NCBI GenBank assembly: GCA_002084705.1
Contig: NBLX01000009.1
Coordinates: 1 to 44,949 of the forward strand
Source: Desulfobacteraceae bacterium 4572_35.1
GTDB lineage: Bacteria > Desulfobacterota > Desulfuromonadia > Desulfuromonadales > Desulfuromonadaceae
Direction: 5' to 3'
DNA length: 44,949 bases
The position numbers and the translations under genes were made by a program. Position 1 is the stretch's first letter; every line of letters begins with the position of its first letter. A model generated the notes under the pieces. It had not been told where the DNA came from. It saw nothing but the letters and a program-made list of their open reading frames with translations, and made no database searches. This document shows positions 1 to 44,949 of this stretch, in pieces.

Positions 1-695
1 ACATATATTCTGGTTGGGGTGAGGAGTTCCAACCCAATTGATTGTTTTAAACCATCGAGTTTGTCCGTTGGCTTAAGACCCATGATCTCGAAAAATACCT
101 TGCGTGCCAAGGAAAAACCATTGGAATGCAAACCGGTAGAGGCTAAGCCAATGATTTTATCACCTACAGTAATGGTGGATCCGTCAATGATTTTGTCGTT
201 GTCAACAGCACCAACACTAAACCCGGCGATATCATATTCACCAGAGCTGTAAAATCCTGGCATTTCAGCAGTTTCTCCGCCGATCAAGGCGCAACCCGCT
301 TGTTTACAGCCATCAGCTATGCCTCTGACAACTTCAACTGCTTTTTCAGGAGCCAGTTTGCCGGTTGCCATATAATCGAGAAAAAACAGCGGTTCTGCAC
401 CTTGAACTATTATGTCGTTAACACACATGGCTACCAAATCAATACCAACAGTGTCATGTTTATCCATCATGAACGCCAGCTTGAGTTTTGTTCCGACACC
501 ATCTGTTGCTGAAACCAAAGTGGGTTTTTTATATTTGTCGCTATGAAATGAAAACAGTCCACCAAAGCCGCCGATGTCGGTTAACACTTCAGGTCGAGAT
601 GTTGCTTTAACTAAAGGCTTGATCATGTCAACGAATCTGTTGCCAGCATCAATGTCAACACCAGCGTCTTTGTATGTTGTTTTTTTAATATCCAA
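1..695 (-). CDS. purM: Phosphoribosylformylglycinamidine cyclo-ligase (AIR synthetase), C-terminus cut by window start
   Basis: Reverse-strand translation from TTG at 695: [50 protein letters not shown]...[49 protein letters not shown]...[16 protein letters not shown] lies 6 nt upstream of the TTG. Absent from the ORF track because it runs off the edge. Confidence 0.95.
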
Positions 696-971
696 GGTTA
701 ACTCCTAGTGCTAAAAGTGGCGTCAGTAATAAAACATGGACTATATAATTGTCAATCCCAAATTCGCCACATAAGGTAATGATTGATATTGGTCAACTGT
801 ACTTACCGAACCCCATTATTAATCATCGTTTACTCTCTTTACAGCAGAGAGTTGGTAGCTTAGAATATGCGGGCTTGCCCACACTCATGCAAGAATATAC
901 TATTTTCTAGTGTTTGTCAGTTATACTAAATAGATAAAAATGGAAGAAAATCTTATTTATCAATTCCTGCT

Positions 972-1466
972 ATGTTTATGACAATGGGAGAAAATGGGTT
1001 GGACTGCCAATTACGTGAAATGGATACTGAGGATTTGCCTCAAGTTCTTATCATCGAACAGGCGTGTTATCCTCAACCTTGGTCAGCACAGATGTTTCAG
1101 CATGAAATGGATAATCACCTAGCGCATTTGGTGGTATGTGAACAAAATGGGCAAGTTCTTGGTTATATCTGTTTTTGGCATGTAGCGAGTGAAGTTGAGA
1201 TACACAATGTTGCCACCAAACCTACATGCCAAGGGCACGGAATAGGTGGCAAACTTATGACATCAGTGCTTAATTATGTTGCTAACCATAAGGTCAATAG
1301 CGTTTTTTTGGAGGTGCGTTCCAGTAATACCCCAGCTATCCGTTTATATGAAAAATTTTGTTTTAAGCCGACAAGTTTACGCAAGAAATACTATGCTGAT
1401 GGCGAAGATGCCTTGTTGATGGAATGGCGTCAGGAACCTTCTGGGTTTGGCAAGAAGGAGAGGTAA
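972..1466 (+). CDS. rimI: Ribosomal-protein-alanine N-acetyltransferase (GNAT)
   Basis: GNAT pattern: QACYPQPWS, VATKPTCQGHGIGGKLM, LEVRSSNTPAIRLYEKFCF. Confidence 0.88.
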   Translation: MFMTMGENGLDCQLREMDTEDLPQVLIIEQACYPQPWSAQMFQHEMDNHLAHLVVCEQNGQVLGYICFWHVASEVEIHNVATKPTCQGHGIGGKLMTSVLNYVANHKVNSVFLEVRSSNTPAIRLYEKFCFKPTSLRKKYYADGEDALLMEWRQEPSGFGKKER

Positions 1467-1475
1467 ATAAAGTAG

Positions 1476-2336
1476 ATGAAAAATCTGAAGACTGTTGTGC
1501 TTCAAAATGGTGAGATTGCCGATGGTTATTTTCGGATGGCCATATTGGCTCCTGGTTATACCCGCGCGGCGCAGCCGGGACAATTTGTAATGTTGCGTAT
1601 ACAGGAGCAGATACAGCCTCTATTGCGGCGTCCTTTTGGTATCTATCGTGCCGCGGCAATGCCGGCGCAGTGTAGCGGTTTGCCTGAGCGTGAGTTTGTT
1701 GAATTGATATATAAAGTTGTCGGTAAGGGGACAACGCTGATGACAACGCTGAAACCGGGTGATTCCGTTGAGCTGTTGGGTCCGTTAGGTGAGGGATTCA
1801 CTATCGATTCAAATATTAACAACCACCTGTTGGTTGGTGGCGGGATCGGTATAGTGCCGTTGTATATGCTGGCACAGCAGTTGTGTAAACGTGGGGATAA
1901 AGTACGGTTATTGATGGGTGGTCGCAGTCGTGACGATATCCTGTGTATTAGTGAATTTGAGCGTTTGGGAGTAGATGTCAACATTGCCACCGAAGATGGT
2001 AGCTTGGGTGAAACTGGTCTGGTTACCGCTGTCTTGGAGCGCGAGTTGCTGAATTTTCCGCAAGCCGGTGTCTATGCCTGTGGTCCAATGCCGATGCTCT
2101 CGGCAGTGCAGGCGATATGCTGTAGTGCTCATGTGTTGCTGCAAGTATCCCTCGAAGCGTTGATGGCTTGTGGAATCGGTGCCTGTTTAGGTTGTGTGGT
2201 ACCAGGGCGTGAACACAGCGATGATACGCCACAATATCTATGCACTTGTCGGCAGGGACCGGTGTTTGCCGCTGAAGATCTGGCTTGGCCATCACGCTCT
2301 AACAATGATTGCCATAGTGGTCAAGGGGGCAAATAA
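1476..2336 (+). CDS. pyrK: Dihydroorotate dehydrogenase electron transfer subunit
   Basis: FAD/NAD motifs (LLRRPFGIYRA, LLVGGGIGIVPLY, YACGPMPML) and C-terminal 2Fe-2S Cys cluster (CGIGACLGCVVPG...CTCRQGPVF); immediately upstream of pyrD. Confidence 0.93.
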   Translation: MKNLKTVVLQNGEIADGYFRMAILAPGYTRAAQPGQFVMLRIQEQIQPLLRRPFGIYRAAAMPAQCSGLPEREFVELIYKVVGKGTTLMTTLKPGDSVELLGPLGEGFTIDSNINNHLLVGGGIGIVPLYMLAQQLCKRGDKVRLLMGGRSRDDILCISEFERLGVDVNIATEDGSLGETGLVTAVLERELLNFPQAGVYACGPMPMLSAVQAICCSAHVLLQVSLEALMACGIGACLGCVVPGREHSDDTPQYLCTCRQGPVFAAEDLAWPSRSNNDCHSGQGGK

Positions 2337-2337
2337 A

Positions 2338-3282
2338 ATGAGAGATATCCCTGAAGTAGCGTCTGATGTGGCGGTAAAGATGGCAGTTGAGGTGGCTGGT
2401 CTGACGTTGCGCAATCCGGTAATGCCAGCCTCTGGTACTTTTGGTTATGGTGCTGAATTTGAACCATATTTAAATTTAGATGGTTTAGGAGCACTGGTGA
2501 CCAAAGGACTTTCCTTGCGACCCAAAGCCGGTAATCCAACGCCGCGTATTGCCGAGTGCTCTTGCGGTATGTTGAATGCTATTGGATTGCAGAATATTGG
2601 TATTGATGCCTTCGTTGAGGAGAAAGTTCCGTTTCTGAAGGGGGTATCAACGCCGGTAATAGCAAATTTTTTTGGGAACACTCTGGATGAATATATACAG
2701 GTAGCAGACAAACTGGAAAAAATTGATGTTGTTACCGGAGTTGAGTTGAATATCTCCTGTCCTAATGTCAAACGGGGGGGGATTGTCTTTGGTACCGATC
2801 CTGCTGCTGCAGCTAAAGTTGTGTCTGAGGTGCGCCGCTGCCTGACCAAGCCGTTAATTGTTAAATTGACCCCTAATGTGACCGATATTACTGTGATAGC
2901 CCGAGCTGTTGAGGAGGCTGGCGCTGATATAATCTGCTGTATAAATACTGTAACCGGCATGGCTGTGGATATAAAATCTCGCCGCTTGAGTTTGGCTAAT
3001 GGTACCGGAGGTCTGTCTGGCCCTGCCATCAAACCTATTGCGTTACGGATGGTACATCAAGTGGTTAATGCGGTATCGGTGCCGGTTATAGGGGTTGGAG
3101 GCATTGCCAGCGCGGAAGATGCTCTTGAGTTCCTGTTGCTTGGCGCAAAAGCAATTCAGGTTGGAACCGCTAATCTGGTCAATCCCGGTACTATGGGTGA
3201 AATTGTTGTCGGCATGGAACGTTTTTTGGCTGAGAGTGGTATCAGTGATATCAACGATTGGATTGGTTCACTCCATGGTTGA
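2338..3282 (+). CDS. pyrD: Dihydroorotate dehydrogenase, class 1B catalytic subunit
   Basis: VEVAGLTLRNPVMPASGTFGYG, NISCPNVKRGG, KLTPNVTDI, VIGVGGI. Start taken at ATG 2338 rather than the track's 2194, which would overlap pyrK heavily. Confidence 0.93.
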   Translation: MRDIPEVASDVAVKMAVEVAGLTLRNPVMPASGTFGYGAEFEPYLNLDGLGALVTKGLSLRPKAGNPTPRIAECSCGMLNAIGLQNIGIDAFVEEKVPFLKGVSTPVIANFFGNTLDEYIQVADKLEKIDVVTGVELNISCPNVKRGGIVFGTDPAAAAKVVSEVRRCLTKPLIVKLTPNVTDITVIARAVEEAGADIICCINTVTGMAVDIKSRRLSLANGTGGLSGPAIKPIALRMVHQVVNAVSVPVIGVGGIASAEDALEFLLLGAKAIQVGTANLVNPGTMGEIVVGMERFLAESGISDINDWIGSLHG

Positions 3283-3291
3283 TTGGATTAA

Positions 3292-5961
3292 TTGATGGAT
3301 GTGATAACGACTCATGTTAATGCAGACTTCGACTGTTTAGGAGCAATGGTGGCGGCGAAGTTGCTATACCCCGATGCAGTTATGGTTTTTGCCGGTTCGC
3401 AGGAACCGGTTGTGCGTGATTTCTTGCTAACAGAGATGGGGCGTACTCAGCAGTTTGGTCGTTGTAAAAATATTGATTTTAGCGCAGTTACCAGGCTTAT
3501 TCTTGTCGATGTTAACAGCCCTGATCGTATCGGTCCTTTTGCTCCACTGTTTGATGATCCCAAGGTTGAATTGCACATTTACGATCATCATCCACTATCG
3601 ACCATGCAGCGTGAACCTGATTACGCAGTGATACGTGCTGTAGGATCGGCGGTCACCATAATGGTTGCTGAACTGAAGCAACAACAACAGGTTCCAAACG
3701 CTGCTCAAGCGACGATGATGATGCTTGGCTTGTATGAAGATACAGATAATCTGATTATTCCTACCATAACTCAGGAGGATTTTAGTGCGGCGGGCTATTT
3801 GCTGCAGCATGGTGCAGATATGATTCAGGTAGCTGCGGCGTTAACGCGTGAATTATCAGCGGCTCAATTGGAGTTGTTACACCAGTTGTTGCAGTCGTTG
3901 CAGCTTATCCCTGTTCACGGTGTTGATGTTTATATAGCCCAAGCGGCGATAGATTGCTATGTTGGCGATATTGCAGTTCTGGCGCATAAAATTCGTGATA
4001 TTGAAAAGCTGGATGCTGTTATTATTGCGGTGCGTTTGCAAGATAGGGTGTTTATGGTTGGTCGCTCCCGTATTGATGAAGTTAATGTTGCGAAGGTTAT
4101 GGAGTTTTTTGGCGGCGGCGGTCATGCTACGGCAGCGGCGGCGACTGTGCATGATAAAACATTGCTGCAGGTTATGGAATTGTTGCCCAAGATACTTGAA
4201 CAGACGGTTGTCCCGCATTGCCAGGCTCGACATCTGATGTCATCACCGGTTCAAAGCATAGATGCTTCACTCAGTATAGAACAAGCGCGCAATAAATTGA
4301 CTCGCTGTCATATCAATGCCTTGGCTGTAGTAGATGAAGGTGGTCAAGTTGTTGGCATAATTGCTCGCCAGATAATTGAACTGGCGGTGTTCCACGGTTT
4401 AGCTGATCAACCTGTCGAGGAATATATGAACACAGAGTTCGGCGTTGTTTCCCCAGATGGAGATATTGATCTGCTACAACAACTGGTGCTCAATAAACGT
4501 CAGCGTCTGGTGCCAATAGTTGAGAAGAGCAAGTTGGTCGGAGTGGTAACACGTACTGATCTGTTGCGTTATAGTGTAACCGAGGGGCGTCGCTTAAGGT
4601 CGGTAGCAAAAAAAGTTGGTCATGATGATGGTTTAAGCTTGAGTGCCCGGCATGTTAATCGTTTAATAGATATTCGCTTGCCTGCCGAGGTGCGCCAGTT
4701 GTTAAAGAATATCTCTTCGGTTGCAGCAGCACAGCATATGTTCGTATATGCAGTTGGTGGTTTTGTTCGCGATCTGCTGTTGGGGGAAAAAAATCTCGAT
4801 GTAGATATTGTGGTCGAAGGTAACGCAATTGAATTTGCGCGCGCTTTTGCTCAGACGTTTGAATGTCGGGTTCGCAGCCATGAAAAATTCATTACTGCCG
4901 TTATTATTTTTCCAGATGGCTTTAAGGTTGATGTAGCGTCAACGCGCACTGAGCATTATATGGAGCCTGGAGCCCTGCCTCTGGTGGAGGAGGCGTCTAT
5001 AAAGTTAGATCTGTATCGACGTGATTTTACTATCAATACCCTTGCATTGTCGTTGCATGCAGATACCTTTGGAGAATTGCTGGATTATTTTGGCGCTCAG
5101 CGTGATTTGCATGATAAGGCGATAAGGGTACTACATAATCTGAGTTTTGTAGAAGACCCGACGCGCGCTTACCGAGCGGTGCGTTTTGAGCAGCGTTTTG
5201 GTTTCAAGTTAGGATTGCATACCGAGCGGTTGTTGCGGAGCGCTGTCAATATGGGGTTCGTGGCCAAGGTTAGTTCTGCACGCTTGTTTAACGAACTGTT
5301 CATTATTCTCAATGAGGATGATCCATATCCTGCGGTGCAAAGGCTGTATCAATTAGGGCTGTTGCAGTTTTTATCTGATGATTTTAATATGGATGATTCA
5401 TTGCGGCGGCAATTCAGGCAAGCTGGTAAGGTGATAAATTGGTATAACTTGCTCTATAGTGGAGTTTACATCCAGCGTGAGGTGGTATATTTCCTCATTC
5501 TTTGTACTACTCTCAATGCCGATGAGATGATCTCTCTTTGTGGTAAATTGTCCTTGCCGCATAAGCTTGAACAGTTGCTTGTTGTTCAGCGAAATCATTA
5601 TCTTTCGGTCTATCATCATCTTGAGCGTCACCATAAACATATCGATCAACTCGCTAATAGCGAAGTGTACCAGCTATTAAACGGGGTCAGAGAAGAGATG
5701 GTGTTGTATTTTATGGCCAGAACCAAATACGAATCTGTCCGCTCGCTGTTATCGCGCTATGTTACAGGACTGCGAAGTACAACAATTGAACTCAGTGGCA
5801 ACGATTTGCTGAACATGGGGGTAGCTGCTGGTCCAGAAATTGGTAGATTGCTACATCTTGTGCTTAATGCAAAACTTGATGGCGAACTTAAGACTCTCCA
5901 GGATGAAAAAGATTTTGTTAGTAAACTTATATCGCGTGATCCTGATGTGGCAGCGCAATAG
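3292..5961 (+). CDS. DHH phosphoesterase - CBS pair - tRNA nucleotidyltransferase/poly(A) polymerase fusion
   Basis: DHH motifs (HVNADFDCLGAM, DVNSPDR, DHHPL, FFGGGGHATAAAA), tandem CBS-like repeats, then class II nucleotidyltransferase head YAVGGFVRDLLLGEKNLDVDIVVEGNAIEFA and RRDFTINTLAL...EDPTRAYRAVRFEQRFGF. Confidence 0.92.
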   Translation: MMDVITTHVNADFDCLGAMVAAKLLYPDAVMVFAGSQEPVVRDFLLTEMGRTQQFGRCKNIDFSAVTRLILVDVNSPDRIGPFAPLFDDPKVELHIYDHHPLSTMQREPDYAVIRAVGSAVTIMVAELKQQQQVPNAAQATMMMLGLYEDTDNLIIPTITQEDFSAAGYLLQHGADMIQVAAALTRELSAAQLELLHQLLQSLQLIPVHGVDVYIAQAAIDCYVGDIAVLAHKIRDIEKLDAVIIAVRLQDRVFMVGRSRIDEVNVAKVMEFFGGGGHATAAAATVHDKTLLQVMELLPKILEQTVVPHCQARHLMSSPVQSIDASLSIEQARNKLTRCHINALAVVDEGGQVVGIIARQIIELAVFHGLADQPVEEYMNTEFGVVSPDGDIDLLQQLVLNKRQRLVPIVEKSKLVGVVTRTDLLRYSVTEGRRLRSVAKKVGHDDGLSLSARHVNRLIDIRLPAEVRQLLKNISSVAAAQHMFVYAVGGFVRDLLLGEKNLDVDIVVEGNAIEFARAFAQTFECRVRSHEKFITAVIIFPDGFKVDVASTRTEHYMEPGALPLVEEASIKLDLYRRDFTINTLALSLHADTFGELLDYFGAQRDLHDKAIRVLHNLSFVEDPTRAYRAVRFEQRFGFKLGLHTERLLRSAVNMGFVAKVSSARLFNELFIILNEDDPYPAVQRLYQLGLLQFLSDDFNMDDSLRRQFRQAGKVINWYNLLYSGVYIQREVVYFLILCTTLNADEMISLCGKLSLPHKLEQLLVVQRNHYLSVYHHLERHHKHIDQLANSEVYQLLNGVREEMVLYFMARTKYESVRSLLSRYVTGLRSTTIELSGNDLLNMGVAAGPEIGRLLHLVLNAKLDGELKTLQDEKDFVSKLISRDPDVAAQ

Positions 5962-5976
5962 ATGGTGACATAAATT

Positions 5977-6654
5977 ATGGAACATATTTTCGTTAAAATT
6001 TCAATTATGCTTGTTCCGGCGTTGTTGGCAGTTACCGTGCATGAGGTAGCGCACGGCTATGTTGCTGATAAGTTTGGCGACCCTACGGCGCGTCTTTTAG
6101 GACGTTTGACATTGAATCCGGTTCGTCATTTGGATCCGGTGGGTACTCTGGCGTTATTGTTTGTTGGTTTTGGCTGGGCTCGACCGGTGCCGGTAAATTT
6201 TGCTAATTTACGTAACCCTAAAAAAAATATGCTATGGGTCGCTTTGGCTGGACCATTTGCTAATTTAGTGCTGGCTCTCGGCTCAGCTCTGTTATTACAC
6301 GGCGTTGGCTTTGCTGTTGCTACACTGCCCTTTGACGTATCAATAGTGGCTAAACCCATTGCTTTAATGGCGGCTTTTAGCCTCTATATAAATATTATTT
6401 TAGCAGTGTTTAATCTTGTGCCTATCCCCCCTTTGGATGGTGGCCGTGTCTTGTCAGCATTGTTGCCAGCGCGACAGGCTGCAATTTTGGCTCGTATTGA
6501 ACCCTTCGGTTTTATGTTGGTTATAGTTCTGGTGTTTTTTACCGATATCTGGTCTAAGGTGTTGGGGCCAATCATTTTGTCATTGGTGGCTCTGCTTGCT
6601 GGACAGCATGTAGGTGTAGTTGGCGATGTAATTAATTTTCTGTTTCGTGGCTGA
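5977..6654 (+). CDS. Site-2 protease family (M50) membrane metalloprotease
   Basis: HEVAHGYVADKFGDPTARLLGRLTLNPVRHLDPVGT and NLVPIPPLDGGRVLSALLP in a hydrophobic protein. Confidence 0.92.
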   Translation: MEHIFVKISIMLVPALLAVTVHEVAHGYVADKFGDPTARLLGRLTLNPVRHLDPVGTLALLFVGFGWARPVPVNFANLRNPKKNMLWVALAGPFANLVLALGSALLLHGVGFAVATLPFDVSIVAKPIALMAAFSLYINIILAVFNLVPIPPLDGGRVLSALLPARQAAILARIEPFGFMLVIVLVFFTDIWSKVLGPIILSLVALLAGQHVGVVGDVINFLFRG

Positions 6655-6671
6655 AATGTTGTGAAGATGAG

Positions 6672-7448
6672 TTGCGGGCGAGATTGTCAACAGTGGTGAG
6701 CCGTGTCGTTAAGTACGAAATAAAGCTCGATAGTTTCGAAGGACCACTTGATCTGTTGCTTCATCTCGTTGTTAAAAACGAGATGGATATTAATGATATT
6801 CCCATGGCCAGTATAACTGAGCAATATTTGAATTGCCTGGAGGAGATGGAAGCTAAAAATATTGATATCGCCAGCGAGTTTCTAGTGATGGCGGCGACGC
6901 TTGTCCATATAAAATCTAAAATGTTGTTGCCTGTCACCCCAGAAGTGCCGGAGGAAGTTGACGAGGTAGATCCGCGTATTGAGTTGGTTAACCGTTTGTT
7001 GGAGTATCAACGCTATAAGGACGGAGCTGCGCGGTTGCAGCAATATCCACAACTTGAACGGGATGTTTTTTCCCGCCCAGAAAATATTAATTACGACGAT
7101 ATTGACCATGATGGTGGCGCTCAGCTATGTGATGTAGCGGGTGGTGGAGATGTTGGCTTGTTTGAACTGGTTAATGCGTTGCGTGGTGTCCTGTCGAAGT
7201 TGGACGAGTCCCATTGTCATCAGGTGTTTAAGAGCAATTTTAGTGTAGCTGAAGCCAGTGATCGTTTACGTGAGCAGCTGTTGCGGCGTAAGCAATTACC
7301 CTTTGCGGATTGCTTTAGTGCTCTCCCCAACCGTGCCGAAGTTGTGGTGATGTTTATTGCTCTTCTCGAGTTGGTGAAACTTCACGTGTGTAAAATTGTC
7401 CAACTTAATCCCCATGCTACGATATATATTTATCCACTGTGTAGCTGA
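6672..7448 (+). CDS. scpA: Segregation and condensation protein A
   Basis: YEIKLDSFEGPLDLLLHLVVKNEMDINDIPMASITEQYL; adjacent to scpB. Exact start uncertain (a downstream GTG at about 6696 is possible). Confidence 0.92.
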   Translation: MRARLSTVVSRVVKYEIKLDSFEGPLDLLLHLVVKNEMDINDIPMASITEQYLNCLEEMEAKNIDIASEFLVMAATLVHIKSKMLLPVTPEVPEEVDEVDPRIELVNRLLEYQRYKDGAARLQQYPQLERDVFSRPENINYDDIDHDGGAQLCDVAGGGDVGLFELVNALRGVLSKLDESHCHQVFKSNFSVAEASDRLREQLLRRKQLPFADCFSALPNRAEVVVMFIALLELVKLHVCKIVQLNPHATIYIYPLCS

Positions 7449-7483
7449 TATTTGCTTTTTACGTTTCAACGAAAGGGCAAAGT

Positions 7484-8041
7484 GTGGAATTAGTACAATT
7501 GAAATCGCGCCTTGAAGCTGTGTTCTTTGCCAGTGATGAACCACTGAAACTGGAGCGTCTGCAGGCAATATTTGAAGTGGAACAAGAACTGTTGCGCCAA
7601 GCATTACAGGAACTTACTGTAGATTATGCTCAGAAAGAGCGTGGTGTTACTCTGCAGGAGATCGCTGGAGGGTTTCAGTTACGAACTCGAGCGGAATACT
7701 CTGAGTGGGTAGTAAAATTAAAGCGTTCTAGACGGACCAGTTTGTCAAAAGCTGCGACAGAAACGTTGGCTATAATTGCCTACAGACAACCGGTAACCCG
7801 TGCAGAAATAGAGTATTTGCGCGGTGTTGAGTCGGGTGGAATAGTACGGATGTTGATGGAAAAACATTTGGTGAAAATTCTTGGTAAAAAAGATGTTCCC
7901 GGTCGGCCGTCATTGTATGGGACAAGCGGATATTTTCTCGAATTTTTTGGTTTGAAAGATTTATCAGGCCTGCCGAACTTAAGAGAGTTTTCTGCCCCGG
8001 ATGAAGTTGGGATCTCTCTGGAAATGGACTTTGATAGCTAA
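7484..8041 (+). CDS. scpB: Segregation and condensation protein B
   Basis: ETLAIIAYRQPVTRAEIEYLRGVESGGIVRMLMEK...GRPSLYGTSGYFLEFFGLKDLSGLP; GTG start. Confidence 0.94.
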   Translation: MELVQLKSRLEAVFFASDEPLKLERLQAIFEVEQELLRQALQELTVDYAQKERGVTLQEIAGGFQLRTRAEYSEWVVKLKRSRRTSLSKAATETLAIIAYRQPVTRAEIEYLRGVESGGIVRMLMEKHLVKILGKKDVPGRPSLYGTSGYFLEFFGLKDLSGLPNLREFSAPDEVGISLEMDFDS

Positions 8042-8757
8042 TGGAACAAAAACAACGGATACAGAAGCTGATTGCCCAGGCTGGATTGGCATCGCGCCGT
8101 CAAGCCGAAATATGGATTAGCCAAGGGCGGGTAACCTTGAATGCAAATGTAGCCAAACTTGGTGATAGAGCTGATTTGAATGAGGATCGGGTTTGCGTTG
8201 ATGGTAAAGAACTGACGGCGGGACAAAAGAAAGTTTATCTGCTCCTGAATAAGCCGGTGGGATATGTAACTACCCTCAGCGATCCTCAGGGGCGTCCAAC
8301 AATTCTCCATTTTCTAACTGATATTGATGAGCGTCTTTTTCCGGTTGGTCGTCTGGACTTGAATACTGAGGGGTTGCTGTTGTTGACCAACGATGGTGAT
8401 CTTGCGGCTCGTTTGCTTCATCCTCGCCATAAAATTCCCAAAACATATCGGGTGAAGGTCAGTGGCCAACTTTCAAGTGTTGCACAACAGAAGCTGACGC
8501 GTGGGGTAGAACTGGAAGATGGTTTAACCGCGCCGGCTAAAATTGAACATCTACGCAGTTCCCCCAGAAATAGCTGGTTTGATTTGACTATTTTCGAGGG
8601 ACGAAATCGCCAGGTGAGACGTATGTGTAGAGCTGTTGGCTATAGTGTGAGCTCTTTGAAGCGGGTGCGAATGGCTAACATTGAATTAGGTAATTTAGCC
8701 AGTGGTAAAACGCGTATGTTGCGTAGTGATGAGCTGGAAAATTTAAAAAAGATGTAA
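8041..8757 (+). CDS. rluB: rRNA pseudouridine synthase (RluB/RsuA family)
   Basis: S4-like N-terminus (RIQKLIAQAGLASRRQAEIWISQGRVTLNA) and PVGRLDLNTEGLLLLTNDGDLAARLLHPRHKIPKTYRV, GRNRQVRRM; overlaps scpB stop (TAATG). Confidence 0.9.
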   Translation: MEQKQRIQKLIAQAGLASRRQAEIWISQGRVTLNANVAKLGDRADLNEDRVCVDGKELTAGQKKVYLLLNKPVGYVTTLSDPQGRPTILHFLTDIDERLFPVGRLDLNTEGLLLLTNDGDLAARLLHPRHKIPKTYRVKVSGQLSSVAQQKLTRGVELEDGLTAPAKIEHLRSSPRNSWFDLTIFEGRNRQVRRMCRAVGYSVSSLKRVRMANIELGNLASGKTRMLRSDELENLKKM

Positions 8758-8824
8758 AAATGGTTACCAACTATTTATGGGGAATAGTTAATTGAACTTT
8801 TGGAACACCAATGAGGAGGGGAAT

Positions 8825-8926
8825 GTGTATTACGTTATTCACTGTGTTGATAAAGAAGATCATCTGCCGGTACGGATGGAGAACCGTCCAAACAATGTGG
8901 CATATTTGCGAAATTACATCATATAA
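8825..8926 (+). pseudogene. Truncated YciI-like fragment (N-terminal 33 codons)
   Basis: AGGAGG-preceded GTG ORF MYYVIHCVDKEDHLPVRMENRPNNVAYLRNYII*, resembling the N-terminus of YciI-family proteins but ending abruptly. Confidence 0.5.
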
Positions 8927-8936
8927 ATTTTGAGTT

Positions 8937-10328
8937 TCACCTTGACCGCTGCGCGAGGTACTCTTTTATCTGGGGGGTGTCGGCATCTATCAACTCACAA
9001 CGGTGTGGACGTTGTTCAATGCCTATAAGAGATTGAGGCCTTTCCGGATTGGTGCCAATTGCTTGGTTCACTGCCTCCGCAAATTTTGCCGGATGCGCTG
9101 TGGCTAAGCAGACGACGGGGATATCGGGGTCGCTCAACTCAATGCCGGCTTTAACTCCAACCGCGGTGTGTGGGTCGAGGATGTACTCTGTATCAGCATA
9201 AAAACTGGATATTTGTTCCAGTGTCCCCTTGGTGTCTACAGTAAGGGAAGTGAAATCCTGGTTGACTCTGGCTTGTAACTGCTGATCAAATTGCAGGCTG
9301 TTGCTGCTGGAAAAGCTTTCCATCAAGGCGGTCAAGGAATCACTGTCTTCATCGAGCAGATAATAAAGATAACGCTCAAAGTTGCTGGCAATCTGAATAT
9401 CCATTGAGGGTGACAACGTCTCAACAACGGTGGCTACTGAATAATCACCATTCAGAACAAAGCGGGAGAGGATGTTGTTTTCGTTGGTAGCCAGAATAAG
9501 TTTTCCAATAGGCAATCCCATCCTTTTAGCCACGTATCCAGCAAATATATCGCCAAAATTACCGGTAGGTACCGAGAAATCTATTAGTTCACTTTCTGTT
9601 TCAGAGGATATACGGCTGTAAGCATAGAAATAGTAGACAATTTGTGCCATTACTCTGGCCCAGTTGATTGAATTTACCGCACCTAAAGAATATTTTTTCT
9701 TGAAGTCTAGATCGCCAAAAACTTCTTTAACTATGCGTTGGCCGTCGTCGAATGTACCATTAATGGCTAAATTAAAAACGTTGCTATCGGTGACGGTGGT
9801 CATCTGCAACTCTTGAATTGGGGATACCTTGCCGTGGGGATGCATGATGAAGATGTTAATATTGTCTTTACCACGCACGCCATAGATGGCTGCGCTGCCG
9901 GTGTCTCCCGATGTTGCTCCTAAAATATTCATCTTTTCGCCACGCTCAGCTAAAAGATATTCAAATATATTACCTAGCAACTGTAGCGCTACATCTTTGA
10001 AGGCCAAGGTGGGACCGTGAAACAATTCAAGGATGTATACGCCATCCTTTTTGATTACGGGTGTTATTTCCGGATGGTCAAAGGTTGCGTAGGAGCGTTC
10101 GATTAAATCACGCAGATCTGTCGGTGAAAAATCGTCGCCGATAAAACGGGAGATGATTTCGAAGGCTGTTTGCTGATAATTCATTTTGCTTAAAGCCTGA
10201 ATCTCGTTGTTGCTGATAGTAGGGATATGTTCGGGTACTAGTAAACCACCATCGGTAGCAAGCCCCATCATGACCGCATCCTTGAAGGATATGCTGTTCA
10301 CCTTACCGCGAGTACTTTTGTAAAGCAT
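8937..10328 (-). CDS. thrC: Threonine synthase
   Basis: MLYKSTRG, LELFHGPTLAFKDVALQLLGN, GATSGDTGSAAIYG, VPTGNFGDIFAGYVAKRMGLPI. Confidence 0.95.
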   Translation of the reverse strand: MLYKSTRGKVNSISFKDAVMMGLATDGGLLVPEHIPTISNNEIQALSKMNYQQTAFEIISRFIGDDFSPTDLRDLIERSYATFDHPEITPVIKKDGVYILELFHGPTLAFKDVALQLLGNIFEYLLAERGEKMNILGATSGDTGSAAIYGVRGKDNINIFIMHPHGKVSPIQELQMTTVTDSNVFNLAINGTFDDGQRIVKEVFGDLDFKKKYSLGAVNSINWARVMAQIVYYFYAYSRISSETESELIDFSVPTGNFGDIFAGYVAKRMGLPIGKLILATNENNILSRFVLNGDYSVATVVETLSPSMDIQIASNFERYLYYLLDEDSDSLTALMESFSSSNSLQFDQQLQARVNQDFTSLTVDTKGTLEQISSFYADTEYILDPHTAVGVKAGIELSDPDIPVVCLATAHPAKFAEAVNQAIGTNPERPQSLIGIEQRPHRCELIDADTPQIKEYLAQRSR

Positions 10329-10491
10329 AACTATTTGTCTCCAAAAAATATGGCAAAATTAGTGAGAAATGAGATCCACTTATATCAGGATTGGTGGTTA
10401 AATAAAAGGGTGATGGCTTGATGTTTGAAGACTTTGTTCCAAAATATTTATGTAGTTTTGATAGCCAAACTCAAATGTTTAGGCTCTTTTA

Positions 10492-10532
10492 CGAATAAAC
10501 AACCGACACTAGAGGTGTCGGTTGTTTATTCG
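10492..10532 (-). terminator. Perfect 18-bp stem / 5-nt loop hairpin, likely intrinsic terminator downstream of maeB
   Basis: CGAATAAACAACCGACAC-TAGAG-GTGTCGGTTGTTTATTCG; T-rich distal arm on the minus strand. Confidence 0.75.
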
Positions 10533-10559
10533 AACAGGGCAGCTGTTAACTGCCCTGTT
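10533..10559 (-). terminator. Second tandem hairpin downstream of maeB
   Basis: AACAGGGCAG-CTGTTAA-CTGCCCTGTT, 10-bp perfect stem, abutting the previous hairpin. Confidence 0.6.
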
Positions 10560-10595
10560 ATGTGCATTATGTAGTTTTTAATTGAAAATAAAAAA

Positions 10596-12884
10596 TTATT
10601 TATGGCTAAAACAGTTGCTGATCTCCTCTTCATGAGATTCTTGAGCATCAACCACGGCTACAGCGGCCATGTTGACAATGTCACTGACATCATCACCACG
10701 TTGAAGAACGTGAACAGGTTTTTTCATTCCCATCAAAATTGGTCCAACCGCTTCCGCTCCACCTAGTTTATCCAGTAACTTGTAGGCGATGTTGCCTGAA
10801 TTCAGGTCGGGGAAGATGAGAACGTTGGCGTTGCCTTTCAATTCGGAAAAAGGATATTGCCGCTCAGTTATTTCCGGATCAAGAGCTACATTGGCTTGTA
10901 TTTCACCTTCAACTACCAAGTTTGGTGCCCACTCTTTAATCAGTTTAGTTGCTTTCTTAACTTTGGATGTGAAGGGGTGCATCGCACTGCCAAAGTTGGA
11001 GAATGAGAGCATGGCTACTTTAGGATCTACATCAAATTGGCGAGACTGGTTGGCAGCTAAAATTGCGGTTTCAGCTAACTCTTCGGCCGTTGGATCTATG
11101 GTAACAGTGGTGTCGGCACAGAATATCACCTCTTTTTTGAATACCATCATGTATAGACCGTGAACACCACTGACCGAGTTTTGCTTGCCGATCACTTCTA
11201 GCGCCGGACGGATGGTTTCTGGGTAGTGGTGGTTAACTCCGGATAGCATGGCATCAGCATCACCCATATGCACCATCATGGCACCGTAATAATTGCGTTC
11301 ACGGCAAATAGTGCGGCTGGCCTCAGCTAAAGTGACTCCCTTGCGCTGTCTCATTTTGAACAGCTCTTCGGTGTATTCTCTCCCTTTAGGGCTACCTTTG
11401 GTTTCGATTATTTGTACGCCGTGCAGGTCGAGACCAAGTTCTTTGATCTTGTTTTTTATTTTGTCTTCAGGTCCCAGAAGAATTGGGATGGCAATTTTTT
11501 CATCTACCAGAATTTGGCAAGCGCGCAGGATTTTCTCGTCGTCACCCTCGGGGAAGACAATGCGCTTACGTTCAGATTTAGCCTTGTTGATCAGGGTACG
11601 CATGATCTCTTTAGAACGCCCCTGCAGTGCTTCCAACGATTCGGTATATTTAGCGATGTCGCCTATGTCGCGTGTGGCAACGCCAGTATCTATTGCTGCC
11701 TGTGCAACGGCTGGTGCAACATGTAACAGTACGCGAGGATCAAAAGGTTTCGGGATTAGGTAGTCGCGACCGAATGAAAATTTTGTATTGCCGTAGGCTT
11801 TTAAAACTGAATCTGGCACATCTTCTTTAGCCAGATTTGCCAAAGCTTTAACCGCTGCCATTTTCATCTCATCATTGATGGCTGTGGCATGGGTATCTAG
11901 TGTGCCACGGAATAAAAACGGAAAGCATAGTACGTTGTTCACCTGATTAGGGAAATCGCTGCGTCCTGTTCCAATAATTACATCGTCACGTACCTTCAGT
12001 GCCTCAGTTGGCAGAATTTCGGGGTCAGGGTTTGCCATGGCAAAAATGATTGGATCTTTCGCCATAGTTTTCACCATGTCTGGCGTGAGTACATCTTTAG
12101 ATGAAACGCCGAAGAATACGTCTGCATCGACCATCGCTTCAGCTAGAGTTCTTGCCGCCTGATCTGTTGCTAAACGCTCCTTATATTCGTTCATCCCCTC
12201 GGTGCGACCTTTGTAAATTACCCCTTTACTGTCGCAGACAATCATGTTTTCAAGTTTTGCTCCCAAGGTAAGTGCCATGTTTGCACAGGCGTTCCCGGCA
12301 GCACCAGCCCCATTGACTATAATCTTGACCTTGGTGATATCTTTCTTGGTGATCTCAAGTGCATTTAGCAGACCTGCGTTAGCGATTATAGCAGTGCCGT
12401 GCTGGTCATCGTGAAATACTGGGATGTTCATGGTTTCTTTGAGTTTTTCTTCAATGTAGAAACATTCTGGTGCTTTTATGTCTTCAAGGTTTATACCGCC
12501 AAAAGTTGGTTCTAAAATCTGAACAGTGCGAACTATTTCGTCTGGATCTTTGGTGTTTAACTCAATGTCAAACACGTCAACATCGGCAAAACGCTTGAAC
12601 AGTACCCCTTTACCCTCCATTACTGGTTTGCCGGCTAAGCCGCCAATATCGCCTAAGCCAAGTACAGCTGTTCCGTTAGAGACAACGGCAACCAAGTTGC
12701 CCTTTGCTGTATATTTATAGGCATCTTGAGGATTTTTTTCTATCTCAAGGCATGGATCGGCGACACCCGGGCTGTAGGCTAGGGAGAGGTCCAGGCTGGT
12801 GTTGCATGGTTTTGTGGCGATAACTTCAATTTTTCCTTTGCGTCCCGAGCTGTGGTAGTCGAGGGCATCTTGTTTGTTGGCCAT
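10596..12884 (-). CDS. maeB: NADP-dependent malic enzyme with C-terminal phosphotransacetylase-like domain
   Basis: [83 protein letters not shown]-terminal [22 protein letters not shown]...[42 protein letters not shown]. Start ATG 12884 preferred. Confidence 0.94.
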
Positions 12885-13402
12885 GATAGTATAAATCCTT
12901 CCTTTTTTATTTTGGCTAAACATTAAATGAGGTCAATCTGAAACAGTTAGATAGAAGGTGGAAAATTAATATAAGTACAGATTGACAGATAGGGGTAAAG
13001 TTTCTTGTGTTTTTGAATTGTAAACAAAAAACACAATAATCTTGTCTGTGGAAGGTTGTCAAGTTTATTCTCAGTAAAATGTAACCATGTTTAATTGCTT
13101 GTGTTGGCAAGAAGATATAACCTGTTTGTTGAATTTTAACTGATAGGTGTATACTTTTTATATATAACATTAACTATTTGAAACTATTGCGTGTGTTTGT
13201 AAGCTTTTGTTTTGTTTTGCTGGTGACGCGAATTTTTTACTTGATAGCACATGTGGGTGTTCCCTCTAACTGAAACTGTTTTTAGTTAAAATAAAAAATT
13301 GTTATTGCTTCGAAAACAAACAGTGTTCTGTGCTGCTGTTGCCTTCGATGCTTTTTGTTGTATTGATGATGCGGCAAAGAGTTTGACATTCTGTGTTGTA
13401 TA

Positions 13403-13495
13403 GCATTCTCGCTTGATTAACCACGAACGCTTTGCGCGAAGCTCTTGACTTTACGAATAAATCGCGGCTAAAAGTCGCTCCCACATAGAATGCTA
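13403..13495. repeat. MITE/REP-like element with 9-bp terminal inverted repeats
   Basis: TAGCATTCT (13403-13411) and AGAATGCTA (13487-13495) are exact reverse complements flanked by GTA on both sides; internal REP-like palindrome CGCGGCTAAAAGTCGCTCCCACA at 13463-13485. Confidence 0.5.
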
Positions 13496-13709
13496 GTAAT
13501 GCTTACCTGCTTTGCAATGCAAAAGGGTATCGCAAAAAATTGATTTAAGTTACTCAGAAGCTATAGATATTCGTTTTTGCGAGGTCATCGCATTGGTTGA
13601 TTGTGCTATTTGCGAGTATTGTCCTAAAATGTTAGTATTTGAGCAGTGTTGTCCGATTATTATCTGGGCTGATAACCAAATTTTTGGATTCTTAATAAGG
13701 ATAAATATT

Positions 13710-14705
13710 GTGATTATTGTAACCGGCGGTGCCGGATTTATTGGTAGTGCCATTATATGGCAACTTAATCAAATGGGTCGTAGTGACATTATCGTGGTTG
13801 ATTCATTGGGGAAGAGTGAGAAGTGGAAAAATTTGACTCCCCTTAAGTATGCAGATTATATAGAAAAGGATGATTTTATGGAGTTGGTTCTTGCTGATCA
13901 ACTTCACGAATATTTTGCTCTGGACCGACATGGGTTGGAGGCGATCATTCATATGGGTGCCTGCTCAGCAACTACTGAGCTTGATGCACGCTATCTCATC
14001 CATAACAATTTTGAATATACCAAGCAGTTGGCGTTGCTGGCTCTACATTGTGGTGCCCGTTTTATTTATGCTTCCAGCGCAGCAACATATGGAGATGGTT
14101 CAAAAGGATTTAAAGATAACGAAGCCGATCTGGATATGTTACGTCCTCTGAATATGTATGGCTATTCAAAGCAGATGTTTGACCAGTGGGCAATGCGTGA
14201 GGGGATTCTGGATAAAATTGTTGGTCTCAAATTTTTTAATGTGTTTGGTCCAAACGAATATCATAAAGGCGATATGAGTTCGCTGGTTATCAAGGCATTT
14301 AAACAAATTCAGACTACGGGTAAAATTGGATTGTTCAAGTCTTACCGTACTGAATATGCCGATGGTGAACAGATGCGTGATTTTGTTTATGTGAAAAATG
14401 TTGTTGATATGGCGCTCTATTTTTTGGACAAGCCAAACATCAACGGTATTTACAATATCGGTAGTGATGGTGCCAACTCATGGAATGCTTTGGCTGCGGC
14501 AATTTTTGCAGCATTGGGACGTGAGGTTAACATTGAATACGTTGAGATGCCGGAAGAGTTGAAGGAGAAATATCAGTATTATACCTGTTCCGATGTCGGT
14601 AAACTGCGCGCCAGTGGTTATAAAGGAACGCAGACAACATTGCAGGATGCTGTAGCTGATTATGTTGTTAATTATCTGATCCCCAACAAACATCTGGGTG
14701 ATTGA
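13710..14705 (+). CDS. hldD: ADP-L-glycero-D-manno-heptose 6-epimerase
   Basis: MIIVTGGAGFIGSAIIWQLNQMGRSDIIVVDSLG, HMGACSATTELDARYLIHNNFEYTKQL, RFIYASSAATYGDG, GLKFFNVFGPNEYHKGDMSSL. GTG start at 13710 preferred over the track's 13512. Confidence 0.93.
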   Translation: MIIVTGGAGFIGSAIIWQLNQMGRSDIIVVDSLGKSEKWKNLTPLKYADYIEKDDFMELVLADQLHEYFALDRHGLEAIIHMGACSATTELDARYLIHNNFEYTKQLALLALHCGARFIYASSAATYGDGSKGFKDNEADLDMLRPLNMYGYSKQMFDQWAMREGILDKIVGLKFFNVFGPNEYHKGDMSSLVIKAFKQIQTTGKIGLFKSYRTEYADGEQMRDFVYVKNVVDMALYFLDKPNINGIYNIGSDGANSWNALAAAIFAALGREVNIEYVEMPEELKEKYQYYTCSDVGKLRASGYKGTQTTLQDAVADYVVNYLIPNKHLGD

Positions 14706-14734
14706 TAGATTCAAGAGGTTAGGGTCTGAATAAT

Positions 14735-16150
14735 ATGCAACCACTGATTCGTTTTTTTATGTGGACACTGGTACTGTCGTTTGGGGTTTTTGTCGCAATG
14801 GCAATACCCCATTTGCAAGGGACGAATAGAGTGTTGTGGTTTCTCTCTACTTTTTTTATCGGTGCGGGTATTGCTCTGGTTGGTAAAAAATGTGGTCGAG
14901 GAGCGTTGCTGCTGGCTATTCCGATCTCGGTGTTGCTGGCTAATGAGGTTGTGGTTTATGTATGGCCTCCGCAGGTGCAGCGCAATATATTTCATGCTTT
15001 TAACAAAATAGCTAAGCGGGATGATGTTTATCAACAACTTCGGCAGCAGCTTCTACCTGTTGCTTGGCAAACACTTCATGTCCCGCCAGAGTTACAGCAA
15101 GGATGGGATGCCGGGGAACAAAAGTTGGCCATAGCCAACGGAGTGCAAGTCAATTTATTCAGTACCGGTCTTATCAAACCGCACAGCGTGATAGTTGATG
15201 ATAAAGGTGTGGTGTTTGTTAGTTTGCCTGTGTTAGGTCAAGTGATATCTATCCACGACGATGATAGCGATCATATAGGAGAAAAAATTGTTGTTTTTGC
15301 TTCTGGATTGAAACAGCCGAGCGGCATGGTGTTTAAAGATAGTGAGTTATGGGTAGCAACGGCAACAAAGTTGCTGACTATGGCTGACGATAATCATGAT
15401 TATGTGGCAGATTCAATTAAAGTTGTTAACGATAAATTACCACAACTGAAATACAATAAATTTCATGCCTTAGCTGTGGGGCAGGATAATCATGTTTATA
15501 TCTCTGTTGGAAGTGATGCTGGTGATAGTGGCTGGCAGCAGGCATCAGTATTACGGCTGCAGGATGATGACGAATTGCACCCCTTTGCTACCGGTATATA
15601 TGACTGTCAGGGGTTGGCAGTACATCCAAAAAGCGGTTCATTATGGTGTAGTGAAAACGGGCCGGAAACTATCGGTTATTTTGTCCATCCCGATGAGTTG
15701 AATGTACTGCGTGCACAGGGTGATTATGGCTGGCCGTTTTGTTATGGAGATCGCTTGCCAGATGCCAAGCTGGGTTCCACGGAGATCTGTCAAGCTACCC
15801 AGCCAGCGTTGATGAAGTTGCCAGCACATTCAACCCCGCGTGGATTAACCTTTGGTGCTGATCTTAGAGCCCCACAGTTGTTTAAGGCAATGCTATATCT
15901 GGTATTGCAGGGGAATATGAGCAGGAAGAGTCAGCAGGGCTTCAGGTTGATGGGTGTTCCCCTTGATGACGAAGGGCGTATTACTGGCTGGGGTATAGAT
16001 CTGGTCTCTGGTTGGAGTGGAGACGGTCAGCCTTGGGGACAGCCGACAGATTGTGTGGTTGGTAAAGATGGTTGCCTGTACTTGACCGATAAATTAGCTG
16101 GGGCTGTGTACCGTATTAGTTTTGAAGCTGGTGACAATGAATTTTTGTAA
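14735..16150 (+). CDS. PQQ-dependent sugar/sorbosone dehydrogenase-like beta-propeller protein with N-terminal transmembrane segments
   Basis: N-terminal hydrophobic stretches, then propeller-like repeats (LIKPHSVIVDDKGVVFVSLPVLGQVISIHDDDSD, GLKQPSGMVFKDSELWVAT, HALAVGQDNHVYISVGSDAGDSG, GDYGWPFCYGDRLPDA, PTDCVVGKDGCLYLTDKLAGAVYRI). Confidence 0.78.
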   Translation: MQPLIRFFMWTLVLSFGVFVAMAIPHLQGTNRVLWFLSTFFIGAGIALVGKKCGRGALLLAIPISVLLANEVVVYVWPPQVQRNIFHAFNKIAKRDDVYQQLRQQLLPVAWQTLHVPPELQQGWDAGEQKLAIANGVQVNLFSTGLIKPHSVIVDDKGVVFVSLPVLGQVISIHDDDSDHIGEKIVVFASGLKQPSGMVFKDSELWVATATKLLTMADDNHDYVADSIKVVNDKLPQLKYNKFHALAVGQDNHVYISVGSDAGDSGWQQASVLRLQDDDELHPFATGIYDCQGLAVHPKSGSLWCSENGPETIGYFVHPDELNVLRAQGDYGWPFCYGDRLPDAKLGSTEICQATQPALMKLPAHSTPRGLTFGADLRAPQLFKAMLYLVLQGNMSRKSQQGFRLMGVPLDDEGRITGWGIDLVSGWSGDGQPWGQPTDCVVGKDGCLYLTDKLAGAVYRISFEAGDNEFL

Positions 16151-16205
16151 CTTGTTCAGCACCTGCTGAATAGTTAATGATTTTCAATAAAATGGTTATA
16201 TATTT

Positions 16206-18923
16206 TTGAGTAGATACGAACACGAGAGGGAACTCTATAATGCAGCTGTCAGCGGTGCTGTAGTTGTTACAGTTAATCGTCGTTTAGCTCGTACTTTGAG
16301 CGATGACTATGCTCGCCGCCAAAAAGAAAGTGGCTTGAAGGTATGGGAGCGTCCGCAGATAAATACCTTTGATGGTTGGTTGCGCGGATGTGTGGCAGCT
16401 GTTGGAGAAGATGGGTTTTTACTGACTGGTATACAAGCCGATTGTCTGTGGCAACAGATTATTCGTGCCGACCTGGCAAAAAGCGGTATGGCGCTGATGC
16501 AGGTACAGACCACAGCAAAAATGGTAGCACAGGCACATAGATCTCTTCACGATGCCGCTTGTGCTGAAAGCTACAACTTTAACAGTCCAGACCTAATTGA
16601 TGCCCATCCCAATTCAACAGACTCATTGCTTTCTCCAACTTACTATTTATCTCCGGAGTGTAAGTCCTTTTTACGTTGGCAGACTCAATTTGTGACATGG
16701 TGCAAAAAAAGAGATTGGATAGATCCAGCATCTCTAAGTGCTTATGTCTCTACATTGTTCAGAACAGGAATGATCCATGCGCCGCAGAGATTACTGGTAT
16801 ATGGTTTTGATCAATTAAACGCTGCTCAAACGGCATTGTTCGCACAATTGCAACACTTGGGAACCGTTGTCGATATAGTTAATCCTCCGGTTGAGGTCAG
16901 CGATAATGTCACTTGTGTGGAATGTGGTGATGAGAGTAGCGAGATTGCTGCCGCTGCACGCTGGTCTAGATTGCAGTTGGAGCGTAGGGTGGGAACGGTA
17001 GCGGTTGTCGTCCCCGACCTAACCCGTGTGCATGCACAGGTGGAACGTATATTTGCGGCAGAACTCAAGCTTACCAGATATCCCGAGTTGGTTCCTGTTG
17101 CCAATTTTAATGTTTCCCTGGGGATGCCGTTGATTCAGCATGGAATGATTACGACCGCCTTGATGCTGTTATCTGTGCCTGACGAGGTAGACTTTGAAAC
17201 CATCAGTTATCTGTTGCGCTCGCCGTGGTTGAACCATGGAGTGAGCGCTGCTGCTACCCGTGCCCATTTTGAAAGCTGGTTACGTAAACGCAACGTTCAT
17301 AAAATCTCTTTGAAAAGCCTGACCAATCTGTGCTGCCGCCGTATGGGGCATGACGATTCTTTTCTGCGGCTATTGGAGCAATTAATCCTCTGTAGGGGAG
17401 AAAGAAGCGACAAATCGTTGATTTATTGGGCTGATTACTTTGCCGATCTGCTTAATGGTGCCGGCTGGCCTGGAGAACGGGCTCTTAGTAGTGATGATTA
17501 TCAAGTGCTTATGGCGTGGCGGGAAAAATTGTTACCGGCCTTTGTTTCCTTGAACGTGATTCATCCACCAACAGACTTTAGCACAGCTGTTGCGTTGCTT
17601 AAATCTGTTGCGAAGGAACACCTCTTTCAGCCCCAGGCGCAAGATGACCGTTTGCAGGTTGTCGGTTTGCTGGAAAGTGCTGGATTGCATTTTGACGCCA
17701 TGTGGGTTACTGGTCTTACCGACGGTGTCTTGCCCGGACAAGTGCAGTACAACCCTTTTTTGCCGGTGGAACTGCAACGTAAACATCAGATGCCACATTC
17801 CAGTATCGAACACGAAAATCACTATGCCAAACTGACATTACAGCGTTTGTTGAGTAGTGCTGAACAGGTTATTTTGAGTTATCCGGCAGCAGCTGAAAAT
17901 GTTTCGTTAGCACCCAGCCCATTTATTCAATACCCCATTGAACAGTATGATGCTTTTTACCCCGCCGAATGTGTAGCTTCACAGCAAACACTAAATAATA
18001 CAATTGAACATGTATGTGACGAGGTGGGGGCGGCTCTGGTGGTGGCGGAAGATACGGGTGATGTCGAGATAAGAGGTGGCACAAGTGTCCTCAAAGAGCA
18101 GTCGTTGTGCCCATTTCGTGCTTATATCCACCACCGCCTCCGGGTTCGCGCTTTGGAATCGCCACAGCCGGGGTTGGACGGGAGGATGCGGGGCAATTTA
18201 ATCCATAAGGTGCTGGAGCTGTTTTGGCGGCAAGTTAGCAGTCAGCAGCAGTTGTGTGCTTTGGGTGAGGATAAATTGCGGAATTTGGTGACACAGGTCA
18301 CAGCGCGGGTGCTGGGGCAGCAACTTGGTGCAGACAATGCCGAACTGTTACCCCTAGAGGTACAACGTTTGAGCACGCTGCTATTCACTTGGTTATCACA
18401 ATATGAAATATCACGTTCCCCTTTTACAATTGTTTCTCTAGAGCAACGGCGGCCGGTGTGTATCGGTGCGCTGAAATTTGATGTAATTCCCGACAGGATA
18501 GATCGTCTAGGTGATGGTGATCTGGTGGTTATCGATTATAAAAGTTCTTTAGTCAGTAACGCCGATCTTGTTGGAGAAAAACTGTTGGAACCGCAATTGC
18601 CGATCTATGCACTGTATGGCGTGGAAGATGATCTTAATGCCCCGGTGGCGACGGTGTTTGCCCAGATCAGAGCTGGTGAGTGTGCCTTTAAAGGGGTGGC
18701 TTGCGCAGATGGTTTAATCGCCGGAGTAAAAGGGGTAGCCAAGAGTGGCTCTGGTAAACGTCAGATTTTTGATTGGACGGAATTGCTGGATGATTGGAGG
18801 CGGCAGTTGCACGAGTTATCTGAAGATTTTGTAGCGGCTAGGGCACAGGTAAAACCTGCCAACAAACAGGCATGCAGTTTCTGTGACTTGCGTGGGTTGT
18901 GTAAAATAGAGGTAAATACTTAG
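16206..18923 (+). CDS. AddB-like PD-(D/E)XK nuclease / probable DNA repair protein
   Basis: GNLIHKVLELFW, VVIDYKSS nuclease core; Cys arrangement EQSLCPFRAY...CSFCDLRGLCKI consistent with an AddB-type Fe-S nuclease; followed by a UvrD-type helicase. TTG start inferred. Confidence 0.85.
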   Translation: MSRYEHERELYNAAVSGAVVVTVNRRLARTLSDDYARRQKESGLKVWERPQINTFDGWLRGCVAAVGEDGFLLTGIQADCLWQQIIRADLAKSGMALMQVQTTAKMVAQAHRSLHDAACAESYNFNSPDLIDAHPNSTDSLLSPTYYLSPECKSFLRWQTQFVTWCKKRDWIDPASLSAYVSTLFRTGMIHAPQRLLVYGFDQLNAAQTALFAQLQHLGTVVDIVNPPVEVSDNVTCVECGDESSEIAAAARWSRLQLERRVGTVAVVVPDLTRVHAQVERIFAAELKLTRYPELVPVANFNVSLGMPLIQHGMITTALMLLSVPDEVDFETISYLLRSPWLNHGVSAAATRAHFESWLRKRNVHKISLKSLTNLCCRRMGHDDSFLRLLEQLILCRGERSDKSLIYWADYFADLLNGAGWPGERALSSDDYQVLMAWREKLLPAFVSLNVIHPPTDFSTAVALLKSVAKEHLFQPQAQDDRLQVVGLLESAGLHFDAMWVTGLTDGVLPGQVQYNPFLPVELQRKHQMPHSSIEHENHYAKLTLQRLLSSAEQVILSYPAAAENVSLAPSPFIQYPIEQYDAFYPAECVASQQTLNNTIEHVCDEVGAALVVAEDTGDVEIRGGTSVLKEQSLCPFRAYIHHRLRVRALESPQPGLDGRMRGNLIHKVLELFWRQVSSQQQLCALGEDKLRNLVTQVTARVLGQQLGADNAELLPLEVQRLSTLLFTWLSQYEISRSPFTIVSLEQRRPVCIGALKFDVIPDRIDRLGDGDLVVIDYKSSLVSNADLVGEKLLEPQLPIYALYGVEDDLNAPVATVFAQIRAGECAFKGVACADGLIAGVKGVAKSGSGKRQIFDWTELLDDWRRQLHELSEDFVAARAQVKPANKQACSFCDLRGLCKIEVNT

Positions 18924-18967
18924 CATGATGGTGAACGTGGTGCTGAGTGTAGTGAGGTGATTGTTTG

Positions 18968-21900
18968 ATGCAAAATGTTGAATTGGTAGATGGAGAAGCA
19001 CGGAAACGGGCTGTTGATCCGCAATTGTCGTGTATTGTCCGCGCTCCGGCTGGTTCAGGTAAGACTGAGCTGTTGATTCAACGTTATTTGGCATTGTTGG
19101 GTCGTGTTGAGCGTCCAGACGAGATTTTGGCGATAACTTTCACCCGTAAAGCTGCCGCCGAAATGGTACAGCGGGTACTGTCTGCTCTAGCTGATGGCAG
19201 GCAGCCGCTGAACGATATTGCCGCTGAGCATGAGAGAGTTACACATGCTCTGGCGCAGGCAGTGTTGATCCGTGATCGTGAGCGTGAATGGCATCTGTTA
19301 GAGCATCCGGATCAATTGCAGATTAAAACCATCGATAGTTTCAATGCGGCGCTGGTACGCAGTATGCCGTGGTTGACTCGTCTCGGTGGTTTGCCCAAGG
19401 TGAGTGAATATCCACAAACGCTGTATCGTCGCGCTATAGATCAGATGATCCATCTACATCATCGCCAGCCAGAGTTGAACGAAGCGGTCAAGTGTCTGTT
19501 GTTGCATCTGGATAATCGCGTGGATGTGTTGCAGCAGATGCTGATAAAATTGTTGGCGCGGCGTGATCAGTGGCTGCGTCACCTGTTGAGCGACGCCGGG
19601 CAGCAGCGGGACGATCTGGAGTTGGCGTTAGCGCAGCTGGTAAACTCTTATTTGGGTCAATTGTCAGCGAGCGTGCCCCCCCCGTTGCAGCAGGAGTTGC
19701 TGGAACTTGGTGCGTTTGCTGCGCAACATTGTGCCACAGCCGACAGGCCGCTAATAAAATTATCTCAGTTTGCCCAAGCCGGGCAAGGATTTCCACGCGG
19801 GTGTATTGAAGACTTGGATCTGTGGCGCGGTTTGGCTGATCTGTTGTTGACGGCTGATGGTCATTGGCGCAAGCGCTGCGATAAAAATTGTGGTTTTCCT
19901 GCCGGTAAGGCCGAACCGTTTGCCGGTATGAAGAAGCGGATGGGTGAGTTGCTGGCATTATTGCGTGACAGTGATGTGGATAGCACCGTGTGGCAGCTGG
20001 TTCGCAAGTTGCCAGATCCCTGTTATTCAGCCAATCAGTGGCAGGTGTTGCAAGCACTGCTAACGGTTTTGCCGCAGACGGTGGCGCAACTATGGCTTGA
20101 ATTTAGTGCTTCCGGTGAGGTTGATTTTGTTGAAATTGCCCTGCGTGCTCGTCAGGCTTTGGTGGATAGCGGTAACCCTACGGAACAGTTGCTTGCTCTG
20201 GATAGAAAACTGCACCACATCCTCATTGACGAATTTCAGGATACTTCATGGCTGCAGTATGAATTGCTCCAGACTGTGATAAGTGGCTGGGACAATGGCG
20301 ATGGGCGTAGTTTGTTTATCGTGGGTGATCCCATGCAGTCAATTTACCGTTTTAGGGAAGCTGAGGTTGGGCTTTTTTTGCGAGCCGGTAAAAATGGCAT
20401 TGGCGCCATTGATTTGCAGTCGTTGCAATTACGCGCTAATTTTCGTTCTCAGCAAGGTATTGTTGACTGGGTAAACGCCAGCTTTAGTGAAGTTTTTCCC
20501 GTCAAAGAAGATGCCGGCAGCGGAGCGGTAAGTTACGCTATGGCGCAGGCGGTTATCCCATGCCAGCAACTTTTTAGTGGAGATGCTGTCCAGTTTTTTC
20601 CTCAGATTGAGTATAACTCTCAGGTAGAGGCTGAACAGGTGTGCAGTTTGGTGCAGAAGTTACGCCAAAGCTGTCCTGCGCAGACAATTGCTATATTGGT
20701 GCGTTCTCGCTCCCATCTTGTAGATGTTTTAGAACAGTTGCGTAGCTCCGGTATCAGTTATCAAGCTCACAATGTAGATCAACTGACGCAACGTGCTGCT
20801 GTTTCTGATGTGATTGCTCTGGTGCGTGCGTTGCTACATCCCGCAGATAATCTTAGTTGGCTGGGGGTATTGCGTGCGCCTTGGTGTGGGTTGCTACTGA
20901 CCGATCTTTTGTTGTTTGGTAGTGAAGCGGGTGCCACGGTAATGCAGATGATGCAAGATAATAGCTATATAGAACAACTAAGCGATGATGGACGGATGCG
21001 TGTTGTCGCGATTACACCTGTTTTGCAAGCAGCTATAGCTCGAAGAGGGAGTTGTTCTCTGCGTCAGTTGGTTGAAGAAACCTGGTTGCAGTTGCTTGGG
21101 CCACAGTGCTACGAAGAGCGTGACTGTCAGGATGTGGAGCAGGTGCTTGCTTTGCTGGAAAAACTTGACCGTGGTGGTGATTTGTACAGCTTTGAAGAAC
21201 TTGATGAAGAGCTGGGCAACTTGTTTTCCGCCGTAGAGAATGATGCCGATGGTCAGGTGCAGGTGATGACAATTCATAAGGCAAAGGGGTTGGAATTTGA
21301 CCATGTAATTCTACCTGCGTTAGGTCGGCGACCGCGTGGAGAAGATAAGAGCTTGTTGAGGTGGCAGGAGCATGCCGAACACGGGCTCCTTCTGGCACCA
21401 ATAGCAGCGCGTGGAGGTTTTGTTGATGATCCAATTTACGAGTTGCTGGGTGAAATTGATAAAACAAAAGGGGAGTATGAGGTTGCCCGGTTGTTGTATG
21501 TGGCGGTGACACGAGCTAAAAATAATTTATATATGTTTGGTCATGCTGCACTTAATAAAAATGGGGAGTTCCATGCACAAAAAGGTTCTTTGCTGGCAAA
21601 GTTATGGCCGGCAGTAAAACAACACTTTTCCAGTAGTGCTGTGGATGATAGCAGCGAGGTAATTGGTCCAGCGAATGTTGAATTATCTCCTGTGTTACGA
21701 CGGCTAACCAGTGAAAATTTCAAATTTGTGGGTTTTGATTTTACGCAAGTACAATTATCGGGTGCTGCTGCTGGCAGCAACCCGCCATTCAGTGTGCGGA
21801 TGCCGGCAGTTATTGGTACGACAACACATAAGTGGCTTGAATATATAGCGCAGCATCAGGATGTATGCTGGGATGCCGACCGAGTGTCGGAGTTGTGCCC

Positions 21901-22342
21901 CAAAATAAAAGCGCAATTAGCGGTGGCTGGTGTTGATGAAGGGGAACAACAGCAGTATTGCAACTCAATTATCTCTATGTTGCAGCGCACTGTTGCTAGC
22001 AGTCGTGGACGCTGGATTCTTAATCATCACCAGCAGACACGCTGTGAATATCCATTAAGTGGTGTCGATGAGAGGCGAATCCGTGCCAGAGAAGAGATAA
22101 AAAATTTGGTGATTGATCGAACGTTTGTGTTTGAAGAAGAGCGTTGGATAATAGACTATAAAACCTCGGCCCCAAGCAAAAATCAAAGTGTAGACGATTT
22201 TTATTGCCAGCAAGGGGAGAGGTATCGCTCTCAATTGGAAGGCTATGTAACCTTTATGCGATATGTTGATCCTAAGCACCCGTGCCGATGTGCTCTTTAT
22301 TTTCCGGCTTTCGATGGCTGGTATGAAGTTGAAGTGGATTGA
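18968..22342 (+). CDS. UvrD/Rep-family helicase-nuclease (AddA/RecB-like)
   Basis: Walker A APAGSGKTELLIQRYL, ITFTRKAAAEMVQRV, ILIDEFQDTSWLQYELL, GDPMQSIYRFREAEVGLF, MTIHKAKGLEFDHVILP, LLYVAVTRAKNNLYMFG; C-terminal nuclease WIIDYKTS. Confidence 0.92.
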   Translation: MQNVELVDGEARKRAVDPQLSCIVRAPAGSGKTELLIQRYLALLGRVERPDEILAITFTRKAAAEMVQRVLSALADGRQPLNDIAAEHERVTHALAQAVLIRDREREWHLLEHPDQLQIKTIDSFNAALVRSMPWLTRLGGLPKVSEYPQTLYRRAIDQMIHLHHRQPELNEAVKCLLLHLDNRVDVLQQMLIKLLARRDQWLRHLLSDAGQQRDDLELALAQLVNSYLGQLSASVPPPLQQELLELGAFAAQHCATADRPLIKLSQFAQAGQGFPRGCIEDLDLWRGLADLLLTADGHWRKRCDKNCGFPAGKAEPFAGMKKRMGELLALLRDSDVDSTVWQLVRKLPDPCYSANQWQVLQALLTVLPQTVAQLWLEFSASGEVDFVEIALRARQALVDSGNPTEQLLALDRKLHHILIDEFQDTSWLQYELLQTVISGWDNGDGRSLFIVGDPMQSIYRFREAEVGLFLRAGKNGIGAIDLQSLQLRANFRSQQGIVDWVNASFSEVFPVKEDAGSGAVSYAMAQAVIPCQQLFSGDAVQFFPQIEYNSQVEAEQVCSLVQKLRQSCPAQTIAILVRSRSHLVDVLEQLRSSGISYQAHNVDQLTQRAAVSDVIALVRALLHPADNLSWLGVLRAPWCGLLLTDLLLFGSEAGATVMQMMQDNSYIEQLSDDGRMRVVAITPVLQAAIARRGSCSLRQLVEETWLQLLGPQCYEERDCQDVEQVLALLEKLDRGGDLYSFEELDEELGNLFSAVENDADGQVQVMTIHKAKGLEFDHVILPALGRRPRGEDKSLLRWQEHAEHGLLLAPIAARGGFVDDPIYELLGEIDKTKGEYEVARLLYVAVTRAKNNLYMFGHAALNKNGEFHAQKGSLLAKLWPAVKQHFSSSAVDDSSEVIGPANVELSPVLRRLTSENFKFVGFDFTQVQLSGAAAGSNPPFSVRMPAVIGTTTHKWLEYIAQHQDVCWDADRVSELCPKIKAQLAVAGVDEGEQQQYCNSIISMLQRTVASSRGRWILNHHQQTRCEYPLSGVDERRIRAREEIKNLVIDRTFVFEEERWIIDYKTSAPSKNQSVDDFYCQQGERYRSQLEGYVTFMRYVDPKHPCRCALYFPAFDGWYEVEVD

Positions 22343-22399
22343 AGTAGGCAAGGACAAGAGCGTTTTAAGATAACTTGAAAGTTTTGGAGCTGTTCTAAC

Positions 22400-23071
22400 A
22401 TGCAGGAAGAAAATAAGGATCAAAAGCTAGAGAAAGTGTCTGTGGAAGAGCAACAGCGTGATTTTAACAAAGTAGCAACAAATTGGGATGAGAAACCGCG
22501 TCGAGTTCAGTTGGCGACTGCAGTGGCCACGGCAATTAAAGATAATATCCCTTTGGATTCAACTATGAAAGCGTTGGAGTTCGGGTGCGGAACTGGTCTG
22601 GTAACTTTTAATCTGGTTAATAGGTTGGCGCATGTCACTGCTATTGATAGTGCCGCAGAGATGCTGGAAGTTGTAAAACAGAAAGCTGTTGCTGCTGACA
22701 TAGATAATATTACAACATCTCTTAATGGATCAGCGATCCCAGAACTTCAAGATAACCATTATGACCTTATATTTAGTTCCATGGTGTTACATCATCTTCC
22801 TGATATCTATGCAGTGCTTGCTGAATTCAGAAAAGCATTAAAATCTGGAGGAATTGTAGCTTTAGCTGATCTGGATGTGGAAGATGGTAGTTTTCATTCT
22901 GATCCCTGTGGAGTTGTGCATTGCGGTATAGATAGATTATGGCTGAATGAACAACTATTAGATCTGGGGTTCAATCATGTGCAGCAAACTACGGCGCACA
23001 CTATTGTGAAATATCGCTCGAACGGTGAACAGCGTTATCCAGTTTTTTTGATCTGGGCTCAAAAATTATAA
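22400..23071 (+). CDS. Class I SAM-dependent methyltransferase
   Basis: ALEFGCGTGLVTFNLV, VTAIDSAAEMLEVV, DLIFSSMVLHHLPD. Confidence 0.85.
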   Translation: MQEENKDQKLEKVSVEEQQRDFNKVATNWDEKPRRVQLATAVATAIKDNIPLDSTMKALEFGCGTGLVTFNLVNRLAHVTAIDSAAEMLEVVKQKAVAADIDNITTSLNGSAIPELQDNHYDLIFSSMVLHHLPDIYAVLAEFRKALKSGGIVALADLDVEDGSFHSDPCGVVHCGIDRLWLNEQLLDLGFNHVQQTTAHTIVKYRSNGEQRYPVFLIWAQKL

Positions 23072-23106
23072 ATAAGGTTTGTTGAAAGTGTTTATGGTGT
23101 CGGTAA

Positions 23107-23165
23107 ACACGTTGGCAGCGCCAAAATAGTGGATTTGTTAAACTCTATAGCCGTTGCCAACGTGT
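23107..23165. repeat. 11-bp inverted repeat with about 37-nt loop between convergent genes
   Basis: ACACGTTGGCA (23107-23117) and TGCCAACGTGT (23155-23165). Confidence 0.55.
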
Positions 23166-23186
23166 CTGGTTGTGCGATTTGTGTTT

Positions 23187-23579
23187 TTAGCGGTAATGGA
23201 TGTATACTTGTCCATTGGCGGCCATTTTCTGCATCCATTTGCGTACTAATATTTTAATTAGCTCTCTGGTTTGTGGCAGTAATAGGCAAAAACCAAACAT
23301 GTCAGTACAGAAACCTGGAGTAAGTAAAGTTATCCCGCCAGCAAAAATCATCGCTCCGTCAATTAGCTCTTCAGTTGGCATCTCTCCATGTTCCAAGGCA
23401 ATTTGTATACGCCGGGCAGTATCACTTCCTTGGGTTCTGGCTAAGTATGCACCAGCGATACCTGTCAAAAATATTAAACTTATGGTGGGTCCAATGCCAA
23501 TTAATTTACCTGCGGCTAAAAGTACATAGATTTCGATTGCGGGTATTGAAATAAATAAAATCAGTAACTTTATAAACAT
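23187..23579 (-). CDS. fxsA: FxsA family membrane protein
   Basis: IPAIEIYVLLAAGKLIGIGPTISLIFLTGIAGAYLARTQG...GAMIFAGGITLLTPGFCTDMFGFCLLLPQTR. Confidence 0.9.
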   Translation of the reverse strand: MFIKLLILFISIPAIEIYVLLAAGKLIGIGPTISLIFLTGIAGAYLARTQGSDTARRIQIALEHGEMPTEELIDGAMIFAGGITLLTPGFCTDMFGFCLLLPQTRELIKILVRKWMQKMAANGQVYIHYR

Positions 23580-23975
23580 TTATGCCCCTCTGTGTGAATG
23601 TTTTAATTTGAATTTGCGCTGAAGGTGATAATAAATGAGATGAAAGAGTATTCTATATTGTGCGTACGCGTAACTACTTGTAATTATTGTTAAAAAAAAC
23701 TGCCTAAAAAATGTGCAATACGTTGAAAGTGGTTTTTTTAGCTGGATAGTAAATAGCATTCACAGCTTTATAAACAACTTATCAACAACCTTTGTGCGTA
23801 AATTTATAAGTGGTTTAAACTGTATGGTTTTTTTTTGTCAAGGCTTTTTGTTGGCAAAATTTATACTTTTTCGTAAAAAATAAACTTGACTAGTTCCGAT
23901 TTGGTAGTTATCTGCGTCACTTTAGATTTAATATATATAACACGGAGAGTGGTTGTTTATAGACTTTTATTTTTC

Positions 23976-24003
23976 TTGACAAAAGGGGGGCAATACCTAT
24001 ACT
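23976..24003 (+). promoter_or_regulatory. Sigma70-type promoter for the yceD-rpmF-plsX-fab operon
   Basis: TTGACA (23976-23981), 16-bp spacer, TATACT (23998-24003), about 34 bp upstream of the yceD start. Confidence 0.7.
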
Positions 24004-24037
24004 GAGCGCTTTCTCAAAAGTGTGGTGAGTTTTATAT

Positions 24038-24583
24038 ATGCAGATAAAAGTTAGTGATTTAAAAAATAGTGGGTTCGACTTGAAGTTAGAGCGTTCTGCT
24101 GCAAGTTTTCCTATGTTGGCAGAGTTGCAACGACTGGGTAGGTGTGTGTTTTTGACACCTATATCTGTTGTTGTTCATGCAAATCTTGTTGGTGGTATGG
24201 TTGAACTTGATGGTCATATCAGTGTGGATATTGAAGTGCCATGTAGTCGCTGTTTGGCCCCGTGTCGCAGAGTATTTAGTTCAGATTTTAGGCAGACTTA
24301 TGTTGATCAGTTGCCTGAAGTGACAGGTGAAGATGGTGAAGAACTGGAGCTGTCAGCTGAGGAGATGGGTCTGGAACTGATTAACGATGATGAAATTGAT
24401 CTAAATGAAGAGATTCAGCAGCAAGTTGCACTGTTGGTGCCCGAACATTCTTTGTGTAGTGAGTTGTGTAAGGGGCTGTGTGCCGAATGTGGCGCTGACT
24501 TGAATAAAGAAAAATGTAGTTGTGCTGACAATGTGGGAAATCTTAACTTTGCAGCACTTAAAGATTTTAAGGTTGAAAAATAG
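24038..24583 (+). CDS. yceD: YceD/DUF177 family protein
   Basis: VPCSRCLAPCRRVFSSDF, DEIDLNEEIQQQVALLVPEHSLCSELCKGLCAECGADLN; directly upstream of rpmF. Confidence 0.9.
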   Translation: MQIKVSDLKNSGFDLKLERSAASFPMLAELQRLGRCVFLTPISVVVHANLVGGMVELDGHISVDIEVPCSRCLAPCRRVFSSDFRQTYVDQLPEVTGEDGEELELSAEEMGLELINDDEIDLNEEIQQQVALLVPEHSLCSELCKGLCAECGADLNKEKCSCADNVGNLNFAALKDFKVEK

Positions 24584-24706
24584 ACAAGAATTGGTTTACT
24601 TTTGTACGGTTATCGTTATCGTGGTTAGCGATAGGAGCTGGTTGATGGTCGGTTCTCGGCATTTTTGTTAAACGTAAGTATATAGAGCTTAGAGGAGATT
24701 AAGTTC

Positions 24707-24886
24707 ATGGCAGTACCTAAGAAAAAGACTTCTAAATCACGGCGCGACATGCGTCGTTCCCATGATTCATTAATTGCACCAGGTATTTCTGTGTGTCCCC
24801 AGTGTGATGAGCCTAAGCAGCCTCACCGTGTATGTGGTAGCTGTGGTTTTTATAAAGACCGCAATGTTCTTGAGTCTGAGAGCTAG
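24707..24886 (+). CDS. rpmF: 50S ribosomal protein L32
   Basis: [59 protein letters not shown]; 59 aa, below the ORF-track cutoff; GGAGA RBS. Confidence 0.96.
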
Positions 24887-24895
24887 GTTTATCTG

Positions 24896-25936
24896 ATGAA
24901 ATCTGTCGTGGTTGCGGTTGATGCCATGGGTGGTGACAATGCTCCTGCCGTCGAGGTAGAGAGTGCTGTCGCCGCAGCACGTAAATGGGGGATGCCTATT
25001 ATCTTGGTGGGTGACTCAACACAGGTTGCCTGTGAATTAGACAAGCACGATACTGAGAATCTGCAAATTCGGATTCACCATGCCTCTGAAGTAGTTGGTA
25101 TGAAAGATTCAGCTGCTGATGCGGTGAGACGCAAAAAAGATTCATCTATCCGCGTTGCATATGATCTGGTTAAGGCTGGTGAGGCTCATGCTGTGGTGAG
25201 TGCCGGTAATTCTGGTGCTACAATGGCTGCCGGAATGTTTATTGCCAAGCGAGTGACTGGCATTGAGCGCCCAGCGTTATCAACTATTTTGCCGACAGTT
25301 ACCGGACAATCATTAATTCTTGATGTGGGTGGCAATGTGGATTGTAAACCGATCCATCTTGAGCATTTCGCTGTCATGGGTGATGTGTATGCTCGCCATA
25401 TCATGGGTAAAAAATCACCCCGTATTGGCTTGCTGTCCAATGGGGCGGAAGAAAAAAAAGGTAACGATCTTACTCGCGAGACCCATCGCCATTTGTTGCG
25501 ACACAATTTTAACTATATAGGTTATGTAGAGGGACGTGACATATATAGTGGTAATGTGGATGTGGTTGTGTGTGATGGTTTTGTCGGAAATGTTGTAATC
25601 AAAGTTTCTGAGGGGTTGGCTGATTCTATTGGGCAGATGCTACGAGCCGAATTGAAATCTCGCTTACTTGCCAAGTTAGGATATCTCTTGGCTCGACCTG
25701 CATTTAGAGCTTTCAAGAAAAAAGTTGATTATGCTGAGTATGGTGGAGCACCGTTGCTCGGGATTAAGGGGACTAGCATCATTTGTCATGGCGGTTCAAA
25801 CGTTAAAGCCATTATGAATGCTATAGGTCAGGCAGCAAACAGCGTTGATAAAAATATGATTGGTGAGCTTGTGAAGCAGTTAGATAACTTTCGAGCAGTC
25901 ACTGACGTTTCAATTAAAGCTGTTGATGTTGCATAG
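24896..25936 (+). CDS. plsX: Phosphate acyltransferase
   Basis: [63 protein letters not shown]. Confidence 0.96.
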
Positions 25937-25976
25937 CTGAATTTATTTATGTTCTGCGTATTAAAGGGGAAACGTA

Positions 25977-26957
25977 GTGAAAAAAGCGCGAATTATAGGT
26001 ACCGGCTCTTACTTGCCGGAGAAAGTGTTAACCAACTTTGATCTTGAAAAGATGGTTGATACAACGAATGAATGGATCTCTACGCGTACCGGTATCAATG
26101 AGCGGCATATTGCGTCTGAAAATGAGATGACATCGGATCTAGCTGTAAATGCTGCTAATCGTGCTTTGGAGATGGCTGGTGTAACTGCTGATCAAATAGA
26201 TCTGATTATCGTTGGTACGATTACCGGTGATTTCCCCTGGCCTTCAACGGCATGCCTGGTGCAGAACAAAATAGGTGCAGTTAATGCCTCAGCATGGGAT
26301 GTCTCTGCTGCCTGTAGTGGTTTTGTTTATGCCATCACTTCTGCGGCACAATACCTGGAAAATGGTGCGGCAAAGCGGGCTCTGGTTATTGGTACGGAAG
26401 TGCTTAGTCGCATAATGGATTGGGAAGACCGTAACACCTGTATTCTCTTTGGTGATGGTGCCGGTGCGGTGGTTCTTGAGGCACAAGAAGGAGAAAGTGG
26501 TTTGCTCTCCGGGCATTTACATGCCGATGGCTCTTACTGGGAACTGCTTTACCAGCCAGGTTTTGGTTCTCGTTATCCCGCATCTGTCTCAGGTATTGAG
26601 CAACGTTTGCCATATTTACATATGGCTGGAAATGAAGTTTTTAAAATAGCTGTGCGTTCTATGCATGATGTCGCTATTGAGGCATTGGAAAATAACAATA
26701 TGACGGTGGCTGATGTGAAGTTGCTTTTTCCCCATCAGGCAAATATGCGCATTCTTGAGGCGGTACGTAAACGGCTCAAATTACGCAAGAACCAAATGTT
26801 TGTAAATGTTGATAAACGTGGAAATACTTCTGGTGCGTCTATTCCAATTGCACTTGACGAAGCCAACCGCGCGGGGTTGCTTGAAGAGGGTGATATTCTA
26901 GTTCTGGATGCCTTCGGTGGTGGTTTTACCTGGGGTGCATCTGTATTGCGTTGGTAA
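25977..26957 (+). CDS. fabH: 3-oxoacyl-ACP synthase III
   Basis: ITGDFPWPSTACLVQNKIGA, DVSAACSGFVYA, LFPHQANMRI, NTSGASIPIAL; GTG start. Confidence 0.95.
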   Translation: MKKARIIGTGSYLPEKVLTNFDLEKMVDTTNEWISTRTGINERHIASENEMTSDLAVNAANRALEMAGVTADQIDLIIVGTITGDFPWPSTACLVQNKIGAVNASAWDVSAACSGFVYAITSAAQYLENGAAKRALVIGTEVLSRIMDWEDRNTCILFGDGAGAVVLEAQEGESGLLSGHLHADGSYWELLYQPGFGSRYPASVSGIEQRLPYLHMAGNEVFKIAVRSMHDVAIEALENNNMTVADVKLLFPHQANMRILEAVRKRLKLRKNQMFVNVDKRGNTSGASIPIALDEANRAGLLEEGDILVLDAFGGGFTWGASVLRW

Positions 26958-26993
26958 GTTTATTGGTTGGTTGATGAAAATCAGGGTGGCAAG

Positions 26994-27914
26994 ATGTTAG
27001 CTTTTGTTTTTCCAGGTCAGGGTGCGCAGCATGCTGGAATGGGTAAGGAACTCAGTGAAAATTTTTCTGTAGCTCGTGAGGTTTTTGAGGAGGCCAATGA
27101 TTCACTCGGATTAGATCTGGCGAAAATGTGTTATGAAGGGCCAGAGGAAGATCTAAAGCTTACGGCTAACACCCAACCGGCAATCTTGACTACGAGTGTT
27201 GCCGCGCTTCGTGTAGTGCAGCAGGAAACAGGTTTGCAACCAGATTTTGTTGCTGGGCACTCTTTGGGTGAATATTCAGCTCTTGTAGCTGCCCAAGCTG
27301 TTGATTTTGCTGATGCGGTATGTTTGGTGCGTCAGCGGGGAACATTTATGCAACAGGCGGTACCTATAGGTAGTGGTGCTATGGCGGCAATATTGGGAGT
27401 TGATGCTGAGTTGCTGGAGGAGTTGTGTGCTCAGGCGGCACAAAATGAAGTGGTATCTGCTGCTAACTACAATAGCCCCGGGCAGATTGTTATTGCTGGA
27501 AATGCCACAGCAGTAGATAGGGCTATAGCGCTGGCTAAAGATAATGGTGCGCGTAAAGCGATGATGTTACCGGTTAGCGCCCCATTTCATTGTGCACTCA
27601 TGTTGCCTGCTGGGGAGAAACTGGAGCAGGTTTTAAATACTGTAGTGATGCACGATATTAAGGTGCCGGTTGTTACCAATGTTGAAGCGGTTGCCAATAG
27701 TGATAGCTCAAGAATTAAGCGATTATTAATAGACCAGGTGAGTGCTCCGGTACGTTGGGAAAGCTCTGTACGCAATATGCTCGATAACGGTGTTGAACGT
27801 TTTATTGAGATTGGTCCGGGTAAGGTGCTGTGCGGTCTTATTCGTCGCATTGAACGCAAGGCAAAAATCTCGAATGTCGAGAACATCGCTTCACTTAAAA
27901 GCGCTTTAGCATAA
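26994..27914 (+). CDS. fabD: Malonyl-CoA:ACP transacylase
   Basis: MLAFVFPGQGAQHAGMGKEL, VAGHSLGEYSALVAA, VSAPFHCALM; ATG 26994 preferred over the track's upstream TTG. Confidence 0.95.
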   Translation: MLAFVFPGQGAQHAGMGKELSENFSVAREVFEEANDSLGLDLAKMCYEGPEEDLKLTANTQPAILTTSVAALRVVQQETGLQPDFVAGHSLGEYSALVAAQAVDFADAVCLVRQRGTFMQQAVPIGSGAMAAILGVDAELLEELCAQAAQNEVVSAANYNSPGQIVIAGNATAVDRAIALAKDNGARKAMMLPVSAPFHCALMLPAGEKLEQVLNTVVMHDIKVPVVTNVEAVANSDSSRIKRLLIDQVSAPVRWESSVRNMLDNGVERFIEIGPGKVLCGLIRRIERKAKISNVENIASLKSALA

Positions 27915-27935
27915 GTACTACGGGGAGAGGGTTCA

Positions 27936-28676
27936 ATGGATTTACAAGGCAGAGTTGCTATTGTTACAGGTTCATCACGTGGTATTGGCAAGTGTATAGC
28001 ACAAAATTTGGCGCAGGTCGGAGCTAAACTTGTTGCTGTAAGCCGTAACGCCGAAGATACTGCGGATTTGGTACAGCAAATAAAAGATCAAGGTGGCGAT
28101 GCTATTTCGATACAGGCAGATGTGAGTGTTGCAGCCGATGTTGATAAGATGGTACAAGGCACTGTTGAGACCTTTGGACAGATAGATATTTTGGTAAACA
28201 ATGCCGGAATCACCCGCGACTCATTATTGGCACGCATGAAAGAGGATGACTGGGATGCGGTAATGAATATCAATCTTAAGGGTGCTTTTTTGTGTAGTGC
28301 GGCGGTTGCTAAAGTTATGGCAAAGAAACGCTATGGGCGCATTATTAATATAAGCTCCGTGGTTGGACAAATGGGCAACATCGGTCAAGCTAACTATTGT
28401 GCCAGTAAGTGCGGTCTGGTAGGGTTGACCCGCTCGAACGCACGTGAACTGGCGCGACGTAATATTACCGTTAATGCAGTTGCGCCTGGATTTATCGAAA
28501 CAGATATGACAGCTACATTACCGGAAAAAGTGTGTAACGATATGATGGCGCAAATTCCTCAGGGGCGTTTTGGTTCGCCACAGGATATTGCTGATGCGGT
28601 AATTTTTTTAGCATCTGAACAAGCCGGATATATCACTGGGCATGAACTGTCAGTAAATGGTGGTATGTATATGTAA
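27936..28676 (+). CDS. fabG: 3-oxoacyl-ACP reductase
   Basis: RVAIVTGSSRGIGKCIA, NNAGITRDSLLARMKEDDWD, NYCASKCGLVGLTRS. Confidence 0.95.
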   Translation: MDLQGRVAIVTGSSRGIGKCIAQNLAQVGAKLVAVSRNAEDTADLVQQIKDQGGDAISIQADVSVAADVDKMVQGTVETFGQIDILVNNAGITRDSLLARMKEDDWDAVMNINLKGAFLCSAAVAKVMAKKRYGRIINISSVVGQMGNIGQANYCASKCGLVGLTRSNARELARRNITVNAVAPGFIETDMTATLPEKVCNDMMAQIPQGRFGSPQDIADAVIFLASEQAGYITGHELSVNGGMYM

Positions 28677-28761
28677 AGAAGTGCTGTTTTCCTGAAGTTA
28701 ATGGGAGATGGTTTCGAACACTTCAGCTAAAAGCTGTTAACACAATCATGGAGGGTACAAA

Positions 28762-28995
28762 ATGGCTTCAATGGAAGAAAGAGTACAAAAAATCGTTGCT
28801 GAGCAACTTGGTGTAGAAGTGGAACAAGTTGTTGCCGAAGCGTCATTTATGGATGATCTAGGTGCTGATTCACTGGACACTGTTGAACTGGTAATGGCTC
28901 TTGAAGAGGAATTTGACATTGAGATTTCTGACGAAGATGCCGAAAAAATTCAGACCGTAAAAAATGCTGTCGATTACGTAAGTAGTAACTCCTGA
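28762..28995 (+). CDS. acpP: Acyl carrier protein (primary FAS)
   Basis: [20 protein letters not shown]...[32 protein letters not shown]. Confidence 0.97.
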
Positions 28996-29013
28996 TATTG
29001 AAATACGTGGTTT

Positions 29014-29053
29014 AAAAGGGGAGGATAAGCATGGGATGCTATCCTCCCCTTTT
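29014..29053 (+). terminator. Intrinsic terminator after acpP
   Basis: AAAAGGGGAGGATA - AGCATGGGATGC - TATCCTCCCCTTTT, perfect 14-bp outer stem ending in T-tract. Confidence 0.85.
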
Positions 29054-29212
29054 CTCTATTTGAGTTCTATTTAGCTCGGCGTTGTTTCACAGGCTGGTTG
29101 CCGATCTGTTTGTGCAATGATTCTGAGTTGAATGTTTAGTGAAGAGCCATCGTTGATGTGATACTGGATAGTTTGCGAGCCTGCTAACTTAAATTAAAAA
29201 GGAAGTTTGATT

Positions 29213-30445
29213 ATGCGTAGAGTTGTCGTGACGGGTGTTGGTGCTGTTTCCTCGCTGGGAACAGGCGTGGAAAAAAACTGGTCAGCTTTGACAGCAGGGA
29301 AATCTGGTATTGATTTGATTACACGCTTTGATGCGTCGGAGTTGCCATCACAAGTTGCTGGCGAGGTTAAGGATTTTGATCCAGCCAAATATATACCGAA
29401 AAAAGAGATTAAAAAAATGGATCTCTTTATTCAGTATTCCCTAGCCGCCGCTGAGATGGCCATGGAGGATTCAGGTCTTCAGATTAATGAAGAAAATGCT
29501 GAACGTGTCGGGGTCTTAGTAGGTTCTGGTCTGGGTGGACTTCCAGCCATTGAGAAGTATCATGATGTGTTAAATAAGAGCGGCTATAAACGTGTTTCAC
29601 CGTTTTTTATACCCATGCTGATTGTTAATTTGGCACCCGGGCAAATTTCAATCCGTTTTGGTGCTAAGGGTCCTAATCTGTCATCAGTTTCCGCCTGTGC
29701 TACAGGTACCCACTCTATTGGTGATGCTTATCATATGATTAAGCGTGGCGATGCAGATGCCATGATAGCTGGCGGAACGGAATCTACCATAACGCCTTTG
29801 GGTGTTGCCGGATTTTGTGTAATGAAGGCGTTATCTACCCGTAATGATGATCCTCAAACTGCAAGCCGACCTTTTGACAAGGATCGTGATGGTTTTGTCA
29901 TGGCGGAAGGGGCTGGAATTGTCGTTTTAGAGGAATACGAATCAGCAGTGAAACGTGGAGCCAAGATATATGGCGAACTATGTGGCTATGGTTTAAGTGC
30001 TGATGCTTACCATATGACTGCGCCGGCTCCAAATGGCGAAGGAGCTGCACGCTGTATCAAAATGGCGTTAAACAATGCAGGAATTAATGCGGATGAGGTA
30101 GATTATATCAATGCTCATGGTACTTCAACGCCATTTAATGATTTGTATGAGACAATGGCTATTCATACTGTATTGGGAGAACATGCCAAAAACGTTATGG
30201 TCAGCTCAACAAAAAGTATGACTGGACACGCCCTTGGTGCAGCTGGAGCTTTGGAAACGGTTTATTGCTTGAAGGCCATGGAAACTGGAATTGTGCCCCC
30301 AACAATGAATCTAGAACAGCCGTCGCCAGAATGTGACCTTGATTATGTAGCTAATACAGCGCGTAATGCTGAAATTAATGTGGCTATGTCTAACTCTCTG
30401 GGTTTTGGTGGCACAAATGCTACTCTTATCTTTAAGAAATTGTAG
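29213..30445 (+). CDS. fabF: 3-oxoacyl-ACP synthase II
   Basis: [57 protein letters not shown]. Confidence 0.96.
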
Positions 30446-30454
30446 GTTTATTTT

Positions 30455-30892
30455 ATGTTGATAGCTAGTGATCATGGTGGCTTCGAGTTGAAACAGGCAT
30501 TAGTTGCGCATTTGCGTAATCAGGGGGTTGAGGTGGATGACCTCGGCGTGAATAATCTCGATTCTGTCGATTATCCGGATTATGCTGCTTTGGTGGCGGA
30601 GCCAGTTTCACAAGGTAAAGAAGAATCGGGGATTTTAATCTGTGGTACCGGTATTGGTATGTCCATAGCGGCAAATAAATTCCCCGGTGTACGCGCTGCG
30701 TTAGTGCACGATCAATTTACAGCTCAGATGTCAAAAGAACACAATAACGCCAACATCTTGGTCCTTGGAGGTCGAGTTCTTAACCCCGATGACGCTTGTC
30801 GTATGGTTGATGTGTGGTTGCATGGAGTGTTTGAAGGTGGACGACACCAAAACCGCTTAAACAAAATTGCAGAATTGGAACATGTTGAGTGA
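30455..30892 (+). CDS. rpiB: Ribose 5-phosphate isomerase B
   Basis: IASDHGGFELKQALVAHL, VDYPDYAALVAEPV, GILICGTGIGMSIAANKFPGVRAALV. Confidence 0.95.
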   Translation: MLIASDHGGFELKQALVAHLRNQGVEVDDLGVNNLDSVDYPDYAALVAEPVSQGKEESGILICGTGIGMSIAANKFPGVRAALVHDQFTAQMSKEHNNANILVLGGRVLNPDDACRMVDVWLHGVFEGGRHQNRLNKIAELEHVE

Positions 30893-30983
30893 TTAACTTA
30901 TTGTTGTGATTGAAAGTAAGTTAGTTCCTTATCTATTTTAGCGTTTATATGCCTAATTATTTATATATGAACTGGAGATATCT

Positions 30984-32066
30984 ATGAAAAAACTGGCTCA
31001 GGTAGATCCCGAAATTGCTCAGAACATTATTAATGAAACCGCCATAGATAGAGCTAAAGAACTTTTTGGCGCAGATCATGCGAACGTGCAACCTCATTCA
31101 GGGTCACAAGCAAACATGGCCGTATATTTCAGTGTTTGTAAGCCTGGCGACACTGTTCTGGGGATGAATCTTGCTCATGGCGGACATCTTACTCATGGTT
31201 CTTCAGTCAATTTTTCTGGTAAGTTGTACAATATTGTACCTTATGGTGTTAAACGGGAAACCGGTACTATCGATTATGATGAAGTTGAATCTTTAGCCAT
31301 GGAACACAAACCGAAATTGATTGTTGTTGGAGCCAGTGCTTATCCAAGAACAATTGATTTTGCTGCTTTTCGTCAGATTGCCGACAAGATCGGTGTCCCT
31401 TTAATGGTTGATATGGCTCACATTGCCGGACTGGTTGCTGCTGGAGAACACCCGAATCCTGTCCCTTACGCAGAGTTTGTTACTACTACAACACATAAAA
31501 CATTGCGTGGTCCTCGTGGTGGAATGATCCTGTGTCGTGAAGAGTTTGCCAAAAAGATAAACAGTAATATTTTCCCCGGCATTCAGGGCGGACCTCTGAT
31601 GCATGCAATTGCAGCTAAAGCAGTTGCTTTTAAGGAGGCGTTGAGCCCCGAATTTACTGTTTATGGTCAGCAGGTTGTTAAGAATGCCAAAGCTCTGGCA
31701 CAAGGTTTACTTGAATGTGGCTACAATCTAGTTTCTGGTGGTACCGACAATCACCTGATCTTGGTTGACCTAAGTGGTACCGAGATTACCGGTAAAGTGG
31801 CTGAAGCAGCACTGGAAAAAGCTGGGATCACTGTGAATAAAAATGCAGTTCCTTTTGATACCCGCTCCCCTTTTGTTACCAGTGGTTTCCGTATCGGGAC
31901 CCCGGCGGCAACAACACGTGGTCTTAAAGAATTAGAGATGGTTCAGATTGCCAAATGGATCGATCGGGCACTGAATAATGTAGAAGATGAAGAGGTGCTG
32001 GCGGCGATTCACACTGAAGTTACCGATTTGTGCAAGCTCTTTCCCCTCTACGCTAATCGGTTATAG
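30984..32066 (+). CDS. glyA: Serine hydroxymethyltransferase with an internal N-terminal-region deletion; probably non-functional as read
   Basis: Starts [19 protein letters not shown] then jumps to [52 protein letters not shown]-lysine motif and C-terminus are intact. 360 aa versus about 415 expected for the family. Confidence 0.9.
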
Positions 32067-32069
32067 TCT

Positions 32070-32522
32070 GTGGAGCGTCCATCTTGGGAAGAATATTTTA
32101 TGGATATTGCCAAATTGGTGGCTAGCCGCTCTACTTGCGTTCGGCGTAAAGTTGGAGCGGTAATTGTTAAAGATAAAAATATTCTTACCACAGGTTACAA
32201 TGGTACGCCAATGGGGATCAGCCATTGCGACAGCGTTGGTTGTCTGCGCGATAAAATGATGGTTCCTTCAGGGCAGCGTCATGAACTCTGCCGGGGCTTG
32301 CATGCAGAACAGAATGCGATTATTCAGGCTGCTAAACACGGGGTTAATATTGCCGACGGAACGTTGTACTGTACCAATGCACCATGTGTAATTTGCGCGA
32401 AAATGTTGATCAATGCTGGTTTGAAAAAAATAGTTTACCTTGAAGGTTATCCTGATGAGTTGGCCAAAGAGATATTGCAGGAGTCAGCTATTGAAATCAG
32501 TGTCTATTCGTCAGAAAAATAA
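32070..32522 (+). CDS. Deoxycytidylate (dCMP)/cytidine deaminase family protein
   Basis: [14 protein letters not shown] and [26 protein letters not shown] start. Confidence 0.92.
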
Positions 32523-32567
32523 CTTAGTGTAGATCAGTTTGTTATAAGTCTACGAAAGGCTGTTGAT

Positions 32568-33047
32568 GTGAAGTGTCCTTTTTGTGCATGTATGGATACC
32601 CGTGTGGTCGATTCTCGCTTGAGTAAGGAGGGTAACGCTATTCGACGTAGGCGTGAATGCTCTGAATGTGACAAGCGTTTTACAACATATGAGCGGATAG
32701 AAGAGACATTGCCGCTGGTTATTAAAAAGGATGGTCGGCGTGAACCATTTGAGCGCAATAAAATAATTGGTGGTATGCAACGTGCGTGTGAGAAGCGTCC
32801 GGTTTCAATTGCCGCAATTGAGAAGATGGTCGATCAACTAGAACTTGAATTACAGGAAAGTACAGAGCGTGAGATTCCGGCTAGTTATATAGGTGAAAAG
32901 GTTATGTATGCGTTGCACGATCTGGATGAAGTAGCATATGTGCGTTTTGCGTCAGTTTATCGCCAGTTTAAAGATATAAACGAATTTATGCAGGAACTAA
33001 CCGATATTTTAAGCGGTCAGTCCATTAATACGACTCAGAATGGGTGA
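32568..33047 (+). CDS. nrdR: Transcriptional repressor NrdR
   Basis: [48 protein letters not shown]-cone region. Confidence 0.96.
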
Positions 33048-34185
33048 GAGATACAGTGACACTGTGACCACAACTTCGATTCACAGCGTTTTTATGCAGC
33101 AGGCATTAGAGTTAGCACGCCGCGCCGAAGGGCGGACAACTCCCAATCCTGCAGTTGGAGCGGTGATTGTAAAAAATGGGGTAGTGGTAGGTTGCGGATT
33201 TCATCCCCGTGCCGGTGAACCCCATGCCGAGATTTTTGCTCTGAACGATGCTGGTGATGAAGCGCGTGGTTCCGACGTATACGTTACCCTTGAACCATGC
33301 TCACATTACGGACGTACCGGTCCATGTTGTGATGCCTTAATCGCAGCTGGCGTGGCTAAGGTTTATGTTGGCACACAAGATCCAAACCCCATGGTTGCTG
33401 GACGGGGGATAGATAGATTGCGTTGTGCCGGAATCGAGGTAAGCGTCGGAATATGTGAAGTAGAATGCCGACGCTTGCTTGCTCCCTTCGCTAAATGGGT
33501 TACCACCGGAAAGCCGTTAGTGATTTTAAAAGCTGGATTAACTCTCGATGGTCGTCTAGCAACTTCAACTGGCGAGTCACAATGGATTACCAACGAGGAG
33601 AGTCGCCAACATGTGCATCAATTGCGGAATAAGATTGATGCGATTATGGTTGGTGTAGGAACAGTTATAGAGGATGATCCACGTTTAACAACCCGTTTAG
33701 ATGGTGGTGGGCGTGATCCGTTGCGAGTGGTAGTTGATTCAACTCTGCGTTTACCAGTGAATTCAGCCATTGTTAATCATAATTCAGCAGCTAAAACGCT
33801 CATTTTTACCACATCACAGGCCAGTGAAAAAAAAATTGATTCATTGCGGCAATTACCTAAAGTTGAAGTGATACAATTGCCAGACTGCGATGGACGGGTG
33901 GATCTTGTTGCCCTATTTAACCATCTAGGTGGTATGCAGGTTCAAAGTGTTATGGTTGAGGGTGGAGCCAAATTAAATATGGCATTATTTTCTGCGCATT
34001 TGATCGATCGTGTTGTACTCTATTTTGCCCCTAAATTGATAGGGGGGAATGACGGTAAGGCGTTGTTTGATGGTTGCGGAGTTCGTCATTTAGTTGATGC
34101 TCTACAGCTTACCGATGTGCGTAGTCAACATTTTGGTAATGATGTGTTGATAGAAGGTGAGGTAGTTTCATGTTTACCGGCTTAA
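33040..34185 (+). CDS. ribD: Bifunctional riboflavin deaminase/reductase
   Basis: [65 protein letters not shown]. Confidence 0.95.
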
Positions 34186-34826
34186 TTGAGGATGTCGGTA
34201 TCGTTCGCGAACTAAGACATTGTGGCAATAGTGTACAGTTGCTTGTTTCTACGGCCTTACCTGTAAATGAGATCAAGCTAGGAGATAGCGTTGCTGTTAA
34301 TGGTATTTGCCTCACAGTGGTGCAGATAGGAAGTGATTTTTTTGTTGCTGATGTGTCTCCGGAGACCCTTAATTCCTCCACTTTAGTCGAAGTGTCATCA
34401 GGTACCGAAGTTAACCTTGAGCGCGCATTACAGTTGTCAGATCGCCTTGGTGGGCATATGGTAAGTGGTCACGTTGATGCAGTTGCTTCAGTGGTTGAAC
34501 GCCGTCAAGAAGGTAATGCAATTCGTTTCCGTTTTAGCCTTAGCCCTGCAATGTTGCGCTATGTTGTAGAAAAAGGCTCGATTACCATCGATGGGATAAG
34601 TTTGACAGTTAATGGTGTGGATGGTGAAACATTCAGTGTCGCCATAATTCCGCATAGCCTAGCTCAGACCACACTGAAAAATTTAAAAGTTGGTTCAAAA
34701 GTTAATATTGAAACAGATGTTATTGCGCGTTATGTAGAAAAGTTGCTCGGTACTGTTCAGTCAACATCTTCCGATAGAGAAAATGGTCTTACTTTGGAAC
34801 ACTTGGCCCAAAATGGTTTTATGTAA
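34170..34826 (+). CDS. ribE: Riboflavin synthase alpha subunit
   Basis: [43 protein letters not shown]. Confidence 0.95.
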   Translation: MFTGLIEDVGIVRELRHCGNSVQLLVSTALPVNEIKLGDSVAVNGICLTVVQIGSDFFVADVSPETLNSSTLVEVSSGTEVNLERALQLSDRLGGHMVSGHVDAVASVVERRQEGNAIRFRFSLSPAMLRYVVEKGSITIDGISLTVNGVDGETFSVAIIPHSLAQTTLKNLKVGSKVNIETDVIARYVEKLLGTVQSTSSDRENGLTLEHLAQNGFM

Positions 34827-34901
34827 AAATAACTATGATAGCCAAGCATATTATTTATATAACTGGCATATCGATATATGCCGGCATGAAAGGGGCAAAT
34901 T

Positions 34902-36107
34902 GTGCCGATTAGTAAAATAGAAGAAGCCTTGGAGGATATGCGCCAAGGAAAAATGGTGATTCTTGTTGATGATGAGGATCGTGAAAACGAGGGTGATTTA
35001 ACTATGGCGGCCGAAATGGTCACCGATGAAGCAATAAATTTTATGGCTAAAGAGGGGCGCGGCTTAATTTGTCTTTCTTTGACAGAAGAACGTGCGGACT
35101 ATCTGGATCTTCCGTTGATGGTGACAGAGAATACATCCTCTTTTGGTACCGCTTTTACAGTATCTATTGAGGCAAAAAAGGGGGTTACGACAGGTATTTC
35201 AGCGGCAGATAGAGCTCAGACTATTCGAGTGGCAATTGATGATAATTCAACTGCTGCTGATATAGCACGGCCTGGGCACGTGTTCCCATTACGTGCACGC
35301 AATGGCGGAGTATTAGTACGTACCGGTCAAACTGAAGGTTCTGTAGATTTGGCACGGCTGGCTGGTTTGAAACCTGCCGGTGTTATATGCGAAGTGATGA
35401 GTGAAGATGGAACCATGTCACGTATGCCGCAGCTGCGTGAGTTTGCCAAGAAGCACGATTTGAAAATTGTAACAGTTGCTTCCCTGGTTGAATATCGTAT
35501 GCGTAAAGAGCTATTGGTGCGTCGCGCTGCAGAGACTGTTTTGCCTACAAGTTTTGGTGGTGAATTTGAAATGATTGTCTATGAAAATGAGATAGATGAT
35601 TTGCAGCATATTGCTTTGATCAAGGGTAAGATAGATCCAGAGAAACCAGTTTTGGTACGTGTTCATTCTGAATGTTTGACCGGAGATGTTTTTGGTTCAA
35701 GACGCTGCGATTGTGGGCAACAGTTACAGGCTTCTATGGCTCAAATTGAGGAGGCTGGTAGTGGGATTGTAGTATATATGCGTCAAGAGGGGCGTGGTAT
35801 AGGCTTGGTCAACAAGATTAAAGCGTATGCGTTGCAGGACTGTGGTAAAGATACGGTTGAGGCCAATGAAGCTTTGGGTTTTAAAGCTGATCTGCGAGAT
35901 TATGGTATTGGAGCTCAAATACTTGCAGACTTGGGTGTGAAAAATATTCGTTTGATGACAAATAATCCGAAGAAAATTGTAGGATTACAAGGGTATGGAC
36001 TTAAGATCGTTGAACGTGTTGGAATTGAGATGCCAGCTAACAAAATCAATGAGCATTATCTTCATACTAAAAAAGTAAAAATGGGTCATTTGCTGGAAAA
36101 TGTTTAA
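34902..36107 (+). CDS. ribBA: 3,4-dihydroxy-2-butanone 4-phosphate synthase / GTP cyclohydrolase II
   Basis: [93 protein letters not shown]. Confidence 0.96.
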
Positions 36108-36224
36108 ATACAATTTTTTTGCCAGAGTTGATTGAAACAACTTATAGTGCCAACTGTGATCATGTTATGTGATTACTCGCGGCATATTTACCGGTGAATG
36201 TCAGTCTTAATATGGAGTTGTACT

Positions 36225-36692
36225 ATGGTTAATAATATTGCAGGTCAACTGGACGCCAGTGGTCAGAAGATTGGAATAGTTGTTGCCAGATTTAACAGTT
36301 TTATCTGTGAGCGTCTGGTAGAAGGTGCTATTGACGCACTGGTGCGCCACGGAGCGCTGGCGGCAGATATAGATGTTGTCCGAGTTCCCGGCGCATTTGA
36401 GATCCCCCTTACCGCTCAAAAAATGGTAGCGACTCCCAAATATGATGCCCTTATTTGCCTAGGTGCAGTTATTCGTGGTGCTACTCCTCACTTTGATTAT
36501 GTTAGCAATGAGGTGACTAAAGGTGTTGCCGCAGTTAGTCTGTCAACAGGGGTACCAATGGCTTTTGGAGTTTTGACCACTGATACTATTGAACAGGCGG
36601 TTGAACGCGCGGGAACAAAGGCTGGTAACAAAGGTTATGATGCGGCTATGACTGTAATTGAGATGGTTAACCTATTTAAGAGTATTAAGTAA
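36225..36692 (+). CDS. ribH: 6,7-dimethyl-8-ribityllumazine synthase
   Basis: [50 protein letters not shown] 36225 with GGAG preferred. Confidence 0.95.
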
Positions 36693-37157
36693 ATGGCTCT
36701 AGGAACACGACGCAACGGGCGCGAGTATGCCCTGAAAATATTGTATAGTTTGTATGATCAGGAAGATCCTCTTGATGTAGTTATGAGTGATTTCTGGAAA
36801 AATTTTCGTTTCAGTGCTGATGTGTTAGGTGAGCCTGAAGATGAAAACACTCCACTTGAACCTGAAGTTATAAACTTCACTGAACAGTTGGTGTTAGGTG
36901 TTTACGATAATTTGGAACAGATAGATAAAATTCTCCTCAGTACTTCCAAGAACTGGGCATTAGATCGAATGCCGCGCTTGGATTTATCACTTATGCGTTT
37001 AGCCTGTTATGAACTAATGTGGATGCCACAGACACCCGCTGGGGTGGTCATAAATGAAGCGATTGAGATTGCAAAACGGTATGGAACTAAAGACACTCCT
37101 GCTTTTTTGAATGGAGTGTTAGACAAAATAGCTAAACAGGTTAAGTCTGAAAGTTGA
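36693..37157 (+). CDS. nusB: Transcription antitermination factor NusB
   Basis: REYALKILYSLYDQ, NWALDRMPRLDLSLMRLACYEL, VVINEAIEIAKRYGTKDTPAFLNGVLDKIA. Confidence 0.95.
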   Translation: MALGTRRNGREYALKILYSLYDQEDPLDVVMSDFWKNFRFSADVLGEPEDENTPLEPEVINFTEQLVLGVYDNLEQIDKILLSTSKNWALDRMPRLDLSLMRLACYELMWMPQTPAGVVINEAIEIAKRYGTKDTPAFLNGVLDKIAKQVKSES

Positions 37158-37199
37158 TTCTAGCCTCTTTGCTTTAATAACAAAAATTAGCGAGGGAAA

Positions 37200-38510
37200 A
37201 TGCAGGATATAAAAGTAGGATTACTGGGGTTTGGTACTATCGGCACCGGTGTGGTGAAGATGTTTCAACAGAATGAAGAAGTTATATCAAGACGTCTTGG
37301 AGCCCGCCTTGTTTTGTCCGCAATAGCTGATTTAGATATTAGCAGAGATCGGGGGGTAACCGTTGAGGATGGTGTGCTGACAAATGATGCCAATGCGATG
37401 CTTACTGACCCAGATATAGATGTTATTATAGAACTTGTCGGCGGATATGAGCCAGCTCGAACCTTTGTTATTAAGGCTCTGCAAAATGGTAAACATGTTG
37501 TCACTGCCAATAAGGCACTTATGGCCGTACATGGGCAGGAACTGTTGCAGATTGCCAACGAAAATGGGGTAAATATTTTGCTTGAGGCCGCTGTTGGCGG
37601 TGGTATCCCCGTTTTATCTTCAATTCGAGAAAATTTATGTGCCAATAATTTCAGCGATGTGTTGGGTATTTTAAATGGTACCTGTAATTATATATTGACG
37701 CGCATGACCGAAGAGTCGGATGAGTTTGCCGATGTTCTTAAGGATGCCCAGGATTTAGGCTATGCAGAGGCTGATCCGACATTTGATATTGAAGGTACAG
37801 ATACAGCGCACAAATTATCATTACTGATTTCAATGTGTTTTGGCACTTGGGTGGATTTTGACCAGATCTATACTGAGGGTATTACACAGATCAGTTCTAT
37901 GGATATTCAATATGCACGTAAGTTTGGGTACCAGATCAAATTGTTGGCTATTGGTAAAATGGTAGCTGATGGAATTGAGGCGCGCGTTCATCCAACCATG
38001 ATTCCTGATAGCTTCCCACTAGCTGATGTTAGGGGGGTGCTCAACGCCGTGCGCCTGATGGGAGATTTTGTCGGACCTGTTATGTTCAATGGCAGCGGTG
38101 CTGGTATGGATGCGACAGCCAGCGCGGTTATGGGCGATGTGATGAGTTTAGCTCGGAATATTCTTGGTGACAGCAAACAACTGACCCCTGCGTTAGGTTA
38201 TCAGACTAAGCAAATTACCATGTTACCTATAAAGAAGATTGAAGATATTTTTAGCCATTACTATATTCGTTTTATGGTAAAAGATCGTCCCGGTGTCTTA
38301 GCTCAAATTTCATCGATCCTGGGCGATTTTGATATAAGTATCCGTTCAATGATGCAACCGGAAAGACAATTGGGAGGTTGTGTGCCTATTGTTATCATGA
38401 CCCATGAGGCGCAGGAGTGTAATGTGTTACACGCCCTAGATAAGATTAATAAGCTGTCTATAGTAAACGAGAAAAGTCTTTTTATTAGAATAGAAAACGA
38501 ATTGCCGTAG
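37200..38510 (+). CDS. hom: Homoserine dehydrogenase with ACT domain
   Basis: VGLLGFGTIGTGVVKM, VVTANKALMAVHG, EAAVGGGIPVL, LNGTCNYILTRM, AEADPTFDIEGTDTAHKL. Confidence 0.96.
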   Translation: MQDIKVGLLGFGTIGTGVVKMFQQNEEVISRRLGARLVLSAIADLDISRDRGVTVEDGVLTNDANAMLTDPDIDVIIELVGGYEPARTFVIKALQNGKHVVTANKALMAVHGQELLQIANENGVNILLEAAVGGGIPVLSSIRENLCANNFSDVLGILNGTCNYILTRMTEESDEFADVLKDAQDLGYAEADPTFDIEGTDTAHKLSLLISMCFGTWVDFDQIYTEGITQISSMDIQYARKFGYQIKLLAIGKMVADGIEARVHPTMIPDSFPLADVRGVLNAVRLMGDFVGPVMFNGSGAGMDATASAVMGDVMSLARNILGDSKQLTPALGYQTKQITMLPIKKIEDIFSHYYIRFMVKDRPGVLAQISSILGDFDISIRSMMQPERQLGGCVPIVIMTHEAQECNVLHALDKINKLSIVNEKSLFIRIENELP

Positions 38511-38621
38511 ATTGCTAGTGAATAGATAATAGATAAATAAGAAACTTGGGATTTGACTTGTCGTGCCTTTTTGTTGCATTATGGGCAGAGATAAACTGCT
38601 TTCTAAAAGGGGAGGATAATC

Positions 38622-38938
38622 ATGTTAGATGCTATGGGAACTGCCGTTTCAGGTTTGCAGGCACAATCACTGAGGTTAAATTCAATAGCCAGACTGAGGG
38701 TTATGTTCCAACTGATGTGTCCATGTCTGAGAACAAGCAAGGTGGTGTCAGGTCTCAACTGCAAAAACCGGTGGCTGCACCCGGTGTAGCTCAGGATACT
38801 GAAACAAAACCGTCTCAGGTCGATTTGGCCAAAGAGATGACCCAGATGATGGAAACAAAAAATATGTATCTGGCAAACATGAAAACGGTGGATAGTTCAG
38901 AAAAAATGTTGGGACATTTGCTTGACACTGTAGGTTGA
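38622..38938 (+). pseudogene. Frameshifted flagellar basal-body rod-family protein
   Basis: MLDAMGTAVSGLQAQSLRLNSIA in one frame (from ATG 38622) continues as SQTEGYVPTDVSMSENKQGG...VDLAKEMTQMMETKNMYLANMKTVDSSEKMLGHLLDTVG* in another; switch at ATAGCCAG 38685-38692. Confidence 0.75.
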
Positions 38939-38950
38939 ACAACATAAATG

Positions 38951-39000
38951 ACAATAATAGAAATGGCTCGGTTTTCGAATGGAAACCGGGCCATTATTGT
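38951..39000 (+). terminator. Intrinsic terminator downstream of the flagellar-like pseudogene
   Basis: ACAATAAT...AATGGCTCGGTTTTC-GAAT-GGAAACCGGGCCATTATTGT, near-perfect long stem. Confidence 0.75.
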
Positions 39001-39084
39001 TTGTGCATCATTGATCGTGTTTCTTTGTTGAAGATTGGTAACGATTTAGCATGATGAGCATGTGCTCAACTGGAGAGGTGCTAA

Positions 39085-39252
39085 ATAGTTACGAAAGTTG
39101 AAACATTAAAATTAGTCATACTGCCCTGCGTATATCCTAACGATATCACCAATGATTACCTTGATAACATACGTGCTAAAGCAGATTGCGGGGCTTGGCT
39201 AATTGTAGGGAGAGATAGACCTCTTGAATTCGAATTTTCTAGCATAGAGTAA
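39085..39252 (+). pseudogene. Orphan open frame without a canonical start codon, possible gene remnant
   Basis: Frame reads IVTKVETLKLVILPCVYPNDITNDYLDNIRAKADCGAWLIVGRDRPLEFEFSSIE*; no ATG/GTG/TTG after the upstream stop at 39082. Confidence 0.35.
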
Positions 39253-39339
39253 TCGCTCCTTATCTGGTATAACCATTATCCTTACTAATAATTGAAACTC
39301 CAGTGTTTGAAATACATATTATAGAGGAGAACAATACTG

Positions 39340-39594
39340 ATGACTTTGAATGAAAAAATTAAGCATATTTTGATTGAGGACCTGAACTTGGAAGATATTA
39401 CGGTTGAAGAGATTGGTGATGAAGAGCCTTTGTTTGGCGACGGTTTAGGTTTGGATTCTCTTGATGCTGTGGAGATGGCGGTAATTGTTCAAAAACATTT
39501 TGGTGTAGAAATTAAGGATATGGAAGAGGGACGACCGGCATTACAATCAGTGCAGTCTTTGGCTGATTTTATTACCGATAAACAGGGTAAATAG
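39340..39594 (+). CDS. Second acyl carrier protein (accessory cluster)
   Basis: MTLNEKIKHILIEDLNLEDITVEEIGDEEPLFGDGLGLDSLDAVEMAVIVQKHFGVEI; phosphopantetheine Ser in GLDSLD. Confidence 0.94.
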   Translation: MTLNEKIKHILIEDLNLEDITVEEIGDEEPLFGDGLGLDSLDAVEMAVIVQKHFGVEIKDMEEGRPALQSVQSLADFITDKQGK

Positions 39595-39597
39595 TTA

Positions 39598-40851
39598 ATG
39601 ACCAGTACTGTTGTCATAAACGGGATGGGTTGCGTCTGTGCTGCTGGTAATAATGTGGAGCAGATTGTAGATTCAATGCTCAGTGGTGAGCGTTATGTGT
39701 GCTCAGCCCCCCCCTTTGCCACAAGCCATCCCCATCCATATCCGGTTTTTAGCGTAACCTCCCCACTTCACGATTTTGGTTTACCTGCTGAGGATATTGT
39801 TTATCTGCGCACTGCTCTACTGGGGTTGAATGCCGCACAGCAGGCTCTCGATAATTCGTGTTGGGATATGAAGAGTCTGCGTTCCCTGAAAGTGGGGGTG
39901 TGCATTGGAACAACCGTTGGTAGTTCCATGGATGTTGAGAAGTTTTATGCAGATTATCGCAGCGGAAAAACTCCTGATATGCGTCCTGTCAACTGTTTCT
40001 ATGATGGCAACCCGGCAACAATAATCAGTAAATATTTTGCTTTTAATGGCCCATGCCAGACCATTGTCAATGCCTGTTCTTCCGGTACCGATGCCATAGG
40101 GACAGCAACCATGTGGCTACGTAGTGGCATGTGTGATGTGGTGCTGGCAGGCGGGGCCGATGAGTTGTGTCGGACCACCTATAATGGTTTTGCTGCCCTA
40201 CAGATAAGTTCGCCGGAGTTGTGTTCTCCGTTTAGTGTTGAGCGTAGTGGCTTGAACCTTGGCGAAGGTGCGGCAGTAATGGTGTTGGCGCGTGAAGAGA
40301 TCGCTGCTGAGTTCCAGGGAAAAGAATCGTTGGGATATATTCTTGGTTATGGAAGCGGCACTGATGCTTGGCACTTGACTGCTCCCCATCCTGAGGGGCG
40401 CGGACTGAAACAGGCACTTAATGAGGCTTTTAGCAATACTGTAAAAAATATTAACGATGATGCTGTTGATGATAACGGTGCCATCGTCGAGCGCCTTGCA
40501 TTTGTCAACACTCATGGCACCGGCACCAGAGATAATGATTGTGTCGAGGGTGCGGTGTTGTCACAGTTATTGCCTAAGGTATTGTTTCATTCAACTAAGG
40601 GATATACTGGGCATACTCTGGGTGCAGCTGGTGCTATAGAGGCCGTGCTAACTCTTGCCTTCTTACGCCGAGGACAAATTCCTGCCAGCGCCGGTTTTAG
40701 CACTATCGATCCAGAAATTGAACGGACGCCGGTTACAGAAAATACTACGATCAGTTCGGATATTGCCCTGTCGGAATCGTTGGCTTTTGGTGGTAATAAC
40801 GCTGCGTTGGTTATAAGTTTAAATAGATCTGCTTCTGGGGTGATCTCATGA
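39598..40851 (+). CDS. Beta-ketoacyl-ACP synthase, FabF-like, catalytic triad present
   Basis: VNACSSGTDAIG (Cys), VNTHGTGTRDND (His), KGYTGHTLGAAGAIEA (His). Confidence 0.94.
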   Translation: MTSTVVINGMGCVCAAGNNVEQIVDSMLSGERYVCSAPPFATSHPHPYPVFSVTSPLHDFGLPAEDIVYLRTALLGLNAAQQALDNSCWDMKSLRSLKVGVCIGTTVGSSMDVEKFYADYRSGKTPDMRPVNCFYDGNPATIISKYFAFNGPCQTIVNACSSGTDAIGTATMWLRSGMCDVVLAGGADELCRTTYNGFAALQISSPELCSPFSVERSGLNLGEGAAVMVLAREEIAAEFQGKESLGYILGYGSGTDAWHLTAPHPEGRGLKQALNEAFSNTVKNINDDAVDDNGAIVERLAFVNTHGTGTRDNDCVEGAVLSQLLPKVLFHSTKGYTGHTLGAAGAIEAVLTLAFLRRGQIPASAGFSTIDPEIERTPVTENTTISSDIALSESLAFGGNNAALVISLNRSASGVIS

Positions 40852-42014
40852 CGGCTGTGACCGATAAAATAGCCATTAGTGGAATTGGCTGCGTTGGTGC
40901 CTTCGGTTGTGGCACACAGGATTATGTCGCAGCCCTGAAACGTGGTTACGTGGACGCGCTGCCGCAGGAGAAAAATCATCCAGATGGGACCTCATTTCTG
41001 CCCGCATTGTTGGCTGATACTGCCCACCTGACCGATTATGTTCCACGACGAGCGTTACGGCGGATTGATCATTATGCACGCATGGCCTTGCTGGGTGGTT
41101 ATCTAGCTTTGGCTGATGTGGGGCTAAGCTCTGATCAGTGTGAAAAGCTTGGTGTTATTGTAGCCAGCGGTTATGGCGCGCTGACCACAACTTTTAACTT
41201 TCTCGATTCTGTGCTGGATGATGGCGATAGTTGTACCTCACCAACCAGTTTTTCCAATTCAGTTCATAATGTTGCCGCAGCCTACCTGTCGATGCAATTG
41301 CAGGCGTTTGGTCCAAGTTTAACCGTAAGCCAGTTTGAACTTTCGGTTTGCTCTGCTTTGCATACTGCGGTGTGTTGGTTGGAACAGGGGCGAGTTGATA
41401 AGGTTTTGATCGGCGGCGTTGATGAATACAATCCGGTTGTTAATGATTATTGCCGACAACGTTTTTCTGACCATGATGTGTCGATTGGAAATATTGATCC
41501 TTTTAATTTTAATTCTTGCAGTACTATAGCTGGAGAGGGTGCAGCGTTTTTATTGTTGACCAAAGGAGATAAATGGTGTGGCGGTGAATCGGAACAAGCG
41601 TGCCACGCTCCATATGCTTATGTTGGTGCCTTGTCTAGTGGTAATTTTTCCCGTCTGGATTGTAAGGATTATTCTCCTCAGGTGGGGCAACGTGGTTCTG
41701 ATCTGATGATAATTGGAGCAGATGGCCAGTGTGATAGTGGTAATTTATATTCACAGCTTCAATTTGATCGGCCAACGCTAAGTTGTAGTCCGTGCTATGG
41801 CGCTTTGCCGGTTGGGCAAGCGTTTGATTTGGTGGCGGCAGCGTTGATGTTACGTGAACAGAGTATGTTTGCTGTTAATAGATATCAAACTGGAACTAAT
41901 GGTAACAATGTGAACTTCGTACCGAAAATTGACACGATAACGTCATTGAAAATTGCACCAACAGGTCAGTTTGGCCAAATAGAACTTTGTGCCGGAGTGG
42001 ATAGAGATGCATAA
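40848..42014 (+). CDS. Beta-ketoacyl synthase-like / chain-length-factor-like protein lacking the KS triad
   Basis: Thiolase-fold KS signatures (VIVASGYGALTTTFNFLDSV, FSNSVHNVAAAYLSMQL, VLIGGVDE, GEGAAFLLL), but the ACSSG position reads SQFELSVCSAL and the NTHGT and GHT motifs are not recognisable; overlaps KS stop (ATGA). Confidence 0.87.
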   Translation: MTAVTDKIAISGIGCVGAFGCGTQDYVAALKRGYVDALPQEKNHPDGTSFLPALLADTAHLTDYVPRRALRRIDHYARMALLGGYLALADVGLSSDQCEKLGVIVASGYGALTTTFNFLDSVLDDGDSCTSPTSFSNSVHNVAAAYLSMQLQAFGPSLTVSQFELSVCSALHTAVCWLEQGRVDKVLIGGVDEYNPVVNDYCRQRFSDHDVSIGNIDPFNFNSCSTIAGEGAAFLLLTKGDKWCGGESEQACHAPYAYVGALSSGNFSRLDCKDYSPQVGQRGSDLMIIGADGQCDSGNLYSQLQFDRPTLSCSPCYGALPVGQAFDLVAAALMLREQSMFAVNRYQTGTNGNNVNFVPKIDTITSLKIAPTGQFGQIELCAGVDRDA

Positions 42015-42450
42015 GAAAGATGTTCCCCAGGATAGTGGAGTGTTAGAAAATAATCAGATGGTAAATTACGCTGTTGATGGCGATGGGAATTACTGCCTGG
42101 CAGCTACCACGGGTTGGGAGCCGGTCAATGCGGCTAACAGGATGGCTTGGGAAGAGATCCGTGAGCAATTATTTCAAGTGCGCCAGCAGGTTGAAAGCGG
42201 AAAATTGAGCAGCCTTGCCTATTATATGACCCGTGCGCAGATGGATGCTCCTCTGTTGGCTAGTTATGCTGGATTGGCACGCTGGAGGGTCCGCCGTCAT
42301 TTGCGCCCGGCTATTTTTGCCAAACTTGGATCTGAACAATTGCAGCGCTATGCCGAATTGTTTGGTGTGTTTGTTGAACAGCTTGTTCGATTGCCTGACA
42401 ATGATGAGTTGCCTGTGGCAGAATATCCAAACCCTGAGGATAATAAGTGA
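42007..42450 (+). CDS. Conserved-looking small protein of unknown function, possible helix-turn-helix segment
   Basis: YAVDGDGNYCLAATTGWEPVNAANRMAWEEIREQL..., PLLASYAGLARWRVRRHLRPAIFAKL; overlaps the stop of the KS-like gene. GTG 41989 is an alternative start. Confidence 0.75.
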   Translation: MHKKDVPQDSGVLENNQMVNYAVDGDGNYCLAATTGWEPVNAANRMAWEEIREQLFQVRQQVESGKLSSLAYYMTRAQMDAPLLASYAGLARWRVRRHLRPAIFAKLGSEQLQRYAELFGVFVEQLVRLPDNDELPVAEYPNPEDNK

Positions 42451-43451
42451 AAATTGCAAACTTTTCCCATCGTCAAGCTGCACACTGTGAAAGTGGAGCC
42501 ACTGCCAGTTTGATCAACTACGCAGGGACACATCTTTCAGAAGCGATGGTATTTGGTATTGGTGCCGGTCTCTTTTTCGGTTATGTCCCTTTTATTAAGG
42601 TGAATGGTTTCCCTCTGGTTACATATCGCTGCAAGCCGGGGGCAATTTTTGCTCGGGTAACCAAGAACCTCAATTGTGATGTGCACCAGAAAAGATACCG
42701 CAATCAGGCTCAGGCTATGGACGATCTAGATCTAAAGCTTGATCAGGGGATAGCGGTGGGGCTACAGACTAGCGTATTCTGGCTACCTTACATCCCCGCT
42801 GCCATGCGTTTCCATTTTAATGCTCATAATTTGGTCGTAATTGGCAAAGATGGCGATGAGTATATCATAAGTGATCCGGTTGCCCCTGATCTGGTGCGTT
42901 GCTCGGCGCAGGATTTATCTAAAGCGCGTTTTGCTCGCGGAGCGTTGGCACCCAAAGGGCGCAGTTATTATCTTACTTCAGTTCCGGCAGTTAAAAATCT
43001 TGAGGAGCCGATTGTGGCTGCTATCCGTAGTGCTTGTCGCGATATGTTGGCACCGATACCGATTGCCGGGGTACGAGGAATGCGGTTGATGGCTCGCAGC
43101 GTGAGTGGTTGGGAAACTAAATACGGCAAGCGTCGTGCCGGTTATTGTCTGGCTCAGTTGATACGGATGCAGGAGGAGATTGGCACTGGCGGCGCAGGCT
43201 TCCGCTTTATTTATGCTGCTTTTTTACAGGAGGCGGCTGAATATTTAGCAGTTTCGCAACTCGAAGAGCTGGCAGAAGAGTTGACAGCCATTGGCGATGA
43301 TTGGCGTGACTTTGCTTTGCAAGCCACCCGTTGTTGCAAGGGACATGCTGAGTGTTCTTATGCGGATCTAGCCACGATGATCAGTTCACAAGCGGATAAA
43401 GAGGAACGGTTTTTCCGTCATCTACAACAATTGACCAAAAAACTGGGATAA
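42447..43451 (+). CDS. BtrH N-terminal-domain (cysteine-peptidase-fold acyltransferase-like) protein
   Basis: AAHCESGATASLINYAGTHLSEAMVFGIGAGLFFGYVPF (Cys with ELSEA-G-G motif) and HFNAHNLVVIGKDGDEYIISDPV (His...Asp), as in BtrH-like proteins; GTGA overlap with upstream stop. Confidence 0.8.
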   Translation: MKIANFSHRQAAHCESGATASLINYAGTHLSEAMVFGIGAGLFFGYVPFIKVNGFPLVTYRCKPGAIFARVTKNLNCDVHQKRYRNQAQAMDDLDLKLDQGIAVGLQTSVFWLPYIPAAMRFHFNAHNLVVIGKDGDEYIISDPVAPDLVRCSAQDLSKARFARGALAPKGRSYYLTSVPAVKNLEEPIVAAIRSACRDMLAPIPIAGVRGMRLMARSVSGWETKYGKRRAGYCLAQLIRMQEEIGTGGAGFRFIYAAFLQEAAEYLAVSQLEELAEELTAIGDDWRDFALQATRCCKGHAECSYADLATMISSQADKEERFFRHLQQLTKKLG

Positions 43452-43452
43452 T

Positions 43453-44238
43453 GTGGTAGTGGGTGGGCAGATGGATGTAAAATTGACCGACACGATGTTA
43501 CTACAGGCAACAGGGTTGGTGAAGCGCTACCACAATCAGACTAATCCTGCTGTAGATGGGCTGGACTTGTGTCTTAAAAAGGGTGATCTCCTCGGTTTGC
43601 TTGGTCCAAATGGAGCAGGCAAGACTACAACTATCTCCATGTTGTCTACCATGTTGCGCCCTGATGCCGGCAGCGTTGAGATTGCTGGCGTTGACGCATT
43701 AAAAAATCCACGTTTGGTGCGGCCGCTAATCGGCTTTGTACCGCAAGAGCTGGCATTGTATCCCAGCCTAACTCTTAGAGAGAATTTGCAGTTCTGGGGG
43801 CGTTTGTATGGTTTGCGCGGGCAGTTGCTGTCTCAGCGGCTCAACGAGTGTGTTCAACTTGTCGCTTTGTCTGATTGCCTTGATAATCGTGTTGATACTT
43901 TTTCCGGCGGGATGAAGCGTCGTGCCAATCTGGCTGCTGGAATTATCCATAAACCACAGTTGCTGTTTCTTGATGAACCCACTGTTGGCATAGATCCACA
44001 GTCGCGTCACAATATCATCGACAAGTTGTACGAACTTAATTGTAACGGGATGACAATGGTTTATACCTCACACTATATGGAGGAGGTTGAGCGATTGTGC
44101 TCTGGAGTGGTGATTGTTGACGCCGGTAAGATTGTCTGTTCTGGCTCTGCGCAACAGCTGTTAGAAGATTCTGGCTGTGATGATCTTGAACAGCTGTTTT
44201 TGCAGTTAACTGGCAAACAATTACGTGATCAACTTTAG
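43453..44238 (+). CDS. ABC transporter ATP-binding protein (ABC-2 export type)
   Basis: LLGPNGAGKTTTISMLSTMLRPDAG (Walker A), FSGGMKRRANLAAGIIHKPQLLFLDEPTVGIDPQSR, YTSHYMEEVERLC. Confidence 0.95.
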   Translation: MVVGGQMDVKLTDTMLLQATGLVKRYHNQTNPAVDGLDLCLKKGDLLGLLGPNGAGKTTTISMLSTMLRPDAGSVEIAGVDALKNPRLVRPLIGFVPQELALYPSLTLRENLQFWGRLYGLRGQLLSQRLNECVQLVALSDCLDNRVDTFSGGMKRRANLAAGIIHKPQLLFLDEPTVGIDPQSRHNIIDKLYELNCNGMTMVYTSHYMEEVERLCSGVVIVDAGKIVCSGSAQQLLEDSGCDDLEQLFLQLTGKQLRDQL

Positions 44239-44253
44239 CATTTGGATCTATAT

Positions 44254-44949
44254 ATGTGTTTAATGTGGCAACAACTGGGCGCTTTTTTTCTGAAAGAGCT
44301 GCAATTGCTTCGCCGTGATCGCGGCGGTTTAATTGTGTTGTTTGTTATGCCGCTGGCGTTGGTGATAATTGTATCACTGGTGCAGAATAATATTCTCAAA
44401 GTTAGTGGTGCCAGAACCGTTAAGTTGTTGTTGATTGATAACGACAATGGCGAATTTGGGCAGCGATTATTGGAACAGTTGGATGAAAGTGGTTCCTTTC
44501 GAGTTACACGGCGAATATCTGATAGTTCACAAAGTCGGGCGCGACTTGAGGTGGGTGAGGGACAATGGCAGGTGGGGGTTTTGTTGCCTGAGGGTTTATC
44601 TCAACAATTGCGCCTAAATGCTATGGATTCTGTTTGCCAAGGATTTACATCTACACCTGATACAGCAGCTCAGCCCTTGACTGTAGAGTATTTTTTTGAT
44701 CCGGCTGTTCAGGGTGGTTTGAGGGGTGGGGTCAGTGGAATGCTACAACAACTTGTAGCCAGGCAGGTGTTGACGGCACAGATGGATGCATTTAAAAAAG
44801 TGTTGCCCGCTCAGATTGAACGTCAGATCTCTTCCGAACTTGGTCCCATGTTTTCTCAAGTGTTATCCCAGCATGAATTACAGTTTAATTTTCCTGATCC
44901 ACGTCAACCCCTTTTACAGGCAACACAAGTTAGAACACAGGACGGATAT
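44254..44949 (+). CDS. ABC-2 type transporter permease, C-terminus cut by window end
   Basis: Open frame to the end: MCLMWQQLGAFFLKELQLLRRDRGGLIVLFVMPLALVIIVSLVQNN...VKLLLIDNDNGEFGQRLLEQL...; TM plus extracytoplasmic domain as in ABC-2 permeases. Confidence 0.88.
   Translation, partial: MCLMWQQLGAFFLKELQLLRRDRGGLIVLFVMPLALVIIVSLVQNNILKVSGARTVKLLLIDNDNGEFGQRLLEQLDESGSFRVTRRISDSSQSRARLEVGEGQWQVGVLLPEGLSQQLRLNAMDSVCQGFTSTPDTAAQPLTVEYFFDPAVQGGLRGGVSGMLQQLVARQVLTAQMDAFKKVLPAQIERQISSELGPMFSQVLSQHELQFNFPDPRQPLLQATQVRTQDGY

Follow-up and report, generated by a model that had tools for sequence, protein, structure and literature searches.

The arcuflavin dar locus of Azoarcus sp. BH72 contains genes for a ketosynthase (KS), an acyl carrier protein (ACP), an ABC permease and ATPase, a BtrH-like protein, a small protein, DarB and DarA. 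Together with the polyene (arc) loci, which carry genes for a LolA protein, an exporter and an acyltransferase, it yields an ester of an aryl polyene and a dialkylresorcinol (DAR) (PMC3949708). Related flx/dar genes occur in Chitinophaga pinensis and Flavobacterium johnsoniae, with flexirubin synthesis being initiated by FlxA and FlxY (PMC3992019). Another group, the ladderane-like clusters, is found in Geobacter, Pelobacter and Desulfotalea, and these are syntenic with the candidate clusters of Kuenenia (PMC2649909). Expressed 'ladderane' clusters have also been reported from many non-anammox phyla, with their functions left open (PMC9902471). A partial search of the literature found no paper linking the ladderane-type and DAR/flexirubin cluster types. 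Flavoaffinin, also considered, was set aside as unrelated (type I PKS).

The stretch of DNA analyzed here, the window, is a complete contig (C124) of Desulfobacteraceae bacterium 4572_35.1 that ends at position 44949. The genes that close it probably represent the last third of a set of around 30 kb by which an anaerobic bacterium would make a yellow-orange aryl-polyene pigment linked to a resorcinol. The sequence evidence makes the assignment to an aryl-polyene/DAR pathway highly probable, and this is much firmer than the identity of the acceptor used by the enzyme DarH, discussed below. It is likely that the locus is specifically the right-hand end of such a flexirubin-like pathway, where the product is finished and exported.

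A preliminary description of the window had reported seven open reading frames in this region, and its contents are right in almost every detail: an ACP, an active KS, an inactive CLF-like paralogue, a small protein, a BtrH-like protein, an ABC ATPase and a permease all lie on the forward strand from 39340 to the contig end (Table 1). The tight junctions are also present as claimed, with ATGA at 40848, GTGA at 42447 and a 1-nt gap at 43451/43453, while the ATG at 42007 overlaps the stop codon of the CLF-like gene at 42012-42014. A primary FAS set does lie about 10 kb upstream, and because of this the accessory set can be held not to be housekeeping. No Rfam or tRNA features were detected in the window. 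A terminator-like stem-loop is located between ACP1 and the homoserine dehydrogenase side.

Table 1. Features of the window and of the associated contigs. Positions without a contig name refer to the window; domains on C155 were read on the orthologues of a relative (G006), except for rSAM2.
Feature	Location	Strand	Remarks
plsX	24896		primary FAS set
fabH	25977		primary FAS set
fabD	26967		primary FAS set
fabG-like	27951		primary FAS set
acpP	28762		primary FAS set
fabF	29207		primary FAS set
Terminator-like 15-bp stem-loop	38962..38995	+	upstream of ACP1; consensus scan only
ACP1, dedicated acyl carrier protein, aryl-polyene type	39340..39594	+	PF00550 39.6 bits; DSL phosphopantetheine site
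Ketosynthase (KS)	39598..40851	+	ketoacyl-synt N and C domains; Cys-His-His intact
CLF-like KS paralogue	40848..42014	+	PF00109 66 bits, ketoacyl-synt N only
DarG-family small protein	42007..42450	+	NCBIfam DarG_fam 147.6 bits, cut-off 70
DarH, BtrH-type acyltransferase	42447..43451	+	NCBIfam DarH_acyl 472 bits, cut-off 300
ABC exporter ATPase	43453..44238	+	ABC_tran 106 bits; Walker A GPNGAGKT, signature FSGGM
ABC-2 permease, N-terminal 236 aa	44242..44949	+	partial; runs to contig end
DarB ketosynthase	C134:8074-9219	-	StlD/DarB subfamily 562.6 bits, cut-off 450
rSAM1	C155		B12-radical-SAM
rSAM2	C155		B12-radical-SAM, ladderane-type TIGR04072, 678 bits, cut-off 360
rSAM3	C155		B12-radical-SAM
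GT2-DUF2062 protein	C155
AT, LipA-type acyltransferase	C155

ACP1 passes the NCBIfam model PRK09184 (73.2 bits, cut-off 70), and its orthologues in relatives are 67-86% identical and keep their position. The best NCBIfam model for the KS is PRK09185, at 277.5 bits and thus under its cut-off of 407. Motif alignment agrees with the earlier distinction between a KS with its Cys-His-His residues (NACSS, NTHGT and GHTLG) and a paralogue without them: in the CLF-like protein the Cys is replaced by Glu, with Glu or Asp at this site in the aligned orthologues, and both catalytic His residues are gone. A Pfam search of this protein gave no match to the C-terminal ketoacyl-synthase domain. An active KS here adjoins a partner devoid of catalytic residues, as in a KS/CLF-type pair, and the two proteins with their dedicated ACP are supported as a candidate KS/CLF heterodimer.

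The names DarG and DarH follow NCBIfam usage. The BtrH-like protein is called DarE in the Azoarcus study, and DarD, the neighbor of DarE, probably corresponds to NCBIfam DarG (PMC3949708). The small protein scores 140.1 with the flexirubin_DarG model, under its cut-off of 170. The C-terminal half of its AF2 model resembles a helix-turn-helix, with weak matches to such folds (best E 0.016); a fold search with this protein returned nothing significant. DarH harbors a BtrH_N domain (2e-48) and DUF4872 (1e-56), and Cys14, His127 and Asp143, its predicted catalytic triad, are invariant in 42 DarH sequences, comprising the window protein and 41 homologues that are 44-55% identical to it. A PDB sequence search gave chance matches only. 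The fold search was informative instead, with the AF2 model (pLDDT 91) matching AziU3, CtaG and CcbD at a TM of about 0.7. DarH in this way combines the BtrH_N domain, papain-like fold and Cys-His-Asp residues of BtrH-type proteins, and shares a common fold with the acyltransferases of closthioamide (CtaG), celesticetin (CcbD), azinomycin (AziU3) and butirosin (BtrH) at only 12-18% identity. CtaG structures exist for the variants C11A, H128A and D144N, and the spacing of C11, H128 and D144 equals that of the DarH triad. Furthermore, a structure of CcbD bound to a carrier-protein domain is available. Fold, triad and the CcbD complex together make it well supported that DarH would move an acyl group off an ACP.

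The rest of the cluster is spread over several contigs of the same genome. At its right end, the window overlaps C131 by 39 bp within the permease gene, and C131 supplies the remainder of the permease together with ACP2 (L141:1-971), which has a DSL site. The joined permease of 445 aa aligns with the intact permeases of relatives. At its left end, the window overlaps C155 by 104 bp within purM, so that both joins fall in continuing reading frames. The preliminary description had placed a KR and DH perhaps beyond the right edge. However, a downstream location of KR, DH or ligase genes is rejected, as ACP2 on C131 is followed by Na/Pi cotransporter, IorA/B-like and PaaK-type genes, the same genes that follow the cluster in relatives. 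The KR, a ligase, a lyase and LolA are encoded in the genome, but on contig C89. The order on C89 is KR (FlxB-like), KS, a phytoene-desaturase-like gene (PDS), KS, ACP, PlsC, FlxY-like ligase, lyase, dehydratase, LolA and, at the contig end, MMPL. The components of an aryl-polyene arm, namely KR, KS, ACP, LolA and an MMPL exporter, are therefore all present on C89, and they are collinear in relatives.

In the related genomes the full cluster, of around 30 kb, is collinear in two members of the same genus (G002, G008) and in two members of other families of the order (G026, G032). It runs KR-KS-PDS-KS-ACP-PlsC-FlxY-lyase-LolA-MMPL-DUF3261-like-DH-TE-KS-CLF' and continues rSAM1-rSAM2-rSAM3-GT-AT-ACP1-KS-CLF-DarG-DarH-ABC-ABC-ACP2. 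The gene order recurs in ten related genomes, far beyond chance, and these neighborhoods bear out the expectation that the KS and BtrH/ABC genes co-occur elsewhere. In relatives AT lies directly 5' of ACP1, so the two halves of one operon are divided here between C155 and the window, with some 41 kb of ordinary chromosome, from purM as far as homoserine dehydrogenase, in between; we infer that a rearrangement split it. Searches of the window's own genome, which is 87% complete, did not find the second KS/CLF pair, TE, DH and DUF3261-like genes that stand ahead of the radical-SAM genes in relatives. Because of this incompleteness, and because the end of C89 falls in MMPL and the start of C155 in rSAM1, an assembly gap is the probable explanation rather than a proven loss.

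The flexirubin models FlxA, FlxB, FlxY and LolA2 score strongly on C89 yet under their curated equivalog cut-offs, and for this reason the genes are termed Flx-like. The lyase gives 553.6 bits with Lyase_aromatic, has the MIO motif and reaches 463 with the FlxA model (cut-off 700). It scores slightly higher with a histidine ammonia-lyase model, a match that is also under its cut-off. The ligase reaches 487.8 with the FlxY model (cut-off 520), the dehydratase is weakly ApeP-like, under the cut-off, and the LolA protein is LolA2_flexi-like. Given these sub-threshold Flx scores and the histidine ammonia-lyase match, the aryl starter is not certain.

In many respects the cluster mirrors the described systems. 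It has in common with the Azoarcus dar locus the ACP, KS, ABC ATPase and permease, BtrH-like protein, small protein and DarB, and also genes for LolA, an exporter and an acyltransferase and an aryl polyene-DAR ester as the product predicted here from the genes (PMC3949708). The pathway had been proposed to be uncharacterised, a view that does not stand beside this published locus: the DarG-DarH-ABC set, present in the window, recurs in 79 retrieved DarH loci from named genomes, mostly of Beta- and Gammaproteobacteria, with DarB in 77 and DarA in 72, and the match to a characterised cluster is largely there. Azoarcus, in contrast, has DarA, which is missing here, and a starter derived from chorismate (hydroxybenzoate), whereas the radical-SAM gene beside DarB, the aromatic amino-acid lyase and the ladderane-type radical-SAM genes are features of the present cluster. 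Candidate counterparts of the lyase (FlxA) and ligase (FlxY), together with a KR (FlxB), several KSs, LolA, an exporter and DarB, connect it with C. pinensis and F. johnsoniae (PMC3992019), but here the Flx models score below cut-off, DarA is missing, and radical-SAM and phytoene-desaturase-like genes are added. With the clusters of Kuenenia, Desulfotalea, Geobacter and Pelobacter it shares TIGR04072, a phytoene-desaturase-like gene, a PaaK-type ligase, a glycosyltransferase, extra ACPs and KS paralogues that have lost the active-site Cys, which in Rhodopirellula is Asp or Glu (PMC2649909). A TIGR04072 radical-SAM gene together with KS and ACP genes, the signature used in genome mining for the ladderane type, is thus also found. 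An aromatic lyase and the DarG/DarH/ABC module set the present cluster apart from those candidates, as does a DarB gene close by.

DarB itself scores 462.8 with the narrower resorcinol_DarB model (cut-off 550). In two relatives (G026, G032) DarB and its radical-SAM gene lie right after the cluster on the opposite strand, and in three others (G002, G006, G008) DarB is about 90-106 kb away. Among 40 genomes, the window's own and 39 relatives, 19 have both DarH and DarB, 2 DarH only (G030 and G038, in which DarB was not found), 1 DarB only and 18 neither (Fisher 6e-8). Counted by genus the figures are 9, 1, 0 and 16 (3e-6). Three genomes with the lyase and TIGR04072 (G019, G023, G033) lack both DarH and DarB, and as DarH in this manner tracks DarB, it is tied to the resorcinol half of the pathway. 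In the same sample DarH and TIGR04072 occur together in 20 genomes, DarH alone in 1, TIGR04072 alone in 4 and neither in 15. Over 296 genomes of the phylum the corresponding counts are 17, 4, 55 and 220 (2e-8). As 55 genomes have TIGR04072-type proteins, many near the cut-off, without DarH, a DAR product does not follow from the presence of TIGR04072 by itself. All of these p-values are descriptive, as the tests ignore shared ancestry.

DarA, tried as the missing DarB partner, was found in none of the 40 genomes, although as a positive control the same query did detect it in four distant genomes (Sulfurovum, Sulfurimonas, Gemmatimonadaceae; E of around 1e-75 or better). With no DarA next to DarB, the cluster is not classed as a canonical DAR/flexirubin member. 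Of the seven retrieved DarH loci without DarA, five start within 1.6 kb of DarH, so that a DarA gene beyond the contig edge is conceivable. The remaining loci, L022 and L023, are from Deltaproteobacteria and Syntrophus MAGs and have a radical-SAM gene beside DarB; the DarA query gave no match in the Syntrophus genome and, in the L022 genome, nothing better than one of 30% identity (E 1e-13). In the window's genome the system comprises four B12-radical-SAM genes, three of them on C155 and the fourth 13 bp from DarB on C134. A radical-SAM gene adjoins DarB in 20/20 DarB genomes of the order. The models closest to the DarB-adjoining enzyme are HpnR and BchE, with scores far under their cut-offs. 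BchE is the O2-independent counterpart of an oxidative cyclase. The DarB-adjoining enzyme probably performs the ring-oxidising step that is done elsewhere by DarA, with a role as a methyltransferase as the main alternative.

From these components a pathway can be proposed. The ammonia-lyase would deaminate an aromatic amino acid and the FlxY-like ligase would activate the product, after which the KS and KS/CLF pairs, with the KR and dehydratase, would extend this starter on the cluster ACPs to give an ACP-bound aryl polyene. DarB would join two fatty-acid intermediates to form a resorcinol precursor, the ring of which may be oxidised by the adjoining B12-radical-SAM enzyme. DarH would then accept the ACP-bound chain on Cys14 and pass it to a resorcinol hydroxyl to form a flexirubin-type ester. 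Finally, passage of the product through the inner membrane would fall to the ABC pair, and LolA and MMPL would carry it to the envelope. The preliminary mechanism holds in outline for the KS/CLF pair with its own ACP, for the BtrH-like protein as an acyltransferase (fold, invariant triad) and for ABC export. Its novelty of kind does not, and its amine acceptor probably does not, in view of the DarG and DarH models, the collinearity and the co-occurrence with DarB. DarH is expected to use a phenol, in contrast to the amines of its characterised fold relatives. A resorcinol hydroxyl is more likely than an amine, with about an even chance of being the true acceptor.

Of the alternatives, the one that survives best keeps the pathway and gives DarH some other transfer, such as loading of the DarB substrate or acylation of an envelope amine, with the ester made by some other enzyme, such as one of the PlsC- or LipA-type acyltransferases. 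The characterised fold relatives of DarH do use amines, and PlsC- and LipA-type acyltransferases are present in the cluster, although these also occur in clusters without a DAR half. A ligase-like protein, FlxW, was moreover put forward for the joining step by Schoner et al. (PMC3992019). DarH, however, has the full triad and the fold of carrier-dependent acyltransferases, and it tracks DarB as expected of an enzyme that unites two halves, which leaves this alternative unlikely, though worth weighing. Less probable still is a product of the type put forward for the anammox and Desulfotalea clusters, a ladderane-like or non-aromatic polyunsaturated lipid or hydrocarbon, with the Dar genes attaching or exporting the chain and no aryl polyene involved. 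The strong TIGR04072 match, the two further B12-radical-SAM genes on C155 and the phytoene-desaturase-like gene speak for this reading, these being features highlighted in Kuenenia and Desulfotalea, but no ladderanes were found in Desulfotalea according to Rattray et al. (PMC2649909). Against it, too, the aromatic lyase and FlxY-like ligase sit mid-cluster, TIGR04072 and the lyase co-occur in the 40 genomes (22 both, 2 TIGR04072 only, 2 lyase only, 14 neither), and DarB and DarH are DAR-pathway proteins. The original model, in which the BtrH-like enzyme would hand a KS/CLF-made acyl chain to an amine and the pathway would have no relation to known pigments, is very improbable: BtrH acts on an amine and the reading frames are as described, but the genes present and their collinear order mark the cluster as an aryl-polyene/DAR one, and DarH co-occurs with DarB.

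In the aryl-polyene/DAR reading, the pigment type is already known from other bacteria, and what appears new, as far as gene content indicates, is the use of ladderane-type radical enzymes and of a radical enzyme in place of the usual partner of DarB. One non-anammox 'ladderane' cluster type would be tied to an aryl-polyene/DAR product, giving a concrete and testable product class, and a role is suggested for DarH in uniting both halves of the pigment. Flexirubin-type pigments serve as a marker for Bacteroidetes, and such pigments would now reach an anaerobic lineage. The findings point to a radical-SAM route in place of DarA. Tentatively, a B12-radical-SAM enzyme may have replaced DarA with an O2-independent step in this lineage, and anaerobic flexirubin-like pathways may be what this order's 'ladderane' clusters encode, as perhaps do many others in the phylum.

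In the source genome, the genes for the LipA-type acyltransferase (AT) and the acyl carrier protein ACP1 are held apart by around 41 kb of ordinary chromosomal genes, including purM, riboflavin genes, FAS genes and that for homoserine dehydrogenase. As AT and ACP1 are neighbors in relatives, the operon appears to have been split in the source genome. Single genes are also found within the cluster of one relative, G004, with functions guessed by reading alone; one, encoding a putative ATPase-like product of 576 amino acids, is located at the AT/ACP1 junction, where the source operon is also split. Insertions or breaks may recur at this site. Ahead of ACP1 lies a 130-amino-acid open reading frame, which has no NCBIfam match at E 1e-20, and its C-terminus seems to resemble the motif at the C-terminal end of flagellar rod proteins (NMxTVDxxEKMLGxLLD).

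Location of the features discussed
Feature	Location
AT-ACP1 interval	C155:5854 to window 39339
Single genes within the G004 cluster	L107:10709-13141, L107:3410-4324
130-aa ORF	window 38546-38938
DarB and adjoining B12-radical-SAM gene, C134	L164:8074-10552
DarB loci	L142-L161
Thioesterase-like gene, C134	L164:10655-11062
DarG	window 42007-42450
Outer-membrane-like ORF, G026/G010	L112:12666-13274, L116:322-912
Tandem DarH, G272	C112:7378-11422

In all DarB genomes of the window's order, a B12-radical-SAM gene directly adjoins the dialkylresorcinol ketosynthase gene DarB, whereas in aerobes this position is held by DarA. A thioesterase-like gene, 26% identical to the cluster thioesterase, adjoins the pair on C134, and its relatives occur near DarB in G002, G004, G006 and G008.

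The C-terminal half of the small protein DarG is predicted to form a small helical bundle like helix-turn-helix domains of the XRE type. The best-matching fold in the PDB has an E of 0.016, and the likeness weakly suggests that DarG could be a regulator. In G026 and G010 DarG is preceded by an outer-membrane-like reading frame, judged by eye to resemble PagL-type lipid A deacylases, which is missing from the window cluster. Three tandem copies of the acyltransferase gene DarH in G272, and two copies each of DarG/DarH and DarB in a Syntrophus locus (L023), indicate that the module duplicates in some lineages.
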